Assembly: GCF_019278525.1 (NCBI RefSeq)
Contig: NZ_CP058986.1
Location: 2,514,001-2,578,000 of the forward strand
DNA from: Polaribacter sp. HaHaR_3_91
GTDB lineage: Bacteria > Bacteroidota > Bacteroidia > Flavobacteriales > Flavobacteriaceae
Length of the DNA: 64,000 nucleotides
Direction: 5' to 3'
A program made the position numbers and the translations under genes. Shown piece after piece: positions 1 to 64,000 of this stretch. The notes under the pieces are model-generated. The model was not told where the DNA came from and made no database searches. It was given only the letters and a program-made list of their open reading frames with translations. The first letter of the stretch is position 1, and each line of letters opens with the position of its first letter.

Positions 1-1
1 A

Positions 2-1030
2 TTCCTTTCATCTTGTAGTAAAGAAAATTCAAATTCATCATCTGCAATAGATCTTTTTCACGAAGAATATTACAGCGTAAATATATTGCCGTCTTTAAAC
101 AATTTTAAAGCAGCTATAGAGAAACAAATAACACTTACAGAAAATTTTAAAACCAATACAACGCAAGAAAACTTTACTTTATTACAAACACAATGGGTAA
201 ATTGTGCAAGTTCTTTTTCTAAAACGCGTGTATATAATGTAGTAGATGTAAAGTCTTTGTATTATGATATTATAATTTATAATTTCCCTGTAAATCCAAG
301 TCTTATAGAAAATAATATTTTAGAAAAAACAACTTTTAATACCGATTATATTAGCAATAGCAGTACGGTTTCTAAAGGATTGGCAGCAATGGAATATTTA
401 CTTTATAATGAAAATGGTACAAAAAATAGTCTTACTCTTTTGCAAGAGGATACCTTTAGGGTAAATTATTTATTAGCCATTACAAAAGAAAATTTAAGGC
501 AAATAAACCTATTAATCGATTTTTGGCAACAAGGTTACAAAGACACTTTTAAGAGCTACAAAAGCTTGTCTTGTATAGAAAACGCACGTTGTTTGGCATT
601 TAATCAACTTATAAATATTATAGATATTATTAGAGTTACCAAAATAGGTAAACCTGCAGGATTAGAAAAAACACCTAATACAGATGTAGAACTTTTAGAA
701 GCATATAGAAGTAAAAGTTCTTTAAAATTGATACAAAGTTCTTTAGAGGAAATACAAAATGCCTATGCTTTAAGTAGCGTTAATTTTGCCAATATTGTTG
801 ATGAAATATCAGATTCATCAGAAATATCTTCGGAGATAAATAATAGTTTCAATACAGTTTACAATAATATAGATGCGATTGATACCGATTTGTATACGGC
901 TATTCTTAATGGAGATCAAAGTGTAGCAACTTTACATACATCTTTACTAACTTTATTACAATATTTCTCTGTAGACGGAGCAAGTATTTTATCTGTAAAT
1001 GTTTTACCTACGGATAATGATGGAGATTAA
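2..1030 (+). CDS. Imelysin-like lipoprotein (5' end outside window)
   Basis: The frame is open from the first bases of the window, and the first visible residues are FLSSCSKEN, a lipobox. The signal peptide therefore starts upstream of position 1; the TTG near 86 is not the real start. The rest resembles the imelysin (peptidase M75 / IrpA) fold, a helical periplasmic protein tied to iron uptake. It aligns by eye with the complete imelysin-like protein at 5032-6132: MEYLLYN versus LDYLLYG, RVTKIGKPAG versus RTNKFGIPGG, and both end in DxDGD or similar. The family GxHxxE motif reads GLAAME here, so the His is missing. It converges on the TonB receptor gene. Function in iron binding is inferred from family and context. 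Confidence 0.75.
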   Translation, partial: FLSSCSKENSNSSSAIDLFHEEYYSVNILPSLNNFKAAIEKQITLTENFKTNTTQENFTLLQTQWVNCASSFSKTRVYNVVDVKSLYYDIIIYNFPVNPSLIENNILEKTTFNTDYISNSSTVSKGLAAMEYLLYNENGTKNSLTLLQEDTFRVNYLLAITKENLRQINLLIDFWQQGYKDTFKSYKSLSCIENARCLAFNQLINIIDIIRVTKIGKPAGLEKTPNTDVELLEAYRSKSSLKLIQSSLEEIQNAYALSSVNFANIVDEISDSSEISSEINNSFNTVYNNIDAIDTDLYTAILNGDQSVATLHTSLLTLLQYFSVDGASILSVNVLPTDNDGD

Positions 1031-1081
1031 GAACAATCATTCTTTAAAATAAGGAGTACAAACTCCATTGTATTTCAACAA

Positions 1082-1124
1082 AAAAAAAATCAACCTATAT
1101 GTAAAGTATAGGTTGATTTTTTAT
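1082..1124. terminator. Bidirectional terminator between imelysin and TonB receptor genes
   Basis: Stem CAACCTATA (1091-1099) pairs with TATAGGTTG (1107-1115) around a 7-nt loop. An A-run precedes it and a T-run follows, so it can end both convergent transcripts. Confidence 0.85.
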
Positions 1125-1152
1125 ATAAATAAGTTACATCAATCTAAGCATC

Positions 1153-3552
1153 TTAAAACTTAAACTCTAAAGTAACATAGTAGTTTCTTGGTGCAGAAGG
1201 TATAATTCCTGGTCCAGGATATCCCGTTGCTCTACGTGTAAAATAACTGTTATCTAAAAGATTGTTTACACCGGTTTCTATCTTCATAAACTTGTATTTA
1301 TAAGAAGCAGAAAAGTCTAAAATATCATAGGCAGGTATTTCTCCTGTAACTCCGCTAATACTTCCGCCTATTGCATTGGTAGCATCAGAAAATTGGCGCG
1401 ATAAATAAGAGTATTGAATACTGGCTAAAAAATCTTTATAACCAAACTTCATACCTGTTTTAATATTAATGTTTGGTATAAATTCTACCTCATTCCCTTC
1501 TACTCCATTAATATCAGATTCGGTATATTCTGATGTTATAAAAGAAGAATTGATAAAGTAATTTAACACATAATCAGAATCATTTGTAAAAAACTTTTTC
1601 AGGTTAAAATCTATCAAACTTTCTACTCCTAAAATTCTTGCATCACCAATATTATCTCTTTCTGCTTTACCATCATCTCTTGTGTAAATATTAATTCTAT
1701 CGTTATAAAACAAGCCAAAAACATTGGCATCATAAGAAAAGAAGTTTTTATAATTTCCACGAAAACCGGCATCAATTGTAAATCCTTTTTCATCAGAAAT
1801 ATCCGGAGAAATTTCAAAAGCTGGGTTTGCAGTACTAATATCCGAAAAGGTTACAGAACGGTAATTCTGAGAAATATTACCATAAAATTCTGTTGTTCTA
1901 TTCAATTTATAACTAGAACCTAAACCTAATAAAACAAAACTTCTTTCGTTGGTTTCTTCTTCATCTCTTAAGTTTTCATTAATTACATTTCCGGCAGCAT
2001 CTGTTACAATATCCTTTATAATCTCGTCTCTTTTGGTATTAATATATTCTAATCTAAAACCTGGTGTAATCGATAATTTATCGTTTACATAAATAATATT
2101 CTCACCAAATAAAGACACATTTAGATTTGGAAATTTACTATCCGATTGTCTTGGATAATCTGGATATTCCTCTAAATACATATTAAAATCTGCATCCGAT
2201 CCATCAGAACCAGGTCCTTGCATATTGGTGTTGTTTGCTTTATAAAACTTGGTACCAATTAAAAAGGTAGATTTTTTATCGAACAACGTGTAATTACTTA
2301 CCAAACGCGACTCAAAACCATAGTTTTTAAATGTCCCTTTTATCAAATCTCTTTCCTCACCAGAATCTACCTGACTTACTCTATTGGTTCTAAAACCCAA
2401 GGCATCTCTAGAGGCATCTAAACCAAAGAAACTAAAAGAAAAATTGGTATCATCAGAAAAAGCGTGTTCCCATTTTAAATTGTACAAAAACCATTTTACC
2501 TGAAACCAATTACGTTCTCTATTACTCTGTAAAGGATCTTCATTAAACATTTGGTCTGTTAAACCTCCTGCTTGTTGTGCCAAATATTTTAAAACGGTTA
2601 CCTCTGCAGATAATTTACTTTTATCATTAATTTGATATCCTAAATGTGCAAATACATTGGTAGATTCAAACTCAGAATTGGGTCTAAATCCATCTCCTTT
2701 TTTATAGTTGACATACGTGTAATAACTAAATTTACCGTGTGTATCGCTTAAACTGGTAAAGTTAGTGTACAAACCATTACTACCTACCGTATTTCTAAAA
2801 ACGATTTCTTGATCTTCTGTTGGTTTCTTGGTTACAAAATTTACCAAACCACCAAATTGCGTTCCGTATTGCAAAGAAGCAGCACCACGAATAACTTGTA
2901 TTTCATCTAATCCTTCGGATGCTGGCGTATAATAACTTTCTGGATATCCTAAAACATCTGCACTAATATCATATCCATTCTGACGCGTATTAAAATTAGC
3001 AGTTCTGTTAGGGTCTAAACCTCTACCACCAATATTTAATTGCAAACCTGCATCATCATTCTGATAAATATTTAAACCTGCAACTTGATTAAAAATCTGA
3101 CGTGCATTGTTTGTTGATAATGCTGCCGCAGATTGATTTACCAAAACTACTTCTGTTTTTTTACCTGCAAAAATCGAAGTTCCTTCTACATCTTTTAATC
3201 TTTTTAGCTCAAAAACTTTACGTTTTCTTGCCTTTATCTCTATTTCTGATAATTCTTCTGAAAAAGAGTTTAAGACAATTTTTACATCAACGTAGTTTAC
3301 TGCGTTTAAAACAGTTCTTTCTACTTTAAAATTATCCGTATAAAAAACCAACGAAATTGTTTCTGCATCAATAGAAAATAAAAATTTCCCCAAAGCGTCT
3401 GTTTCTGTTAATAATCCGCCAGATTCATTATAAATCTGTACTTTTTTTAAGGGCTTGTTCTCATCAGAAACTACCGTTCCAGAAACTTTATATTGACTAT
3501 AAATGGCTGTTTGCAATAAGGTAAGAATGATAAAAATGATTCTAAATTTCAT
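1153..3552 (-). CDS. TonB-dependent receptor, FecA-like
   Basis: An outer-membrane gated transporter of 799 aa. A signal peptide (about 1-19) is followed by a carboxypeptidase-regulatory-like beta-sandwich (about 21-60), a plug domain (about 135-245, with GRGLDPNR and IQVIRGAASLQYGTQFGGLVNFVTKKP-type plug sequence in that stretch) and a long beta-barrel ending in aromatic YVTLEFKF, as expected for BAM-dependent insertion. The plug type resembles ferric-citrate and siderophore receptors. It starts 4 nt after the HTTM gene stops, so the two are almost certainly cotranscribed. The substrate is not provable from sequence; iron or heme is inferred from the imelysin neighbours. Confidence 0.88.
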   Translation of the reverse strand: MKFRIIFIILTLLQTAIYSQYKVSGTVVSDENKPLKKVQIYNESGGLLTETDALGKFLFSIDAETISLVFYTDNFKVERTVLNAVNYVDVKIVLNSFSEELSEIEIKARKRKVFELKRLKDVEGTSIFAGKKTEVVLVNQSAAALSTNNARQIFNQVAGLNIYQNDDAGLQLNIGGRGLDPNRTANFNTRQNGYDISADVLGYPESYYTPASEGLDEIQVIRGAASLQYGTQFGGLVNFVTKKPTEDQEIVFRNTVGSNGLYTNFTSLSDTHGKFSYYTYVNYKKGDGFRPNSEFESTNVFAHLGYQINDKSKLSAEVTVLKYLAQQAGGLTDQMFNEDPLQSNRERNWFQVKWFLYNLKWEHAFSDDTNFSFSFFGLDASRDALGFRTNRVSQVDSGEERDLIKGTFKNYGFESRLVSNYTLFDKKSTFLIGTKFYKANNTNMQGPGSDGSDADFNMYLEEYPDYPRQSDSKFPNLNVSLFGENIIYVNDKLSITPGFRLEYINTKRDEIIKDIVTDAAGNVINENLRDEEETNERSFVLLGLGSSYKLNRTTEFYGNISQNYRSVTFSDISTANPAFEISPDISDEKGFTIDAGFRGNYKNFFSYDANVFGLFYNDRINIYTRDDGKAERDNIGDARILGVESLIDFNLKKFFTNDSDYVLNYFINSSFITSEYTESDINGVEGNEVEFIPNINIKTGMKFGYKDFLASIQYSYLSRQFSDATNAIGGSISGVTGEIPAYDILDFSASYKYKFMKIETGVNNLLDNSYFTRRATGYPGPGIIPSAPRNYYVTLEFKF

Positions 3553-3556
3553 ATAT

Positions 3557-4963
3557 TTAAATTCCTTTAATTTTTATTTTTGACGAAAAAGGAACAATCC
3601 AATCTTTGTGTTTAAAGTTTTCTTTTTGTTGATATAAATCTACTTTTGGGTTTACATATCTTGTACTTAACCTTCCGTTTAAAGCCACGTAACTATCTGC
3701 AAAAATAGCAATATTTTTATGGCCCTGACTTTTAAAGTGATTTCCTAAATAATGCGCATATTCTAAGATAAAATCTGGCTGATAACTCATTTGCTTTTCT
3801 TGAAACGTGGTTAAAAAATCTTTATTGTCAACCATAAAAGAACTACCTGTTTTAGTGTTTACAACTCTAAAGTTTGTAAACCCTGCTTTTTCCATTAACA
3901 TAACGCGCCAAGAAAAACGGTAGCCTTCTTCTGTCCAAAATAATTCTCCTGGATATAATAACGATCTAAAAGGCAATAACAATTGTATAACAACAAACAC
4001 ACTTAAAATGGGTAATGCTATTTTTCTTTTGGTTGATGAAAATGTATAGTTTTGGTGGATAATTAAAGGTTTTTTCGATACTCTTTTTTGTCTCTTTAAA
4101 TCATTAGAACTAACATTTAAAATATATTTTTTTATAAAATCTATTATTTTCTGATGAAACGATGCTTCAAAGAAAATAAGCGTAGAAACAATCATAATAA
4201 AAGGAAACATACCAATTGGGAACAAAATTCTTGTAAAAACATGAAAAAAGACCACAATTACAAAAGCAAAAACTCGTGTTCTTTTATATAACAGTAAAAA
4301 CGGAATACTTAAATCGTACAACATGCCAGACCAAGCCATTGCAAAATGAAACCAATCTTGTTGCATTAAAGTGTTTCCTATTAAAGGAAGATCGTACTTA
4401 GAAGGTAACCATATTTTTAAAGGCATTGCTCTAAATAACCAATCTGAATTTAATTTTGCCAAACCTGCATAAAAATAAACAACGCCTAAAAGTACTTTAA
4501 TAATATCTATAGTCCATTTTGGTATGTTTAGGTACTTCTTTTTAGTTCGTAAATTATCAACAGAAAAAACCGCACTTGCAGGTAAAAAAATAAGCACAAA
4601 ACTAATAACACTTATAAAGTAATAATGATTTAAGTACGTGGTTTTATCCATAAATTCTATATAACCAAAAGATAGAAAAAAGGTAATAATTGCCATTCTA
4701 TACTTATAACCAAACGCTACAAATAAGGCAGATAAACCACAAATAATAAACAATAAGTAGGTGTAATTGCCAATAGGTTTTATAAAACTAAGGCCGTAAT
4801 AAGAAAAATGAAATTTTGGTTCTAAATATAGCGTTTCAATCCAACCGTTTGCCCAAAAACGTACGATACTTGCAAACATCATTAAACCAAAAAACAAACG
4901 AAAAACAGCTAAAGGAGCTGCATTTGTTTGTTCTTTAAAATTGTACTTTAAAAATTTCATCAA
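3557..4963 (-). CDS. HTTM-domain membrane protein (vitamin K-dependent carboxylase-like)
   Basis: 468 aa with many hydrophobic segments in the first 300 residues (for example the segments holding YLLFIICGLSALFVAFGY and VLLGVVYFYAGLAKLNSDW), followed by a soluble C-terminal region of about 150 residues. This is the HTTM architecture related to vitamin K-dependent gamma-glutamyl carboxylase. HTTM proteins are often found beside imelysin and TonB receptor genes in flavobacteria, but their reaction is unknown. The gene begins directly after a hairpin that follows the imelysin gene, so its expression may depend on read-through. Confidence 0.8.
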   Translation of the reverse strand: MMKFLKYNFKEQTNAAPLAVFRLFFGLMMFASIVRFWANGWIETLYLEPKFHFSYYGLSFIKPIGNYTYLLFIICGLSALFVAFGYKYRMAIITFFLSFGYIEFMDKTTYLNHYYFISVISFVLIFLPASAVFSVDNLRTKKKYLNIPKWTIDIIKVLLGVVYFYAGLAKLNSDWLFRAMPLKIWLPSKYDLPLIGNTLMQQDWFHFAMAWSGMLYDLSIPFLLLYKRTRVFAFVIVVFFHVFTRILFPIGMFPFIMIVSTLIFFEASFHQKIIDFIKKYILNVSSNDLKRQKRVSKKPLIIHQNYTFSSTKRKIALPILSVFVVIQLLLPFRSLLYPGELFWTEEGYRFSWRVMLMEKAGFTNFRVVNTKTGSSFMVDNKDFLTTFQEKQMSYQPDFILEYAHYLGNHFKSQGHKNIAIFADSYVALNGRLSTRYVNPKVDLYQQKENFKHKDWIVPFSSKIKIKGI

Positions 4964-4964
4964 A

Positions 4965-5010
4965 ATAAAAAAACCTGAGTACTTATTTTATCAATAAATA
5001 CTCGGGTTTA
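4965..5010 (-). terminator. Hairpin with U-tract between imelysin and HTTM genes
   Basis: The arms AACCTGAGTACTTATT (4972-4987) and AATAAATACTCGGGTT (4993-5008) pair along 16 nt with two mismatched or wobble positions. A run of seven A on the plus strand gives a U-tract on the minus-strand transcript. It lies 2 nt before the HTTM start codon, so it may act as a partial terminator inside the operon. Confidence 0.75.
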
Positions 5011-5031
5011 TGTTAGTTTATATTATAGGTA

Positions 5032-6132
5032 TTAATCTCCATCTGCGTCAGCATAATCTACACTAATACTAAAAGTTTGTAACATATCTGATTTTAAATG
5101 TTGTACTACATCTTGTAACTTATCAAAAGATAATGTTACCTGTGTTTTGTCAGTCATTATTTGCTCGTAAAAATTGGCATTTAATGTATTAATCTGCGTC
5201 TTAGCAATTGCTAATTTATCAATAATAGCTGTAGAAACATCTGCTCTATCAAGCTCTAATAAATAATCATTAAAACTTAGTCCTTTTGTAATAGCATTGT
5301 AATGTTTACCTTCAAAGAAGTTTATTGCACCATTTAATGCTTCTAATGCCAATTCTTTAGAATAGATTCTACTATAAAAACCTTCTACTTTTTCTGGTAA
5401 AGCTGTACCTGAAAAACTACCACCTGGTATTCCAAATTTATTTGTTCTTATAATTTTTTCAAAATAATACACATAATCATTTACCAACTTATTTCCTGGA
5501 CTTGTTGCTGTATTAGAAACACCTACAACAAACTCGTTTCTATAAGAAGCCCAATCTGTAACAACTTGTGCTGTTAAAATGCTCATTTGGTTTAAAACGT
5601 CTGTTATATAATTTTGGTAACCAACAGCATTTGCATCTGTAGTATATTTTGCAAGAATAGCAGTATCTGTATCTGCAACACCGTATAATAAATAATCTAA
5701 TGCCGGGAAACCTTGTGCATCGTGGTTGTTAGCGCTATCTAAATCGTAGCTTCCGTTAGAAATATTGTTTTCTACATCTGCAACCGTTAAAGGATAAATA
5801 TTCATAAAAAAAGAATATTGTAATTCTTCTGCTTTACCAATATTAAACATTTCTACTTGTTGCCAAGTGGTATATGCTGCTAACCAAGATGTTCTTAAGG
5901 CATCTAAATTTGTTTGGTCTGGAGTGGTAGTAAATGTTTCTCCTGCCGTTTTTAATGTTGCTAATTTAGTACTAAAATCGTTATAAGCAGGTACAATAAT
6001 ATTATCTGCAAAATTAGTTAACATTGCTGCTCTATCAAAACTATCTACTGCTACTTCTTCTCCTTCACCAGAAGAACTACAAGAAGCTAAAAGAGCTATT
6101 GATATAAAAAGGATACAAAAATTTTTAATCAT
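5032..6132 (-). CDS. Imelysin-like lipoprotein
   Basis: 366 aa. A lipoprotein signal (LLASC, Cys18) is followed by an imelysin-like helical domain covering most of the protein. Imelysin/IrpA proteins are iron-regulated periplasmic or surface proteins. The usual GxHxxE motif is GFPALD (141-146), so His and Glu are Pro and Asp, which argues against metalloprotease chemistry. It ends in DADGD, like the imelysin at the window start, and the two are probably paralogues. It sits downstream of the DUF4856 gene and upstream of the HTTM/TonB receptor pair, an arrangement consistent with an iron uptake locus. Confidence 0.85.
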   Translation of the reverse strand: MIKNFCILFISIALLASCSSSGEGEEVAVDSFDRAAMLTNFADNIIVPAYNDFSTKLATLKTAGETFTTTPDQTNLDALRTSWLAAYTTWQQVEMFNIGKAEELQYSFFMNIYPLTVADVENNISNGSYDLDSANNHDAQGFPALDYLLYGVADTDTAILAKYTTDANAVGYQNYITDVLNQMSILTAQVVTDWASYRNEFVVGVSNTATSPGNKLVNDYVYYFEKIIRTNKFGIPGGSFSGTALPEKVEGFYSRIYSKELALEALNGAINFFEGKHYNAITKGLSFNDYLLELDRADVSTAIIDKLAIAKTQINTLNANFYEQIMTDKTQVTLSFDKLQDVVQHLKSDMLQTFSISVDYADADGD

Positions 6133-6162
6133 CTTATTTTTATTAAATCTAAATATAAAGCA

Positions 6163-6205
6163 AAAATAGTAAAAAGCATTTAAACAAAATACTTTTTACT
6201 ATTCT
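6163..6205 (-). terminator. Hairpin after DUF4856 gene
   Basis: AATAGTAAAAAGCATT and AATACTTTTTACTATT form a long imperfect stem around a short loop. On the minus strand only a short U-run follows, so this may be a weak terminator or an mRNA-stabilising hairpin between DUF4856 and the imelysin gene. Confidence 0.6.
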
Positions 6206-6226
6206 TAAAACTAAACAAGTAAGGTA

Positions 6227-7408
6227 TTAACTAGCTGCTTGTAAAACTGTAAAATTGAATTTTGCTGCGATTGTTTCTGATATCTCCTCTAAAGTAGCTT
6301 CAGTAACATCCCAAAAACCATTACCAGATTGTAGTGCATTTAAAATAGTATCTACTTCTGTTGCTGATAAATAAGGTTCTGTAGAGTTTGGTTGTCTTGT
6401 AAACTGTAAGCTATAAATAAAACCAACTGCTTCTGATAATGCATGAAAAGCAGATGCATCATCTACACTTAAAGAATTTTTACCTTGTTGTAAATAGTAA
6501 ATACCTCTTACAGCAATTACTTCAGAAATTTTTTCTTTAATAATTTCTGCTTGGTTATCTCTTGTAGTATAATCTTTATTTACAATTGCTGCTCTACCTG
6601 TAGTAAATGCATTGTAAATATCGTCTGCAATACCTGCAAAGTCAGCATCGTCATTTACTCTACTTAAATATTCGTTTAAAAAACTATCGTTATTTAAAAC
6701 TGGAGAAGTAGCATCTGGCTCTAAAGCGTATAAATAACCAAAAGCTTCATCCCATTTATGCTCCATAGTGGTGTAGTTATTATCACCATCTAAAGTTTCA
6801 TTATCGTTATCTGTTCTGTTAGAAGCTTCATCTAAAACAGCAGTACTTAAATAATTGTTTAAAATTTGATCTGCAACTAAAGCTCCAATAAGACCTTTAT
6901 TAATTGCTTGGTTATATTCTAACCCTTTTGCATTAATATATCTTACAGATCCACCACCTGCTTGTTGTATTTGTCCCGCAACACCTGCAGATGCATCTAC
7001 AGACCAACTAGGAAAAACCTCATCTACTTGCGCAGAAATCCAAGAATCAAACTGTTCTTTTATAACAGCAGCACCTGTTGAGTTTGCAGAGAAAAAATCT
7101 GAAGAAGCAGCTGTTTTACTTCTAATACTTTTATCTGACGCATTTAAATTAGCATCTGTAAAATCTGCATCTCCTTCTGAATGTGCAAATTTACCTGTTA
7201 AAGAAGCTAAAGTTTCTGTAGGTACTTTTAAAGCATCTAATAACTCTTCTCCCATTTGAATTCTAGTAGTTTGACCACCATAACTTACTGTTGATGTTCC
7301 GTTTCTAGAGAAACTATAATTTGAAGGTGAAACCGTTGGGTTATCATCATCACTACTACAAGAGATTAATGTTGCTACGACTGCTAACGATAATATTACT
7401 TTTTTCAT
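6227..7408 (-). CDS. DUF4856 domain lipoprotein
   Basis: 393 aa. A short lipoprotein signal (TLISCSSDDD) precedes a conserved domain typical of DUF4856, which in Bacteroidetes is nearly always next to an imelysin gene. No catalytic motif is known. Recognisable features are a central acidic Asn/Asp stretch (RTDNDNETLDGDNNYTTMEHKWDEAFGY region) and helical repeats. It is the first gene after a strong promoter, so it probably leads the transcript that continues into the imelysin, HTTM and TonB receptor genes. The role is inferred to be surface or periplasmic iron capture. Confidence 0.8.
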   Translation of the reverse strand: MKKVILSLAVVATLISCSSDDDNPTVSPSNYSFSRNGTSTVSYGGQTTRIQMGEELLDALKVPTETLASLTGKFAHSEGDADFTDANLNASDKSIRSKTAASSDFFSANSTGAAVIKEQFDSWISAQVDEVFPSWSVDASAGVAGQIQQAGGGSVRYINAKGLEYNQAINKGLIGALVADQILNNYLSTAVLDEASNRTDNDNETLDGDNNYTTMEHKWDEAFGYLYALEPDATSPVLNNDSFLNEYLSRVNDDADFAGIADDIYNAFTTGRAAIVNKDYTTRDNQAEIIKEKISEVIAVRGIYYLQQGKNSLSVDDASAFHALSEAVGFIYSLQFTRQPNSTEPYLSATEVDTILNALQSGNGFWDVTEATLEEISETIAAKFNFTVLQAAS

Positions 7409-7419
7409 TTTTATTTAGA

Positions 7420-7437
7420 TTAATTACAAATAATTAA
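7420..7437. promoter_or_regulatory. Candidate operator palindrome in the DUF4856 leader
   Basis: TTAATTA-CAAA-TAATTAA is a perfect 7-4-7 inverted repeat. It lies just downstream of the expected transcription start and upstream of the start codon. A repressor site such as a Fur/DtxR type is possible given the iron-type locus, but AT-rich palindromes also arise by chance. Confidence 0.35.
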
Positions 7438-7448
7438 ATAATTCTCGT

Positions 7449-7479
7449 CAAATATAAAATTGATTTTTACATTGGCAAA
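7449..7479 (-). promoter_or_regulatory. Bacteroidetes-type promoter for the DUF4856/imelysin locus
   Basis: On the minus strand TTTG (7476-7479) is followed by exactly 19 nt and TATATTTG (7449-7456). This matches the Bacteroidetes primary-sigma consensus TTTG-N19-TANNTTTG at every fixed position. The expected start leaves a leader of about 34 nt before the DUF4856 ATG. Confidence 0.8.
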
Positions 7480-7531
7480 GTTTATTTAGATTTAATTTAA
7501 ATAAAAACAAGGTTTAACATATCTTTAAAAA

Positions 7532-9037
7532 TTAGATGGTTTTTAAATAAGCAACCACAGATTTTCTAATATCTACAGCCAATTCTTTATCATTTGGACT
7601 ATAGACAGAAAGCACTTCTTTACTTTCCGCAGATAAAAAAGGAATATCAAACCCTTTTAATAAATAATCAGAAAAGGCAACGGTATAGGTTTTATTGATG
7701 TCTAACTCCAGGTTTTTAATCATCCACTTCTCACCTACTTTCTCTGCATTATAGCGTTGTAAATAAGCGCCGTTTCCTGCAGCCAAAACACCATAATCTA
7801 ACACTCTTTTTAATAATCTTCCTTTAATTTCTACTTTTAAAACAGCTCCTCCATAAGGCAATACTCTAAAAATATCTACTGCTGTAATATGACCACTTAA
7901 TTGATCATCTATTCTTATAGAACCACCATTAACCAACGCACAATCTACCTCATCTTTATACCCAAAAGACATCGCTTTTGTAATCAGTACACCTAAATTA
8001 GTTTGTGTACTTCTAATTGGAGTATCTCTACCATCTAAAGGAATTTTAGCTTCAAAAATAACTTCTGCTGGATTTGCAATTACTTCCTTAATTTTTGCAG
8101 TTAAAATGGTTTGCCAGTTGTTTACAATTTCGGCTATATTTTTATCCGATTTTATCGTTGCATTAATTTCTTTTAATTCTGATTTTATACTCGTTTTATT
8201 TGTTTTCTTATCATAAGAAATTCTATGTACATATACTGTTTTTGCATTAGCGTCTGCTTTAGCAATACGTACGTCTCCTATTGTATCGTAAGAATTGGTA
8301 TGCTCATGACCGCCCATTATTAATGGTAAATCTGGTATTAATCCTGCTATTCTTTTATCATTATTAATTTTAACATGTGTTAAGCCAAAAACAACATCTA
8401 CAGAATCTTTTATAGCTGCATACGATGCTCTTGCTTTTACAAACATATTACCATATTCTACAAAATCTTTTGGATTAGACGGAATGCAAACACTTATAAA
8501 ACCTACTTTTATTTTGGTGCCATCTTCATCAGAAAGTTCTTTTATAAATGTTTCCCCAACATGTTCTTTATGACCGTTAATTTCTTTGTAAAAAGGAATT
8601 GCTGCTTCTTTTGTTTTTAACTTTACATTGGCAGAGATCCAAGGAAAATTACTTTCATTCAATCTTTTTTGAAGATCCTCTAGCGGAATATCAAACTCAT
8701 GATTACCAAAGGCCACCAAATCGAAATTCATAGCATTCATTACCTCCACCATTTGTTTTCCTCGCACTCTTTCTCCATCAACTTTTACAGTACCGATTAA
8801 AGACGGATTTAAAAAATCTCCAGCCATAAAAAGCATGGTATTTTTATTTTCGGCTAACAATTCTTTATGCACCGTTTCCACTCTTGCCATTCCACCATAT
8901 TCTCCTCCTTGAATTGGAGCAATTTCATAAACATCATTCAATTGTAGAAAAGTAAAGTCTATTTTCTGATCGTCTTTAGAACAAGATGCTAAAAAGATGA
9001 TTGATAAAAAGTATAAAAGTAATTTTGTGAATTTCAT
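7532..9037 (-). CDS. 5'-nucleotidase / UshA-like metallophosphatase lipoprotein
   Basis: 501 aa, lipobox FLASC. The N-terminal calcineurin-like metallophosphatase domain carries GDFLN, GNHEFD and GGHEHT metal-ligand motifs. The C-terminal 5'-nucleotidase domain carries the NGGSIR substrate motif and YGVLAAGNGAYLQR. The family hydrolyses nucleotides, UDP-sugars or related phosphate esters outside the cytoplasm, releasing phosphate and nucleosides. It lies upstream of the DUF4856 gene on the same strand, but that gene has its own promoter, so linkage to the iron locus is uncertain. Confidence 0.88.
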   Translation of the reverse strand: MKFTKLLLYFLSIIFLASCSKDDQKIDFTFLQLNDVYEIAPIQGGEYGGMARVETVHKELLAENKNTMLFMAGDFLNPSLIGTVKVDGERVRGKQMVEVMNAMNFDLVAFGNHEFDIPLEDLQKRLNESNFPWISANVKLKTKEAAIPFYKEINGHKEHVGETFIKELSDEDGTKIKVGFISVCIPSNPKDFVEYGNMFVKARASYAAIKDSVDVVFGLTHVKINNDKRIAGLIPDLPLIMGGHEHTNSYDTIGDVRIAKADANAKTVYVHRISYDKKTNKTSIKSELKEINATIKSDKNIAEIVNNWQTILTAKIKEVIANPAEVIFEAKIPLDGRDTPIRSTQTNLGVLITKAMSFGYKDEVDCALVNGGSIRIDDQLSGHITAVDIFRVLPYGGAVLKVEIKGRLLKRVLDYGVLAAGNGAYLQRYNAEKVGEKWMIKNLELDINKTYTVAFSDYLLKGFDIPFLSAESKEVLSVYSPNDKELAVDIRKSVVAYLKTI

Positions 9038-9076
9038 TTTGATTCAGTTATAATTTGTAATGAAAGATAACAATAA

Positions 9077-9102
9077 CCTTTCTACTGCGCTCAAGGTGAC
9101 AC
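9077..9102. repeat. Degenerate flavobacterial intergenic repeat
   Basis: ACCTTTCTACTGCGCTCAAGGT forms a short hairpin (ACCTT/AAGGT) around a CTGCGCTC core that recurs at 11357-11409. The core is GC-richer than the surroundings. It resembles short dispersed intergenic repeats common in this family. Confidence 0.55.
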
Positions 9103-9147
9103 TTTAAAATTTGACAAAACATTGAGATAAACTAAACTCTGGTTACT

Positions 9148-10005
9148 CTAAATAAAAGTTTCTAAAGCCTTGTTATAAGCACTTTCAAAACTCATTGGTT
9201 TTAAATTAATATCCACTTTTTGGGCTGTAAAATAACTCAATAATTTTTCTGTCGGCATATTCCCAGTCAATTCATCTTTTGCCATTGGGCAACCACCATA
9301 GCCTTTTATAGCTCCATCAAACCGATTGCAACCAGCCTTAAAAGCAGCATCTACTTTTTCGTGCCATTTATCTGGGGTTGTGTGTAAATGTGCACCAAAT
9401 TCTATAGATGGATATTGCGGAATTAAATTCTTAAATAAATAATCTATTACTTCTGGCGTAGAAGTCCCCACAGTATCTGAAAGCGATAATATTTTAACAC
9501 CCATTTTAGACAATTTTTCTGTCCACTCACCTACTATTTCTACATTCCAAGGATCTCCATACGGATTACCAAAGCCCATCGATAAATATGCAACGACTTC
9601 TTTATTCGTCTTGTCTGCAATGTTTAAAATTTCATCTAACGTTTCTATAGATTCTTGTATTGTTTTATGCGTATTACGCATTTGAAAGTTTTCTGATATT
9701 GAAAAAGGATATCCTAAATAATTGATTTCTTCAAATACAGAAGCATCATTTGCACCTCTAACATTGGCTATAATTGCCAACAGTTTACTTTGAGTTCTAG
9801 ACAAATCTAATTTTGATAAAACTGCGGCAGTATCTCGCATCTGCGGAATTGCTTTTGGTGAAACAAAGCTGCCAAAATCAATGGTATCAAAACCCACTTT
9901 TAATAATGAGTTTATATACAATGCTTTTTGATGTGTAGAAATAAAATGGCTTTTTATTCCTTGCATCGCATCACGAGGACACTCTATGATTTTTACTTTT
10001 TTCAT
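9148..10005 (-). CDS. Hydroxymethylglutaryl-CoA lyase-like protein
   Basis: About 285 aa with the HMGL TIM-barrel pattern. The N-terminal ECPRDAMQ (family form PRDGLQ) holds the metal-binding Asp, then GSFVSPKAIPQMRD, LSDTVGTSTP, HLHTTPD and the C-terminal GGCPMAKDELTGN loop with the catalytic Cys. HMG-CoA lyase splits HMG-CoA into acetyl-CoA and acetoacetate in leucine degradation; an aldolase on a related acyl-CoA is possible. The ATG at 10003-10005 (MKKVKIIE) is preferred over the one three codons upstream because it starts the conserved strand directly. It is divergent from the MFS gene. Confidence 0.85.
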   Translation of the reverse strand: MKKVKIIECPRDAMQGIKSHFISTHQKALYINSLLKVGFDTIDFGSFVSPKAIPQMRDTAAVLSKLDLSRTQSKLLAIIANVRGANDASVFEEINYLGYPFSISENFQMRNTHKTIQESIETLDEILNIADKTNKEVVAYLSMGFGNPYGDPWNVEIVGEWTEKLSKMGVKILSLSDTVGTSTPEVIDYLFKNLIPQYPSIEFGAHLHTTPDKWHEKVDAAFKAGCNRFDGAIKGYGGCPMAKDELTGNMPTEKLLSYFTAQKVDINLKPMSFESAYNKALETFI

Positions 10006-10091
10006 CAATATCAAAGATAGATATTCTATTGAAGTGGCAAAACATTTTTTAATTGATTATTACATGATTTTTGGTACTTTCGCCTTTATAT

Positions 10092-11267
10092 ATGAGCAAA
10101 TCAAAATACATTCTTCCAATAATCATTATTTCTCAATTTTGTTGCACCTCTTTGTGGTTTGCAAGCAATGGAGTAATGACAGATTTAATCACTAGTTTTA
10201 ACTTAGATGAAATTGCGTTAAGTTATTTAACCTCTTCTGTGCAATTTGGCTTTATTATAGGAACTTTGTTATTTGCTTTATTTACTATTGCAGACAGATT
10301 TTCGCCATCTAAAGTGTTTTTTGTATGTGCTGTTTTAGGCGCTTTTTTTAATTTGAGACTTGTTTTTGAAAATCAAACTTTTTTAACCTTAATAGGTATG
10401 CGGTTTTTAACTGGGTTTTTCTTAGCAGGAATTTATCCTGTAGGGATGAAAATTGCTACAGATTATTATAACAAAGGCTTAGGTAAATCTTTAGGATATT
10501 TAGTTGGAGCTTTGGTTTTAGGCACTGCTTTACCACATTTATTAAAAGATTTAATGCAAGGATATTCATGGAAAACAATTATCATTTCCATCTCTACCTT
10601 AGCAGCTTTCGGCGGATTATTAATGTTGCTTTTTGTACCTAATGGACCTTATAGAACTGCCGGAAAAAAGCTAGATATTACCATCTGTTTTTCAATATTT
10701 AAAAACACAAAGTTTAGAAAAGCTGCTTTTGGTTATTTCGGACACATGTGGGAACTCTATACCTTTTGGACTTTTGTCCCGATTCTTTTAAAAATATATG
10801 AAAATTTGCATTCCGATGTTTCTTTTAATATACCTTTACTATCCTTTTTTATTATAGCAATAGGAAGTTTGTCTTGTGTAGTAGCAGGTTATTTATCCGA
10901 GAAATTTGGCACTAAAAATATCGCTTATTTAGCTTTGCTTTTCTCTTGTATCTGTTGCCTTATTTCTCCGTTGATATTTCAATTATCTAATGAAAATCTT
11001 TTTATTGCTTTTTTACTCTTCTGGGGAATGGTGGTTGTTGCAGATTCTCCGTTATTTTCTACTTTAGTGGCACAAAATGTAGCATCAGAAAACAAAGGAA
11101 CCGCATTAACCATTGTTAATTGTATTGGCTTTACCATTACTATTGTTAGCATTCAATTGATAAGTAGCTATACAGAAACTACGGATTCTAACCTTATTTA
11201 TCTGCTACTGGCAATTGGTCCTATTTTGGGTTTACTTACTTATTCGAGAAAAAAAGTTATTTCGTAA
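10092..11267 (+). CDS. MFS transporter
   Basis: 391 aa from the ATG at 10092 (MSKSKYILPII); a TTG seven codons upstream also fits but is less likely. There are about twelve hydrophobic segments, a typical major facilitator pattern with a cytoplasmic loop around KKLDITICFSIFKNTKFRK in the middle. The stretch RFLTGFFLAGIYPVGMKIATDYY resembles the region after transmembrane helix 4 in nitrate/sugar-type MFS permeases. The substrate cannot be told from sequence. It is divergent from the HMG-CoA lyase-like gene with a short shared upstream region. Confidence 0.85.
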   Translation: MSKSKYILPIIIISQFCCTSLWFASNGVMTDLITSFNLDEIALSYLTSSVQFGFIIGTLLFALFTIADRFSPSKVFFVCAVLGAFFNLRLVFENQTFLTLIGMRFLTGFFLAGIYPVGMKIATDYYNKGLGKSLGYLVGALVLGTALPHLLKDLMQGYSWKTIIISISTLAAFGGLLMLLFVPNGPYRTAGKKLDITICFSIFKNTKFRKAAFGYFGHMWELYTFWTFVPILLKIYENLHSDVSFNIPLLSFFIIAIGSLSCVVAGYLSEKFGTKNIAYLALLFSCICCLISPLIFQLSNENLFIAFLLFWGMVVVADSPLFSTLVAQNVASENKGTALTIVNCIGFTITIVSIQLISSYTETTDSNLIYLLLAIGPILGLLTYSRKKVIS

Positions 11268-11356
11268 TCTTAAAAACATCTCGATACAATTTTTCGAAAG
11301 CAACATCGATCGATGTACCAATTCTATATTAAATTTAGTAACGTAAGATGTCTGGT

Positions 11357-11409
11357 TGAGCGCAGTCGAAACCTAATTTAAAATTCAAATAATTCTCGAC
11401 TGCGCTCGA
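11357..11409. repeat. Inverted pair of GAGCGCAGTCGA repeats
   Basis: TGAGCGCAGTCGA (11357-11369) is followed 26 nt later by TCGACTGCGCTCGA (11396-11409), giving a stem-loop. The same core occurs at 9082-9092. This looks like a remnant of a small dispersed palindromic element. Confidence 0.65.
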
Positions 11410-11442
11410 ATAGATAAAAGAGAATTTTATAACTTCTAATCA

Positions 11443-11478
11443 ATAAAAAAGGATAGTAAAACTAATTACTATCCTTAT
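11443..11478 (-). terminator. Terminator of the methyltransferase gene
   Basis: AAGGATAGTA (11449-11458) pairs perfectly with TACTATCCTT (11467-11476). The A-run at 11445-11450 gives the U-tract on the minus strand. Confidence 0.85.
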
Positions 11479-11524
11479 ATTCTTATTCTACTTTACTAAA
11501 ATTCAAACTGATCAATTTAGTGCG

Positions 11525-11562
11525 ATCACTGTAATGTGATTTCTTCCTTTGGTCGAAATGAC
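11525..11562. repeat. Short repeat fragment near the methyltransferase stop
   Basis: ATCAC-TGTAAT-GTGAT is a small hairpin followed by TTCTTCCTTTGGTCGAAATG, a sequence type that recurs in intergenic repeats of flavobacteria. Only one copy is seen in this window, so its repeat nature rests on general knowledge. Confidence 0.35.
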
Positions 11563-11572
11563 AAATAATTCA

Positions 11573-12640
11573 CTAAACCTTAGTCAAAACCCAAAGTTGT
11601 ACTTCTTCTAGAGCAGACTCTTTTTTGTTTCGTTTTGTTTTATCAACCGTAGGTTTTATGGTTTTCTTTAAACATTTTTCTAGTTTAAAACGAATCCCTT
11701 TTGCCAATTCTTTTTCTATCGGATTTTCTTTAGTTAGCTTTTTTATTTGTGCTGAATTAGAAAATAAAATTACTAATTTTCCATCTTCAGACAATCTGTT
11801 ATTTGCTTCTGCAAAAAACTTAGAAAATAAGTTTTTATTATAATAAACAGCTTCATCTATATTTTCTTCACTAGAAATGGCAGGTAACCAAGGTGGATTA
11901 AAAACAATTAATTCTGTTTCTTTTTCCCATTTACCAAAAAGGTTTCCGTAATCTAATTCTATTTTACGGGACAATTTGGTCTCGCCCATAAATTCTTTTA
12001 AACCCAAAATTGCATTTGGGTTTGTATCTGTACCAAATACTTTCTGAAAACCATGTTGCACCATTTGAAATGCCAAAACACCACTACCAATACCAACATC
12101 TATAGCAGATTTCTTAGGTCCTTCGTAACGTTTTAACCAATTATCAAACAACGTTAAATGATCGAATCGAGTTGGAAAATATGTACCTAAATAAGGGTGT
12201 ACTTTATTTCTTAAAACAGGTACTTTAACTCCTTTGTTATATTTTTGCCAAGCACTGTTTAGTCTTTGAACTTCTGGAAACGTTAATAAAAAATTATTTT
12301 TATTTGCAAACATTTTAGCAAACCAACCAATTTTTGGAGCTTTATCTACAACCAATTTTTGATTTTTAATTTGTAATAATATTTGATTAGAAAGCTTATG
12401 GTATTCTGCACGAAATGCATGTTGCTCTTTAATTGTTTTGTTTGGCAAACGGATTTTTAAATGTTTTTGCAACTCTTTTAAAAGCAACATTCCGTTGCTA
12501 TAAAACTCTGTAATTAAAACAGATTGCCCTTCCCTCATCGCATAAAGCGTTTCTCTTACATCTGTATTACTATCGAATTTTATTAAATCATCACCTGGGT
12601 GAATTGGTGTTGGTTTGTTTATTTTTAGCGCTGAACTCAT
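11573..12640 (-). CDS. Class I SAM-dependent methyltransferase
   Basis: 355 aa. The C-terminal half is a Rossmann methyltransferase domain with motif I DVGIGSGVLAF, an acidic D after the next strand (GTDTNP) and motif IV NPPW. NPPW/NPPY is typical of enzymes that methylate amide or exocyclic amino nitrogens, such as PrmC and RsmC. The first 150 residues are a helical region of unknown role. It is therefore probably a protein-glutamine, rRNA or DNA N-methyltransferase; the substrate is not determined. It is a single-gene unit with its own terminator. Confidence 0.8.
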   Translation of the reverse strand: MSSALKINKPTPIHPGDDLIKFDSNTDVRETLYAMREGQSVLITEFYSNGMLLLKELQKHLKIRLPNKTIKEQHAFRAEYHKLSNQILLQIKNQKLVVDKAPKIGWFAKMFANKNNFLLTFPEVQRLNSAWQKYNKGVKVPVLRNKVHPYLGTYFPTRFDHLTLFDNWLKRYEGPKKSAIDVGIGSGVLAFQMVQHGFQKVFGTDTNPNAILGLKEFMGETKLSRKIELDYGNLFGKWEKETELIVFNPPWLPAISSEENIDEAVYYNKNLFSKFFAEANNRLSEDGKLVILFSNSAQIKKLTKENPIEKELAKGIRFKLEKCLKKTIKPTVDKTKRNKKESALEEVQLWVLTKV

Positions 12641-12971
12641 TTATTTATGTTGTATTATATAGAATTGCAAATTATTAATGTTTGCAATTCTTGGTATTAA
12701 AAATAGTATTAGAAATAGAATTTAGCAACAATCTGTATTCAAATCTTTGCTAAATAATATTTTGCAAAGATACTTTTTAAAACCTAGTATAAATACGATT
12801 CATAGAAATAGCGTAGATTAATAAATATCACATTTTTCGCCATATAAATTATCAGTATTATTAGTGCTTTTTTATAGAATCCATAAAAATAAACAAAGAA
12901 GTTTTTTGATATAGAAATAATGAGTTTTTTATTCAGATATTTGTGTACCGAATTCTTATTTACAAAACAAA
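12641..12971. other. Divergent spacer with overlapping inverted repeats
   Basis: 331 bp without a credible gene between the divergent methyltransferase and FAD oxidase genes. It holds GAATTGCAAA/TTTGCAATTC (12662-12690), ATTTAGCAA/TTGCTAAAT (12720-12755) and ATCTTTGC/GCAAAGAT (12743-12771). The last two share bases and cannot form at the same time. No strong consensus promoter was recognised. Confidence 0.5.
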
Positions 12972-15869
12972 ATGATTCAAAATACTGTTTTAGAACAACT
13001 TCATAACTCACTTTCTGGTGATGTTCTTTTTGATAATTTACATAAAACTTTATACGCAACTGATGCTTCTGTTTACAGGAAAATTCCATTAGCGGTTGCT
13101 TTTCCAAAGGATGAAAAAGACTTAAAAACCTTAATTGCCTTTGCAACTAAAAACAATATTACTTTAATCCCAAGAACTGCAGGAACTTCTTTAGCAGGAC
13201 AATGTGTTGGAGATGGACTTGTAGTAGATGTTTCTAAGCATTTTACCAATATTATTTCTTTTGATGAAAAAGCAAAGACAATTACACTACAACCAGGTAT
13301 TGTTAGAGATTCTTTAAACGTATATTTAAAACCTTTTGGTTTGTTTTTTGGACCAAATACATCTACTTCTAACAGATGTATGATAGGTGGAATGGTTGGT
13401 AACAACTCTTCTGGAAGTACCTCTATAAAATACGGAGTTACAATAGATAAAGTATTAGAAATCGATGCGATTTTAAGTGATGGAAGCACTGCTGTTTTTA
13501 AAGAAATTAGCTCTGCAGATTTCATCAAAAAAACAAAAGAAAAAACCCAAGAAGGGCAGATTTATAAAACTCTTTTTGACGAACTTTCTTTAACTGAAAA
13601 TCAACTAGAAATACAGAATGAATTTCCTAAAGAAAGTATTCATAGAAGATGTACGGGATATGCGGTTGACGTGTTGTTAAGATCAGATTTATTTGGAGGA
13701 ACTTCTCCAACTATAAATGTTGCAAAATTGCTATCTGGAAGTGAAGGAACCTTGGCTTTTTCTACGGCAATCACCTTGCAATTAGATGTGCTTCCTCCTA
13801 CTCAAAGTATTATGGTTTGTACGCATTTTAAAACCATAAACGAAAGTTTAAAAGCTACAGTAGTTGCCATGAATCACAATTTATATAATTGTGAATTAAT
13901 GGATAAAACCATATTAGATTGCACCAAAAACAATAGAGAATTAGCTAAAAGTCGTTTCTTTTTACAAGGAGATCCCGGAGCTATTTTAATGCTAGAAGTA
14001 TCTTCTAATTCCATTGAAGAAACAGAAGTTTTAGCAGATAAATTAATTGCTGATTTAGAGAAAAATAATTTCGGTTATCACCACCCAAAAGTATACGGAG
14101 CAGATATTGCTAAAGTGCATTATTTACGTAAAGCAGGTTTAGGTGCTTTGGGTAATATTATTGGCGATAATAAAGCGGTAGCTTGTATAGAAGACACAGC
14201 AGTTGCTTTAGAAGATTTGCCAAATTATATTGAGGAATTCACTCAAATTATGGCTAAATACCAACAAAATGCGGTCTATTATGCCCATGCTGGAGCTGGT
14301 GAATTGCATTTACGTCCTATTTTAAATTTAAAGAAAAAGGAAGATGTTGTTTTATTTAGAAAAATCACAACCGAAACGGCTGAGTTGGTTAAAAAATATA
14401 AAGGTTCTTTTTCTGGTGAACATGGAGATGGAATTGTGCGTGCAGAATTTATTCCGTTAATGATTGGTGATAAAAATTACCAATTATTAAGAAGAATTAA
14501 AAAAGCATTTGACCCGAATAATGTTTTTAACCAAGGAAAAATAACGGATGCTTTTGCTATGGATGAAAGTCTTAGATATGAAGTTGATAGAATTGAACCT
14601 GAGATTAAAACCATTCAAGACTTTTCTGATAACGAAGGAATTCTAAAACTCGCAGAAAAATGTAATGGTACTGGAGATTGTAGAAAACCTGTAGAAGCTG
14701 GCGGAACCATGTGCCCTAGTTATAGAGCTACTAAAGATGAAAAAGACACTACAAGAGCAAGAGCAAATACGCTACGTGAATTTTTAACAAACTCAGACCA
14801 AGCAAATAAATTTAATCATAAAGAATTAAAACAAGTTTTCGATCTTTGTTTAAGCTGTAAAGCCTGTGCATCAGAATGCCCAAGTAATGTGGATATTGCA
14901 ACAATGAAAGCCGAGTTTTTATATCAATATCAAGAAGCAAACGGATATTCTTTTAGAAATAAAATGTTTGCTAATAATGCAAAATACAATAAACTAGGAA
15001 GTGCATTTCCTTCAATCACCAACTTTTTCACAAACTCTACACTTGCTAAAAAAGTTTTAGGAGTTGCTGTAGAACGTTCTGTACCTAAATTAGCGAATCA
15101 GACTTTAGAAAGTTGGTTAAAGAAACATCACCCAAAAACATCTAAAAAGTCCCTTTATTTATTTAATGATGAATTCACCAATTTTTATGATTCAGAAATT
15201 GGACAAGATGCTGTTATTGTATTAGAAAAATTAGGTTACGAAGTAAAAACCGTAAAGCATGATGAAAGTGGAAGAAGTCATATTTCTAAAGGATTTTTAA
15301 AAGAAGCAAAAGCCATTTGCAATAATAATGTTGCTATTTTTAAAGATCTTATTACAAACGAAACTCCTTTAGTAGGAATAGAACCTTCTGCAATTTTAGG
15401 TTTTAGAGATGAATATATTCGTTTAGCTGATGATAAAGCATCCGCAGAAAAAATAGCGAAAAATAGTTTTACATTAGAAGAGTTCTTAGCTAAAGAGTTA
15501 GAAAAAGGAAGTATTGATACTTCTTTATTTACAAAGGAGTCTAAGACTTTAAAAATACACGGACATTGTCATCAAAAAGCATTGTCTAGTACACAGGCTA
15601 GTTTTCAAATTTTAAATATTCCAGAAAATTATAAAGTAACAATTATTAGTTCTGGTTGTTGTGGAATGGCAGGTTCTTTTGGTTATGAAAAAGAGCATTA
15701 TAAGGTATCTATGCAAGTTGGTGAAGACACTTTGTTTCCTAAAATTAGAAATTGTAGTTCTGATACTGAAATTGCTGCTGCAGGAACAAGTTGTAGACAT
15801 CAAATTTTTGATGGAACTAAACGTATTGCAAAACATCCGGTTACGTTGTTAAGAGAAGCGTTGGTTTAA
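12972..15869 (+). CDS. FAD-binding and (Fe-S)-binding oxidoreductase (D-lactate dehydrogenase-like)
   Basis: 965 aa, two enzymes' worth of domains in one chain. The N-terminal FAD-linked oxidase domain has the PRTAGTSLAGQ pyrophosphate loop and the GMVGNNSSGSTSIKYG segment. It continues into the FAD-oxidase C domain (about 290-540, ending FDPNNVFNQGKI). Then come a 4Fe-4S ferredoxin-like part (CLSCKACASECP, about 635-650, with more Cys near 560-580) and a CCG domain (HGHCHQKAL, SGCCGMAGSFGYEKEHY). This YdiJ-like layout oxidises D-2-hydroxy acids such as D-lactate and passes electrons to quinone. It is probably membrane-associated and monocistronic. Confidence 0.88.
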   Translation: MIQNTVLEQLHNSLSGDVLFDNLHKTLYATDASVYRKIPLAVAFPKDEKDLKTLIAFATKNNITLIPRTAGTSLAGQCVGDGLVVDVSKHFTNIISFDEKAKTITLQPGIVRDSLNVYLKPFGLFFGPNTSTSNRCMIGGMVGNNSSGSTSIKYGVTIDKVLEIDAILSDGSTAVFKEISSADFIKKTKEKTQEGQIYKTLFDELSLTENQLEIQNEFPKESIHRRCTGYAVDVLLRSDLFGGTSPTINVAKLLSGSEGTLAFSTAITLQLDVLPPTQSIMVCTHFKTINESLKATVVAMNHNLYNCELMDKTILDCTKNNRELAKSRFFLQGDPGAILMLEVSSNSIEETEVLADKLIADLEKNNFGYHHPKVYGADIAKVHYLRKAGLGALGNIIGDNKAVACIEDTAVALEDLPNYIEEFTQIMAKYQQNAVYYAHAGAGELHLRPILNLKKKEDVVLFRKITTETAELVKKYKGSFSGEHGDGIVRAEFIPLMIGDKNYQLLRRIKKAFDPNNVFNQGKITDAFAMDESLRYEVDRIEPEIKTIQDFSDNEGILKLAEKCNGTGDCRKPVEAGGTMCPSYRATKDEKDTTRARANTLREFLTNSDQANKFNHKELKQVFDLCLSCKACASECPSNVDIATMKAEFLYQYQEANGYSFRNKMFANNAKYNKLGSAFPSITNFFTNSTLAKKVLGVAVERSVPKLANQTLESWLKKHHPKTSKKSLYLFNDEFTNFYDSEIGQDAVIVLEKLGYEVKTVKHDESGRSHISKGFLKEAKAICNNNVAIFKDLITNETPLVGIEPSAILGFRDEYIRLADDKASAEKIAKNSFTLEEFLAKELEKGSIDTSLFTKESKTLKIHGHCHQKALSSTQASFQILNIPENYKVTIISSGCCGMAGSFGYEKEHYKVSMQVGEDTLFPKIRNCSSDTEIAAAGTSCRHQIFDGTKRIAKHPVTLLREALV

Positions 15870-15975
15870 TTAAGTAAGTAGTTTTTAGTTTCAGTTTCCA
15901 GTCACGCTTCTAACCACTAAAAAGTTCTTATTTTTTTTAGCAACTTTTTGGTTTAAAAAAATCTTTATAAAAGTT

Positions 15976-16974
15976 ATGAGTAAAAAACAAAAATACATAG
16001 CTGATGAAAATCGTTATGAGAAAATGAATTATAGAAGAACAGGAAATAGCGGTTTGCTTTTACCTGAACTTTCTTTAGGTTTATGGCATAACTTCGGTGA
16101 AAATGATGATTTTGATAATGCTCGAGATTTATTAAAATGTGCCTTCGATAACGGAATTACACATTTTGATTTAGCAAACAACTACGGACCTCCTTATGGT
16201 TCTGCGGAATCTACTTTTGGAAAAATATTAAAAAAAGATTTCAAAAAACACAGAGATGAATTGATTATTTCATCGAAGGCTGGTTATGATATGTGGGAAG
16301 GTCCTTATGGAAATTTTGGTTCTAAGAAATACCTAATTTCTAGTTTAGACCAAAGTTTAAAAAGAATGAATTTAGATTATGTAGATATTTTTTATCATCA
16401 CAGACCAGATCCAGACACACCTTTAGACGAAACTATGAGTGCTTTAGATTTAATGGTAAGACAGGGAAAGGCATTGTATGTTGGTATTTCTAATTATCAA
16501 CCAAAAGAAGCAGAAAAAGCATTTAAAATATTAAAAGACTTAGGTACTCCGTGTTTAATTCACCAACCAAGATATAGTTTATTTGATCGTTGGATAGAAG
16601 ATGGATTATTAGATTTATTAGGAAATTCGGGGGTTGGAGCAATTTGCTTCTCTCCTTTAGCACAAGGAATGCTAACTGACAAATATATTAACGGATTGCC
16701 TAAAGATTCTAGAGCGGTAAAAGATGGTCGTTATTTAAAAACGGATAAAGTACTAGAAATGCTTCCAAAAATTAAAGATTTAAATGAAGTTGCTAAAAGC
16801 AGAAATCAGAATTTAGCACAAATGGCAATTTCTTGGATTTTAAAAGATGAAAGAATTACGTCTGTTCTAATTGGAGCAAGTAAAACTGAGCAAATATTAG
16901 ACAGTATAAAAGCTACTGAAAACACTACTTTTTCTGAAGAAGAATTGACTAGAATTAATTCCATTTTAGCTTAA
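15976..16974 (+). CDS. Aldo/keto reductase, YghZ-type
   Basis: 332 aa, close to the usual length of L-glyceraldehyde 3-phosphate reductase-like proteins. An (alpha/beta)8 barrel with MNYRRTGNSGLLLPELSLGLWHNF near the N-terminus (about 17-40), the active-site region HFDLANNYGPPYGSAE with catalytic Asp and Tyr, SSKAGYDMW with the Lys, and IFYHHRPDPDTP with the His. It reduces aldehydes or ketones with NADPH in the cytoplasm. The physiological substrate is unknown. It follows the FAD oxidase after about 100 bp and ends before a bidirectional terminator. Confidence 0.88.
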   Translation: MSKKQKYIADENRYEKMNYRRTGNSGLLLPELSLGLWHNFGENDDFDNARDLLKCAFDNGITHFDLANNYGPPYGSAESTFGKILKKDFKKHRDELIISSKAGYDMWEGPYGNFGSKKYLISSLDQSLKRMNLDYVDIFYHHRPDPDTPLDETMSALDLMVRQGKALYVGISNYQPKEAEKAFKILKDLGTPCLIHQPRYSLFDRWIEDGLLDLLGNSGVGAICFSPLAQGMLTDKYINGLPKDSRAVKDGRYLKTDKVLEMLPKIKDLNEVAKSRNQNLAQMAISWILKDERITSVLIGASKTEQILDSIKATENTTFSEEELTRINSILA

Positions 16975-17062
16975 AATAAATTATAAAAGCTCCTACATGT
17001 TTTATAAACCTAAAGGACTCTTTTTTTTATTATCTACGAACAAAAGTGGATTATTTATTATA

Positions 17063-17095
17063 TAAAAAAAGCTCCTTTAACAAGGAGCTTTTCAC
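17063..17095. terminator. Bidirectional terminator
   Basis: GCTCCTT and AAGGAGC pair around TAAC, extended by AA/TT. An A-run lies before and a T-run after. It separates the convergent aldo/keto reductase and OmpA genes. Confidence 0.85.
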
Positions 17096-17150
17096 TACTA
17101 ATACTATACTCTTCCTTTTCCTAAACTCTTCCTTTTTCATATAATTTTTA

Positions 17151-18017
17151 TTATTCTTTTAATTGATCATCTGAAAGTAAAGCAAAGAATTTATCTAAAT
17201 TAGGTAGAATTACAATTCTTGTTCTTCTATTTTTTGCTCTATTATCATTAGTAGTATTTTCTACTAAAGGCATTGTAGAACCTCTACCTGCAGCAATTAA
17301 TCTACTACCATCAATATTATATTTACTTTCTAAAAGACGTACAATAGAAGTAGCTCTCTTTACGCTTAAATCCCAGTTATCTTGTACAACTGCATTGTTA
17401 ATGGTTCTAGAATCTGTATGTCCTTCAATCATAACATCCATACTTGGTTCAGATTTTATAACTGCCGCTAATTTTTCAATTAAACCATAAGCACCATTTT
17501 TAACTCTATAACTTGCGTTGTTAAATAATAATTTATCAGAAACAGAAATCATTACTACCGTTTGATCAATGTCTATATTTAAATCATCAGAATCTGTTAA
17601 ATCAGAATTATCAAACTTATTTTTTAAATTATAAGAAATGGCAAGGTTTAAAGAATCTTTTAAAGTTTTAGCTTTTGCTAACTCTGCTGGATCTACTTTA
17701 GATAAAGTTTCTCTCATTCTTTCTCTTGTATTATTAGAAATTACAGCTGTTTTACCAACCATATCTAACTTTACGTCATTGGCATCTTGTAAGCTTGAAT
17801 TATCACTTTTTAGTGAATTAATTTTTTCATTATAGTCTGCTACCCTACTTTCAATTTTAGCAAATTTCCCCTCTAGTGCTTCTTTTTCTAAAGTAGTTTT
17901 TTGAAGCGTCCCTTTTGTATTAATATACTGATTTTCTAGCGTTACATACTTTTTTTTAGAAACACAAGATGTTGCCATTAACGATATTGCTACAACAGGT
18001 ATAATAAATTTTTTCAT
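17151..18017 (-). CDS. OmpA-family lipoprotein
   Basis: 288 aa. Lipobox MATSC (Cys18), then a coiled-coil region (about 25-80, heptad-like with many Lys/Glu/Leu). The C-terminal OmpA peptidoglycan-binding domain has IEGHTDSRT and the NRRTRIVILP end motif. It probably anchors the outer membrane to peptidoglycan, like Pal-type and OmpA-type proteins. It is a single transcription unit between a terminator and the valS terminator. Confidence 0.88.
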   Translation of the reverse strand: MKKFIIPVVAISLMATSCVSKKKYVTLENQYINTKGTLQKTTLEKEALEGKFAKIESRVADYNEKINSLKSDNSSLQDANDVKLDMVGKTAVISNNTRERMRETLSKVDPAELAKAKTLKDSLNLAISYNLKNKFDNSDLTDSDDLNIDIDQTVVMISVSDKLLFNNASYRVKNGAYGLIEKLAAVIKSEPSMDVMIEGHTDSRTINNAVVQDNWDLSVKRATSIVRLLESKYNIDGSRLIAAGRGSTMPLVENTTNDNRAKNRRTRIVILPNLDKFFALLSDDQLKE

Positions 18018-18140
18018 AATTAATTAGTTTAAATGATATAACCTATAGCGGTTATTTAGTTATTTAATGTTACTTCTATTAGTTAAACAACTCAGTTTAT
18101 AAATACCCTACCTTAAAAATTTATTTTTTTTTTATAAAAA

Positions 18141-18178
18141 CAAAAAAAGCCCATAAAAACTTAATTTTCATGGGCTTA
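18141..18178 (-). terminator. Terminator of valS
   Basis: AAGCCCAT (18147-18154) pairs with ATGGGCTT (18170-18177). Seven A residues on the plus strand form the U-tract for the minus-strand valS transcript. Confidence 0.82.
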
Positions 18179-18200
18179 TAATATTTAAAAAAATAAAAAT

Positions 18201-20837
18201 TTATTGTAGCGAACTCAAACTACTTTTAATAGTTTCAATTTTTGCTACTGTATCTGCTTCTTTTTTACGTTCTAAAGCCAACACTTTTTCTGGTGCATTA
18301 GACACAAAACGCTCGTTAGACAACTTCTTTGTAATACCAAATAAGAAACCTTCTGCTCTTTTAAGCTCTCCTTCTAATTTCTTAATCTCTGCTTCAACAT
18401 CTATATTTTCTATAGAAATTGGCACAAAGTATTCATTAGATTTTACTCTAAAAGAAGCACCTTCTACTTTTTCTGAAACATAGTTTATTGTTTCTGTATT
18501 TGTTAATTTCTGAATAACAGCATCAAATTGTTTTGTACTTTTATCATTATCGATAACAAATAATTCTACAGCATCTTTAAAAGAAATATTCTTATCTTTT
18601 CTGATAGTTCTAATTCCTGATACAACTCCTGTAGCAAATTCAAAATCTTCTATAATTTTTGCATCAAAATCTTTAATTACAGGATATTTTGCTATAATCA
18701 ATGCTTCTTCTGGTGTTCTATCTGCAATATATTGCCAAATATCTTCTGATAAAAATGGCATAAATGGATGCAATACTTTTAAGTTATTTTCTAAAACTTC
18801 TATAATAGCATCAAATGTAGTTTTATCTATTGGTTGCTGATAAGCAGGTTTTACAATTTCTAATAACCATGAAGAAAAATCATCGTTAATTAACTTGTAG
18901 ATTGCCATTAAAGCATCAGACAAACGGTATTTAGAAAAATGATCTTCTATTTCTGCCAACGTTTTTTGAAACTTAGCTTCGTACCATTCTAAACCAATTT
19001 TAGATGTTTCTGGTTGTGGTAAAGTAGCATCAACTTCCCAACCTTTTATCAAACGGAAAGCATTCCAAATTTTATTTGCAAACCCTTTTCCTTGCTGACA
19101 AAGATCTTCATCAAACATTAAATCGTTTCCGGCTGCAGAACTTAATAAAAGCCCTACTCTTACTCCGTCTGCTCCATAATCAGAAATTAATTTTAAAGCA
19201 TCTGGCGAATTCCCTAAAGATTTAGACATTTTACGTCTTTGTTTATCTCTAACTAAACCTGTTAAATAAACATTATTAAAAGGTTTTTCGTCTTTATATT
19301 CATATCCTGCAACAATCATTCTTGCTACCCAGAAAAATAAAATATCTGGTCCGGTAACTAAATCGTTTGTTGGGTAATAATATTTAATTTCTTCGTTTTC
19401 TGGATTTCTAATTCCGTCAAACACAGACATTGGCCACAACCAAGAAGAAAACCAAGTATCTAGTGCATCTTCATCCTGACGAAGGTCGGACGCCGACAGC
19501 GAAGTGTTTTTAGTTCTTTCTTTTGCTAAAACTAAAGCATCATCAATATTTTCAGCTACAACAAAATCTTCTTTTCCATCACCATAGAAAAATGCAGGAA
19601 TTTGTTGTCCCCACCAAAGTTGACGAGAAATATTCCAATCACGCACATTTTCCATCCAATGACGGTATGTGTTTTCAAATTTCTTTGGATATAAATTGAT
19701 TTCTGCATCTTCACCCAAAACAGCATCAATTGCAGGTTGCGCAAGATCTTTCATCTTTAAAAACCATTGATCTGACAATCTTGGTTCTATAACAGCTTTT
19801 GTTCTTTCTGATGTTCCTACTTTATTTGTATGAACTTCCGTTTTTACTAAAATGCCTTTTTCTTCTAATTCTATTGCAATTTCTTTTCTTACAACAAAAC
19901 GATCTTTTCCTTGATAATGTAATCCGAAAGAGTTTAAAGATGCATCATCATTAAAAATATCAATAACTTCTAATTTGTGCTTATCACCTAAATTCTTATC
20001 ATTTTCATCGTGTGCAGGTGTTACTTTTAAACAACCTGTACCAAATTCTAAATCTACATATTCATCCTCAATAATAGGAATCACTCTACCACATAAAGGA
20101 ACAATTGCTTTCTTTCCTTTTAAATTCGTAAAACGTTCATCATTGGGGTTGATACAAATTGCAGTATCACCAAAAATAGTTTCTGGCCTTGTAGTAGCAA
20201 TGGTTAAAGTATCATCAGATCCTTCAATTTTATATTCTAAATAGTACAAGTTTCCTTGTCTTTCTTCATGAATTACTTCTTCATCAGACAAAGTAGTTTT
20301 TGCTTCCGGATCCCAGTTTACCATTCTGTATCCTCTATAAATTAAACCTTTGTTGTATAAATCAACAAAAACCTTAATTACAGATTCAGACATTTCCGGG
20401 TCCATTGTAAATGCAGTTCTTTCCCAATCGCAAGAAGCACCTAATTTTTTTAATTGTTCTAAAATAATACCTCCGTATTCATCTTTCCAATCAAAAGCGT
20501 GTTGTAAAAATTCTTCACGAGTTAAATCGCTTTTTTTAATTCCTTGCTCTTTTAATTTAGCAACAACTTTTGCTTCTGTAGCAATAGATGCATGATCTGT
20601 ACCGGGAACCCAACATGCATTTTTACCTAATAAACGTGCACGTCTTATTAATACATCTTGTATGGTATTATTTAACATGTGCCCCATGTGTAAGACACCT
20701 GTAACGTTTGGCGGCGGAATTACAATTGTATAAGGCTCTCTTTCATCTGGTGTAGAATGAAAATAGTTGTTTTTCATCCAGTAGTCGTACCATTTATCTT
20801 CTACTTGGCTTGCATCATATTTAGATGGAATTGTCAT
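18201..20837 (-). CDS. valS: Valine--tRNA ligase
   Basis: About 878 aa from the ATG at 20835-20837 ([20 protein letters not shown]). An in-frame start 33 nt upstream overlaps the -7 promoter element and is rejected. A class I synthetase that charges tRNA-Val: the HIGH-type signature is HMGH in [16 protein letters not shown], then the CP1 editing domain with [12 protein letters not shown], the WFSSWLWP segment, KMSKS in [10 protein letters not shown], an anticodon-binding domain and the C-terminal ValS coiled-coil arm (about 815-878). A short GC-rich palindrome lies inside the gene at 19485-19497. Confidence 0.96.
19485..19497. repeat. GC-rich palindrome inside valS
   Basis: GTCGG-ACG-CCGAC is a perfect hairpin within a roughly 35-bp patch whose codons (CTG TCG GCG TCC) are unlike the AT-rich codons around it. 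The adjoining TCCTGACGAAGGTCGGA is itself nearly palindromic. Confidence 0.55.
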
Positions 20838-20867
20838 ACTTTGGTATTGTTTTTGTAATATAGTTAG

Positions 20868-20875
20868 CAAAAGTA
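20868..20875 (-). promoter_or_regulatory. -7 promoter element of valS
   Basis: TACTTTTG on the minus strand matches TANNTTTG. It sits about 30 nt before the chosen ATG and decides against the longer open frame, whose start codon it overlaps. Confidence 0.65.
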
Positions 20876-20960
20876 CAATTATCTATTTTGTAGAGAAAAT
20901 TAGTAGTTGATTTTTTAAAACAAATTATTAGTCTTAATTTTACAGTATAAAATATTTATT

Positions 20961-21365
20961 ATGAAAACCTTCGGAACATTATTAGTAGTATTCTTTATTT
21001 CTTTTTCAATAAACGCACAAGAGTTTAAATTTGAAAAAGAGACCATTAACTATGGAAAAATTGAAAAAGGATCTGATAAAGAAAGAGTCTTTGTTTTTTC
21101 TAATGTTGGTGATGAACCAATAATTATTAGTAGAATTCAATCTTCTTGTGGTTGTACAATTCCTAAAAAACCAGAAGCACCAATAATGCCAGGAGAAAAA
21201 GGAGAAATTAAAGTATCTTATGATACGAACAGAATTGGTGGTTTTTCTAAATCTATAACTGTTTTTTCAAATGCAAAAGAAGGAAATAAAGTAATTAGAA
21301 TTAAAGGAGTAGTAACTAAAGAACTTTCTTTAGAAAAAGAGAAAAGTATCTTAACAGATATTTAA
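20961..21365 (+). CDS. DUF1573 domain protein, secreted
   Basis: 134 aa. A signal peptide (MKTFGTLLVVFFISFSINAQ) precedes one DUF1573 immunoglobulin-like domain with the conserved SSCGCTIP motif and PGEKGEIKVSYDTNRIGGFSKS. DUF1573 proteins are common exported proteins in Bacteroidetes; their molecular role is unknown. The stop codon is 1 nt from the stop of the convergent protease gene, so no room for a terminator remains between them. Confidence 0.88.
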   Translation: MKTFGTLLVVFFISFSINAQEFKFEKETINYGKIEKGSDKERVFVFSNVGDEPIIISRIQSSCGCTIPKKPEAPIMPGEKGEIKVSYDTNRIGGFSKSITVFSNAKEGNKVIRIKGVVTKELSLEKEKSILTDI

Positions 21366-21366
21366 T

Positions 21367-22704
21367 CTATATTTTTTTTATCAAACGAAATTCGAATTTC
21401 ATTTGTACGCCATTGCGTTCAACTGTAATTCGAATTTTCTTTTTATCCCTTTCTTGAAATTTATAGATAATATCTTCTATCTTTAATTCATGAGCATGTT
21501 TTCCGTTGATTCTTAGAATAACATCATCTTTTAACAAACCTGCTTTTTCTGCTGCTGAGTTTTTAACAACACGACGGATAATAAACGATGGTTTAAAATT
21601 AAAAGAATACCTAGTAACAAAACTAATCGAGTTTTTATTTGGCATTTGGTTATTATAGGCACTTTTGTACTTATCAACAATCTCTTCTTTTACCAATTGC
21701 TTTCCATTATATACCACATCTAAACCACTCATATTATAATTAAACCCTGCACTAAGAGAACCATTCTTTTTTAGGGTGATTTTTTTATTAGGATAATCAA
21801 TCCAAACTTTAAATCTGCTTAAAATACCGCCACCAACACTACCATTTCTTTCTTTAAATTTTCTTGCATTATGTGTAGAAAGGGAATCTAAAAAAGAAAC
21901 AGTAGGGCTTTCAATAACAAAACTCCCCATTTTAAATTTAGGAACTCTACTTCTATTTCCAAAAATAGGTCCGCTTAAACCTTCTCCTAAAATATCATTA
22001 AAAAAACGTTTAGGTGTTCTAATTGATTTTTTAGAATTTTCGAAAAGCCACATAGCATCACTTCCTCCTAAATCTACTAATAATTTTACATCAATAAGCG
22101 CACTACCAACAGTATCTAAAAGCACCGAAGCATCTATAAATGGTTTTTTCCTATAAAACTGAAACGGAAAAGTTTCGCACTTTCTACATTTTTTATAGCT
22201 GTATGTTTTAGGATTGTAAAAATTTATTTTTTTTGTTTTGTAGTTAATCTTTACAATTACATTTTTTAATAAATTATAACCAATAATTCCGTGTATCGTT
22301 GTGCCCATTTTGCTCGATAAATCGAAGTAATCTTTTAAAATAACATAAACTGTTTCATTCTTACTTATTAAGTTCTTTACTTTAAAAATATTCTCTTTAG
22401 AAATAATTGCATCTACCCCATCACCGCTACCTAAACCACGCAACCTCAATCGTGTAGTATTTAACAATTCTATACTATCTTTTTCTGATAAATTAAATAG
22501 AATCGTTTTATTAACTCCCGTGTCTAGGATAAAGGATAATTGTTTTCCGTTAATTTCTAAAGGAATTACAATTAAATTATTAATCAATCTAAAACTTATT
22601 TGTTGACTATGCTTATTTTTTTCATTAAAAGTAAACCCTGTTTGAGAATTTACGATGAGTGAAAATAAAAATGATATTATGATAAGAGCATGTGATTTTA
22701 TCAA
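21367..22704 (-). CDS. Periplasmic aspartyl protease-like protein with PDZ domain
   Basis: 445 aa with a signal peptide (ends near VNSQ). Two retropepsin-like half domains: the first has LSFILDTGVNKTILF with the catalytic DTG (about residue 60), the second has KLLVDLGGSDAMWLF, where the triad is DLG. A C-terminal PDZ domain (about 365-440) has AGLLKDDVILRING. The type matches the aspartyl-protease/PDZ family frequent in Bacteroidetes. It probably acts on exported peptides, but the altered second motif leaves catalysis open. It is convergent with the DUF1573 gene. Confidence 0.82.
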   Translation of the reverse strand: MIKSHALIIISFLFSLIVNSQTGFTFNEKNKHSQQISFRLINNLIVIPLEINGKQLSFILDTGVNKTILFNLSEKDSIELLNTTRLRLRGLGSGDGVDAIISKENIFKVKNLISKNETVYVILKDYFDLSSKMGTTIHGIIGYNLLKNVIVKINYKTKKINFYNPKTYSYKKCRKCETFPFQFYRKKPFIDASVLLDTVGSALIDVKLLVDLGGSDAMWLFENSKKSIRTPKRFFNDILGEGLSGPIFGNRSRVPKFKMGSFVIESPTVSFLDSLSTHNARKFKERNGSVGGGILSRFKVWIDYPNKKITLKKNGSLSAGFNYNMSGLDVVYNGKQLVKEEIVDKYKSAYNNQMPNKNSISFVTRYSFNFKPSFIIRRVVKNSAAEKAGLLKDDVILRINGKHAHELKIEDIIYKFQERDKKKIRITVERNGVQMKFEFRLIKKI

Positions 22705-22889
22705 ACTAATTGTTTTTAGAACCTATACAATATACAACAAAACAAAACAATTAAAGAATTTCTTAAAGTTCAACTAAAATATATCACATACCTATTTGAC
22801 AATAAACCACCTGCAAAGTTTCTTTAATATACTCTTTTAAATAAAATATATTTCGGAAATTCGCAATTACAAATATTTAAAACATAATT

Positions 22890-24080
22890 ATGCCTGCAAT
22901 ATCTAAGAAAGGATTAAAAATGCCAGAATCACCAATTAGAAAATTGGTACCGTATGCTGAAGACGCTAAAAAAAGAGGTGTTAAAGTATTCCATTTAAAT
23001 ATAGGTCAACCAGATATAAAAACACCACAAGTTGCCTTAGACGCAGTAAAAAACAATACAATTACAACATTGTCTTATGCTCGTTCTGAAGGTTCTGAAG
23101 AATATAGAAACAAACTAGTTAGTTATTATAAAAAACATCAAGTTAACGTAACTGCAAACAATATTGTTATTACCACAGGTGGTTCTGAAGCATTGCTTTT
23201 TACCATTGGTAGTATTACAGATCCGGGAGATGAAATTATTATTCCAGAACCTTTTTACGCAAACTATAACGGATTTTCTACCGCATCTGGAGTTACCGTA
23301 GTACCTGTTATTTCTAAAATTGAAGACAATTTTGCATTGCCTAAAATTGAAGATTTCGAGAAGTTAATTACAAAGAACACCAAAGCAATATTAATTTGTA
23401 ACCCAGGGAATCCTACTGGATACTTATATTCTAAAGAAGAGATTCAGAAATTAAAAGAGATTGTTTTAAAACACGATTTATTTTTAATTGCTGATGAAGT
23501 GTATAGAGAGTTTACCTACGATGGTTTACAACATACCTCTGTAATGGCTTTAGATGGTTTAGAGCAAAACTCTATAGTTATAGATTCTGTTTCTAAGCGA
23601 TACAGTATGTGTGGTGCAAGAATTGGTTGTATTGTTTCTAAAAATGAAGATTTTATAAAAACGGCTATTAAATTTGCACAAGCACGTTTAAGTCCACCAA
23701 CATATGCTTTAATTGCTAGTGAAGCTGCTTTAGACACTCCACAACAATATTTTGATGATGTAAAAGAAGAATACGTAGACAGAAGAAACACTTTAATTGC
23801 AGAATTAAACAAAATTGAAGGTGTAAAAGTAGCCAATCCAAAAGGTGCTTTTTACTGTGTTGCGCAATTGCCTGTTAAAGATTCAGATCATTTTGCAAAA
23901 TGGTTATTAGAAGACTTTAATTTAAACAACGAAACCGTTATGGTTGCTCCTGCAAGTGGTTTTTATTCTACTGAAGGTGAAGGAAAAAACCAAATTAGAA
24001 TGGCATACGTTTTAAACAAAGAAGATTTAATTAGATCTGTAGAGATTTTAGGAGAAGCTTTAAAAGTTTATAAGGATTAG
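22890..24080 (+). CDS. PLP-dependent aminotransferase, class I/II
   Basis: 396 aa, a fold-type I aminotransferase. It shows HLNIGQPDIKTP near the N-terminus, TTGGSEALLF in the cofactor phosphate region, CNPGNPTGYLYS, ADEVYREFTYDG and the Schiff-base Lys236 in DSVSKRYSMCGARIG. The C-terminal Arg in IRMAYV binds the substrate carboxylate. This subgroup (AspC/AlaC-like) moves amino groups between aspartate or alanine and 2-oxo acids. The exact substrate is not provable. It is followed by a hairpin and then the accessory island. Confidence 0.9.
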   Translation: MPAISKKGLKMPESPIRKLVPYAEDAKKRGVKVFHLNIGQPDIKTPQVALDAVKNNTITTLSYARSEGSEEYRNKLVSYYKKHQVNVTANNIVITTGGSEALLFTIGSITDPGDEIIIPEPFYANYNGFSTASGVTVVPVISKIEDNFALPKIEDFEKLITKNTKAILICNPGNPTGYLYSKEEIQKLKEIVLKHDLFLIADEVYREFTYDGLQHTSVMALDGLEQNSIVIDSVSKRYSMCGARIGCIVSKNEDFIKTAIKFAQARLSPPTYALIASEAALDTPQQYFDDVKEEYVDRRNTLIAELNKIEGVKVANPKGAFYCVAQLPVKDSDHFAKWLLEDFNLNNETVMVAPASGFYSTEGEGKNQIRMAYVLNKEDLIRSVEILGEALKVYKD

Positions 24081-24096
24081 TTATAACTGTTTATAA

Positions 24097-24135
24097 AGTA
24101 CTATTATCCTAACGTATTTACGGGATAATAGTACT
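24097..24135 (+). terminator. Hairpin after the aminotransferase gene
   Basis: AGTACTATTATCC and GGATAATAGTACT form a perfect 13-bp stem with a 13-nt loop. No clear U-tract follows, so it may be a processing or stabilising hairpin instead of an intrinsic terminator. It marks the left side of the accessory island. Confidence 0.6.
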
Positions 24136-24155
24136 AAAAGTTACTATATAATCTA

Positions 24156-24911
24156 GTTGTAAAACATTGCGATTGAAAATTGAAAAAGATAAATTACATA
24201 TTAATCGGAATTATAATTTTAGAATTTTTTTCTTGTAAAATAACAAATTCAACAACTGAGAATAAAACTGAGAAGTTAACCAAAGAAAATATTGAGAGAT
24301 TAACTGAATATATTTCTAAGGATTCTATTTTCACAAATAAATTAAAGAATTATTTCCCTGATTTAAAAAACTCTTCAGAATTGATATTTGAACCAATAGG
24401 AACGATTGAATTTTTACGTTTGAGTAATTATAGAATGGAAACTTTGGTAAACACCGAATTTTACCGTAAATACAGAGATTTAACTTATTCCGAGTTTGAG
24501 AAATTTCTAAATGAAAGAGATTCAATTAATGAGTTTTTACCTTACAGAGTATCTTTAGACGAAACTGATTCTGAACAAAATAATAATTTGAGTAAAAGGA
24601 TTTTGTTGAGATTCTCTGAGAGAGCAGATAATTTGATAAATATCGAATATATCATAATCGATAAAAAAGTAGATGAAAGAATCGTTTACCATCCAAGAAA
24701 AGGACATTACTTGATTGAGTTTGACAATGAGAACAATATTATTCAAAGATTTTATATTCTAAGAACAGTCGGATGAAAAAACGTTTTACAACACCTCATA
24801 AAATTTATGCTTACATTTAAACTAAATAACAAACTGATTAACATCCAACAAACGATTTGCTACGTCCGAAAAATCTCTGATTTTCCAGTCGCACAAATCT
24901 TATAAAATACC
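24156..24911 (+). mobile_element. Candidate gene cassette 1 (GTTGTA to GTTGTA)
   Basis: The interval runs from GTTGTA at 24156 to just before GTTGTA at 24912. It contains one plus-strand gene followed by a structured repeat, the organisation of an integron gene cassette. No integrase gene is in the window and the core is GTTGTA, not the classical GTTRRRY. The mobile nature is therefore an inference. Confidence 0.4.
24180..24776 (+). CDS. Hypothetical lipoprotein in accessory island
   Basis: 198 aa starting with TTG. No ATG is available until past residue 70, and the codon two before TTG is a stop (TGA). A lipoprotein signal with Cys at residue 19 (LEFFSC) is followed by a mixed helix/strand domain rich in charged residues. 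I do not recognise the family. The gene lies between the two GTTGTA sites of the candidate cassette, and its codon use differs from housekeeping neighbours by eye. It is probably an acquired exported protein of unknown role. Confidence 0.65.
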   Translation: MKKINYILIGIIILEFFSCKITNSTTENKTEKLTKENIERLTEYISKDSIFTNKLKNYFPDLKNSSELIFEPIGTIEFLRLSNYRMETLVNTEFYRKYRDLTYSEFEKFLNERDSINEFLPYRVSLDETDSEQNNNLSKRILLRFSERADNLINIEYIIIDKKVDERIVYHPRKGHYLIEFDNENNIIQRFYILRTVG

Positions 24912-24920
24912 GTTGTACGT
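24784..24920. repeat. Structured cassette-end repeat, copy 1
   Basis: Imperfect palindrome from ACAAC (24788) to GTTGT (24912). The arms ATAAAATTTATGC (24798-24810) and GCACAAATCTTAT (24891-24903) are complementary at 11 of 13 positions. An inner hairpin AAAATC-TCT-GATTTT lies at 24870-24884. It shares TACGTCYGA and TCGCAC blocks with copy 2 at 25503-25619. The shape is like an attC site. Confidence 0.6.
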
Positions 24921-24935
24921 AATTTGAAAAAACCT

Positions 24936-25490
24936 ATGCATAAAACAGTTTTTAACTCTGACTTCAGTATCACGCAAGACGACTTGAAATTTGATTATCA
25001 AGAATCTTTAACTAAAAAACTTGATTCCAATTCAACTGATTTTGACCAAAACACACTGAATGAAATTGTATTATGGAAAGTCAATCGTTATGCAGAATTT
25101 GATACTGACTTAATTTCTCTGATTAACTCCGTTAAACGTGACGAAACGAAAATTGATACTGACAAAACCAAACTTATTTTAAGAAGATTATTAAATACCA
25201 ATGGAGTTCAACTTGCAATGGCATCAACAATTTTGAGATATAGAAATCCGAGTATTTACCAAATTATTGACCAAAGGGTTTATCGAATAATTTACGAGAA
25301 CCAAGAATTGAAACTCAACACGTATTTATCGGAAAAGAATCTGAATTATCAAATTGACCTTTATCTAAAATACTTGACTGAGTTGAGAAAAGTTTGCTCC
25401 GATTTAGACATTCCATTTGACAAATCCGATAGAATTTTATTTATGGCTGACAGAAGAGTAAATAAGGAAAAAAAATTAAAAAACTATTGA
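24936..25490 (+). CDS. Hypothetical protein with HhH-like motif in accessory island
   Basis: 184 aa from the ATG at 24936; an in-frame TTG at 24924 next to the repeat border is an alternative. The middle of the protein contains TNGVQLAMASTILRYRNPS followed by IIDQRVYRIIY. This pattern of Gly-hydrophobic-xx-Ala-Ser-xxx-Leu and a downstream Asp resembles the helix-hairpin-helix plus catalytic Asp of OGG/HhH-GPD DNA glycosylases. The similarity is weak and seen by eye. A DNA-binding or DNA-damaging/defence role is possible but unproven. Confidence 0.6.
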   Translation: MHKTVFNSDFSITQDDLKFDYQESLTKKLDSNSTDFDQNTLNEIVLWKVNRYAEFDTDLISLINSVKRDETKIDTDKTKLILRRLLNTNGVQLAMASTILRYRNPSIYQIIDQRVYRIIYENQELKLNTYLSEKNLNYQIDLYLKYLTELRKVCSDLDIPFDKSDRILFMADRRVNKEKKLKNY

Positions 25491-25502
25491 TAAAAACTAT
25501 GT

Positions 25503-25619
25503 ACAACAAAGTATAAAAATAATGCGTAGTTTAGTTCTTAATCAAAGGTTAGTGAAATTTTGTTACGTCTGATTTTCCTTCGGAAAATCCTCGCACACAA
25601 AACCGCACTATTTTTATAC
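25503..25619. repeat. Structured cassette-end repeat, copy 2
   Basis: The outer arms GTATAAAAATAATGCG (25511-25526) and CGCACTATTTTTATAC (25604-25619) match at 15 of 16 positions. Inside is a perfect hairpin GATTTTCC-TTC-GGAAAATC (25571-25589). ACAAC stands on the left as in copy 1, but the expected GTTGT on the right is replaced by AACTTCAGC, so this copy looks truncated or degenerate at its right end. Confidence 0.65.
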
Positions 25620-25663
25620 ATAAACTTCAGCTTTAATACTGATTAAAATTTAAAACAAAAATT

Positions 25664-25891
25664 ATGAACTCTTTTTTATTTATCGGAGTTTTCCAACTAA
25701 TTATAATATTAGTCGTTTTACTTCTAGGAATTTTACCAACAATAATTGCTCTTGTAGATATTTTAAAGAGTGAATTTAAAGGGAATAATAAAATTGTTTG
25801 GGTGCTAGTCGTTTTATTTACAAACTTTTTTGGTGCTATTTTATATTTTCTAATTGGTAGAGAACAAAAAATAACGGTTAAGAAATCATAA
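25664..25891 (+). CDS. PLDc_N domain small membrane protein
   Basis: 75 aa with two transmembrane helices (about 5-28 and 44-62). The second contains NNKIVWVLVVLFTNFFGAILYFLIGRE, the hallmark of the phospholipase D N-terminal (PLDc_N) family. Such stand-alone proteins are common small membrane proteins, sometimes beside transport or antibiotic genes. No enzyme domain is attached. The gene is flanked by CTTCAGCTTTA (25625-25635) and CTCAGCTTTA (near 25914-25923), a possible short direct repeat. Confidence 0.75.
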   Translation: MNSFLFIGVFQLIIILVVLLLGILPTIIALVDILKSEFKGNNKIVWVLVVLFTNFFGAILYFLIGREQKITVKKS

Positions 25892-25972
25892 ATCAGGTTT
25901 TGAGCTCCATTAGTACTCAGCTTTAGCAAACACTAACAAAGAACTCAGTTAAAAGCAACTTAAATATTAATT

Positions 25973-26983
25973 GTGAATATTCAACAAAACACATCTTTAA
26001 AAAATTATAATACGTTTGGCATTTCTGTAAATGCCAAACGTTTTATTTCTATTGATTCTGTATATCAATTACAACAACTTTTAAAAGTAGAAAAAGACCT
26101 TTTTTTAATTTCTGGTGGAAGCAATATGTTGCTGACAAAAGATATTGAAAAATTAGTGGTACACTTAGCTATTAAAGGTATTTCTATTGATTACGAAGAT
26201 GAAAACGCTGTTTATATTACTGTAAATGCTGGAGAAAATTGGCACGATTTTGTATTGTGGTGTGTTTCTGAAAATTATGGCGGAATAGAAAACTTGTCTT
26301 TGATTCCGGGGAATGTGGGTACCTGCCCTATTCAGAATATTGGTGCTTATGGCGTAGAAGTAAAAGACACTATTACAAAAGTAGAAGTACTAGATATTGA
26401 AACGGGTAAATTGGTTCAGTTTTCTAATGAAGACTGTAGTTTTGGTTACAGAAATTCTATATTTAAGAATGAAGTAAAAGGAAAGTACATTATTACTTCG
26501 GTTAGTTTTAAGTTGACAAAAACCAACCATCATTTAAACTCTTCTTATGGCGCTATTAATACCGAATTAACGTCTAAAAACATTACAAAACCTACTTTAA
26601 AAGATATTTCTGATGCTGTAATTGCTATTCGAAAATCGAAGCTTCCAGATCCTAAAGAAATAGGTAACAGTGGTAGTTTCTTTAAAAACCCTGTAATTGC
26701 TGCCACTCAGTTTTTAGAATTACAAAAAGACTTTCCAACCATACCTAGTTATAAAATTTCTGATACTGAAGTGAAAGTTCCTGCAGGTTGGTTAATAGAA
26801 CAAGCAGGCTTTAAAGGAAAACGTTTTGGAAATTATGGTGTTCATGAGAAACAAGCGTTGGTATTGGTAAATTATGGTAATGCAACTGGAAAAGAAATTT
26901 ATCAGCTTGCTGAAAAAATAAAAGAAACCATCTTTAATAAATTTGGAATTCCTCTAGAAATTGAGGTAAATATTATCGCATAA
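25973..26983 (+). CDS. murB: UDP-N-acetylenolpyruvoylglucosamine reductase
   Basis: 336 aa starting with GTG; the N-terminus MNIQQNTSLKNYNTFGI matches the family start. It reduces UDP-GlcNAc-enolpyruvate to UDP-MurNAc in peptidoglycan synthesis using NADPH and FAD. Visible motifs: SGGSNMLL and the PGNVGTCPIQNIGAYG FAD-binding loops, Tyr/Arg in CSFGYRNSIFK, the proton-donor Ser235 in GNSGSFFKNP, and the C-terminal Glu in EIEV. It is a type I MurB by length, cytoplasmic, and ends before a convergent SCO gene. Confidence 0.95.
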   Translation: MNIQQNTSLKNYNTFGISVNAKRFISIDSVYQLQQLLKVEKDLFLISGGSNMLLTKDIEKLVVHLAIKGISIDYEDENAVYITVNAGENWHDFVLWCVSENYGGIENLSLIPGNVGTCPIQNIGAYGVEVKDTITKVEVLDIETGKLVQFSNEDCSFGYRNSIFKNEVKGKYIITSVSFKLTKTNHHLNSSYGAINTELTSKNITKPTLKDISDAVIAIRKSKLPDPKEIGNSGSFFKNPVIAATQFLELQKDFPTIPSYKISDTEVKVPAGWLIEQAGFKGKRFGNYGVHEKQALVLVNYGNATGKEIYQLAEKIKETIFNKFGIPLEIEVNIIA

Positions 26984-27041
26984 AAAAACTCAACAAATTA
27001 ATGATGAGCTTATAATTTAAAATATAATATTCCCTCGAATA

Positions 27042-27716
27042 CTATATTTCTAACTTTAATGTTTTAATATCTACGATTAATTGCTTTACAGAGTTTTTAC
27101 TTAAACCGTTGTAAATACCTCTAATGTGTTTATTTTTATCGATAAGAACAAAGTTTTCTGTGTGTAGAAAATCATCAATTCCTTTTGGTTTGCCTAAATC
27201 TTCCTCCACAAAATAAGACTTTCTTCCTAAATCGTAAATTTGTTTTTTATCACCAGTAACCAAATGCCAATTTTGGCCTATATTTTTATCTAAAGCATAT
27301 TTTTTTAACTGAGCTATAGAATCTATAGAAGGTGTTACGGAATGTGAAAGTATTAAAACTTCATCATCATTTTTAAAAGCCTCCTGAACAAGAATCATAT
27401 TATCGGTCATCATCGGACAAATACCAGGACACGTTGTAAAGAAAAAATCTGTAACATAAATTTTATTCTCAAATGTTTGTTGACTGATATTCTCCCCATC
27501 CTGATTTGTTAAACTAAAATCTGGAATGGTATGAAAAGTATTTAAAGCATCGCTTTTAGCATCGATCCATTTTGGTGTAAAAGATGCTTCATTATAATAA
27601 GGCAATACATCAACTTTACTTGCTATTTCTTTATGATCTGTTTTTTTACAACTTAACAAAAGACATAACCCTATTAGTAAAAAACTATAATTCTTTATTT
27701 TTTTTAATTTTTTCAT
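27042..27716 (-). CDS. SCO-family copper chaperone/thioredoxin-like lipoprotein
   Basis: 224 aa. Lipoprotein signal (LLLSC, Cys23), then a thioredoxin-fold SCO1/SenC domain with the copper-binding pair CPGIC (Cys96, Cys100) and the third ligand His185 in FLHTENFVLID. SCO proteins deliver Cu(I) to or reduce the CuA site of cytochrome oxidase, or handle copper and disulfides in the periplasm. It is the last gene of the sigma-factor module, and its start overlaps the end of the MORN-repeat gene by 32 nt, indicating coupling. Confidence 0.9.
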   Translation of the reverse strand: MKKLKKIKNYSFLLIGLCLLLSCKKTDHKEIASKVDVLPYYNEASFTPKWIDAKSDALNTFHTIPDFSLTNQDGENISQQTFENKIYVTDFFFTTCPGICPMMTDNMILVQEAFKNDDEVLILSHSVTPSIDSIAQLKKYALDKNIGQNWHLVTGDKKQIYDLGRKSYFVEEDLGKPKGIDDFLHTENFVLIDKNKHIRGIYNGLSKNSVKQLIVDIKTLKLEI

Positions 27717-28305
27717 CTTTTAATTGATAACATAAATTTGCACGCTTCATTCCAAAAGTTCTGCCATTTTTAGCTTCATAATTTACATAGATCTTGCCGT
27801 TTTGTAACCAAGCTCTTTGCAAACCATTTTCATTTCCTTTTAACAAATTTCTTTCTTTAGACATTACTCCATCAACATACCATTGTCGCTCTAGACCTTG
27901 CAACTTCCCTTTTTTGTAAGTTGCCTCATAAGCCAAAGTACCGTTTAGCCACCAAGCTTTATAACTGCCCTCCATAACATTTTGGTTGTAATGCGATGTT
28001 ACTTTTAAAACTCCATTTTTAAACCAAACGTTATAAACTCCTTCTTTTTTACCATTATAAAAACCGGTCTTTTCCTTTAAGGAATCATTGGTATGATATT
28101 TAACTGCAACCCCATTAAAAAGCTTGTTTTTATAATACCAATTCCCTTCGTTACCGTTTAAGATTAAACTATCTTTATGAACCGTAACAGTACTATCAAT
28201 AGTTCTAATTTTAATAGCAGTATTTTTCTTTTTATTATTGGTTGAAGAATTACAACCAATAATAAAAATTGAAAAAAGGAAAAAAAAGAATGCTGTTAAT
28301 TTCAT
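27685..28305 (-). CDS. MORN-repeat (YwqK-like) lipoprotein
   Basis: 206 aa from the ATG at 28303-28305; the longer in-frame start lies inside the upstream YHYH gene and would delay the signal peptide. Signal and lipobox end in FIIGC. The mature part consists of MORN/YwqK-type repeats such as NGKKEGVYNVWFKNG, EGSYKAWWLNGTLAYEA and GLERQWYVDG. Such proteins are often named YwqK antitoxins, but no toxin is present and the protein is exported, so that name is not supported here. It starts 1 nt after the YHYH stop. Confidence 0.8.
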   Translation of the reverse strand: MKLTAFFFFLFSIFIIGCNSSTNNKKKNTAIKIRTIDSTVTVHKDSLILNGNEGNWYYKNKLFNGVAVKYHTNDSLKEKTGFYNGKKEGVYNVWFKNGVLKVTSHYNQNVMEGSYKAWWLNGTLAYEATYKKGKLQGLERQWYVDGVMSKERNLLKGNENGLQRAWLQNGKIYVNYEAKNGRTFGMKRANLCYQLKDEKIKKNKEL

Positions 28306-28306
28306 A

Positions 28307-29071
28307 TTAGTAACCTTGGTAAGGGCCTGCAAAAGCAATATAAGAACCTGTTGTAGAGTACAATTCGTTTATTATATGATAATGATATTCTTCTATTCCA
28401 TTTGAATGTTGAGTTATAGAAGTATGTCCGCCAGAAGTATCTAAATCCGTTGGGTAAGTATCTGTTGAATTACATTTTCTACCATATAAGAATACACCAT
28501 CTAATAAAATACCTACTAGATTTTTATCATCGTTTGTAAATGCTTTTGGTTCTAAATGATAATGATATACTCCAGGTCCAATATGTGCTCCGGTCCAATC
28601 TAAACTTGCTGCTGCTTGATCTAAAGCTCCGTTTCCTTCTTGGTCATTAAATATAGAAGCACCACTTATAGCAACACCAATCGTATTTAATTGTGTACTG
28701 ACCGTACTACCCGTTAAATTTGGAGTAGCATCTACCGTAATGGTAACTGCGTTATTATTACTAGACATTATAGATGGAGTTGTAGCTACATCAGATTCTT
28801 CCAAGTATAAATCGCTATCTTCTCCCCAATATACACTTTCGTGATTTGGTAAACCTGTTGTTTCTATAGTTACCGTTGTACCTCCATTAGATAAATAAAT
28901 ATCGGTTGCATCTGTATTAAACTCTGCATACGCTGCATGCAATTCTGTTATAACAACATCATCTATTTCAGTGTCTGTACTTAAATCCGATTCACTATCA
29001 GACGTACAAGAAACAAATGCAGAAAAAAGTAAAACAATAAGTGATGTGGTCTTAATAAATTGGTTTTTCAT
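28307..29071 (-). CDS. YHYH-domain lipoprotein
   Basis: 254 aa, lipobox FVSC. The YHYH domain is defined by paired His motifs: GPGVYHYHLEP (about residue 175) and IEEYHYHIINE (about 235), with GILLDGVFLYGRKC between them. The function of YHYH proteins is unknown; the clustered histidines suggest metal binding. An ECF-type promoter ends 26 nt before the start. It is followed by the MORN and SCO genes in one unit. It is a shorter relative of the next upstream protein, which has an added EF-hand tail. Confidence 0.85.
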   Translation of the reverse strand: MKNQFIKTTSLIVLLFSAFVSCTSDSESDLSTDTEIDDVVITELHAAYAEFNTDATDIYLSNGGTTVTIETTGLPNHESVYWGEDSDLYLEESDVATTPSIMSSNNNAVTITVDATPNLTGSTVSTQLNTIGVAISGASIFNDQEGNGALDQAAASLDWTGAHIGPGVYHYHLEPKAFTNDDKNLVGILLDGVFLYGRKCNSTDTYPTDLDTSGGHTSITQHSNGIEEYHYHIINELYSTTGSYIAFAGPYQGY

Positions 29072-29097
29072 TTTTTTAATTATTGGTTTATATAATC

Positions 29098-29125
29098 TTT
29101 AGATGTGGTTTCTAAAAAAAACTTG
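29098..29125 (-). promoter_or_regulatory. ECF-type promoter d (YHYH-MORN-SCO unit)
   Basis: Minus strand: CAAGTTT, 13 nt, CATCTAAA. It is identical in both boxes and spacer to the sites at 30242, 32134 and 33180, and lies 26 nt from the YHYH start codon. Confidence 0.85.
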
Positions 29126-29138
29126 CGGTTTTTATTTT

Positions 29139-30218
29139 TTATTTCTTTTTGGGTTCTTTTCCCAATTCATCTTTGGTTATAAAACCATCATTATTTTTAT
29201 CAACTTTAGAAAAATCTTCCTTTAAAGGTCCTTTGGTTTCTGTTTTAGATAATTTTCCATCCTTATCTGTATCCATCATTTCTAATAGTTCCTCAAAGTT
29301 TTTACGTTCTCCTCCTTTTCTTTCTTCATTCCCATCTCTAGGCGGTCCTCTACGCTCATCTTCTTTTACCTCTCCCATTAAACATCTGCTTACATACGGA
29401 AATTCATTTGTAACCAAGTACATATATTTTCCATCAATTGTAATTCCGTTACATTCATCTAAATCTCCTGAATTTGCTACATATTCAAAATCGGAACCAT
29501 AGGTTCCATCATGATCATCATTTACAGCAATATTTATAGTTTCTTTCGGGTTTTCATAAACACAATCTTCTCCCTCACGCGTTCCGTCTAATAATTTGTA
29601 ACTCGGTTTGTAAGCATTACTTTTAGAGTAATAAATAGGAAAACCATCGTGCGCAAAACCAACGTGTACTAAATCTTTTCCGGTATCAAATTCTTCAATT
29701 ACAGACGTTGGCGTTCCATGATAATGATACTCGCCGGTAGGTTGCACATGTGCATGATTAAAATCGAGTCCTAAATCTATAACATCTTGAAAAGCTTCTA
29801 CCCTATAATTTTCTCCCGTTTCACAAACAACAACTTCTGCTGTTCCGGGTTCAAACTTTACACCATTTAAAGCAACTCCTGGTTCTCTAACCCAAGTTGC
29901 CTTCCCTGTATACTTTGGATTTACAGGAAACGTGTAATTTTTATTTTGTTCAGAAATTGTATTCGGATTTCCTTTTCTTGGAAAAGCACCGGTTTTATGG
30001 TCTGGCAATGCATTTGTAACCATTTTTCGTTCATTACCTGTTACAGTAACAATTGTTTTTGTTCCAAAGATTTTACTTATTAAACTATAGGAATCAAAAT
30101 AATTTACAGCAGTATGTGTATGGCTTTCTGTTTCTCCATGATGTGTATGCTTTGTTGCCTGACTTTTACAACCTATTAATAAAATACTTGCTAATATTGG
30201 TATGAAATACTTTTTCAT
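29139..30218 (-). CDS. YHYH-domain lipoprotein with His-rich N-terminus and EF-hand tail
   Basis: 359 aa. After the lipobox (LLIGC, Cys16) comes a His-rich stretch (KHTHHGETESHTHT, about 22-35) that could chelate copper or zinc. The YHYH domain follows, with HAHVQPTGEYHYHG and VHVGFAHDGFPIYY. A charged linker leads to two EF-hand loops near the C-terminus (DTDKDGKLSKTE and DKNNDGFITKDE), which match the small EF-hand protein at 31811-32104. Function unknown; calcium binding by the tail and metal binding by the His clusters are inferred. It has its own ECF-type promoter. Confidence 0.85.
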   Translation of the reverse strand: MKKYFIPILASILLIGCKSQATKHTHHGETESHTHTAVNYFDSYSLISKIFGTKTIVTVTGNERKMVTNALPDHKTGAFPRKGNPNTISEQNKNYTFPVNPKYTGKATWVREPGVALNGVKFEPGTAEVVVCETGENYRVEAFQDVIDLGLDFNHAHVQPTGEYHYHGTPTSVIEEFDTGKDLVHVGFAHDGFPIYYSKSNAYKPSYKLLDGTREGEDCVYENPKETINIAVNDDHDGTYGSDFEYVANSGDLDECNGITIDGKYMYLVTNEFPYVSRCLMGEVKEDERRGPPRDGNEERKGGERKNFEELLEMMDTDKDGKLSKTETKGPLKEDFSKVDKNNDGFITKDELGKEPKKK

Positions 30219-30241
30219 TTTTTTAAATTGTTTTATAAAAG

Positions 30242-30269
30242 TTTAGATGTCTTTTTATAGATAAACTTG
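30242..30269 (-). promoter_or_regulatory. ECF-type promoter c (YHYH/EF-hand gene)
   Basis: Minus strand: CAAGTTT, 13 nt, CATCTAAA. It ends 23 nt before the start codon of the YHYH/EF-hand gene and follows the CotH terminator. Confidence 0.85.
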
Positions 30270-30290
30270 TGTTCTTTAACTTATTTTAAC

Positions 30291-30323
30291 AAAAAAAGCC
30301 TCATAATTTCTTATGAAGCTTTT
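30291..30323 (-). terminator. Terminator of the EF-hand/CotH unit
   Basis: AAAAGC-C-TCATAA pairs with TTATGA-A-GCTTTT around TTTC, with one internal mismatch. Seven A on the plus strand give the minus-strand U-tract. Confidence 0.8.
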
Positions 30324-30354
30324 AACAATTAACCAAACTCAAATACTATTTTCT

Positions 30355-31767
30355 TTAATCTAAATAAGCTGCTACCGCTGTTTTTCTAGAGGTCGCATGT
30401 GATTTTAATTGACTAACTGCCGATTGAAAATCTGAACTATTATTTAAAAATGAATATCCTGCAACTTCTGATGTTGCATATTCTTCTACCAAAGCAGCAT
30501 AACTTGTATATAAAGCCTGAATTGTAGTTTCATTAAATGCACCATTTATAACCTCTTCTACATACGCATCATACTTTTCTTTATAAACTTCATCTTGATA
30601 CATATACCCAATTAAAGGCCATTGAGATGAACTTAAGCCAGAGAAATTTAAAGGTAAAGAACCTCCCATTTTACCAGTTTGTAAAGCTTCATTATTATCC
30701 CAAGGAATCCATGTTAATTTGCTCGTAGCAGGGTCATTGTATAAGAAATAGTTATGTGTCATTCTACCATAAGTATCCCAATTTTGAACCACCGTATTTA
30801 CTGCTAAATATTTTAAAAAGACCTCAGTATCAAAAACAGCATCTAAAGTGGTTCTCCAAGCTTCAGGATCTGAAGTTCTAGTACCATCGTTTATAATTGT
30901 TAAAAGGTTTTGTACATCAGAAAAATCTGCCTCATCTTCATTATTCTTTTTCACATATTCATCTTCATCAAAAGTTCCGCTTGCAAAACTTGCTGCATCT
31001 CCATCTGGTTTGTATAAATTTCCGTCATCATCAGAAAATTGTGTATCTAAAACACTTCCATCTACTTCTTCAACTAAAGTATACAACCCAAAATACTGTG
31101 GTCCATCTCCATGATCTACATATAAGGTGTAAAATGCGGTATGAGAAGCTACTAAACCAGCATTTCTAAACACATCTGTGGCTACCTTTTCTCTTAACAT
31201 AGAGCTATCATCATAATTATTTTTAAGACTCAATTTTTTAATTCCATAAAAACGTTGATTCTTTATTTGAGGATAATCATCTTCAAACTCATCAAAATCT
31301 AATTTAAACGATAGCTTTAAAATACCTGCTTGCCAACTAGACTGCAAACTAGAATTTCCTTTAAAACGCAAACCAACTCTGTACCATTCATTACCTTCAT
31401 AAAAAACTTCTCCAGGAACAAAAATAGGATCTTCGTCTGAAAAACCACTTGCACCACTTTGCCCAAATGTGCCGTAAAGGTTTTCCATATCATCTAACAT
31501 GGTTTGCCAACGCTCTTCTGTAATTACAAAGTCTAACCTTTTTACTGTGTTATCTTCAAAAACTTCGCTAATATTTGGGTCTACATCTTTACTATGTGTA
31601 GCTTCGGTCCAATCTATTGCTTCAAAATCTGTATCATCTATTACCACAGCAACTTCTTCGTTATCATCTGTGTCATCTACTACAACATCAGAAACATCAT
31701 CACTTGTACACGAAAAAATAAAAAGTGTAATCACTAATGAGAATAATTGAATTTTATAATTTTTCAT
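30355..31767 (-). CDS. CotH-type protein kinase lipoprotein
   Basis: 470 aa from the ATG at 31765-31767 (MKNYKIQLFSL), which starts the signal peptide; a longer open frame overlaps the EF-hand gene and is rejected. Lipobox IFSC, a long Asp-rich linker, then the CotH domain. It includes RLDFVITEERWQTML, GLRFKGNSSLQ, KLSFKLDFDEF, LKNNYDDSSMLREKVATDVFRNAG, YFGLYTLVEEVD and a late WIPWDNNEAL. CotH proteins are atypical kinases that phosphorylate secreted proteins (spore coat CotB/CotG in Bacillus). The target here is unknown; the neighbouring exported proteins are candidates. It is cotranscribed with the EF-hand gene. Confidence 0.88.
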   Translation of the reverse strand: MKNYKIQLFSLVITLFIFSCTSDDVSDVVVDDTDDNEEVAVVIDDTDFEAIDWTEATHSKDVDPNISEVFEDNTVKRLDFVITEERWQTMLDDMENLYGTFGQSGASGFSDEDPIFVPGEVFYEGNEWYRVGLRFKGNSSLQSSWQAGILKLSFKLDFDEFEDDYPQIKNQRFYGIKKLSLKNNYDDSSMLREKVATDVFRNAGLVASHTAFYTLYVDHGDGPQYFGLYTLVEEVDGSVLDTQFSDDDGNLYKPDGDAASFASGTFDEDEYVKKNNEDEADFSDVQNLLTIINDGTRTSDPEAWRTTLDAVFDTEVFLKYLAVNTVVQNWDTYGRMTHNYFLYNDPATSKLTWIPWDNNEALQTGKMGGSLPLNFSGLSSSQWPLIGYMYQDEVYKEKYDAYVEEVINGAFNETTIQALYTSYAALVEEYATSEVAGYSFLNNSSDFQSAVSQLKSHATSRKTAVAAYLD

Positions 31768-31810
31768 AATTAATTGTTTGATTGATTTTTTTGATTCTAT
31801 TTTGTTACCC

Positions 31811-32104
31811 TTAATTTCTAGCTCTTTCTCTTCTTTCTGGTTTTGGGGCATCTTTCAGTTCTTTTTCTGAAATGAAACCATCTTCATCTGTATCAATTTT
31901 TTTAAAATCTTTAACCAAAGGCCCTTTTACTTCTTTTTGAGAAATTTTACCATCTTCATTAGCATCAAATTCTTTTAAAAGTTGTTTAAATGTTGGAGGC
32001 CCTTTTGGTTTTTCATCAGAATTACCTTGTTGTGCAAAAGTTGATACTGATACTCCTAAAGAAACTATTATTACTGCTAAAAATTTATTTGTTGATTTTT
32101 TCAT
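31811..32104 (-). CDS. Small secreted EF-hand protein
   Basis: 97 aa. A signal peptide (ends STFAQ) is followed by two EF-hand loops, DANEDGKISQKE and DTDEDGFISEKE, separated by the KGPLVKDFKK block. The same block (KGPLKEDFSK) joins the EF-hands at the end of the YHYH protein at 29139-30218, so the two genes share a module by duplication. It probably binds calcium in the periplasm or outside. It is the first gene after ECF promoter b and is followed by CotH after 43 nt. Confidence 0.85.
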   Translation of the reverse strand: MKKSTNKFLAVIIVSLGVSVSTFAQQGNSDEKPKGPPTFKQLLKEFDANEDGKISQKEVKGPLVKDFKKIDTDEDGFISEKELKDAPKPERRERARN

Positions 32105-32133
32105 TTTTAATCTATTTATTAAGTTTATATACC

Positions 32134-32161
32134 TTTAGATGCGAGTGCTTTTAAAAACTTG
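32134..32161 (-). promoter_or_regulatory. ECF-type promoter b (EF-hand/CotH unit)
   Basis: Minus strand: CAAGTTT, 13 nt, CATCTAAA, ending 29 nt before the EF-hand start. The upstream base pattern GCACAAGTTTTTA also matches copy a. Confidence 0.87.
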
Positions 32162-32270
32162 TGCACGTTAACTTTACTTTAACATATCTAATTAAAAAAT
32201 AGTAACACCTAAAAATTAAAGCATTAATTTTATTTTAAAAACACTTTAAAAATTAACTTCATCATTCTCA

Positions 32271-32308
32271 AAAAAAAATCCAAAGCAGTTAAGCTTTGGA
32301 TTTTTTTT
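32271..32308. terminator. Terminator after the Spy-like gene
   Basis: A perfect 14-bp stem, AAAAAATCCAAAGC with GCTTTGGATTTTTT, around AGTTAA. It ends the sigma/anti-sigma/Spy transcript, so the EF-hand unit needs its own promoter, which is present. Confidence 0.9.
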
Positions 32309-32332
32309 ATAACTAAATTATTTATAAATATA

Positions 32333-32821
32333 TTATCTTGGTGGCGGTGGCATTCTTTCATTTCCCGGAGGAGGCATGTTACCATCATTTGGAGGCATTC
32401 TATCTCCACCTCTTATGGCTTCTTTAATTATTTTATCAAACTTTTGCGCTTGATCTGCTGTACAAATTTCTCTTACCTGTTTAAAAAAAGAAAAAACCTC
32501 TGCATCCTTTTTTGCTTGTAAAAGTCCAATTTTTGTAGTTAAAGAATCAATCTTAAAATCTTTTTTATTAAAGCTATCAAATAAAATATCTTTTTGATCT
32601 TTAAGCTGATCTTCTAGACCTCTCATTACCTGTCTATGCGCTACATCTAATGTTTTAAATGATGCTTTTTGAGTTTCTGTAAAACTTAATTGTTCGGTTA
32701 AAAAATTTCTTGTCGGATTAATTCTTTGATTTTCATGTGGCTTTTTTACCAACATAAAAATTAATACTCCATTTAATAGTAGTAACAAGATTAGAAGAAT
32801 AGGAAGTAATTTTGATTTCAT
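32333..32821 (-). CDS. Spy/CpxP-like periplasmic protein with Met/Pro-rich tail
   Basis: 162 aa. One N-terminal hydrophobic helix (about 5-25), then a helical LTxxQ-type region (LSFTETQKASFKTLDVAHRQV and CTADQAQKFDKII), as in Spy/CpxP and related periplasmic metal-stress proteins. The last 25 residues are rich in Met and Pro (RMPPNDGNMPPPGNERMPPPPR region), a composition found in Cu(I)-binding tails. In flavobacteria such proteins usually follow an ECF sigma and a small membrane protein, as here. It starts 5 nt after the anti-sigma stop. Confidence 0.78.
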   Translation of the reverse strand: MKSKLLPILLILLLLLNGVLIFMLVKKPHENQRINPTRNFLTEQLSFTETQKASFKTLDVAHRQVMRGLEDQLKDQKDILFDSFNKKDFKIDSLTTKIGLLQAKKDAEVFSFFKQVREICTADQAQKFDKIIKEAIRGGDRMPPNDGNMPPPGNERMPPPPR

Positions 32822-32826
32822 AACTT

Positions 32827-33147
32827 TTAATTTAAAATAGAACTGCTATCTGATTGTAAAGAGTATTCTTGTGCAAACGTTTTAATATCTGAAGCTGAAC
32901 TTGTACTTTGAGATGAACTGTTAAAAGCATAAAAAATAGTTCCTATATTTAATAACAAAACAATACCTAAGGTTGCCAATTGTAACTGCGGTGTAAACCA
33001 AGAAAAAACAGGTTTCTTTTCTACCTTTTCAGCTTGTATTTTTTGTAAAACTTTATGCTTAAAAAAGTGATTTACTTCTACTTTATCAATAGTATCTAAT
33101 ACCTTAAAGGTCTCTTCTACTTTTTTATGTATATCTTTTTTATTCAT
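32827..33147 (-). CDS. Putative membrane anti-sigma factor
   Basis: 106 aa. A cytoplasmic N-terminal part of about 50 residues is charged and helical (KVEETFKVLDTIDKVEVNHFF), one transmembrane helix follows (about 55-75, LATLGIVLLLNIGTIFYAF), then a short periplasmic Ser-rich tail. This topology and its place directly after an ECF sigma gene suggest an anti-sigma factor. No ZAS zinc motif (HxxxCxxC) is visible, so the call rests on position and topology. It is the first gene after ECF promoter a, as expected for feedback control. Confidence 0.65.
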   Translation of the reverse strand: MNKKDIHKKVEETFKVLDTIDKVEVNHFFKHKVLQKIQAEKVEKKPVFSWFTPQLQLATLGIVLLLNIGTIFYAFNSSSQSTSSASDIKTFAQEYSLQSDSSSILN

Positions 33148-33179
33148 TTTATTTCAATTATAAAATAACATTATACTTT

Positions 33180-33207
33180 TTTAGATGCAAATTATTTTAA
33201 AAACTTG
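33180..33207 (-). promoter_or_regulatory. ECF-type promoter a (anti-sigma/Spy unit)
   Basis: Minus strand: CAAGTTT, 13 nt, CATCTAAA. It lies between the sigma stop codon and the anti-sigma start, 32 nt before the latter, giving an internal autoregulated promoter. Confidence 0.87.
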
Positions 33208-33210
33208 CGC

Positions 33211-33816
33211 TTAATTATTGTTTTTATAAAAATTTATTAATTTTTCTTGCAAACTCTTCTTAGCTCTAAACATTAAAGACTCTACCGAGGATAAACTTTT
33301 ACCCGTAATTTCTACTATTTCTTGATAACTTTTATCATCAATCTTTGCCAACGTAAACACAATTCTCTGTGCTTCTGGCAAAGTATTTATAGCCTTAAAA
33401 ATAGTTGCAGATTTTTCTTTATTCTCTAATAAAATACCTGGGTGATTTACTTCTGTAAAATAATTTGTTTTATCTAACGGAATTTCATTTCCTAAAATAG
33501 TTTGCATAAACGCAAATCTCTTTTTAGTATTCTTTTTTCTGATAAATTCTAGACACTTATTGGTCGCTATTTTATAAATCCAAGTAGAAAGTTTAGAATC
33601 TCCTTTAAATTTAGAAATAGATCTAAAAATTTCTAAAAAAACTTCTTGTGCAATATCTTCTGCATCTTCTTTATTAGGCACAAAAGAAATGCAGGTACCA
33701 AAAACTTTCTGTTGATAGTCATCTAAAAGTTGACTAAAAGCAGTCTGTTTTCCTGATTTTAATTGTGCTATTAAGTTCTCTTCGGTCAAGATTATTGTTT
33801 TCAAAAAAGTAAACAT
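33211..33816 (-). CDS. ECF RNA polymerase sigma factor
   Basis: 201 aa with sigma region 2 (about 15-90: FSQLLDDYQQKVFGTC, EDAEDIAQEVFLEIFRSI, KLSTWIYKIATNKCLEFIRKK) and region 4 (about 140-195: LPEAQRIVFTLAKIDDKSYQEIVEITGKS, SLMFRAKKSLQEKL), with no region 3, as in ECF sigmas. It heads the anti-sigma, Spy, EF-hand, CotH, YHYH and SCO genes. Four identical promoter motifs in that stretch are its likely targets. Its own start follows the mscS terminator by 5 nt, so its basal promoter is unclear. Confidence 0.92.
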   Translation of the reverse strand: MFTFLKTIILTEENLIAQLKSGKQTAFSQLLDDYQQKVFGTCISFVPNKEDAEDIAQEVFLEIFRSISKFKGDSKLSTWIYKIATNKCLEFIRKKNTKKRFAFMQTILGNEIPLDKTNYFTEVNHPGILLENKEKSATIFKAINTLPEAQRIVFTLAKIDDKSYQEIVEITGKSLSSVESLMFRAKKSLQEKLINFYKNNN

Positions 33817-33817
33817 A

Positions 33818-33852
33818 CAAAAAAAGACTGTCTAGATAAACAGTCTTTTCTT
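33818..33852. terminator. Terminator after mscS-like gene
   Basis: AAAAGACTGT (33822-33831) pairs with ACAGTCTTTT (33840-33849). The A-run before it on the plus strand gives a U-tract for the minus-strand mscS transcript. Confidence 0.85.
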
Positions 33853-33873
33853 TATTCTTAAATATAAAATATA

Positions 33874-34704
33874 TTATTTAGTCATTGTAACAACTCTTTG
33901 TGGTAAAGGAGCTTCATAACCGGCGTTTCCTAAAGCTTCTACAATTCTCTGTCTAGTATCCCAAAAAACATCCCAATAATTTTCACAATTAGCATAAGGT
34001 AAAGCTAATAACTCAACACTATTTTGTCCTAAATTATTTACGGCAACTCTTGGAGCACTTGCACCTTCTTGTAAAACATAATTATCTTTTAAAAGAACAT
34101 CCAATACAATTTGTTTTGCCTTCTCAATATCCGATCCATATCTAATTGCAAAAGGCATGTCGATACGTAGATTTCCTATTTTAGTTAAATTGGTAATCTT
34201 ATTAGAAGTAATGGTAGAATTTGGTATAATTTCAGTTTCATTCTGAAACGTTTCTATAACGGTAACAAAGACAGATATTTCTTTTACAAAACCAAAAGCT
34301 CCGTTTGTTTTAATTAAATCTCCTACTTTAAAAGGCTTAAAAATAAGTAACATAATACCTGAAGCTATATGCCCTAAAGAACCATTAAAAGCAGCACCAA
34401 TTGCCAAACCTACACCTGCCATTAATGCTGCAAAAGAGGCCATTGGCAAACCAACAATACCTGCAATAGAAATAATTAATAGTAATTTTAAAATAAAACC
34501 AATACTGGTTAATAGAAAAGGTTGTAAAGTTTCATCTAATTTTGTTTTTTCAAACCCTTTAGAAACTCCTTTCATAATCATCCTAATAATCCAAAGACCA
34601 ATTATTAATGCTGCAAAAGCACCAATTAATTGAAGTCCCCAGTTTCCTAAACCCGCAGAAATTGTGTTGTAAAAGTTTTGTAAAGATTGTGTAATTGTAT
34701 CCAT
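33874..34704 (-). CDS. Small-conductance mechanosensitive channel family protein
   Basis: 276 aa, close to E. coli MscS in length. Three N-terminal membrane helices; the pore helix region reads FAALMAGVGLAIGAAFNGSLGHIASGIMLL, with the Gly/Ala pattern of MscS TM3. A beta domain follows (FKVGDLIKTNGAFGFVKEI, IIPNSTITSNKITNLT) and an alpha/beta C-terminal part. It opens under membrane tension to release osmolytes on hypo-osmotic shock. It is a single-gene unit upstream of the sigma module but separated from it by a terminator. Confidence 0.92.
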   Translation of the reverse strand: MDTITQSLQNFYNTISAGLGNWGLQLIGAFAALIIGLWIIRMIMKGVSKGFEKTKLDETLQPFLLTSIGFILKLLLIISIAGIVGLPMASFAALMAGVGLAIGAAFNGSLGHIASGIMLLIFKPFKVGDLIKTNGAFGFVKEISVFVTVIETFQNETEIIPNSTITSNKITNLTKIGNLRIDMPFAIRYGSDIEKAKQIVLDVLLKDNYVLQEGASAPRVAVNNLGQNSVELLALPYANCENYWDVFWDTRQRIVEALGNAGYEAPLPQRVVTMTK

Positions 34705-34812
34705 AATTTTATGTTAAAGTTGTTAATTATATTCAAAGTTTTGACACCTAATTTCTTAAAAAGTCACTATATAAATATTCTATATTGTTTTTTAAGACAG
34801 CTTAAGAATTCG

Positions 34813-34820
34813 TATCTTTG
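34813..34820 (+). promoter_or_regulatory. -7 element upstream of the small Cys-rich protein
   Basis: TATCTTTG matches TANNTTTG and lies 17 nt before the ATG at 34838. No good -33 element was seen. Confidence 0.5.
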
Positions 34821-34837
34821 TATCTCAAATTTTTATT

Positions 34838-35041
34838 ATGAAATTATTATTTCTTACTTTAGGTTTATTAGCACTTGCAGTGGCAGGAATCGCTATAAAA
34901 ATATGGGCAAAAAAAGATGGTAAATTTGCAGGTACTTGTGCAAGCCAAAACCCAATGTTAAACAAATCAGGAGAGTCTTGTGGTTTTTGTGGAAAAACTC
35001 CAGACCAATTTGATACTTGCGAAGACACCGAACATAACTAA
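34838..35041 (+). CDS. Small membrane-anchored Cys-rich protein
   Basis: 67 aa. One N-terminal membrane helix (about 3-22) followed by a short domain with four Cys (CASQNP, ESCGFCG, DTC), where CGFC is a CxxC pair that could bind a metal or be redox active. Similar short proteins are found before a family 2 glycosyltransferase gene in other flavobacteria and carry no assigned function. The glycosyltransferase follows 13 nt later, so the two are probably cotranscribed. Confidence 0.8.
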   Translation: MKLLFLTLGLLALAVAGIAIKIWAKKDGKFAGTCASQNPMLNKSGESCGFCGKTPDQFDTCEDTEHN

Positions 35042-35054
35042 CTCTCTTTTTTAA

Positions 35055-36158
35055 ATGATATTATCTGTACTCTTCTACTCTTTTGTAGTATTTACAGCAA
35101 TACAAATTATTTATTATCTCATTTTTTCTTCTTTTTTATTCAAAAAAAAAACAGATAGAAAAAATGCCTTAGATATTCCTATAACTGTAATTGTATGTGC
35201 CAAAAATGAAGCTAAAAACTTACAAGATTTTTTACCATCTATATTAAATCAAGATTATTCAAATTTTGATATTGTTTTAATAAACGATGCTTCTTCAGAC
35301 GAAACATTAGAGGTTATGGAGTCTTTTGAAAAAGAACATTCTAATATTAAGTTAATTAATGTTGAGAATATAGAGGCTTTTTGGGGAAATAAAAAATACG
35401 CGTTAACACTAGGAATAAAAGGTGCAAAAAATGATCATCTCCTGTTTACAGATGCAGATTGTAAACCTGTATCTAAACATTGGATTTCTGAAATGTCTAA
35501 AAATTTCCAAGAAGAAAAAACCATTGTTTTAGGATACGGTAAGTATAAAAAAGAAAAATCATTAGTAAATTTATTTGTTCGTTTCGAAACCTTGTTAACT
35601 GCAATACAATATTTTAGTTATGCAAAATTAGGATCTCCGTATATGGGAGTTGGTCGTAATTTAGCATATCATAGATCTGAGTTTTTTAATGTGAAAGGTT
35701 TTATAAATCATATCCATATAAAATCTGGTGATGATGATTTGTTTATTCAAGATGCAGCTAACAAAGAAAATACGACCTTTACCATCTCTAAAAAAAGTTT
35801 TACAGAATCTATTGCTCCCAAAAGCTTTAAAGAATGGTTTCAACAAAAAAGGAGACATATATCTACAGCAAAATACTATAAACCAAAACATAAATTCTTT
35901 TTAGGCTTGTTCTTTGTTTCTAAAGTATTGTTTTATCTTTTGGCTATTCTTTTATTTTTCCTTTATCCTTGGGAACCTGTTTTAGCAATATTTTTAACGT
36001 ATTATTTAGTACAATTCATTGTTATCGGTTTTTCTGCTAAAAAATTAAAAGAACCAACCATCACTTATGTATTGCCTTTTTTAGAAATAGGCCTACTAAT
36101 ATTTCACTTTTCAATATTTATCACTAATTTGTCGTCAAAACCAAATCATTGGAAATAG
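35055..36158 (+). CDS. Family 2 glycosyltransferase, membrane protein
   Basis: 367 aa. An N-terminal membrane helix (about 5-27), then a GT-A domain with ITVIVCAKNEAKNL, LINDASSDETLEVM, DADCKPV (DxD) and an acceptor/catalytic GDDDLFIQ. A QKRRH motif (QQKRRHIST) sits where processive synthases have QxxRW. Three hydrophobic segments follow at the C-terminus. It probably adds sugars to a lipid or polysaccharide at the inner membrane. The donor and product are unknown. It overlaps the next sigma gene by 10 nt. Confidence 0.88.
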   Translation: MILSVLFYSFVVFTAIQIIYYLIFSSFLFKKKTDRKNALDIPITVIVCAKNEAKNLQDFLPSILNQDYSNFDIVLINDASSDETLEVMESFEKEHSNIKLINVENIEAFWGNKKYALTLGIKGAKNDHLLFTDADCKPVSKHWISEMSKNFQEEKTIVLGYGKYKKEKSLVNLFVRFETLLTAIQYFSYAKLGSPYMGVGRNLAYHRSEFFNVKGFINHIHIKSGDDDLFIQDAANKENTTFTISKKSFTESIAPKSFKEWFQQKRRHISTAKYYKPKHKFFLGLFFVSKVLFYLLAILLFFLYPWEPVLAIFLTYYLVQFIVIGFSAKKLKEPTITYVLPFLEIGLLIFHFSIFITNLSSKPNHWK

Positions 36159-36712
36159 ACAATACTAAACTTACAATCAATATTACAAAGGCTAAAAGTG
36201 GAAATCAATCTGCATTTAGATTCTTATTGGATACCTATTGGTCTGCCGTTTATAATTATCAATTAAAGAGAACACAAAGCGAAAACGAAGCAGAAGATAT
36301 TACTATACAAACGTTTTCTAAAGCTTTTGACAAAATTAATACTTTTGATGAACAGTATGTTTTTAAAACTTGGCTAATCACCATTTCTAAGAATGTTCAT
36401 ATCGATTTACTACGAAAGAAAAATATTTCTATCGCTACTAATACTTCTAAAGAACAAGAAGAAAAAGCGTATTTAGTAGTCGATGAAAACCCTACTCCTG
36501 AAGATAAAATTATTACAGAACAAAACTTAGCAAAGTTATTAAGGGACATCAAAAAATTAAAACCGAAATACCAAGAAGTGATTCAATTACGTTATTTTCA
36601 GGAATTATCATATAAAGAAATTTCCGAGCAAATTAACGAACCTATGAATAACGTAAAGGTAAAGTTGTTGAGAGCTAAAAAATTGTTAGCAGAGATTATT
36701 AAGAAATCTTAA
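36149..36712 (+). CDS. RNA polymerase sigma factor, sigma-70 family (ECF-like)
   Basis: 187 aa starting with TTG inside the last codons of the glycosyltransferase gene; there is no ATG before region 2, so the overlap start is preferred and implies translational coupling. Region 2 (FRFLLDTYWSAVYNYQ, NEAEDITIQTFSKAFDKI, FKTWLITISKNVHIDLLRKK) and region 4 (LKPKYQEVIQLRYFQELSYKEISEQI, VKVKLLRAKKLL) are clear. No anti-sigma gene is adjacent. Its regulon is not visible in the window. Confidence 0.9.
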   Translation: MEIDNTKLTINITKAKSGNQSAFRFLLDTYWSAVYNYQLKRTQSENEAEDITIQTFSKAFDKINTFDEQYVFKTWLITISKNVHIDLLRKKNISIATNTSKEQEEKAYLVVDENPTPEDKIITEQNLAKLLRDIKKLKPKYQEVIQLRYFQELSYKEISEQINEPMNNVKVKLLRAKKLLAEIIKKS

Positions 36713-36765
36713 ACTATATACCAATGTTTTTGTAATTAATTCTTTATTTTCTAAAAAACCTTGTA

Positions 36766-36918
36766 ATGACAACAAAACAGAAAAAGAACTCCATCTCTAA
36801 AAAAGACAAGAATAACATAAGAATAAGTACTTTAATTGCTGTAGTTTCTTTTATTATTTTTAAAGCTATAATTTCTGATTGGGAACATTTTAAGGCGGGT
36901 TTAACCGGGCACTTTTAG
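36766..36918 (+). CDS. 50-aa single-helix protein
   Basis: A 50-codon frame from ATG 36766 to TAG 36918. The first 20 residues are Lys/Asn/Ser-rich (MTTKQKKNSISKKDKNN), then comes one hydrophobic helix (STLIAVVSFIIFKAII), then SDWEHFKAGLTGH. The polar-helix-SDWEHFKAG layout looks like a real small membrane protein, and I recall similar short proteins in flavobacteria. It follows the sigma gene by 53 nt on the same strand. Function unknown. Confidence 0.6.
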   Translation: MTTKQKKNSISKKDKNNIRISTLIAVVSFIIFKAIISDWEHFKAGLTGHF

Positions 36919-37001
36919 AAGAAAATTCAACATCTCATTATTTCTTATAAAACAAGTTTAATACTTAAAATGATAACTCTACTTTTTTATTTTTTCCTTT
37001 G

Positions 37002-37009
37002 TATCTTTG
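37002..37009 (+). promoter_or_regulatory. -7 promoter element of lipA
   Basis: TATCTTTG matches TANNTTTG, 20 nt before the lipA ATG. Confidence 0.6.
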
Positions 37010-37029
37010 TTTTTCAAATTCAATAAAAA

Positions 37030-37899
37030 ATGGCAATAGAATCTGTAATACTTCCAGAAAAAGCTAAAAAACCAAAATGGTTACGTGTAAAATTACCTGT
37101 TGGTAAAAAATACACGGAACTAAGAACTTTGGTAGATAAATATAAACTGAATACCATTTGTACTAGTGGAAGCTGCCCAAACATGGGAGAATGTTGGGGA
37201 GAAGGTACTGCTACATTTATGATTTTAGGAAACACATGTACTCGTTCTTGTGGTTTTTGTGGTGTAAAAACCGGAAGACCAGATACTGTAGAATGGGATG
37301 AACCAGAAAAAGTGGCACGTTCTATAAAATTAATGAGCATAAAACACGCTGTAATTACTTCTGTAGATAGAGACGATTTAAAAGATGGTGGTTCTATTAT
37401 TTGGGCAGAAACTGTGGATGCAATCCGTAGAGCAAACCCAAAAACAACTTTAGAAACTTTAATTCCAGATTTTCAAGGAAATACAAAGCAGCTAGATAGA
37501 GTTATAGAAGTACATCCAGAAGTAGTTTCTCATAATATGGAAACCGTTAGAAGGTTGACTCGTGAAGTTAGAATACAAGCAAAATACGATAGAAGCTTAG
37601 GTGTTTTAAAATACTTAAAAGAAAACGGAATGCGAACTAAAACTGGTTTAATGCTAGGTTTAGGAGAAATGGAAGAAGAAGTTATACAAACCATGAAAGA
37701 TTTACGTGCAGTAAATTGTGATATTATTACGATTGGTCAGTATTTACAACCTACCAAAAAGCATTTACCGGTTAAAGAATTTATCACTCCAGATCAGTTT
37801 AAAAAATACGAAACATTAGGTTTAGAAATGGGCTTTATGTATGTAGAAAGTGGTGCTTTAGTGCGTTCTTCTTACAAGGCACATAAACACGCTGTATAA
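37030..37899 (+). CDS. lipA: Lipoyl synthase
   Basis: 289 aa radical-SAM enzyme that inserts two sulfurs into protein-bound octanoyl groups to make lipoate for 2-oxoacid dehydrogenases and the glycine cleavage system. The auxiliary cluster Cys are 44, 49 and 55 ([12 protein letters not shown]) and the radical-SAM CxxxCxxC Cys are 70, 74 and 77 (CTRSCGFC). The C-terminal RSSY Ser ligand is present ([13 protein letters not shown]). Length is typical. It is transcribed from its own promoter and ended by a hairpin with U-tract. Confidence 0.97.
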
Positions 37900-37967
37900 A
37901 TATTTTTAAGTTTATAATGTATTAGCATAAACACTTATATCTTTACATCAAAAATGAATAAAATTTA

Positions 37968-37996
37968 ACGATTCTCAATTGAGAGTCGTTTTTTTA
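37968..37996 (+). terminator. Terminator of lipA
   Basis: ACGATTCTC (37968-37976) pairs with GAGAGTCGT (one G-T wobble) and is followed by eight T. Confidence 0.85.
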
Positions 37997-38047
37997 TTAA
38001 ATTAATATAAAAATTAAATTTAATTAACATATTCTCAAATAATATAC

Positions 38048-38055
38048 TATTTTTG
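38048..38055 (+). promoter_or_regulatory. -7 promoter element with no gene behind it
   Basis: TATTTTTG matches TANNTTTG. It lies 52 nt after the lipA terminator and about 80 nt before the next hairpin, with no reading frame between. Confidence 0.45.
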
Positions 38056-38061
38056 CACCGT

Positions 38062-38162
38062 GTTTGAAAAAGCACTATTGAAAGCAACTTTGTAAACTGT
38101 TTTTGAGATAAATATTTGAATTAGTAAGTAAAAAAAACCATCTCAAATGAGATGGTTTTTTT
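38062..38162 (+). ncRNA. Candidate small RNA of about 100 nt
   Basis: A promoter-like TATTTTTG at 38048-38055 and a strong terminator hairpin at 38133-38160 bracket about 100 nt with no plus-strand ORF of useful length. The transcript would include GTGTTTGAAAAAGCACT, which can form a small stem. The terminator may only serve pheT on the other strand, so the RNA is a hypothesis. Confidence 0.3.
38131..38162. terminator. Bidirectional terminator beside pheT
   Basis: AAAAACCATCTC and GAGATGGTTTTT form a perfect 12-bp stem around AAAT. A- and T-runs on both sides let it end pheT on the minus strand and any plus-strand transcript. Confidence 0.9.
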
Positions 38163-38190
38163 ATGAAAATTAATAAAAGTAATTTTTAAA

Positions 38191-40617
38191 TTACCTTAAT
38201 ACAGCTTCTAAATTCTTTTCGAATGATTGCTGTAATTTTTGCATTATTTTATCTATTTGTTTGTCTGCTAAAGTTTTTGTTTCATCTTGTAATAAGAAAC
38301 TAATTGCATACGATTTTTTTCCTTCTGGTAATTTATCACCTTCGTAAACATCAAATAAATCAACCTCTTTTAATAGCTTTTTTTCAGCTTGAAAAGCTAA
38401 ATTGTATACTTCGTTAAAAGAAACTTTAGAGTCTAATAATAAGGCTAAATCACGTTTTACAATTGGGAATTTAGATAACTCACTTACTTTAATATTCTTA
38501 TTTCCTACTAATTTTAAAATAGTATCCCAATTAAAATCAGCAAATAAAACCTCTTGCTTAATTCCGAATTCTTTTAATAAAGAAGCTTTCACAACTCCAA
38601 ATTCTACTAATTTTATTTTTCCTAAACCAAAAGAAATTCCTTCAGAAAAAATATCTTGTTTAGATGGTGACGATTTTACTTTATCTATTCCTAATCTACT
38701 TAATAAAGAAGTAATAACACCTTTTAAGTAAAAGAAGTCAGTTGATTTACTAGCAACACTCCAGCTTTCTTTTGTTCTGTTACCGGTAACAAAAAGCGTT
38801 AAATGTTTGTTTTCTTCGTATTTCTCGTTGTATTTGTGATATGTTTTACCAAATTCATAAAATTGTAGTGAGTTATTTTTTCTATTGATATTATAACTAA
38901 CAGATTCTAAACCACTAAACAATAAAGATTGACGTAATACTTTTAAATCGTTACTCAACGGATTTAACATTTCTACATTTGCCTCTTCATTAATATTCTC
39001 AGACAATGCCGTGTATTCTGGCTTTGTTAAAGAATTTGCCATTGTTTCGTTAAAACCTAAAGCACTTAATTGGTTTGCAATAACGTTCTCTATCTTAGTT
39101 TCTTTATTAGAATCAAAAGAAATTGAAGTATTTAGTTTGTGAGAAAATTCAATATTATTGTAACCGTATACTCTTAAAATTTCTTCAATAATATCTGCTT
39201 CACGCTGTACATCTGTTCTGTAAGAAGGTATTGTTAAGCCAAGACCACCGTTAGTTACACTGTTAATTTTAATTTCTAAAGAAGCTAAAATATTTTTAAT
39301 GGTTTCCTTAGGAATCTCTTGTCCTATTAATCTATACACATGCTCAAAAGACAAAAATACTTGAAAATCTTCTATTTTAACAGGATAAAAATCAGAAACA
39401 TCTGATGCTAATTTACCACCTGCATATTCTTCAATTAACAATGCTGCTCTTTTTAAAGCATATTCTGTTGTATTTATATCTATACCACGCTCAAAACGGA
39501 AAGATGCATCTGTATTTAAAGCATGTCTTTTGGCTGTTTTACGAACACTAACCGGATTAAAATAAGCACTTTCTAAAAATATAGATTTTGTATATTTTGT
39601 AACTCCAGAATGTAAACCTCCAAAAACACCTGCGATACAAAGCGGATTAGAATCTCCATCACAAATCATAATATCTTCTGATGATAATTCTCTTTCAACT
39701 TCATCTAAAGTGGTAAACTTAGTACCTTCTTCTAATGTTTTTACAAGTATTTTATTTCCTTTTATTTTCTGAGCATCAAAGGCATGTAAAGGCTGTCCTA
39801 ATTCATGTAAAACATAATTTGTAATATCTACAATATTGTTTTTAGGTGTTAAGCCAATAGCCTTTAACCTATTTTGAATCCATTCTGGCGAATCTTTAAC
39901 TTCTATATCTGTAATCGTAATACCACAATAACGAGGAGTAGCTTCTTTACTTTCTACTTCTACATCTACGCGTAACGTTCTTTCATCTACATGAAAATTA
40001 CTTACAGAAGGAGATATCAATTCTAACTTAATGTCTTGCTGAATTAAACCTGCACGTAAATCTCTTGCAACACCAAAATGACTCATTGCATCAGATCTAT
40101 TAGGCGTTAACCCTATTTCGAAAACATAATCTGTTTCTATTTTAAAAACTTCTGCAACAGGTGTACCCGTTTTTAGTTTTTTATCTAAGACTAAAATTCC
40201 GTCATGCCCTTTACCTAAACCTAATTCGTCTTCGGCACAAATCATTCCATGACTCTCCTCTCCTCTTATCTTACCTTTTTTTATTTTAAAGCCGTCACCC
40301 TTCTCGTCATATAAAGTAGTTCCAATAGTTGCAACTGGCACTTTTTGTCCTGCAGCAACATTAGGTGCACCACACACAATTTGTACGGGATTCTCTAGGC
40401 CTAAATCTACTGTAGTTACTTTTAAACGATCTGCGTTAGGATGCTGTATACAAGTTAAAACCTTACCAACAACAATTCCTTTTAAACTTCCTTTTATAGA
40501 TTCTTTGGTTTCAATTCCTTCCACCTCTAAACCTAAATCAGTTAACAATTCTCCTGTTTTAACAGGCTCCCAATCTATCTGCAAAAATTGTTGTAACCAA
40601 TTGTATGATATTTTCAT
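38191..40617 (-). CDS. pheT: Phenylalanine--tRNA ligase beta subunit
   Basis: 808 aa from the ATG at 40615-40617 (MKISYNWLQQFLQIDW), which begins the family N-terminus; an in-frame start ten codons upstream is less likely because of the family start. Domains in order: N-terminal tRNA-binding (OB) domain with GVVVGKVLTCIQHPNADRL-type sequence, B3/B4 editing domains, B5 domain, the catalytic-like core and the C-terminal FDX-ACB anticodon-binding domain (SYAISFLLQDETKTLADKQID). It works with PheS, which is not in the window. A promoter -7 element lies 28 nt upstream. Confidence 0.96.
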   Translation of the reverse strand: MKISYNWLQQFLQIDWEPVKTGELLTDLGLEVEGIETKESIKGSLKGIVVGKVLTCIQHPNADRLKVTTVDLGLENPVQIVCGAPNVAAGQKVPVATIGTTLYDEKGDGFKIKKGKIRGEESHGMICAEDELGLGKGHDGILVLDKKLKTGTPVAEVFKIETDYVFEIGLTPNRSDAMSHFGVARDLRAGLIQQDIKLELISPSVSNFHVDERTLRVDVEVESKEATPRYCGITITDIEVKDSPEWIQNRLKAIGLTPKNNIVDITNYVLHELGQPLHAFDAQKIKGNKILVKTLEEGTKFTTLDEVERELSSEDIMICDGDSNPLCIAGVFGGLHSGVTKYTKSIFLESAYFNPVSVRKTAKRHALNTDASFRFERGIDINTTEYALKRAALLIEEYAGGKLASDVSDFYPVKIEDFQVFLSFEHVYRLIGQEIPKETIKNILASLEIKINSVTNGGLGLTIPSYRTDVQREADIIEEILRVYGYNNIEFSHKLNTSISFDSNKETKIENVIANQLSALGFNETMANSLTKPEYTALSENINEEANVEMLNPLSNDLKVLRQSLLFSGLESVSYNINRKNNSLQFYEFGKTYHKYNEKYEENKHLTLFVTGNRTKESWSVASKSTDFFYLKGVITSLLSRLGIDKVKSSPSKQDIFSEGISFGLGKIKLVEFGVVKASLLKEFGIKQEVLFADFNWDTILKLVGNKNIKVSELSKFPIVKRDLALLLDSKVSFNEVYNLAFQAEKKLLKEVDLFDVYEGDKLPEGKKSYAISFLLQDETKTLADKQIDKIMQKLQQSFEKNLEAVLR

Positions 40618-41062
40618 ATTATTTTTTTCCGGGTTTGTTAACTGCAAATTTACTTAAAATCTACTTTTTATCATCCATTTTAATTCTAAAAAGTAAGTTT
40701 ATTTTTAATATTTCTAAAATAAATTATAACGTGTCTTTAAATCTGAATAATGTTGTAGAAAACACAGAATTATCAACTACTTTCTAGCAAATGTTTTATT
40801 TCTGAAGAGCACCAATTACAGCCTCTTTTTTTAGTTTCGGACCTGTACTATAAAAAAGTTGCTACTTCTAAAGTTTAAATGTATTTTGATTACATTTTTT
40901 TTATTAAAATTAAAAATTAGTTCGTAAAAAAAGTTAGAACAACCTAATTATGCATTTATAAAACTGGTTTTAATATTTTAAATTGAAGAATTTATTGCAT
41001 ATATTTTACTTCGATAATTATCGAAAAAAAAACACAAAATAAAGTAAGGATCTTGTCTAATT
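40618..41062. other. 445-bp spacer between pheT and PAP2 genes
   Basis: No credible gene in either strand. It holds the pheT -7 element (40645-40652) and a 16-bp perfect palindrome TTCGATAATTATCGAA (41010-41025). The rest is low-complexity AT-rich DNA with no feature I recognise. Confidence 0.6.
40645..40652 (-). promoter_or_regulatory. -7 promoter element of pheT
   Basis: TAAATTTG on the minus strand matches TANNTTTG, 28 nt before the chosen ATG. Confidence 0.55.
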
Positions 41063-41635
41063 TTATTGAAATATTTTTTGATTGACCTTCTTAAAAAAGT
41101 AGTAATAAATATTAGCAAAAGTGACACCTACTAAAGCGCCTACAATAATATCTAGAGGAAAATGTACTCCTAAATACAACCTACTATAAGCGAAAATTAA
41201 TGGCCAAAATAAAACAAAGTAGATATACTTATATTTATCTTTTAAAAGTAATACTACAAAAACAGAGAAAAATGTTGATGTAGAAGCATGCCCAGAGGTA
41301 AAACTAAAACTCTGAGGAGTAATTAGCGTTCTTAATAAGTGCTTTATTTCTGGATCGTTATTAGGACGTAAACGTTGTACCGAATTTTTTATAAGGTTCG
41401 TAAATTGGTCTGAAAAGGCGACCAATAAAATCATGGTAAGAATCATAAATCCACCTTGTTTCCAACCATAAGCCTTAATGGTTAAATAAAAAATAAGAAT
41501 AAACAATGGGCTCCAATAAAGCTGATTGGTAATTACCAACCAAAACGGATCCCATTGCTCACTCCCTAAACTGTTTAGAAAAATTAATAACTCTTTATCT
41601 AAATGTATAATATTTTCTAACAAATTATTTTCCAA
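41063..41635 (-). CDS. PAP2-family membrane phosphatase
   Basis: 190 aa with about five membrane helices. All three PAP2 catalytic motifs are present: KNSVQRLRP, FTSGHAST (PSGH type, with Thr for Pro-Ser) and SRLYLGVHFPLDI. The family dephosphorylates lipids such as undecaprenyl diphosphate, phosphatidate or phosphatidylglycerophosphate at the periplasmic face. The particular lipid is unknown. Its start overlaps the end of the cyclophilin/FKBP gene by 11 nt, so it is the last gene of the nrnA-gldI operon. Confidence 0.88.
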   Translation of the reverse strand: MENNLLENIIHLDKELLIFLNSLGSEQWDPFWLVITNQLYWSPLFILIFYLTIKAYGWKQGGFMILTMILLVAFSDQFTNLIKNSVQRLRPNNDPEIKHLLRTLITPQSFSFTSGHASTSTFFSVFVVLLLKDKYKYIYFVLFWPLIFAYSRLYLGVHFPLDIIVGALVGVTFANIYYYFFKKVNQKIFQ

Positions 41636-42791
41636 TTTTTAATACTTCAACTTCAAAAACTAAATCAGATTTTGCAGGAAAAGGACCATATTTTTCTTCA
41701 CCATACCCTAAATAGTAAGGGATAAATAAACGTACTTTTTCTCCTTCGTTCATCGTTAAGACACCTTCTTTAAAACCTGCAATCATAGGTCTTTGAGTAT
41801 CATTTAACTGACAAACAAAAGGTGTTCCACTAGTTTCTGCTGTAGACTGAATTTTTTTACCATCTGCAGTATACAAGGTATAATTAATAGTTAAAGGTTT
41901 GTTGTCAACTATTTTTTTTCCAGAAGTTTCTTTTAATTTTAAAATGCGAAGTCCAGAAGATGTTTTTTCTGCTTTAGCTTCATCCATTTCATCTAAAAAA
42001 GCCGCCTTTTCTACTAAATAATTAGCATATCTTGCTTTTTCAACTTCATCTTCAGCTTTCTTTTTATCTTTTTCTAAATTTGCGAAATCTCCTAATTGAG
42101 TATCAAAAACTTCTGCGGCATTAAAGCTATTTGCTTCAGCCCCAAGTTTAAGAATCTTTACAGATAAAATAGTATCTTTTTGTACAATACTATTTACAAC
42201 AGACATTCTTGTAGAATCTATTGCTTTGTTTAACTGTAAAGAATCTTTAATTTTACTTTTTAATTCTTTTAACTGAAGTGCGTTTATTATTGTTTTACCA
42301 AACACAGCATGTTTACCATCTAAATGTGGAATTGGTTTATGAGTAATAAAAAACTGAGTATTGTTGGTTGTTGGTCCTGCATTTGCCATAGAAAGAATCC
42401 CTTTATCATTATGTCTGTACATTAAATCTCCATCTTCACTCTTTGGAAATTCGTCACCAAAAACATAACCTGCATCTTTTCTTCCACTAGCAGTAAAACC
42501 ACCACCCTGAATTACAAAGTTATCTACAACTCTATGAAAAATAACACCTTCATAAAAGTCTTTACCTTTTAAAGAATCTACTAACTTGCTATTTGTTCCT
42601 TCTACAAGAGAAACAAAGTTTGCAACTGTCATTGGTACATCTTCTGCATATAATTCTACTAAAATCTCCCCATTATTGGTTAAAATTTCAGCATAAACTC
42701 CATCATTAAGTCCTTTGTACTTTTCTGGTGTAGTGCTGCATGCAGTTAATAAAATAACAAATGCAATTAAGTATTTTAAATTCTTCATCAA
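41625..42791 (-). CDS. Cyclophilin-FKBP fusion peptidyl-prolyl isomerase, lipoprotein
   Basis: 388 aa. Lipobox LLTAC, then a cyclophilin domain (about 30-220) with FYEGVIFHRVVDNFVIQGGG, GILSMANAGPTTNNTQFFIT and HLDGKHAVFGK. A helical linker rich in Ala/Glu/Lys (about 220-285) leads to a C-terminal FKBP domain (about 290-388) with PMIAGFKEGVLTMNEGEKVRLFIP and the GYGEEKYGP loop. Both halves catalyse prolyl cis-trans isomerisation, so this is a two-domain periplasmic folding factor. It ends an array of three PPIase genes. Confidence 0.92.
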   Translation of the reverse strand: MMKNLKYLIAFVILLTACSTTPEKYKGLNDGVYAEILTNNGEILVELYAEDVPMTVANFVSLVEGTNSKLVDSLKGKDFYEGVIFHRVVDNFVIQGGGFTASGRKDAGYVFGDEFPKSEDGDLMYRHNDKGILSMANAGPTTNNTQFFITHKPIPHLDGKHAVFGKTIINALQLKELKSKIKDSLQLNKAIDSTRMSVVNSIVQKDTILSVKILKLGAEANSFNAAEVFDTQLGDFANLEKDKKKAEDEVEKARYANYLVEKAAFLDEMDEAKAEKTSSGLRILKLKETSGKKIVDNKPLTINYTLYTADGKKIQSTAETSGTPFVCQLNDTQRPMIAGFKEGVLTMNEGEKVRLFIPYYLGYGEEKYGPFPAKSDLVFEVEVLKIGK

Positions 42792-42796
42792 GTATA

Positions 42797-43525
42797 TTAT
42801 TTTGTAATTTCTAATAATTCTACTTCAAAAATTAATGTAGAAAATGGCTTAATATCTGCACCTTTTTGTTGTGCTCCGTAAGCTAATTCTTGAGGTATAA
42901 AAAATTTGTATTTAGAACCAACATTCATTAACTGCACACCTTCTGTCCATCCTTTAATTACTTGGTTTAATCCAAATTCTGCTGGAGTACCTCTATCTAC
43001 AGAGCTATCAAAAACCTTTCCTTCTATGTTAGTTCCATGATAATGAACTTTTACTTTAGTTGTTGGTCCTTCTGGCTTGTCTCCGTTACCTTCTTTTAAA
43101 ACAATGTACTGTAAACCACTATCTGTAGTAATTACACCTTCTTTTGTTTTATTTTCTGCTAAAAAGTCAATTCCTGCTTTTTTATTTTCTCCAAACTTAG
43201 CTTCTGCTTCACTAGCTGCTTTTTCTTGCTGCTCTTTCATTTGCTCTGCTTGTTTCTTTTGAAAATAAGGGCTAATTACACTCTGAATATCTTTAACATC
43301 TATTAATAAATTAGTAGAATCTAAACCATTTCTAATTGCCTGTGTAAGAATATCTTTATTTACTTCTTCGAAACCAGATCTTAATTGACCAGACATACTT
43401 AAACCAATTGCATAACTAACAGAGTCTATTTCTGTTTCTAAAGATTTAACTTCTTTTACTTGGTTACCACAAGAAACCATAGATGCAACAACAGCTACTG
43501 CTAAAATACTTTTTACTACTTTCAT
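42797..43525 (-). CDS. FKBP-type peptidyl-prolyl isomerase lipoprotein
   Basis: 242 aa, lipobox VASMVSC. The N-terminal helical dimerisation region (SYAIGLSMSGQLRSGFEEVNKD onward, with a long Lys/Glu/Gln helix near 75-100) is like FkpA/Mip. The C-terminal FKBP domain (about 120-242) has GTNIEGKVFDSSVDRGTPAEF, VIKGWTEGVQLMNVGSKYKFFIP and LAYGAQ. It helps fold outer-membrane and periplasmic proteins. It sits 2 nt after the gldI stop and 5 nt before the cyclophilin fusion gene. Confidence 0.92.
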   Translation of the reverse strand: MKVVKSILAVAVVASMVSCGNQVKEVKSLETEIDSVSYAIGLSMSGQLRSGFEEVNKDILTQAIRNGLDSTNLLIDVKDIQSVISPYFQKKQAEQMKEQQEKAASEAEAKFGENKKAGIDFLAENKTKEGVITTDSGLQYIVLKEGNGDKPEGPTTKVKVHYHGTNIEGKVFDSSVDRGTPAEFGLNQVIKGWTEGVQLMNVGSKYKFFIPQELAYGAQQKGADIKPFSTLIFEVELLEITK

Positions 43526-43527
43526 TT

Positions 43528-44061
43528 TTAATTATTTATATTGATTAATGTTACTGTACTCTTAATTGATTGATTAATTCCTATTTTATTTCCATCTCCA
43601 GAAACGCCATAAGCACTATAAGACGGAATCACAAATGTAATGGTTTCTCCAACTTTCATCAACTTTATTCCTACTTGAAGTGCAGAAATAAAATCTTCTT
43701 TATCTACTCTATAATTTTTCACCCCTAATTCGTCCTTACTATAAATTGTATCTCCCTGTAAATCAGCAATATTATACGATATCACCGTAAGATCTCCTTC
43801 TTTTGGAGTTGGAGCGTTTTCTTCTATTTTGTTGATGTAGGCATACCAAAATCCATTAGGAGAAACTTGATATGTATTTACTGAATCTTTTTTAATTACG
43901 TCTAAAATCTTAGCTTCTTCTAAAGCATTTAACTTTATAGATTCCTTAATAGTTTCCTTTAATACCGTTGTAGAGGCCTTAGGATTAATCGGTTTTCTAG
44001 GCTCTATTTTAGAGCAACCTATACATAAAATTGATGTTAGAACTAAAATTTTAATTTTCAT
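43528..44061 (-). CDS. gldI: Gliding-associated peptidyl-prolyl isomerase GldI
   Basis: 177 aa lipoprotein (lipobox LCIGC) with one C-terminal FKBP domain (about 85-177: GDLTVISYNIADLQGDTIYS, ISALQVGIKLMKVGETITFVIP, YSAYGVSGDGNKIG). Size, lipoprotein nature and position between nrnA and an FKBP gene match GldI of Flavobacterium johnsoniae, which is needed for gliding and the type IX secretion machinery. The T9SS cargo at 61656-63314 fits a working system. It overlaps nrnA by 11 nt. Confidence 0.88.
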   Translation of the reverse strand: MKIKILVLTSILCIGCSKIEPRKPINPKASTTVLKETIKESIKLNALEEAKILDVIKKDSVNTYQVSPNGFWYAYINKIEENAPTPKEGDLTVISYNIADLQGDTIYSKDELGVKNYRVDKEDFISALQVGIKLMKVGETITFVIPSYSAYGVSGDGNKIGINQSIKSTVTLININN

Positions 44062-45079
44062 AAGAAGCTTTTAATTCATTTTGATATTGTGGTAATAAAC
44101 TAACAAATTTGGTCACTGTCTCTGCCATGGAAATGTCAGACCTTCCTCCTGCTGCATTGTCATGTCCGCCTCCAGAAAAATGATTCCTTGAAAATTGATT
44201 TACAGAAAAAGTTCCTTTAGAACGGAAAGATATTTTTACCATGCCTTGCTCACTATCTTCTATAAAAATTGCAGCAAAAATAATTCCTTTCAAAGAAAGT
44301 GCATAATTTACAACACCTTCTGTATCTCCTTTTTGAAAATCGAATCTCTTTTTTTCTTCCGAAGACAACGTAATATAAGCGGTATTGTACGTTGGTAAAA
44401 TTTGTAAATTACTTAATGCTTGTCCTAATAACAACAATCTATTATAAGAATTGGCATCATATACATTATTATGTATTTTATCATTTTTTGCACCTTTATC
44501 TATTAAAGCGGCAATAATTCTGTGCGTAGTACTTGTGGTAGATCTAAAACGAAAAGATCCAGTATCTGTCATAATACCTGTATATAAACATGTAGCAATA
44601 TCTGCATCAATTAAATCTAAATCGGCATTCATTTCTATAAATTGATATACCATTTGACTTGTAGAGCAAATAGTAACATCAGAATACATATATTTTACAT
44701 CATCTGGTTGTTGATGATGGTCTATCATCGCAAAATCGTTGGGATATTTTTCTAACGTTTTTTGCATATCAGTACCTACTCTATGCAACGTATTAAAATC
44801 TAAAAGAAAAATAAGATCTGAAGCTTTTATGGCTTTTTGAGATTGATTATTTTGCCAATCGAAACGATAGGTAGTTTCTGAACCTGGTAACCAATGTAAA
44901 AATTCTGGATATTCATTAGGCACAACAACAGTTGCATTGTGTCCTTTTTTATCTAAATAATGTTTTAAAGCTAATGTAGACCCCATAGCATCTCCATCTG
45001 GATTTCTATGCCCTACAATTACAATATTTCTCGATGTATCAAGAAAGCTTTTTAACTCTTCCAATCCTTTTAAAATCAT
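44051..45079 (-). CDS. nrnA: DHH/DHHA1 phosphoesterase, NrnA-type
   Basis: 342 aa. DHH domain with IVGHRNPDGDAMGSTLALK (DxD metal site), DLIFLLDFN and MIDHHQQPD (DHH), and a C-terminal DHHA1 domain with NHFSGGGHDNAAGG. It degrades 2-5-nt RNA (nanoRNA) and/or 3'-phosphoadenosine 5'-phosphate with Mn2+, in the cytoplasm. It is the first gene of an operon that continues with gldI, two other PPIases and PAP2. A promoter lies just upstream. Confidence 0.9.
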   Translation of the reverse strand: MILKGLEELKSFLDTSRNIVIVGHRNPDGDAMGSTLALKHYLDKKGHNATVVVPNEYPEFLHWLPGSETTYRFDWQNNQSQKAIKASDLIFLLDFNTLHRVGTDMQKTLEKYPNDFAMIDHHQQPDDVKYMYSDVTICSTSQMVYQFIEMNADLDLIDADIATCLYTGIMTDTGSFRFRSTTSTTHRIIAALIDKGAKNDKIHNNVYDANSYNRLLLLGQALSNLQILPTYNTAYITLSSEEKKRFDFQKGDTEGVVNYALSLKGIIFAAIFIEDSEQGMVKISFRSKGTFSVNQFSRNHFSGGGHDNAAGGRSDISMAETVTKFVSLLPQYQNELKASYEN

Positions 45080-45467
45080 AAGATGCGAAGATACAATTTA
45101 ATAACATTGTTCAAAACATATTTTCTTTTACATTTCTGTTAAAATAAACCCATTTAGTCTTAAAATTTAACAATTAGAATCTACCTTTTAGTTGTTTTTA
45201 TTTAGAATATTAGTAATCCACTAAAGGAACTTACTACAATAACACCAATGATTTTTACTTCTAGCAGACTTATAAATCCCTACAATTATTTCACTAAAAA
45301 AACGGATAAATATAGCGTACAAAATGCAGCTTCAGAGCTTAGTTTTAGACTTTTAAAATTCAATTTTAAGAAAAAAGAAATCTCCATAGAAATGCGGGGT
45401 AAAATAATAAGTTACAACAAGAATTCACACAAGTTTACCCTTAACTTGCAGTTAACATTAAATAATG
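45080..45467. other. Divergent spacer between nrnA and ndk
   Basis: About 390 bp. It holds the nrnA and ndk promoters at its two ends. An 81-codon frame in between has no recognisable features and runs into the ndk promoter; I do not accept it as a gene. Nothing else was seen. Confidence 0.6.
45086..45115 (-). promoter_or_regulatory. Promoter of nrnA operon
   Basis: Minus strand TTTG (45112-45115), 18 nt, TATCTTCG (45086-45093). The -7 box differs from TANNTTTG at one base and the spacer is one shorter than ideal. It ends 6 nt from the ATG, so the transcript would be nearly leaderless. Confidence 0.4.
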
Positions 45468-45475
45468 TACTTTTG
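45446..45475 (+). promoter_or_regulatory. Promoter of ndk
   Basis: TTG (45446-45448), 19 nt, TACTTTTG (45468-45475), the Bacteroidetes consensus. It lies 19 nt before the ndk ATG at 45495 and excludes the longer in-frame start at 45465. Confidence 0.75.
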
Positions 45476-45494
45476 CAAAAATATAAAAAATAGA

Positions 45495-45914
45495 ATGGCA
45501 ACAAATAGAACATTTACAATGCTTAAACCAGATGCTGTAGAAAACGGACATACTGGAGCAATTTTAGACAAAATTAACGCTGCTGGATTTAGAATTGTAG
45601 CTTTAAAGAAAACTCAAATGACACAAGCAGATGCTGAAACTTTTTATGCTGTGCATAATGAGCGTCCGTTTTTTGGTGAGTTAGTAGAGTTCATGACACG
45701 TGGACCAATTGTAGCTGCAATCTTAGAAAAAGATAACGCTGTAGAAGATTTTAGAACCTTAATTGGTGCTACAAATCCTGCTGATGCTGCAGAAGGTACA
45801 ATTAGAAAATTATACGCAACTTCTATGGGAGAAAATGCTGTACATGGTTCTGATTCTGATGAAAATGCAGAAATTGAAGGAAACTTTCACTTTTCTGGAA
45901 GAGACCAATTTTAA
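45495..45914 (+). CDS. ndk: Nucleoside-diphosphate kinase
   Basis: 139 aa from the ATG at 45495 ([18 protein letters not shown]); the upstream in-frame start lies within the promoter. It transfers the gamma-phosphate between nucleoside triphosphates and diphosphates via a phospho-His. Catalytic His117 is in ENAVHGSDS, the nucleotide-binding region in [16 protein letters not shown], and the C-terminus reads FHFSGRDQF. Length is typical. It is a single gene ended by a strong hairpin. Confidence 0.97.
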
Positions 45915-45945
45915 GAATTTATAAAATTCTTGAAAACTATATTTC

Positions 45946-45981
45946 ATAAAAAAACTCACAACGAAAGTTGTGAGTTTTTTT
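45946..45981. terminator. Bidirectional terminator after ndk
   Basis: ACTCACAAC and GTTGTGAGT pair perfectly around GAAA (a stable tetraloop), with A-run before and T-run after. It serves ndk and the convergent TPR gene. Confidence 0.9.
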
Positions 45982-45996
45982 GTTTTAACATTATTC

Positions 45997-47109
45997 TTAT
46001 AAACAGTACTTGTTTTGCAACTCTTCTACCTCATTGGTATTGTAAGTTTTATCATACTTGTATTCTTTTGCTTTAGCTAAAGCATTACAAGCTTTATCTA
46101 ATTGATTATTTTCTATATAAATTAAAGCTAAACATTTATAAGCATAAGAATTAACCGTGTTTTCTTCTAGGGATTTTTGTAAATCTTTAATAGCCTCTTC
46201 AAACCTACCTAATTTATAATATATCTCTCCTCTTGTTGCCCAAATAGTTTTTTCAACTGAAATATCTTTTTCTGATAACTTATGACTTCTTTTATCCGCT
46301 ATCGTTTTCTCTATAAAACCTACAGCTTTTGTATAATCTCCAGTTTCCAAATAAAGTTTCGCTTTATTAAAGAAAGCATAATAATTATTCGGATTAATAT
46401 CGTGGCATTTATTTAAATACTCTAATGCTAAGTCATAATCTTTAGCTTTTAACAGCAACCAACCTAAATTATTTAAAACAGCTTGATTGTCACCTTCAAT
46501 AGCTAAAGCTTTAAAATTATACATCAATGCTTTTTCATAATCTTCAATAGCGCTATAAACAATAGCCAAACTATGATATATACTTCTTTGAGAAGATAAT
46601 CTTATTTCATTTGGACTTAGATTAGAAAGAATAAAGTTAAAATCTTCTAAAGCTTCATCGTAAAAACCAAGTCCCGAATTTAATTTAGCTCTTCTAAAAG
46701 CCCACATTAAATTATCTTTACCATAAGGTAAAAAACCATTACATATTCTTATTTTTTTATAACTTTTCTTCCCTTTAACAACCGCTCCTTCCAAAGTATA
46801 ATCAACACGATTTTTCACTTTATCCTTTTTATACTTCCAAACTGTTTTAACATTACCATTTGGATAGTAAAAGTTAGCAATACTATCATGATAACCTTTA
46901 GAGTTAAATACGTAGTTAGACCTTAAAGCACCACTTTTATAAAAAGTTTTATAACCTAAAAATTTTCCAGACTTAAAATTCCTTGCAACTCTTAAATTTC
47001 CATTCTCATAATAAGATTTAGCGGGTAAATCTTTATAAAGTTTAGCTCTTTGAGAAAACCCCAACAGTGGGCATAATAATATAAAAAGACAAATTATAAA
47101 TTTATTCAT
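45997..47109 (-). CDS. Secreted MORN/TPR-repeat protein
   Basis: 370 aa with a signal peptide (ends LGFSQ). The first 110 residues carry MORN/YwqK-type repeats (YYENGNLRVARNFKSG, YKSGALRSNYVF, YYPNGNVKTVWKYKK). The rest is tetratricopeptide repeats (for example ALEDFNFILSNLSPN, LALEYLNKCHDINPNNYYAF, AIKDLQKSLEENTVNSYAYK). These repeats bind other proteins. Partner and role are unknown; it probably acts in the periplasm. It lies downstream of the DciA-like gene on the same strand. Confidence 0.8.
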   Translation of the reverse strand: MNKFIICLFILLCPLLGFSQRAKLYKDLPAKSYYENGNLRVARNFKSGKFLGYKTFYKSGALRSNYVFNSKGYHDSIANFYYPNGNVKTVWKYKKDKVKNRVDYTLEGAVVKGKKSYKKIRICNGFLPYGKDNLMWAFRRAKLNSGLGFYDEALEDFNFILSNLSPNEIRLSSQRSIYHSLAIVYSAIEDYEKALMYNFKALAIEGDNQAVLNNLGWLLLKAKDYDLALEYLNKCHDINPNNYYAFFNKAKLYLETGDYTKAVGFIEKTIADKRSHKLSEKDISVEKTIWATRGEIYYKLGRFEEAIKDLQKSLEENTVNSYAYKCLALIYIENNQLDKACNALAKAKEYKYDKTYNTNEVEELQNKYCL

Positions 47110-47124
47110 ACCCTCTTTTTTTTA

Positions 47125-47421
47125 TCATACCAACAATAATTTAGAAATTACATCATCGCCAATTTCTTCATTCATCATTTTTACAATCTTATCTTTACCA
47201 TAACTTAATTCTTCACGTAAAACAGAAGACGTTAACTGAATAACCAATGTTTTATTTTGCAACTTAACAGAAGTGGTATGATTGGCAACACCAGGTCCCA
47301 TCATTTTATTCCAAGTTTCTTCTATTTTAATTTTTTGCATTCCTTTACTCAAGTTGTTTTCCTTGATAAAACTTTTCATTAAATCTTCAATAGAAAAGGA
47401 ATCATTTTCTCTTTTTGCCAT
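47125..47421 (-). CDS. DUF721 / DciA-like protein
   Basis: 98 aa from the ATG at 47419-47421 (MAKRENDSFSIEDLMKSFIK); a longer frame starts inside recF and is not needed. The protein matches DUF721, with SKGMQKIKIEETWNKMMGPGVANHT and LQNKTLVIQLTSSVLREELSY. DUF721/DciA family members help load or activate the replicative helicase DnaB in bacteria without DnaC. Position directly after recF, a replication-repair gene, is common for this family. Confidence 0.85.
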   Translation of the reverse strand: MAKRENDSFSIEDLMKSFIKENNLSKGMQKIKIEETWNKMMGPGVANHTTSVKLQNKTLVIQLTSSVLREELSYGKDKIVKMMNEEIGDDVISKLLLV

Positions 47422-47464
47422 TATATAATAGATTATTGGATTTTTTGAAACTTTAAAACTAATA

Positions 47465-48544
47465 TTACAATTTAAAAATCTGATATTCTTTACTCCCATG
47501 CTTTAATATATTCTCTGTTCTTTCAAAATGCGTATCTGTAATAAATATCTGTCCGAATTCATCGTTATTTACCAAATCTATAATTTGAGACACTCTATTT
47601 TCATCTAATTTATCGAAAATATCATCTAATAATAAAATAGGAGTCACTTTGGATTGTTGCTTAATAAACTCAAACTGAGCCAATTTTAAAGCGATTAAAT
47701 ATGATTTTTGCTGTCCTTGAGAACCAAATTTTTTAATAGGATAATCGCCAATATCAAAACTTAAATCATCTTTATGTATGCCTGAAGTTGTATACTGTAT
47801 AATTTTATCTTTTGTTAAGGACTTTTCTAATAAATGCTCCATAGAAAAATCATGCAACTGACTTTTATACAACAAATTAACACGCTCTTTATCACCAGAA
47901 ATTATTTGATATTTCTCATTAAAAATCGGAATAAAACCTTCTAAAAAACTTTTTCTAACTTCGTAAATACGCGCTCCAAACTCAGAAAGTTGGTCGTCAT
48001 AGACACTTAAATTTAAAGCATCAAAAGTTCTATTTGCTGCAAAATATTTTAACAATGCGTTTCTTTGACTCAGCACCTTATTATAAGACAATAAATCTTT
48101 TAAGTAAGTTTTGTTTTGTTGAGAAATTACGCCATCTATAAACTTTCTTCTTGTATCACTCCCTTCGGTAACCAAATCTCTATCTGCAGGAGAAATAATA
48201 ACCAATGGTAACTGCCCAATGTGCTCAGAGAACTTCTCGTAACTTTTACCATTTCGCTTTAAAACCTTTTTTTGACCTTTTTTTAAGCTACAAACAATTT
48301 TCTCATTTCTATCGTTTAAAAGATAGTCTCCTTCTATCATAAAAAAACCTTCTCCATGTCTAATATTCTGCAAAGCGACAGAATTAAAGTAACTTTTTGT
48401 AAAAGACAGGTAATAAATAGCATCTAGAACATTCGTTTTTCCAATACCATTATTACCCACAAAACAATTTATTTTCTTCTGAAAATCAAAAGTTTGCGAC
48501 TCAATATTTTTAAAATTAAGTAAAGAAATTTTCTGTAAATACAT
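47465..48544 (-). CDS. recF: DNA replication/repair protein RecF
   Basis: 359 aa SMC-like ATPase. Walker [20 protein letters not shown] (about 30-45), the signature segment [11 protein letters not shown] and Walker [17 protein letters not shown] near the C-terminus. RecF with RecOR loads RecA at single-strand gaps. It is the first gene on the minus strand before the DciA-like and MORN/TPR genes, and is divergent from the TPR membrane protein gene at 48660. Confidence 0.95.
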
Positions 48545-48627
48545 GGATAAATTTTGATATTGAAAACGTTTTGCAAATTATTGAAAATTTAGCGAATTAT
48601 CCGCTTTTAAAATCCAATTAAAAAAAC

Positions 48628-48635
48628 TATTTTTG
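48628..48635 (+). promoter_or_regulatory. -7 promoter element of the TPR membrane protein gene
   Basis: TATTTTTG matches TANNTTTG, 24 nt before the ATG at 48660, and overlaps the longer alternative start at 48633, which it rules out. Confidence 0.65.
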
Positions 48636-48659
48636 TCGCCACTAATTTTTAAGGAAACA

Positions 48660-49424
48660 ATGGCTACATACAAGAAAAAATACAAGGCAGAAAGTAAACA
48701 AGTAGAAAATCAAATTGATGAATCTGAATTTGAAACAGCTGGAGTATTAAATACTTTAGACGAAACAGCGTCTAAATCTGAGCAATGGATTGAGAAAAAC
48801 AACAAACCATTATTTTTATCTTTAATAGCAGTAGTAGTATTGTTTTTAGCTTACATGGGTTATACTAAATATGTAGTGGAGCCAAACGAAACAAAAGCTT
48901 CTAACGAGTTAGCTTTTCCTAGAAAATATTTTAACGAAGCGTCAATTGCAGGTTCTGGAGTAGATTCTTTATTAACTTTAGGATTAGAAGGTGCAGATGG
49001 TAATTATGGTTTCTTAGACATTGCAGATTCTTTTAGCGGAACGGATGCAGGAAACTTAGCAAACTATTATGCAGGTGTTTCTTATTTACAAATGAAGAAA
49101 TACGACAAAGCAATTGAGCACTTAAGTAAATTTGATTCTGATGATGAGTTATTAGGTCCAGTTTCTATTGGTGCTATTGGTGATGCTTTTGCAGACATTA
49201 ACCAATCTGAAGATGCTTTAAGTTACTATGAAAAAGCTGCAAACAAAAAAAGTAATGATTTTACAACTCCATTATACTTATTTAAAGCAGGTCAAATTGC
49301 TATGGAATTAAAAGATTTTGGTAAAGCAGAAACATTATTTACAAAAATTAAAGAAAACTATTCTAAATCTGACCAAGGTAGAGATATAGAAAAATATATA
49401 GCAGCAGCTAAATACGCTAACTAA
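48660..49424 (+). CDS. Membrane-anchored TPR protein
   Basis: 254 aa from ATG 48660 (MATYKKKYKAES). A cytoplasmic N-terminal part of about 50 residues is charged; one transmembrane helix follows (about 53-71, PLFLSLIAVVVLFLAYMGY) and then a periplasmic TPR region with YYAGVSYLQMKKYDKAIEHLSKF, EDALSYYEKAANKKSND and ELKDFGKAETLFTKI. The topology is like YfgM-type proteins that interact with the Sec/periplasmic chaperone network. It is upstream of ribH on the same strand. Confidence 0.85.
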   Translation: MATYKKKYKAESKQVENQIDESEFETAGVLNTLDETASKSEQWIEKNNKPLFLSLIAVVVLFLAYMGYTKYVVEPNETKASNELAFPRKYFNEASIAGSGVDSLLTLGLEGADGNYGFLDIADSFSGTDAGNLANYYAGVSYLQMKKYDKAIEHLSKFDSDDELLGPVSIGAIGDAFADINQSEDALSYYEKAANKKSNDFTTPLYLFKAGQIAMELKDFGKAETLFTKIKENYSKSDQGRDIEKYIAAAKYAN

Positions 49425-49503
49425 AATAGTTCGCAGTAAAACAGTACAGTTGGCAGTAAATAACTAACTAAAAACTGATAACTGCAGACTGAACACTAAA
49501 AAT
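49425..49503. repeat. CAGT/ACTG-rich spacer between TPR gene and ribH
   Basis: The 79-bp spacer is built of recurring CAGT and ACTG words (GTTCGCAGTAAAACAGTACAG, then AACTGATAACTGCAGACTGA). Such degenerate strings are frequent between flavobacterial genes. No function is assigned. Confidence 0.4.
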
Positions 49504-50010
49504 ATGGCTACAACCAATTTATCAGTTTACGATAAAACAACAATCCCAAATGCGAAATCTTTTCGATTTGGGATTGTTGTTTCAGAATGGAATCCTGAAA
49601 TTACAGGGAATTTACAAAAAGGTGCAATTGAAACTTTATTAGATTGCGGTGCAACTAAAGAAAACATTATTTCTTGGGATGTTCCTGGAAGTTTTGAATT
49701 AGTTTATGGTTGCAAGAAAATGATTGCAACGCAACAACTTGATGCAATTATTGCCATTGGAAACGTAATACAAGGAGAAACTAAACATTTCGATTTTGTT
49801 TGTGAAGGCGTTACCCAAGGTATTGTAGATTTAAATGTAAAATACGATGTTCCTGTTATATTTTGTGTTTTAACAGATAACACAAAACAGCAATCTTTAG
49901 ACAGATCTGGAGGTAAATTAGGTAACAAAGGAACAGAATGTGCTGTTGCAGCAATTAAAATGGCTGCACTTAAAAATATTGATGCTACTTCAGAAAGTAT
50001 TGGTTATTAA
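49504..50010 (+). CDS. ribH: 6,7-dimethyl-8-ribityllumazine synthase
   Basis: 168 aa. It condenses 5-amino-6-ribitylaminouracil with 3,4-dihydroxy-2-butanone 4-phosphate in riboflavin synthesis. Motifs: FGIVVSEWNPEIT (substrate Trp), WDVPGSFELVYGCKKM, AIIAIGNVIQGETKHFDFVCEGVTQG with the catalytic His, and VPVIFCVLTDNT. The C-terminal GNKGTECAVAAIKMA helix is present. It assembles into a capsid-like shell in the cytoplasm. A strong terminator follows. Confidence 0.96.
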   Translation: MATTNLSVYDKTTIPNAKSFRFGIVVSEWNPEITGNLQKGAIETLLDCGATKENIISWDVPGSFELVYGCKKMIATQQLDAIIAIGNVIQGETKHFDFVCEGVTQGIVDLNVKYDVPVIFCVLTDNTKQQSLDRSGGKLGNKGTECAVAAIKMAALKNIDATSESIGY

Positions 50011-50021
50011 TAATAACCATT

Positions 50022-50056
50022 TCCCTACAAGGTTTCTCTAACCTTGTAGGGATTCT
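50022..50056 (+). terminator. Terminator of ribH
   Basis: CCCTACAAGGTT (50023-50034) pairs perfectly with AACCTTGTAGGG (50040-50051) and is followed by ATTCTTTTATTTT. Confidence 0.88.
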
Positions 50057-50233
50057 TTTATTTTCCCTAAAGCTCTCTCTACACAGTTTTTAAAAAGTTT
50101 GCAAGAAAAATTAAGAACTCTTTTAACATCTTTGTTTGAAGAATTCCTTTTAATTCTGTAAATTTGAAACACTTATAAAGTTGGTATAATCCTTGATTTA
50201 TTCTAGAATTTATAAACCAATAATACTAAAACT

Positions 50234-50503
50234 ATGGGATTTTTAAAACGTACTAATAAAAAATTTGATTACCAACCTCGTTTTTACAAAGGAGAAGGTA
50301 GCCCTTTTAAAATAGAACACAAATTAGATCAGTTTAGAACAACCACTGGTAAAAATAAAGGAATTAAAGGTAAATTTAGTGATGCTTTTGATGATTTAAA
50401 AAATTCAGACAGAAGCGTAAACAAAACACTTTTTTATATTATCGCAATTTTAGTACTTATCTTTTTGTACATCATAGATTTCGATTTATCCATTTTTCAA
50501 TAA
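50234..50503 (+). CDS. Small membrane protein before mutL
   Basis: 89 aa. The first 60 residues are basic and polar (MGFLKRTNKKFDYQPRFYKG, KGIKGKFSDAFDDLK); one C-terminal helix follows (about 66-86, LFYIIAILVLIFLYIIDFDL). Homologues are often mislabelled riboflavin synthase subunit beta because ribH is adjacent; nothing in the sequence supports that enzyme. The stop is 6 nt before mutL, so the two are cotranscribed. Function unknown. Confidence 0.8.
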   Translation: MGFLKRTNKKFDYQPRFYKGEGSPFKIEHKLDQFRTTTGKNKGIKGKFSDAFDDLKNSDRSVNKTLFYIIAILVLIFLYIIDFDLSIFQ

Positions 50504-50509
50504 AAATTA

Positions 50510-52327
50510 ATGTCGGATATTATTCAATTATTACCAGATCATGTTGCTAACCAAATTGCTGCAGGAGAAGTCGTTCAACGCCCTGCTTCTGTTGTAAAAG
50601 AGTTGCTAGAAAACGCCATTGATGCTGGTTCAAACAATATAAAACTTTTATTAAAAGACGCTGGAAAAACGTTAATTCAAGTAATTGATAACGGAAAAGG
50701 AATGAGTACCACAGACGCTAGAATGAGTTTTGAGCGTCATGCAACTTCTAAAATCCAAAAGGCAGAAGATTTATTTAACCTGAACACCAAAGGTTTTAGA
50801 GGAGAAGCTTTAGCATCTATTGCTGCCATTGCGCATGTAGAATTAAAAACAAAACAAGACGACGAAGAGCTAGGTACTTGCATAAAAATTGAAGGAAGTA
50901 AAATTGTATCACAAGATTTTATTTCTACTAGTAAAGGAACCAGTATTGCTGTAAAAAACTTGTTTTACAATATTCCGGCAAGAAGAAATTTTTTAAAATC
51001 GGATACTGTAGAAACGCGTCATATTATAGATGAATTTCAAAGAGTAGCTTTAGCGCATCCAAATATTGCTTTTTTAATGCATCATAATGATAATGAAGTT
51101 TATCATTTAAAAAGCAGTAATTTAAGAAAACGAATTGTGAGTGTTTTTGGTACTAAAATGAATGAAAAGTTAGTTCCTATAAACGAATATACTGATATAG
51201 TAGGTATAGAAGGTTTTGTTGCGAAACCAGAATTTTCTAAAAGAAAAAGAGGAGAACAATTCTTTTTTGTAAACGATCGTTTTATAAAAAGTTCATACTT
51301 AAATCATGCAGTGGTAAATGCTTTTGATGGTTTGTTGGAACAGGGATCACATCCCTCCTATTTTTTATACCTAACAGTACCTGCAAATACTATTGACATT
51401 AACATTCATCCAACTAAAACAGAGATAAAGTTTGATAATGAAAAAGCATTGTATGCCATGTTAAGAGCTACTGTAAAACACAGTTTGGGCCAATACAATG
51501 TAGCACCTGTTTTAGATTTTAATAGAGATGCTAATTTAGATACACCGTATCATTTTAATTCAAAACCAAAATCTACATCTACACCAAAAATATCCGTAGA
51601 TCCAGATTTTAATCCATTTAAGGAAGAAGCAAATAAAGAAATTCATACGCCGTTTAAAAGCGAACCAAAAACAGAAAGTTGGGAATCTCTATATACTCCT
51701 ACTATTGCAGATACAGAAGAAGAGATACAATCGGAATTATTTGACAATCAACAAGAAATAAAAACACAAAAAACATTTCAAATTCAGCGAAAATATTTAC
51801 TAAGCTCCATAAAATCTGGTGTAGTTTTAATCAATCAATCTTTAGCGCATCAACGTATTTTATATGAAGACTTCTTAGAAAGTATTACTGTAAAAGAAGC
51901 TAACAGTCAGCAATTATTGTTTCCCGTTAAAATTTCTTACACATCGGCAGAAATAGAAATGATTTATACTATAAAAACTGAATTAGAAAATGCTGGTTTT
52001 TCTTTTGATGAATTTACAAAAGACAGTGTTACTATAAAAGGAATACCTGTTTCGGTTACAGAGAGTAAAATAACAATTATCTTAGAAGAGTTATTAAGTG
52101 ATATCGATTTAGAAGTACCAGATGCTAGTTTTAGTCATTTTGATGTAATGGCAAAATCATTTTCAAAAACATTGTCTATTAAAACAGGTACACAACTTTC
52201 TGAACGAGAACAAGAAGGATTGGTAAATGATTTATTTTCTTGTAAGGAACCGACCATTTCTCCTTTTGGAAAACCAATTTTTAAAACATTAACATTAAAC
52301 GAAATAGACAATCTATTTAACAGTTAA
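50510..52327 (+). CDS. mutL: DNA mismatch repair protein MutL
   Basis: 605 aa. The N-terminal GHKL ATPase has ENAIDAGS, DNGKGM, FERHATSKI and TKGFRGEALASIAA; the transducer domain has FVNDRFIKSSYLNHAV and DINIHPTKTEIKF. A low-complexity linker (about 340-415) leads to a C-terminal dimerisation domain. The usual endonuclease motif DQHAxxExxxxE reads NQSLAHQRILYE (442-453), and the CPxGRP motif reads SPFGKP (584-589), so the nicking activity is probably absent. It couples MutS mismatch recognition to downstream repair. Two rhomboid genes follow at once. Confidence 0.95.
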   Translation: MSDIIQLLPDHVANQIAAGEVVQRPASVVKELLENAIDAGSNNIKLLLKDAGKTLIQVIDNGKGMSTTDARMSFERHATSKIQKAEDLFNLNTKGFRGEALASIAAIAHVELKTKQDDEELGTCIKIEGSKIVSQDFISTSKGTSIAVKNLFYNIPARRNFLKSDTVETRHIIDEFQRVALAHPNIAFLMHHNDNEVYHLKSSNLRKRIVSVFGTKMNEKLVPINEYTDIVGIEGFVAKPEFSKRKRGEQFFFVNDRFIKSSYLNHAVVNAFDGLLEQGSHPSYFLYLTVPANTIDINIHPTKTEIKFDNEKALYAMLRATVKHSLGQYNVAPVLDFNRDANLDTPYHFNSKPKSTSTPKISVDPDFNPFKEEANKEIHTPFKSEPKTESWESLYTPTIADTEEEIQSELFDNQQEIKTQKTFQIQRKYLLSSIKSGVVLINQSLAHQRILYEDFLESITVKEANSQQLLFPVKISYTSAEIEMIYTIKTELENAGFSFDEFTKDSVTIKGIPVSVTESKITIILEELLSDIDLEVPDASFSHFDVMAKSFSKTLSIKTGTQLSEREQEGLVNDLFSCKEPTISPFGKPIFKTLTLNEIDNLFNS

Positions 52328-52329
52328 AA

Positions 52330-53064
52330 ATGAACACGAAACTTACAGATGCCATAAAACATATAATTATTATAAATGTAATTTTATTTGTTGCACCACA
52401 ACTTTTAAAATTAGATTTTACAAATATCTTGGCTTTACATTTTCCTGAAAATGAACATTTCGGAATTTGGCAGTACGTAACACACATGTTTATGCATGGT
52501 GGTTTTAGTCATATATTGTTTAATATGTACGGTTTATGGGCGTTTGGTACTCCCTTGGAACAAATATGGGGAAAAAAGAAATTTATCTTTTTCTATTTTT
52601 CCGCAGGAATTGGAGCCGGAGTAATTTACACATTAGTCAATTATTATCAATTTAACGGCATCTATGAACTTTTTATAAATGCAGGATTAAATAATTCTGA
52701 AGTTTTATCTATATTAAAATCTGGTAGCACCAATGATGCTCGTATTATAGGTGCCATTACGCAAGATCAATTTAATCAAATAACCTCTTTATACAATACT
52801 CCTGCAGTTGGAGCCTCTGGAGCTGTATATGGTGTTTTAGTAGCTTTTGGTCTTTATTTTAAAGATGCAAAATTAGCATTGATATTTTTCCCTGTTCCTA
52901 TTGCTGCAAAGTACTTTATACCGGTAATGATTTTGGGAGATTTATTCTTTGGAATGACTAAATACTCTATTGGAAACATAGCTCATTTTGCACACGTTGG
53001 AGGGGCTTTAATAGGTTTTATAATTGCTTGGTATTGGAAAAAGAATGAATTTAAAACATATTAA
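52330..53064 (+). CDS. Rhomboid-family intramembrane serine protease
   Basis: 244 aa, about six membrane helices. Catalytic Ser lies in VGASGAVYGVL (GxSG type) and catalytic His in IAHFAHVGGALIGF. The oxyanion/His-Asn region HMFMHGGFSHILFNMYGLW is typical. It cleaves transmembrane segments of unknown substrates. It begins 2 nt after mutL and overlaps the next rhomboid gene by 1 nt, so all are probably translated from one mRNA. Confidence 0.92.
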   Translation: MNTKLTDAIKHIIIINVILFVAPQLLKLDFTNILALHFPENEHFGIWQYVTHMFMHGGFSHILFNMYGLWAFGTPLEQIWGKKKFIFFYFSAGIGAGVIYTLVNYYQFNGIYELFINAGLNNSEVLSILKSGSTNDARIIGAITQDQFNQITSLYNTPAVGASGAVYGVLVAFGLYFKDAKLALIFFPVPIAAKYFIPVMILGDLFFGMTKYSIGNIAHFAHVGGALIGFIIAWYWKKNEFKTY

Positions 53065-53915
53065 TGAGTTTTATAGACGACATAAAAAACCGCTATAAAA
53101 GCGGAAATATTGTAGAAAAATTAATCTACATAAACCTTGCTATCTTTGTATTCACCTTGTTAACATCTGTTTTTCAAGATTTATATAAAGGTGAAATTAA
53201 TTGGGTAGTTTCATGGTTTTCTTTGGATGATAATTTTACATCATTACTGACCAAACCTTGGACTATTATTACTTATGGTTTTTTACATGCCGACTTTCTA
53301 CACATTCTTTTAAATCTAATAACTCTATACTTTGTAGGAAACTTATTCATCGAGTATTTTACACAAAAACAACTATTAACCTTCTACTTATTAGGTACTT
53401 TTTTTGGTGGTGCATTGTTTATTTTAAGCCACATCTACTTTCCTTTGTTTCAAGATCAATCTTCTATATTAGTAGGAGCTTCTGCAGGAATTTCAGCCAT
53501 ATTTATAGGAATTACCACATATATACCCAACTATCAATTAAAAATACGTTTTATTGGTTTTGTTAAACTATGGTACTTGGGCGCTATTTGGGTAGGTTTA
53601 GATATATTAGCACTCTCTGGAGGAAATGCTGGTGGACATTTTGCCCATTTAGGAGGCGCTTTATTTGGCTTTTTATATGTTCAAAGAGCTGCCAATAAAG
53701 AAATACTTATTTTCGATAAAATAGCAGCCCTATTTTCAACAAAAAAGAAACCTTTAAAAACTGTTTATAAATCGCCAAAAAAAACAGTAAAAACAAATAA
53801 AGGCACTTCTATAAACCAACAACAAATAGATGCTATTTTAGATAAAATTAGCAAGTCTGGTTATGATACTTTAACAAAAGAAGAAAAAGAATTCTTATTT
53901 AAACAAGGAAGGTAA
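53064..53915 (+). CDS. Second rhomboid-family protease
   Basis: 283 aa, about six membrane helices, with catalytic Ser in VGASAGISAIF and His in GGHFAHLGGALFGF; the N-terminal HADFLHILLNLITLYFVGN segment is conserved. After the membrane domain comes a Lys-rich cytoplasmic tail (about 225-283) that the first rhomboid lacks. The ATG overlaps the preceding stop (TAATG). The two neighbours probably have different substrates, or one is regulatory; this is open. Confidence 0.92.
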   Translation: MSFIDDIKNRYKSGNIVEKLIYINLAIFVFTLLTSVFQDLYKGEINWVVSWFSLDDNFTSLLTKPWTIITYGFLHADFLHILLNLITLYFVGNLFIEYFTQKQLLTFYLLGTFFGGALFILSHIYFPLFQDQSSILVGASAGISAIFIGITTYIPNYQLKIRFIGFVKLWYLGAIWVGLDILALSGGNAGGHFAHLGGALFGFLYVQRAANKEILIFDKIAALFSTKKKPLKTVYKSPKKTVKTNKGTSINQQQIDAILDKISKSGYDTLTKEEKEFLFKQGR

Positions 53916-53919
53916 TAGT

Positions 53920-54927
53920 ATGAAAAATTTGTCCCCCATAGATAAGGTTTTATATTTTGTAAACTCAATATTAGCAACCCTTCTATTGTTATCATATGTA
54001 CTACATTTTATATCTCCCGTTACCATACCATTTGTTGCAATTATAAGCCTTTTTGTACCTTTCTTAATGATAATTAACCTGCTTTTTGCTATTTACTGGT
54101 TAATTAAGTTAAAAAAACAATTTTTATTATCTGTTTCTGTTTTTATTATTGGAGTCTTTTTCTCATCTCCTTTTTTTAAAATTTCAGGGAACAACTCTTC
54201 TTTAAACAGCGATTTAAAAGTAATGAGTTATAATGTAAAAAGCTTCGATCTTTTTCATAAAAAAAAGGACTCAATAGTACAAGATGGTTACGAATTTATC
54301 ACTGAAAAAGACCCAGACATTATTAGCATACAAGAGTACTATAAGTCAAATAAAAACAACTTCTCTTTTCCATACAAATACGTAAAACTTCGTCCGAATA
54401 GTAAAAAATACGGAATGGCGATATACTCTAAACATAAGATTATTAATGCTGGATCTTTAGATTTAAATAGTGCTGGCAATAATATTATTTTTGCTGATAT
54501 ATTAAAGAAAAAGGATACCATCAGAATTTATAATATCCATTTAGAATCTTTAAGAATAAAGCCAAACGAAGAAAATTTTGGAGAAGAAAATTCAGAAAAA
54601 TTAATAGAGAGGGTTTCTAATTCTTTTAAAGAACAAGCAGAACAAACTATTCAATTTTTAGCGCATGAGAAACAGTGGAAAGGGAAAAAAATTGTTTGTG
54701 GAGACTTTAACAATACAAGTTATTCATGGGTATATAACCAAATAGCAAAAGATAAAAAGGATACTTATATAGAATCTGGTAAAGGTTTTGGTAAAACCTA
54801 TGATTACTGGTTTCCTATGAGAATAGATTTCATTTTAACCGACCAAGAGGCAATTAGCAACAAGTTTACAACCTATTCAGAAAAATACTCAGACCATTTT
54901 CCTGTTATGGCAAAAATTAATTGGTAA
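53920..54927 (+). CDS. Membrane-anchored endonuclease/exonuclease/phosphatase family protein
   Basis: 335 aa. Two to three N-terminal membrane helices (about 8-95), then an EEP (DNase I-like) domain with MSYNVKSFD, ISIQEYYKS (metal-binding Glu), YNIHLES, VCGDFNNTSYSW (GDFN) and a C-terminal SDHFPV. It may hydrolyse nucleic acid or phospholipid/sphingomyelin phosphate esters outside the inner membrane. The substrate is unknown. It is the last gene of the mutL-rhomboid operon. Confidence 0.88.
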   Translation: MKNLSPIDKVLYFVNSILATLLLLSYVLHFISPVTIPFVAIISLFVPFLMIINLLFAIYWLIKLKKQFLLSVSVFIIGVFFSSPFFKISGNNSSLNSDLKVMSYNVKSFDLFHKKKDSIVQDGYEFITEKDPDIISIQEYYKSNKNNFSFPYKYVKLRPNSKKYGMAIYSKHKIINAGSLDLNSAGNNIIFADILKKKDTIRIYNIHLESLRIKPNEENFGEENSEKLIERVSNSFKEQAEQTIQFLAHEKQWKGKKIVCGDFNNTSYSWVYNQIAKDKKDTYIESGKGFGKTYDYWFPMRIDFILTDQEAISNKFTTYSEKYSDHFPVMAKINW

Positions 54928-54932
54928 AATTA

Positions 54933-56102
54933 TTAATAGCTTCTTTTCTCTATAATCTTATGCGCTTTACTTTCAATCTTTTTATGCAACAAACCAGCCA
55001 TTGCTAAAAAGAAGTACTTAAATCGTGCAACTTTCAAAGCAAAATAGCTAAATTTCAAAAGTTTCCCGAATTCTTTTTTTAAATCCTCATCATATTTTTT
55101 TAATGAAGATTCAGAAAAATCATCATTTTTTAAACATCTGTCAATATTTTTTGCAGCAATAATGCCAGACATCATTCCTGTACCGATTCCTTCTTTGTAA
55201 AAAGCATTTGCTAAACCAGCGGCATCTCCCACTAATAAAAATCGATCATTAGAAGTTTTATGATTACCAAAATGAAATGGAATTGACCAACCTCTCCAAT
55301 TATTAACTTTAGTAGCATTCTTAAATTTATTTTTAACTTTTTTATGGTTTTTAATAATATTCTGAATTTCATCAACTAAATTAACACCATACTTTTTTAT
55401 ATGATCTGAACGCCCACCCAAACTAATATTTACTTGTCCATCAGATAAAGGAAAAACATAAAAAAATAAGAGCATTTTTTTATAAACCATTCTTACTTCT
55501 GCTGCGTTTCCTGTTGGCAAATCTTTTACTCCTTTATAATATGCACTAACAAAAGTTGATGCTAACTTTCTATCAACTTTTGTCTTCGCTAATTTATTAG
55601 CAACAATAGATTTAGCTCCATCTGCCCCCACTACAAATTGTGATATTATTTCTTTACCATTTTTTAATTTAATAAAAACACCTTCTGGTACTTCTCTAAT
55701 TTCTTTAACCCCACTTCCAAATTGTTGATTGGCATAAACATCTGATAAGTGACTTACCAAAAATTGATCAAAATCGATACGTTTAGCATAGGAAATAATC
55801 ATATTTCTATCATCACTTTCTTTAAATACAATCTTTGAAGTATTATTTAAATGCAAACTAATTTTTTTACTGTGTATAAACTTTGGGTGTTTTAAAAAAC
55901 TAGCAAATAAATCATCTCCCAAAAACTTCATAGCTTTAAAAGCATATAGAATTAAACCGTCCCCACAAGTTTTATCCCTAGGAAAAGTAGATTTATCAAT
56001 AATATAATGTGGTATTTTTAACTTTGATAACTGTATAGAAGTGGCAGCTCCAGAAGGTCCTGCACCAATAATACAAACAGTTGTTTTTTCAATTTTATTC
56101 AT
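54933..56102 (-). CDS. FAD-dependent oxidoreductase, geranylgeranyl reductase family
   Basis: 389 aa. N-terminal Rossmann FAD motif VCIIGAGPSGAATSIQLSKL, PRDKTCGDGL typical of geranylgeranyl reductase-type flavoproteins, VVGADGAKSIVANKL, and a late DAAGLANAFYKEGIGTGMMSG (the second FAD motif GD at LLVGDAAG). The family saturates isoprenoid chains or hydroxylates aromatic compounds such as menaquinone or pigment precursors. The substrate is not visible here. It is convergent with the EEP gene. Confidence 0.85.
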   Translation of the reverse strand: MNKIEKTTVCIIGAGPSGAATSIQLSKLKIPHYIIDKSTFPRDKTCGDGLILYAFKAMKFLGDDLFASFLKHPKFIHSKKISLHLNNTSKIVFKESDDRNMIISYAKRIDFDQFLVSHLSDVYANQQFGSGVKEIREVPEGVFIKLKNGKEIISQFVVGADGAKSIVANKLAKTKVDRKLASTFVSAYYKGVKDLPTGNAAEVRMVYKKMLLFFYVFPLSDGQVNISLGGRSDHIKKYGVNLVDEIQNIIKNHKKVKNKFKNATKVNNWRGWSIPFHFGNHKTSNDRFLLVGDAAGLANAFYKEGIGTGMMSGIIAAKNIDRCLKNDDFSESSLKKYDEDLKKEFGKLLKFSYFALKVARFKYFFLAMAGLLHKKIESKAHKIIEKRSY

Positions 56103-56140
56103 AACTAAAAGGAAGCCGTATTAAAAACTACTTATAACCC

Positions 56141-56638
56141 CTATAATTTTAATACGTATTTTGTTTCTGGTTGATTTTCATCATTTATAAATTCATTAAC
56201 AATCATAAAATTGTTTTTTTGTAAAATGATTGCAGATGCTTTATTTTCATCTACCACATAAGCAATAATGTATTTAATTTTAATTTGCTTACAATAAGAA
56301 ACTAATCCGAAGCAAACCTCAGAACCAAAACCTAAATTCCAAAATTCTTCTAAAAAGCGATATCCAATTTCATCGTCTAGATTGTCTTTAACCAAGGCCA
56401 CTGTTCCTATAAATTGATTGTCCGTTTTCCTGATAATAGCGTAAACCCGAAAGTCATTTTTAGGGATATTATATTTTAAAATTAAAGCTTTTAACTCAAT
56501 TTCATTTTCAATATAGCTCTTTGGGTTTCCTATAGCATATTTTAAAACATTTGCATTACTTTCTAGTTTATGAAATGCATCTAAATCTTCTACATTTAGT
56601 CTCCTAATAATTAACCTTTCCGTTTCAAAAATCATCAA
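56141..56638 (-). CDS. GNAT-family N-acetyltransferase
   Basis: 165 aa with the GNAT (RimJ/RimL type) pattern. The start FETERLIIRRLNVEDLDAFHKL is typical; IGTVALVKDNLDDEIGYRFLEEFWNLGFGSEVCFGLVSYC holds the acetyl-CoA loop region (the Q/RxxGxG/A motif is weak: NLGFGSE), then KYIIAYVVDENKASAIILQKNNF. It acetylates a protein N-terminus or small molecule; the target is unknown. It is divergent from mtaB; a plus-strand promoter for mtaB lies just upstream of its start. Confidence 0.85.
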   Translation of the reverse strand: MMIFETERLIIRRLNVEDLDAFHKLESNANVLKYAIGNPKSYIENEIELKALILKYNIPKNDFRVYAIIRKTDNQFIGTVALVKDNLDDEIGYRFLEEFWNLGFGSEVCFGLVSYCKQIKIKYIIAYVVDENKASAIILQKNNFMIVNEFINDENQPETKYVLKL

Positions 56639-56646
56639 TAATATCG

Positions 56647-56654
56647 TACTTTTG
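56647..56654 (+). promoter_or_regulatory. -7 promoter element upstream of mtaB
   Basis: TACTTTTG matches TANNTTTG, about 105 nt before the mtaB ATG and only 8 nt beyond the divergent GNAT start. Confidence 0.5.
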
Positions 56655-56758
56655 CGCTTCTAAACTGTTTTATACAGTATTTGTAAATATACAATTTTGA
56701 ACTTTAAGAAATAAATCCTTTTTTAAAGTTTTGTTTTTTGTTAAACAACCTTATTAGA

Positions 56759-58093
56759 ATGAATGCAGATAAAAAAGTTGCCTTTTACACTTTAGGATGC
56801 AAATTAAATTTTTCAGAAACGTCTACTATTGCTCGTAATTTTGTGAGTGAAGGTTTTAATCGTGTCGATTTTGAAGAAAAAGCAGACGTGTATGTTATAA
56901 ATACCTGTTCTGTTACAGATAATGCTGATAAACGCTTTAAAACCATTGTAAAAAATGCTTTAAAGAAAAATGATGACGCTTTTTTAATAGCAGTTGGTTG
57001 CTATGCGCAATTAAAACCAGAAGAATTAGCAGCTGTAGATGGTGTAGACTTAGTTTTGGGAGCTACAGAAAAGTTTAATGTTACCAGTTATATAAACGAT
57101 TTAACTAAAAATAATGTTGGTGAAGTTCACTCTTGTGAAATTTCTGATGCAGATTTTTACGTAGGTTCTTATTCTATTGGAGATAGAACACGTGCGTTTT
57201 TAAAAGTACAAGATGGTTGCGATTATAAATGTACCTATTGTACAATACCGCTAGCACGTGGAATTTCTAGAAGCGATACTTTAGAAAATGTAATAGAAAA
57301 CGCCAAAGAAATATCATCAAAAGGAATTAAAGAAATTGTTTTAACAGGTGTTAATATTGGTGATTACGGTAAAGGTGAATTTGGTAACAAAAAGCACGAA
57401 CATACGTTCTTAGAACTTGTAAAAGAATTAGATAAAGTAGAGGGAATACACCGTTTAAGAATTTCGTCTATAGAGCCTAATTTACTAAGAGATGAAACGA
57501 TTGAGTTTGTATCTAAATCGGACTCTTTTGTACCTCATTTTCATATTCCTTTGCAATCTGGTAGCGATGCGCTACTTAAGAAAATGAAGCGTAGGTATTT
57601 AACCAATACATATACAAACAGAGTAACAAGAATTAAAGAAGTAATGCCTAACGCTTGTATTGGTGTAGACGTTATAGTTGGGTTTCCTGGTGAAACAGAT
57701 GAACTGTTTTTAGAAACGTACAACTATTTAAACGAGATGGACATTTCTTACTTACATGTTTTTACCTACTCTGAAAGACCTAATACAGAAGCAGTACATC
57801 TAGAAGGTGTCGTTCCTAAAAAAGTACGTGCAAAACGCAGTAAAATGCTACGTGGTTTATCCGCTAAAAAAAGACGTGCTTTTTATGAAAGTCAGTTAGG
57901 AAATACGCTAACCGTTTTATTTGAAAATGAAAATAAAGAGGGGTATATAAACGGTTTTACAGAAAATTATGTTAAAGTTAAAACACCTTGGAACCCAGAA
58001 TTAGTAAATACGTTACATACTATTACACTTACTGAAATTGATGAAGATGGTCTGGTTAGGTTTAATTTTGAAAACAATAGCGTTACAATTTAA
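56759..58093 (+). CDS. mtaB: tRNA t6A37 methylthiotransferase MtaB
   Basis: 444 aa from the ATG at 56759 (MNADKKVAFYTLGCKLNFSE); an upstream TTG is less likely. A radical-SAM enzyme of the MiaB/RimO/MtaB family. The N-terminal UPF0004 domain has Cys in LGCKLNFSET, NTCSVTDNAD and VGCYAQ; the radical-SAM domain has GCDYKCTYCTIPLARG; the C-terminal part is TRAM-like. MtaB adds a methylthio group to N6-threonylcarbamoyladenosine 37 of ANN-decoding tRNAs. GCKLNFSET and QDGCDYKCTYC are typical of MtaB more than MiaB or RimO. Confidence 0.92.
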   Translation: MNADKKVAFYTLGCKLNFSETSTIARNFVSEGFNRVDFEEKADVYVINTCSVTDNADKRFKTIVKNALKKNDDAFLIAVGCYAQLKPEELAAVDGVDLVLGATEKFNVTSYINDLTKNNVGEVHSCEISDADFYVGSYSIGDRTRAFLKVQDGCDYKCTYCTIPLARGISRSDTLENVIENAKEISSKGIKEIVLTGVNIGDYGKGEFGNKKHEHTFLELVKELDKVEGIHRLRISSIEPNLLRDETIEFVSKSDSFVPHFHIPLQSGSDALLKKMKRRYLTNTYTNRVTRIKEVMPNACIGVDVIVGFPGETDELFLETYNYLNEMDISYLHVFTYSERPNTEAVHLEGVVPKKVRAKRSKMLRGLSAKKRRAFYESQLGNTLTVLFENENKEGYINGFTENYVKVKTPWNPELVNTLHTITLTEIDEDGLVRFNFENNSVTI

Positions 58094-58123
58094 AATGTAA
58101 TTGCTACATTAAAATAAATAGAT

Positions 58124-58783
58124 ATGAAAAAGATTCCAATATACTTGGTACCTGGTTTAGCAGCTGGACCAGAAATTTTTGAAAACTTAGAATTATCAAA
58201 AGATAAATATGACGTTCATTATTTAGAGTGGATAACACCCATAGCACAAGAAGAGTCTATTGCTAATTATGCAATGAGAATGAGCGAAGAAGTAAAAGAA
58301 GAAAACCCTGTTTTAGTAGGTGTTTCTTTTGGCGGAATTATGGTACAAGAAATGAGTAAATATCTAGATGTTAAAAAAGTTATTATTATATCTAGCGTAA
58401 AACACCATAAAGAATTGCCAAAGAGATTTGAATTTGTGAAATTTACAAAAGCTTACAAATTCTTTCCTACAAAAGTTGTTTCAAATTTTGAAGATTATGC
58501 GCAATATTTTTTAGGAAAATCGTTAAAGAAGAGAGCAGATATATATAAAAAGTATCTTTCTGTTAGAAGCGAATTGTATTTAAACTGGTCTATTGGCACC
58601 ATTATTAGATGGGTACAAACAGAAAAAGACCAAAACATTACTCATATTCACGGCACAAGTGATCATGTATTTCCTATAAAAAACATAAAAAATTGTATAC
58701 AAATAGAAGGTGGTAGCCATATTATGATTATCACTAAAGCCAAAAAATTAACTAAAATTATTAACGATACTTTAACTAGTTAA
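58124..58783 (+). CDS. Alpha/beta hydrolase
   Basis: 219 aa with no signal peptide. The serine hydrolase nucleophile elbow is VGVSFGGIMVQE (GxSxG); the oxyanion region LVPGLAAGPEIFENL is at the N-terminus, and the catalytic Asp and His are likely in HGTSDHVFP and EGGSHIMI. It may be an esterase or thioesterase. The substrate is unknown. It starts 30 nt after mtaB on the same strand. Confidence 0.85.
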   Translation: MKKIPIYLVPGLAAGPEIFENLELSKDKYDVHYLEWITPIAQEESIANYAMRMSEEVKEENPVLVGVSFGGIMVQEMSKYLDVKKVIIISSVKHHKELPKRFEFVKFTKAYKFFPTKVVSNFEDYAQYFLGKSLKKRADIYKKYLSVRSELYLNWSIGTIIRWVQTEKDQNITHIHGTSDHVFPIKNIKNCIQIEGGSHIMIITKAKKLTKIINDTLTS

Positions 58784-58828
58784 AATACAGGTCATCCTTA
58801 TTTTTAAATCACAAAAAATTGCAATCTC

Positions 58829-59731
58829 ATGAATAAATCACTCCGTTTTCTTTCACTACTTAGCATTTTAATAATTGCTTTTTTATTTTATAATGGCATA
58901 AATAAAAATGAAACAGACCCGCAAACAAGTACGCATGCAACATATAAAATAAAAGCGTTAAAACTACCTAATAATTTAAATCTTGCAGGTGAAAGCGTTC
59001 CTTTAGAAATTCCTGATGTTAAAGAAAGAATGGAGAGAGAACTGTTAGTTAATACCTATTGGCAATCTAATGGATTATTATTGATAAAGAGAGCTAATAA
59101 GTACTTTCCTATTTTAGAACCATTGCTTAAAAAATATGGTTTACCAGACGATTTTAAATTTTTAGCCTTGGCAGAAAGTGCTTTTATAGATGAAACGTCT
59201 AACGTAGGTGCAGCAGGTATGTGGCATTTTATGAAGGCAACAGGTAAAGAATACGGATTAGAGATTAATAGTAATGTAGATGAGCGTTACGATATTCAAA
59301 AATCGACAAAAGTAGCTGCTGAGTATTTAAAAAAATCTCAAAAACGTTTTAATTCTTGGACTTTAGCTGCCGCTGCATATAATGCAGGAAACTATGGCGT
59401 TAGTAAAAGATTAGATGAGCAAGAAGTAACTAATTATTACGATGCTAAATTGCCAGATGAAACCGAAAGATATGTATTAAGAATTATTGCTTTAAAAGAA
59501 GTAATAAGCAATCCAAAAAAATATGGTTTTGTCTTTGAAAATGAAGACTTATATACCTTAGCAAAAACAAGAACTATAAAAGTTGATACAGCAATATCTA
59601 ACATTACACATTTTGCCAAAAAATTCGGAATGAATTATAAAGAGTTTAAAATTCATAACCCTTGGTTAAGAGAAAATAAACTAAACAATAAAAGTAGAAA
59701 GGTATACGAGATTAAAATACCTATTAACTAA
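58829..59731 (+). CDS. Lytic transglycosylase, SLT domain
   Basis: 300 aa. N-terminal membrane/signal helix (about 5-22), then a Soluble Lytic Transglycosylase domain (about 85-230) with catalytic Glu in KFLALAESAFIDE, VGAAGMWHFMKATG, ERYDIQKSTKVAAEYLKK and AAAAYNAGNYGVSKRL. The C-terminal stretch (about 245-300) resembles a degenerate LysM segment (NITHFAKKFGMNYKEFKIHNPWL). It cuts peptidoglycan glycan strands to give anhydromuramyl ends, as in MltD. It is convergent with the YwbE gene. Confidence 0.9.
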   Translation: MNKSLRFLSLLSILIIAFLFYNGINKNETDPQTSTHATYKIKALKLPNNLNLAGESVPLEIPDVKERMERELLVNTYWQSNGLLLIKRANKYFPILEPLLKKYGLPDDFKFLALAESAFIDETSNVGAAGMWHFMKATGKEYGLEINSNVDERYDIQKSTKVAAEYLKKSQKRFNSWTLAAAAYNAGNYGVSKRLDEQEVTNYYDAKLPDETERYVLRIIALKEVISNPKKYGFVFENEDLYTLAKTRTIKVDTAISNITHFAKKFGMNYKEFKIHNPWLRENKLNNKSRKVYEIKIPIN

Positions 59732-59739
59732 AATAGTTA

Positions 59740-59937
59740 TTATTCAATAATATTTTTAATTCTACCTACCAACCCAGATTCTAACTGAACTTTAATACCA
59801 TACGGATGGTTTTGAGATTTAGTTAGAATTTTTGCTATAACACCTTCTGTTAATTCTCCACTTCGTTGATGTGGTTTCTGTACAATTTCTACAAATAAGC
59901 CAATCTTAACATTTTTTCTTTGTCTTCCGTCTATCAT
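59740..59937 (-). CDS. YwbE-family protein
   Basis: 65 aa matching the short YwbE (DUF2196) family: GRQRKNVKIGLFVEIVQK, RSGELTEGVIAKILTKS, HPYGIKVQLESGLVGRIK. It folds as a small beta-barrel and has no assigned function; KOW/TRAM-like RNA binding is possible. It lies just downstream of the first cold-shock gene, beyond that gene's terminator. Confidence 0.85.
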   Translation of the reverse strand: MIDGRQRKNVKIGLFVEIVQKPHQRSGELTEGVIAKILTKSQNHPYGIKVQLESGLVGRIKNIIE

Positions 59938-59962
59938 AAATACAGTTTTAAAATACTAAAAT

Positions 59963-59993
59963 AAAAAAAGCCTATCAATATTGATAGGCTTTT
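59963..59993 (-). terminator. Terminator of the downstream cold-shock gene copy
   Basis: GCCTATCAAT-ATTGATAGGC (59970-59989) is a perfect palindrome flanked by an A-run (U-tract on the minus strand). It is nearly identical to the hairpin at 60342-60373. Confidence 0.85.
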
Positions 59994-60024
59994 AGATAAA
60001 AAATTAACTAGTAATAAATATATA

Positions 60025-60216
60025 TTATAATACTCTTACGTTTACTGCGTTTAATCCTTTTTTTCCATCTTGTAAGTCGAATTCAACTTCATCGTTTTCA
60101 CGAATTTCATCGATTAATCCTGATACATGTACAAAATGTTCTTTGTTTGATCCTTCTTCCGTGATAAATCCAAATCCTTTAGATTCATTGAAAAATTTTA
60201 CGATTCCTTTATTCAT
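60025..60216 (-). CDS. Cold-shock protein, copy 1
   Basis: 63 aa CSD protein with RNP-1-like KGFGFITEEG and RNP-2-like HFVHVSGL motifs. It binds single-stranded RNA/DNA and melts RNA secondary structure. The protein differs from copy 2 only at residue 5 (Ile versus Thr). Leader, coding part and terminator are all duplicated in tandem. The 5' leader has a conserved 7-bp hairpin near the start (60231-60254). Confidence 0.93.
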   Translation of the reverse strand: MNKGIVKFFNESKGFGFITEEGSNKEHFVHVSGLIDEIRENDEVEFDLQDGKKGLNAVNVRVL

Positions 60217-60230
60217 AATAAAAATTATTT

Positions 60231-60254
60231 GTTGTCAATTTAATTACTAACAAC
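60231..60254 (-). promoter_or_regulatory. Leader hairpin of cold-shock copy 1
   Basis: On the RNA, GUUGUUA pairs with UGACAAC (one U-G wobble) around a 10-nt loop, 14 nt before the start codon. The equivalent hairpin in copy 2 is perfect. Confidence 0.5.
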
Positions 60255-60267
60255 ATTTATATAATAA

Positions 60268-60275
60268 CAAATGTA
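60268..60275 (-). promoter_or_regulatory. -7 promoter element of cold-shock copy 1
   Basis: TACATTTG on the minus strand, 51 nt before the ATG; the same element precedes copy 2 within a conserved block (GGCATTACATTTG). Confidence 0.6.
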
Positions 60276-60341
60276 ATGCCAAAATTTGAATAACAGAGTA
60301 ATTTTTTATGATACTTTATTTATTCTGAATTATTACAGCAT

Positions 60342-60373
60342 AAAAAAAGCCTATCAATAAATTGATAGGCTTT
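60342..60373 (-). terminator. Terminator of cold-shock copy 2
   Basis: GCCTATCAAT-AA-ATTGATAGGC (60349-60370) with A-run giving the minus-strand U-tract. Confidence 0.85.
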
Positions 60374-60405
60374 TAGTTAAAAAATTAACTAGTAATAAAT
60401 ATATA

Positions 60406-60597
60406 TTATAATACTCTTACGTTTACTGCGTTTAATCCTTTTTTTCCATCTTGTAAGTCGAATTCAACCTCATCGTTTTCACGAATCTCATCGATTAATC
60501 CTGAAACATGTACAAAATGTTCTTTGTTTGATCCTTCTTCAGTGATAAATCCAAATCCTTTAGATTCATTGAAAAATTTTACGGTACCTTTATTCAT
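60406..60597 (-). CDS. Cold-shock protein, copy 2
   Basis: 63 aa from the ATG at 60595-60597 (MNKGTVKFFNESKGFGF); a longer frame upstream runs through the conserved leader and is rejected. It is almost identical to copy 1, with the same RNP motifs and a few synonymous differences. It has its own promoter and terminator, so the two genes are separate units made by tandem duplication. Confidence 0.93.
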   Translation of the reverse strand: MNKGTVKFFNESKGFGFITEEGSNKEHFVHVSGLIDEIRENDEVEFDLQDGKKGLNAVNVRVL

Positions 60598-60613
60598 AAT
60601 AAAAAAATATTGT

Positions 60614-60637
60614 GTTGTTAAATTAATTCCTAACAAC
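60614..60637 (-). promoter_or_regulatory. Leader hairpin of cold-shock copy 2
   Basis: GUUGUUA and UAACAAC pair perfectly (7 bp) around a 10-nt loop, 16 nt before the start codon. It is conserved with copy 1 although the spacer sequences diverged. Confidence 0.55.
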
Positions 60638-60650
60638 GTTTATTGAATTG

Positions 60651-60658
60651 CAAATGTA
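60651..60658 (-). promoter_or_regulatory. -7 promoter element of cold-shock copy 2
   Basis: TACATTTG on the minus strand, 53 nt before the ATG. Confidence 0.6.
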
Positions 60659-60714
60659 ATGCCAAAAATTAACAATCCTATCAAAATAATTAAGTTTTTT
60701 TTAAAACGGCAACA

Positions 60715-61656
60715 CTAAACACTAATTACTAGTGATTTAACTACATTAAATTCATCAACAATCTCTTTTAGAACGTCTTTTACTGGTTTTATTTCATGAA
60801 TTAAACCAGCAATTTGACCAATTTCTAACTCACCTTCATCTAAATCTCCCTCAAACATTCCTTTTTTAGATCTTGCTCTACCTAATAATTCTATTAAATT
60901 TTCTTTAGTTGGGTTCTGTTTATATAATTCTTGTACATCATTATAAAATTTATTTTTCACCAAACGAACTGGTGCTAATTCTTTTAACGTTAACTGTGTG
61001 TCTCCGTCTTTAACGGTAACAATGGTATTTTTAAAATTAATATGAGCAGAAGACTCTAACGTTGCAGCAAACCTACTTCCTATCTGTACACCATCTGCAC
61101 CTAAAACCATAGCCGCCAACATCCCTCTTCCGGTTCCTATTCCACCAGCCGCAATTACAGGTATTTTAACTTGCTCTTTTACCATTGGTATTAAAGTAAA
61201 AGTAGTTGTTTCTTCCCTCCCATTATGTCCGCCTGCCTCAAAACCTTCACAAACAACAGCATCTACACCTGCCACTTCTGCTTTTAAAGCAAACTTAACA
61301 GAACTTACAACATGTACAACCGTAACTCCTTTCTCCTTTAAAAAGGACGTCCAAGTTTTTGGATTTCCTGCAGAAGTAAAAACAATCTTTACGCCTTCTT
61401 CTACAATAATATCCATTATTTTTTCAATATCTGGATACAGCATTGGTACATTTACACCAAAAGGCTTTGAAGTTGCTTTTTTACATTTAATAATGTGTTC
61501 TCTTAAAACATCTGGATACATAGAACCTGCACCAATTAAACCTAAACCACCTGCATTAGAAACTGCTGAAGCTAATTTCCATCCAGAAACCCAAATCATG
61601 CCTCCTTGTACAATCGGGTATTTTATATTGAAAAGAGTTGTTATTTTATTAGTCAT
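60715..61656 (-). CDS. Nitronate monooxygenase / FabK-like flavin oxidoreductase
   Basis: 313 aa TIM-barrel FMN enzyme. Visible: YPIVQGGMIWVSG at the N-terminus, SNAGGLGLIGAGSM, VCEGFEAGGHNGREETTTFTL (active-site His), IPVIAAGGIGTGRGMLAAMVLGADGVQIGSRF (FMN phosphate site). The family covers 2-nitropropane dioxygenases and enoyl-ACP reductase II (FabK). Without a fatty-acid gene context the nitronate monooxygenase name is a default. It overlaps the subtilase stop by 1 nt, so the two are coupled. Confidence 0.88.
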   Translation of the reverse strand: MTNKITTLFNIKYPIVQGGMIWVSGWKLASAVSNAGGLGLIGAGSMYPDVLREHIIKCKKATSKPFGVNVPMLYPDIEKIMDIIVEEGVKIVFTSAGNPKTWTSFLKEKGVTVVHVVSSVKFALKAEVAGVDAVVCEGFEAGGHNGREETTTFTLIPMVKEQVKIPVIAAGGIGTGRGMLAAMVLGADGVQIGSRFAATLESSAHINFKNTIVTVKDGDTQLTLKELAPVRLVKNKFYNDVQELYKQNPTKENLIELLGRARSKKGMFEGDLDEGELEIGQIAGLIHEIKPVKDVLKEIVDEFNVVKSLVISV

Positions 61657-63314
61657 TATTGTTTTATAATTTTAATATTTTTTTGCTGATTTCCTTTTAA
61701 TATTTTCAACAAATAAATACCTGTATTCAAAAACGAAATATCAATATTTTTGGAAGTTACTGCTGCTTTTTCAAATACTTTTTCACCTAAAATGGTATAA
61801 ATTTGAATTGACAGATCCTCAAAATTATCAGTAGAAATAGTAAAACGATCTTGAACAGGGTTTGGAGAAATCTTTAAATTGATAACTTCATCTTTTAATA
61901 AAGATAAACTAGCAATATAACTATTCAATGCTATTTCAAAGTTAGGAATTCCATAACCATGCTGGTCCGTAGGGTTATTAAATTTATCCGCAGATTCGTA
62001 AATAGCAGTTTTTAAATAATCATTATAATTTTCACCAGATTTTTTTAAGGATGATTTTAAAAGAAATCCTTCATTCTGATTTAAACAAGCAATTAGACCT
62101 GCCATTATGGGTGATGAAAAAGACGTTCCGCTAGAAGTTGTAATAGCACCTGTAGAATAATTAATTATAGCTGCACTTGCTCCCTTTGCTAAAATCTCTG
62201 GTTTTATTCGTCCGTCGGATGTTGGTCCGAAAGAACTAAAACTTGCAATATTTCCTGAAGAATTTACCGCTCCAACCGAAATCACAGAAGGGGCGTCTGC
62301 TGGTGCTCCCATATATTTCCAAGAATTAGTTCCGTCATTACCAACCGCATTTACCAAAAGCAAACCACGTGAAGCACCAATTTCTGCTCCTCTAGAAATA
62401 AAAGTGGTTTTACCATCCATATCTGCGTAGGTGTGGTTGTGATTAGGATTGTCATACGTAGTATAGCCTAAAGAGGTGTTAATTACGTCTACCCCCAAAC
62501 TATCTGCTCGTTCTGCTGCTTCTACCCATAAAGTCTCTTCTAAAACAGTTTCCGTTTCTGAAATTTCTGATATAAATAAATAAAATTTTGCATCTGGAGC
62601 CGTACCAACATATTCATCTTTAATATACGCAGCAATTGAAGACAAAACATGCGTTCCATGGCTACTTCTTGTATAATAGTTATCATTTCTATCAGCAAAA
62701 TTATAGCCTCCTAAAATTTGATTGTTATCTCTTATTCTACTAAAAGCATCTAAGGTATTTACATTAGGAAACCCTGCATCTATAATTGCTATTATTTGTC
62801 CTTCGCCAGTTAATTCTTGTTGATGCAAATAATCTCCCTTTAACATTTTAATTTGATTATCTGCATCACCATAATTAAAATCAGTAAGCGTTTCATTCAA
62901 CTTATTATAATGATTTGGAGTTATTGTTTTTCCTTTTGATTTACCATTTAGATTCAATGATTTATTAGCAAATTCTACAGATGCTATAAAACTATAATTA
63001 GTAATTAAAGTATTTATATCTGCAACTTCTCCTTGAACATGAATAGCGTTTAACCATTTAGATTTACCTAAAACAGTAACTGTTTCATCATTATTAAGTT
63101 GATTATAATACGCTTCATCAACAGGAACATCTTTAGAATCTAAAGGAATATTGAGTCTAGATCTTCTATCTAACGCTCTTTGAGTAAGCATTGAAATAGG
63201 GTTTTCTAAAAAACTAGTTTCTTGAGGTTTATCTTTAATAAAAAGCCAAGCATCTTCTTGTGCATCAACTTTTAAAAAAATCATTAGACATAAAAAAAGT
63301 AGTAATTTCTTCAT
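61656..63314 (-). CDS. S8 subtilisin-like protease with T9SS C-terminal domain
   Basis: 552 aa. Signal peptide (ends VDAQ), a propeptide-like region (about 20-165), then the peptidase S8 domain with Asp179 (IIDAGFP), His219 (SSHGTHV) and Ser398 (GTSFSSP), all three catalytic residues present. The last 80 residues are a type A T9SS sorting domain (LKISPNPVQDRF, STDNFEDLSIQIYTILGEKVF, LNTGIYLLKI). It is probably secreted through the type IX system and cleaves extracellular protein. Its start codon sits in the loop of a long hairpin. Confidence 0.93.
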   Translation of the reverse strand: MKKLLLFLCLMIFLKVDAQEDAWLFIKDKPQETSFLENPISMLTQRALDRRSRLNIPLDSKDVPVDEAYYNQLNNDETVTVLGKSKWLNAIHVQGEVADINTLITNYSFIASVEFANKSLNLNGKSKGKTITPNHYNKLNETLTDFNYGDADNQIKMLKGDYLHQQELTGEGQIIAIIDAGFPNVNTLDAFSRIRDNNQILGGYNFADRNDNYYTRSSHGTHVLSSIAAYIKDEYVGTAPDAKFYLFISEISETETVLEETLWVEAAERADSLGVDVINTSLGYTTYDNPNHNHTYADMDGKTTFISRGAEIGASRGLLLVNAVGNDGTNSWKYMGAPADAPSVISVGAVNSSGNIASFSSFGPTSDGRIKPEILAKGASAAIINYSTGAITTSSGTSFSSPIMAGLIACLNQNEGFLLKSSLKKSGENYNDYLKTAIYESADKFNNPTDQHGYGIPNFEIALNSYIASLSLLKDEVINLKISPNPVQDRFTISTDNFEDLSIQIYTILGEKVFEKAAVTSKNIDISFLNTGIYLLKILKGNQQKNIKIIKQ

Positions 63315-63336
63315 ACTCCGAAATTACTACTTTTTT
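63293..63336 (-). terminator. 17-bp hairpin over the subtilase start codon
   Basis: Perfect 17-bp stem (63293-63309 with 63320-63336) and a 10-nt loop reading GGAGTATGAA on the minus strand. The loop contains an SD-like GGAG and the ATG. The 3' arm is U-rich, so the element can also terminate mnmA transcription. Confidence 0.75.
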
Positions 63337-63354
63337 ATGATTTTTATAAATATT

Positions 63355-64000
63355 TTAAGAGATAACTCCAGAGCCTAATAACTCTTCCTCTTTATACCAA
63401 GCTACAAATTGACCTTCTTGTATGGCAGATTGTTTGTTTTCGAACTCCACATACAAGCCAGATTCTACTTTGTGTAAAATAGCATTTTCTAAAGGTTGTC
63501 TGTATCTAATTCTTGCATCGACCTGCATAGTTTCTCCAACTTTTAAAGTTAAATCTTCACGAATCCAATGCATTTCTTCATTAGAAACGAACAATACATT
63601 TCTGTACAATCCTGGGTGATTTTTACCTTCTCCTGTATAAATTACATTTTCTACAACATCGGTTTCTATCACATATAAACCTTCTTTTGTACCACCAACA
63701 TTTAAACCTTTACGTTGTCCTTTTGTAAAATAATGTGCTCCTTGATGCTTACCAACCACTTTACCATCTTCTTTATTGTAAGTAAATTTGGTAGCGTAAT
63801 ATTTTAATTCTTCTTCTTTGTTTTCAAAAGTAGGAGCCTGTTTAGTGTATTGCTCAAAATCCGTTGGAATCGTAACAATAACTCCTTCTTTAGGTTGTAG
63901 TTTTTGTTGTAAAAATTCTGGCAAACGTACTTTACCAATAAAACATAAACCTTGCGAATCTTTCTTTTCTGCAGTAATTAAATCTGCTTCTTTTGCTATT
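63355..64000 (-). CDS. mnmA: tRNA 2-thiouridylase MnmA (C-terminal part, runs past window end)
   Basis: About 215 codons in the window; the N-terminus lies beyond position 64000. The visible start [12 protein letters not shown] contains the second catalytic Cys of MnmA (persulfide acceptor), followed by the linker and the beta-barrel ([47 protein letters not shown]). MnmA makes 2-thiouridine at wobble position 34 of tRNA-Lys, -Glu and -Gln, with sulfur from IscS. The TTG at 63922-63924 is an internal Leu codon, not the start. Confidence 0.92.

Follow-up and report, generated by a model that had tools for sequence, protein, structure and literature searches.

Does a single ECF sigma factor control the genes around it in this genome, and what would such a switch respond to? 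The preliminary description of the 64 kb stretch analysed here (the window) had named nine genes and four identical promoters, and had read them as the sigma's autoregulated regulon. Based on Pfam, all nine open reading frames are present with the domains given there (Table 1), and one sigma factor probably switches on the nine-gene set through the four matching promoters.

Organization of the module

The first two units had been described as closed by terminators, and hairpins were found 3' of the Spy and CotH genes. The likely start of the CotH gene is ATG 31767, with a lipobox read from the translation, and that of the MORN gene is ATG 28305, with a lipobox recognised by eye. The sigma factor carries Sigma70_r2 and Sigma70_r4_2 and no further Pfam domain, and it scores above the cut-off of the sigma70-ECF model. 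Translation may in fact start at TTG 33789, which is residue 10 of the longest frame; most matches to orthologues set in at this point, and many at query residues 8–10.

Table 1 Features of the module in the window. Promoter scores come from a weight matrix trained on anti-sigma sites, which makes those for anti-sigma genes circular
Feature	Coordinates	Strand	Evidence
Terminator-like hairpin between mscS-like gene (33874-34704) and sigma	33819..33852	-	terminator scan
ECF sigma factor, 201 aa as longest ORF	33211..33816	-	Sigma70_r2, r4
Promoter site 1, before anti-sigma/Spy	33180..33207	-	exact match; weight-matrix score 36.5; 32 nt to ATG 33147
Anti-sigma (putative), short single-pass membrane protein, 106 aa	32827..33147	-	adjoins sigma; function inferred
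Spy-like periplasmic protein, N-terminal anchor, CnrX-like fold, putative sensor	32333..32821	-	profile and model
Terminator-like hairpin 3' of Spy gene	~32271..32308	-	read in sequence; absent from scanner list
Promoter site 2, before EF-hand/CotH	32134..32161	-	exact match; weight-matrix score 33.0; 29 nt to ATG 32104
Small secreted EF-hand protein, 97 aa	31811..32104	-	EF-hand Pfam models above cut-off
CotH kinase-type lipoprotein	30355..31851	-	CotH E 6.3e-71
Terminator-like hairpin 3' of CotH	30294..30323	-	terminator scan
Promoter site 3, before YHYH-EF	30242..30269	-	exact match; weight-matrix score 17.9; 23 nt to ATG 30218
YHYH lipoprotein, 359 aa, His-rich N-terminus, C-terminal EF-hands	29139..30218	-	YHYH E 1.9e-54 and EF-hands
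Promoter site 4, before YHYH/MORN/SCO	29098..29125	-	exact match; weight-matrix score 23.7; 26 nt to ATG 29071
YHYH lipoprotein, 254 aa	28307..29071	-	YHYH E 5e-9; alignment of 20
MORN-repeat lipoprotein	27685..28338	-	MORN_2 27.7 bits, cut-off 29.6
SCO1/SenC lipoprotein, 224 aa	27042..27716	-	SCO1-SenC E 7.4e-26

The promoter motif in the window and in its own genome

A motif scan recovered the four described sites, each exact and each with a 13-nt spacer, at the described distances from their start codons. They are the only exact matches to GCAAGTTT-N13-CATCTAAA in the window, and 100 dinucleotide shuffles of it gave a mean of 0.00 and a largest value of 0; together with the cross-genome counts given below, these shuffles lead us to reject a chance repeat. 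When up to three mismatches are allowed the window holds no excess (7 found versus 9.2 expected), so weight can be given only to sites that match exactly or nearly so.

Across the whole genome (4.2 Mb) there are five exact sites and four with one mismatch, and the reversed pattern used as a control gave five in all at up to one mismatch. At two mismatches the counts are 75 for the motif and 45 for the reversed pattern, and loose matches are thus mostly noise. A motif common throughout the genome and unrelated to these genes had been named as evidence against the regulon; five exact sites in 4.2 Mb is not such a pattern, and the fifth of them and one of the four one-mismatch sites precede plausible regulon members. 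That one-mismatch site (C1:2441802, upstream of a YHYH gene) is the sole one accepted, and the other three were dropped as lying inside opposite-strand open reading frames. Distal members plausibly form at least two units, one with two YHYH genes and one encoding a 191-aa secreted protein.

The reading as the sigma's own regulon stands in that the linked ECF sigma very likely uses the sites as its promoters, but the word autoregulated is not supported. Neither in the window nor in any of the 17 closest named loci does a site precede the sigma gene, the anti-sigma/Spy operon alone having one, and a weight-matrix scan of the whole window returned nothing of at least 11 bits beyond the four sites. 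Autoregulation of the sigma gene in the window was rejected on this basis, and in this lineage there would accordingly be no positive loop through sigma. A site lies upstream of the sigma gene in 30 of the 80 named loci, which are the best by sigma similarity and not a random sample.

Conservation across the Flavobacteriaceae

The promoter assignment follows from the co-occurrence of the motif with the sigma gene and from the genes that it precedes. When up to 10 candidates were scored per genome, 88 exact sites were found in 35 sigma-positive genomes of the family and six in 264 sigma-negative genomes. The same gene families lie downstream of 82 of these 88 sites; four of the 82 are circular, as the ASST-like, Spy2, CotH_T9 and CCPb families were set up from genes at sites. 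Judged by the motif only, it stands before the anti-sigma gene in all 35 genomes and before 79 of 79 such genes. For EF-hand and YHYH genes, sites mostly lie 24–33 nt upstream of the start codon. As a weight-matrix control, 13 of 637 control open reading frames scored at least 15. Unlabelled open reading frames follow 14 sites, and eight of these encode proteins of at least 323 aa that are CotH-like by eye. Carrier genera include Polaribacter, Winogradskyella and Algibacter. This wide conservation, like the distal regulon members and the CnrX-like fold presented below, adds to what the preliminary description contained.

The anti-sigma candidate and the Spy/CnrX-like protein

A short anti-sigma candidate gene adjoins the sigma gene in 79 of the 80 named loci. 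The 106-aa protein of the window has no match to a Pfam family or to a PDB chain, CnrY chains included. Among 25 homologues no Pfam anti-sigma family scored above cut-off, and the single weak match, to Sigma_reg_N in one of them, has an E-value of 0.061.

The third gene encodes an LTXXQ-type helical hairpin, which a profile match to Spy of E. coli (E 2.4e-5) places in the Spy/CpxP family; as a single sequence it scores 20.2 bits against Pfam LTXXQ (cut-off 24.3) and is likewise below cut-off for Metal_resist. Searching structures with its model (pLDDT 84) gave CnrX entries as all of the top eight matches in Foldseek's own ranking. H62, M66 and C120 are conserved and are candidate metal ligands. 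The metal ligands of CnrX include H42, H46 and H119, and the PDB titles of the matched entries mention E63 and M123.

A proposed mechanism and its alternatives

With fairly good confidence, we regard the locus as a conserved ECF-sigma envelope regulon with an anti-sigma brake, a sensor of Spy/CnrX fold and GCAAGTTT-N13-CATCTAAA promoters, with copper or another soft metal as the likeliest signal. The short single-pass anti-sigma would hold the sigma factor at the inner membrane, and the membrane-anchored helical protein would report the state of the periplasm to it, as CnrX does to CnrY. A signal would free the sigma factor for transcription from these promoters, the regulon comprising the module's four units and at least two distal units. 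As anti-sigma and sensor lie inside the regulon, the response would brake itself. The regulon is predicted to encode secreted proteins and exported lipoproteins, which may handle metals and modify envelope molecules. Comparison bears out the sites, the regulon, the gene set and the Spy/CnrX fold; the anti-sigma function, the sensing, the metal and the sign of the feedback are inferred. Recurring in many related genera, the switch and its genes look like an undescribed response to something outside the inner membrane, perhaps to copper.

More tentatively, and as less likely than not, we suggest a widespread metal-sensing ECF system of the Bacteroidota, in which a CnrX-fold sensor with His, Met and Cys residues detects copper or silver and one fixed promoter drives a surface and periplasmic set. 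YHYH proteins would then be metal-binding or metal-dependent envelope enzymes acting with SCO, EF-hand proteins and CotH kinases, and in distant families the same switch would drive the MbnP/MbnH copper pair.

The same regulon could instead answer general periplasmic protein-folding or envelope stress through a Spy/CpxP-type chaperone, with no metal sensed. The Spy profile match is consistent with this, as are the name given to the homologues in their sources ('Spy/CpxP family protein refolding chaperone') and the affinities of the sigma factor, which among solved chains is nearest RpoE, SigW and sigma-H (E ~1e-28) and not CnrH (E 2.9e-10); we consider this rather unlikely. Less probable still is a role in building surface polymers or biofilm, with polyphosphate, polysaccharide and calcium-binding surface proteins as products and SCO and a peroxidase as helpers. 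CotH, VTC, DUF4956 and EF-hand genes do recur, and a paper on Gram-positive Pel polysaccharide clusters (PMC7112168) names CotH as well as DUF4956. However, VTC and DUF4956 genes number only 11 each in the 80 named loci, and the window module has neither; by comparison, 73 of the 80 contain YHYH and 60 contain SCO.

Outside the family, 21 distant loci (L083 included) were taken, mostly as the best-scoring, from 47 matches outside the own genome, the 26 others being left out. In the 16 with a recognised anti-sigma gene the motif is exact in two, has one mismatch in one, two in one and three or more in 12; as far as sequence tells, the promoter is kept only in part there. That so many of these loci lack the motif, and that the evidence joining this sigma to the site is indirect, would fit a binding site of some other conserved regulator travelling with the locus, but this is very improbable given two boxes at fixed spacing, mostly 24–33 nt before the start codons of EF-hand and YHYH genes, which resemble ECF -35 and -10 elements, and given sigma, anti-sigma and Spy as constant neighbours, with no other constant regulator gene seen.

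The envelope regulon proposed here would provide a defined setting for little-studied families or families without an assigned role, namely YHYH, bacterial CotH, DUF4956 and MORN lipoproteins. Its promoter is good enough for finding regulon members from sequence alone, and the predicted regulon is open to direct test in culturable carriers such as Polaribacter, Winogradskyella and Algibacter. If the metal-sensing reading is true, a shared physiological role would for the first time be assigned to YHYH, bacterial CotH, MORN lipoproteins and DUF4956/VTC.

Comparison with known systems

We found no published account of the gene set or the promoter in the open-access literature. PMC11992049 mentions YHYH once, for diatoms, and in PMC11213822, on copper genes of a Bizionia species, the only match was an entry of the reference list.

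The module resembles CnrYXH of Cupriavidus metallidurans (sigma CnrH, anti-sigma CnrY, metal sensor CnrX) in that an ECF sigma, a putative membrane anti-sigma and a periplasmic protein of CnrX fold are encoded side by side, and in that promoters of sigma type precede both the anti-sigma operon and target units, as PMC9045368 describes for cnrYp and cnrCp. It differs in a sigma factor nearer RpoE and SigW than CnrH, in an anti-sigma without sequence match to CnrY chains, in its order (sigma, anti-sigma, sensor) and in its candidate ligands. Class II (CnrY-type) anti-sigma factors are very dissimilar in sequence, according to PMC7406223. No RND metal efflux gene was seen among the nine module genes or the first genes at the 88 exact sites. 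Membership of CnrYXH proper was rejected, as sigma type and targets differ, and so was copper resistance of the usual type, the sites having shown no gene for a pump.

MbnP and a di-haem MauG-like peroxidase (MbnH) occur at orthologous sigma–anti-sigma–Spy loci in seven of the 21 distant loci, four of them as pairs by Pfam. In contrast, no such pair is present in the window module or in 118 Flavobacteriaceae loci, and the MbnP cluster of the own genome lies elsewhere without the promoter motif, which tells against a simple copper regulon.

With RpoE/RseA and SigW/RsiW, whose sigma factors are the closest solved relatives of its own, the module shares a putative single-pass membrane anti-sigma and envelope targets; it differs in that no class I anti-sigma domain was detected in the 25 homologues and in its constant third gene for a Spy/CnrX-type protein. 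That protein is like Spy and CpxP in sequence and fold, but it is kept beside an ECF sigma and its anti-sigma and has an N-terminal helix as its anchor, whereas Spy and CpxP of E. coli belong to two-component systems.

Probable promoter sites in the window and the genome

The preliminary description had reported four identical minus-strand sites, and both their positions and their start-codon gaps were borne out. A pattern search of the 64-kb window retrieves exactly four copies of CAAGTTT-N13-CATCTAAA, all on the minus strand and followed by an ATG after 32, 29, 23 and 26 nt; 100 shuffles of the window sequence yielded no copy. The motif is also rare genome-wide, as a search of the single 4.2-Mb contig found one exact site beyond those of the window and four one-mismatch sites. 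The named near relatives of this genome are mostly Polaribacter.

Features near the module (window positions) and elsewhere on the same genome's contig (C1, also G000:C1)
Feature	Position	Strand	Description
Terminator-like hairpin	33852-33819	minus	5' of the window sigma ORF, between mscS-like gene and sigma
mscS-like channel gene	33874-34704	minus	Upstream of sigma
Second ECF-type sigma gene	36149-36712	plus	Near the module; 187 aa
Fifth exact site	C1:2907103		Precedes 191-aa secreted Pro/Gly-rich protein, no Pfam match
One-mismatch site	C1:2441802		Precedes YHYH protein (Pfam), then 210-aa protein (presumably resembling DUF6702), then second YHYH protein
MbnP gene (L248)	G000:C1:4186939		Only MbnP gene in the genome; beside TonB-receptor-like and di-haem-peroxidase-like genes
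860-aa ORF (L249)	G000:C1:1549647		Sulfatase-like start and YHYH domain

Sites and sigma factor across the Flavobacteriaceae

Among 299 evenly drawn Flavobacteriaceae genomes, our own included, a sigma orthologue (E <= 1e-50) is present in 35 and at least one exact site in 36. Thirty genomes carry both; six sigma-negative genomes have one exact site apiece, and the pattern read backward occurs six times across all 299. Exact sites are missing from five of the sigma-positive genomes, and a sixth has its exact site on a different contig from the sigma gene; each of these six loci has, directly 5' of the anti-sigma gene, a site that departs from the motif at one or two positions. In the stretch reaching from 150 nt before the anti-sigma start to 40 nt into the gene, the best site in the 35 sigma-positive genomes is exact in 23, with one mismatch in nine and two in three, and the reversed control always has at least three mismatches. 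The sites go together with the sigma factor across the family. Within the genus the module is patchy (sigma match at E <= 1e-30 in 11 of 36 genomes searched, our own included).

Motif and gene set, whose joint conservation in other Flavobacteriaceae had been proposed as a check, do recur together: 82 of the 88 exact sites in genomes with both sigma and site lie before genes of the set's families, four of these 82 before families that were themselves defined from site genes. The other six (L085, L088, L089, L093, L094 and L096) have no set gene behind them; that at L093 lies 170 nt 5' of the start codon (ATG) for an unclassified 467-aa lipoprotein.

Genes behind the sites

The 80 named loci, retained from the genome collection as its best sigma matches, come from Polaribacter, Winogradskyella, Algibacter, Tamlana, Lacinutrix, Kordia, Hyunsoonleella, Aureibaculum and other genera. 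All 79 anti-sigma genes found there have a site with at most two mismatches (none in 62, one in 13, two in four). A weight matrix derived from these sites gave scores of 15 bits or more in the named loci before EF-hand (33/56), short YHYH (42/74), long EF-hand (13/25), YHYH-EF (12/29), CotH (9/39) and VTC genes (6/11), before two of 79 Spy genes, and before no MORN (0/65), SCO (0/64) or DUF4956 gene (0/11); these last four, rarely or never preceded by a site, are mostly operon-internal. Such sites precede 13 of 637 unlabelled control ORFs and occur in none of 671 reversed upstream regions. At 14 bits or more there are 264 sites, before labelled families (241), unlabelled ORFs (14) or neither (9). 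Judged by this placement, the sites behave like promoters of particular operons.

In 29 of the 79 loci the anti-sigma ATG is only 8-9 nt past the CATCTAAA box, and the transcript there may have almost no leader.

Judged by eye, the products of the window's output genes (EF-hand, CotH, YHYH-EF, YHYH, MORN and SCO) carry either a signal peptide or an N-terminus of lipoprotein type. At other loci, sites are also found before genes for sulfatases and di-haem cytochrome c peroxidases, and before VTC units with DUF4956 and DUF2490 genes behind them. An excerpt of PMC7824862 describes YHYH domains as predicted zinc-binding and predicted hydrolases; the YHYH profile matched no solved structure with E below 0.1. 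The 860-aa ORF unites two regulon families in one protein, the sulfatase part by look.

Regulation of the sigma gene

The cluster had been called autoregulated. This finds no support for the sigma gene itself, which has no site in the window or in the 17 named loci ranked nearest to it (L105-L121), where the anti-sigma/Spy operon is preceded by one; in 30 of all 80 named loci the sigma gene does have a site. Since the window sigma gene follows a terminator-like hairpin and is without a site, sigma output would feed back on its brake, the anti-sigma and Spy-like sensor, and not on the sigma gene. The mscS-like neighbour recurs upstream of sigma in several close relatives. As with the second ECF-type sigma gene of the window, many other loci have a similar weaker sigma match near the module.

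Loci outside the family

The sigma profile matches at E <= 1e-40 in 46 of 247 genomes of the class. Of the 47 matches, 21 distant loci were examined; a Spy-like gene lies at most three genes from sigma in 18 of them, and three (L227, L234 and L236) keep the order sigma, anti-sigma, Spy, YHYH, MORN, SCO. MbnP and a MauG-type peroxidase occur together in seven of the 21 (four pairs Pfam-confirmed). The exact promoter precedes the anti-sigma gene in two (L218 and L219) of 16 with a recognised anti-sigma.

At L222, L225, L233 and at L226, L228, L229, sigma and anti-sigma, mostly with a Spy-like gene, lead quite different operons, one type with recurring proteins of 80, about 350 and about 460 aa, another encoding a protein of roughly 900 aa. 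Other families seem to have reused the switch for different operons.

Signal, mechanism and comparison with CnrYXH

Part of PMC9426467 names MbnPH-like genes adjacent to copper genes, citing copper-binding work; a portion of PMC3621798 states that, as of 2013, no data tied close MbnP homologues to copper. The copper reading is weakened because no pump gene was seen among the first genes at sites, MbnP is found at none of 118 Flavobacteriaceae loci, and no promoter was found at our genome's own MbnP cluster.

Most likely, a CnrYX-like switch would act on an RpoE-like sigma with the CAAGTTT-N13-CATCTAAA promoter and respond to periplasmic metal, copper ahead of others. We are nearly certain that the regulon and its promoter are real, and consider CnrX-like sensing probable; copper or another soft metal as the signal is a tentative assignment.

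No paper on this gene set came up in searches of the open-access literature. Membership in CnrYXH of Cupriavidus metallidurans was rejected, as the module differs in two defining features, its sigma type and its targets, no RND gene being seen among its nine genes or among the first genes at the exact sites. In CnrYXH, according to an extract of PMC9045368, the anti-sigma operon and target operon each have a sigma-dependent promoter. The module would work similarly, with promoters ahead of the anti-sigma operon and target operons in both, here as predicted from the motif.
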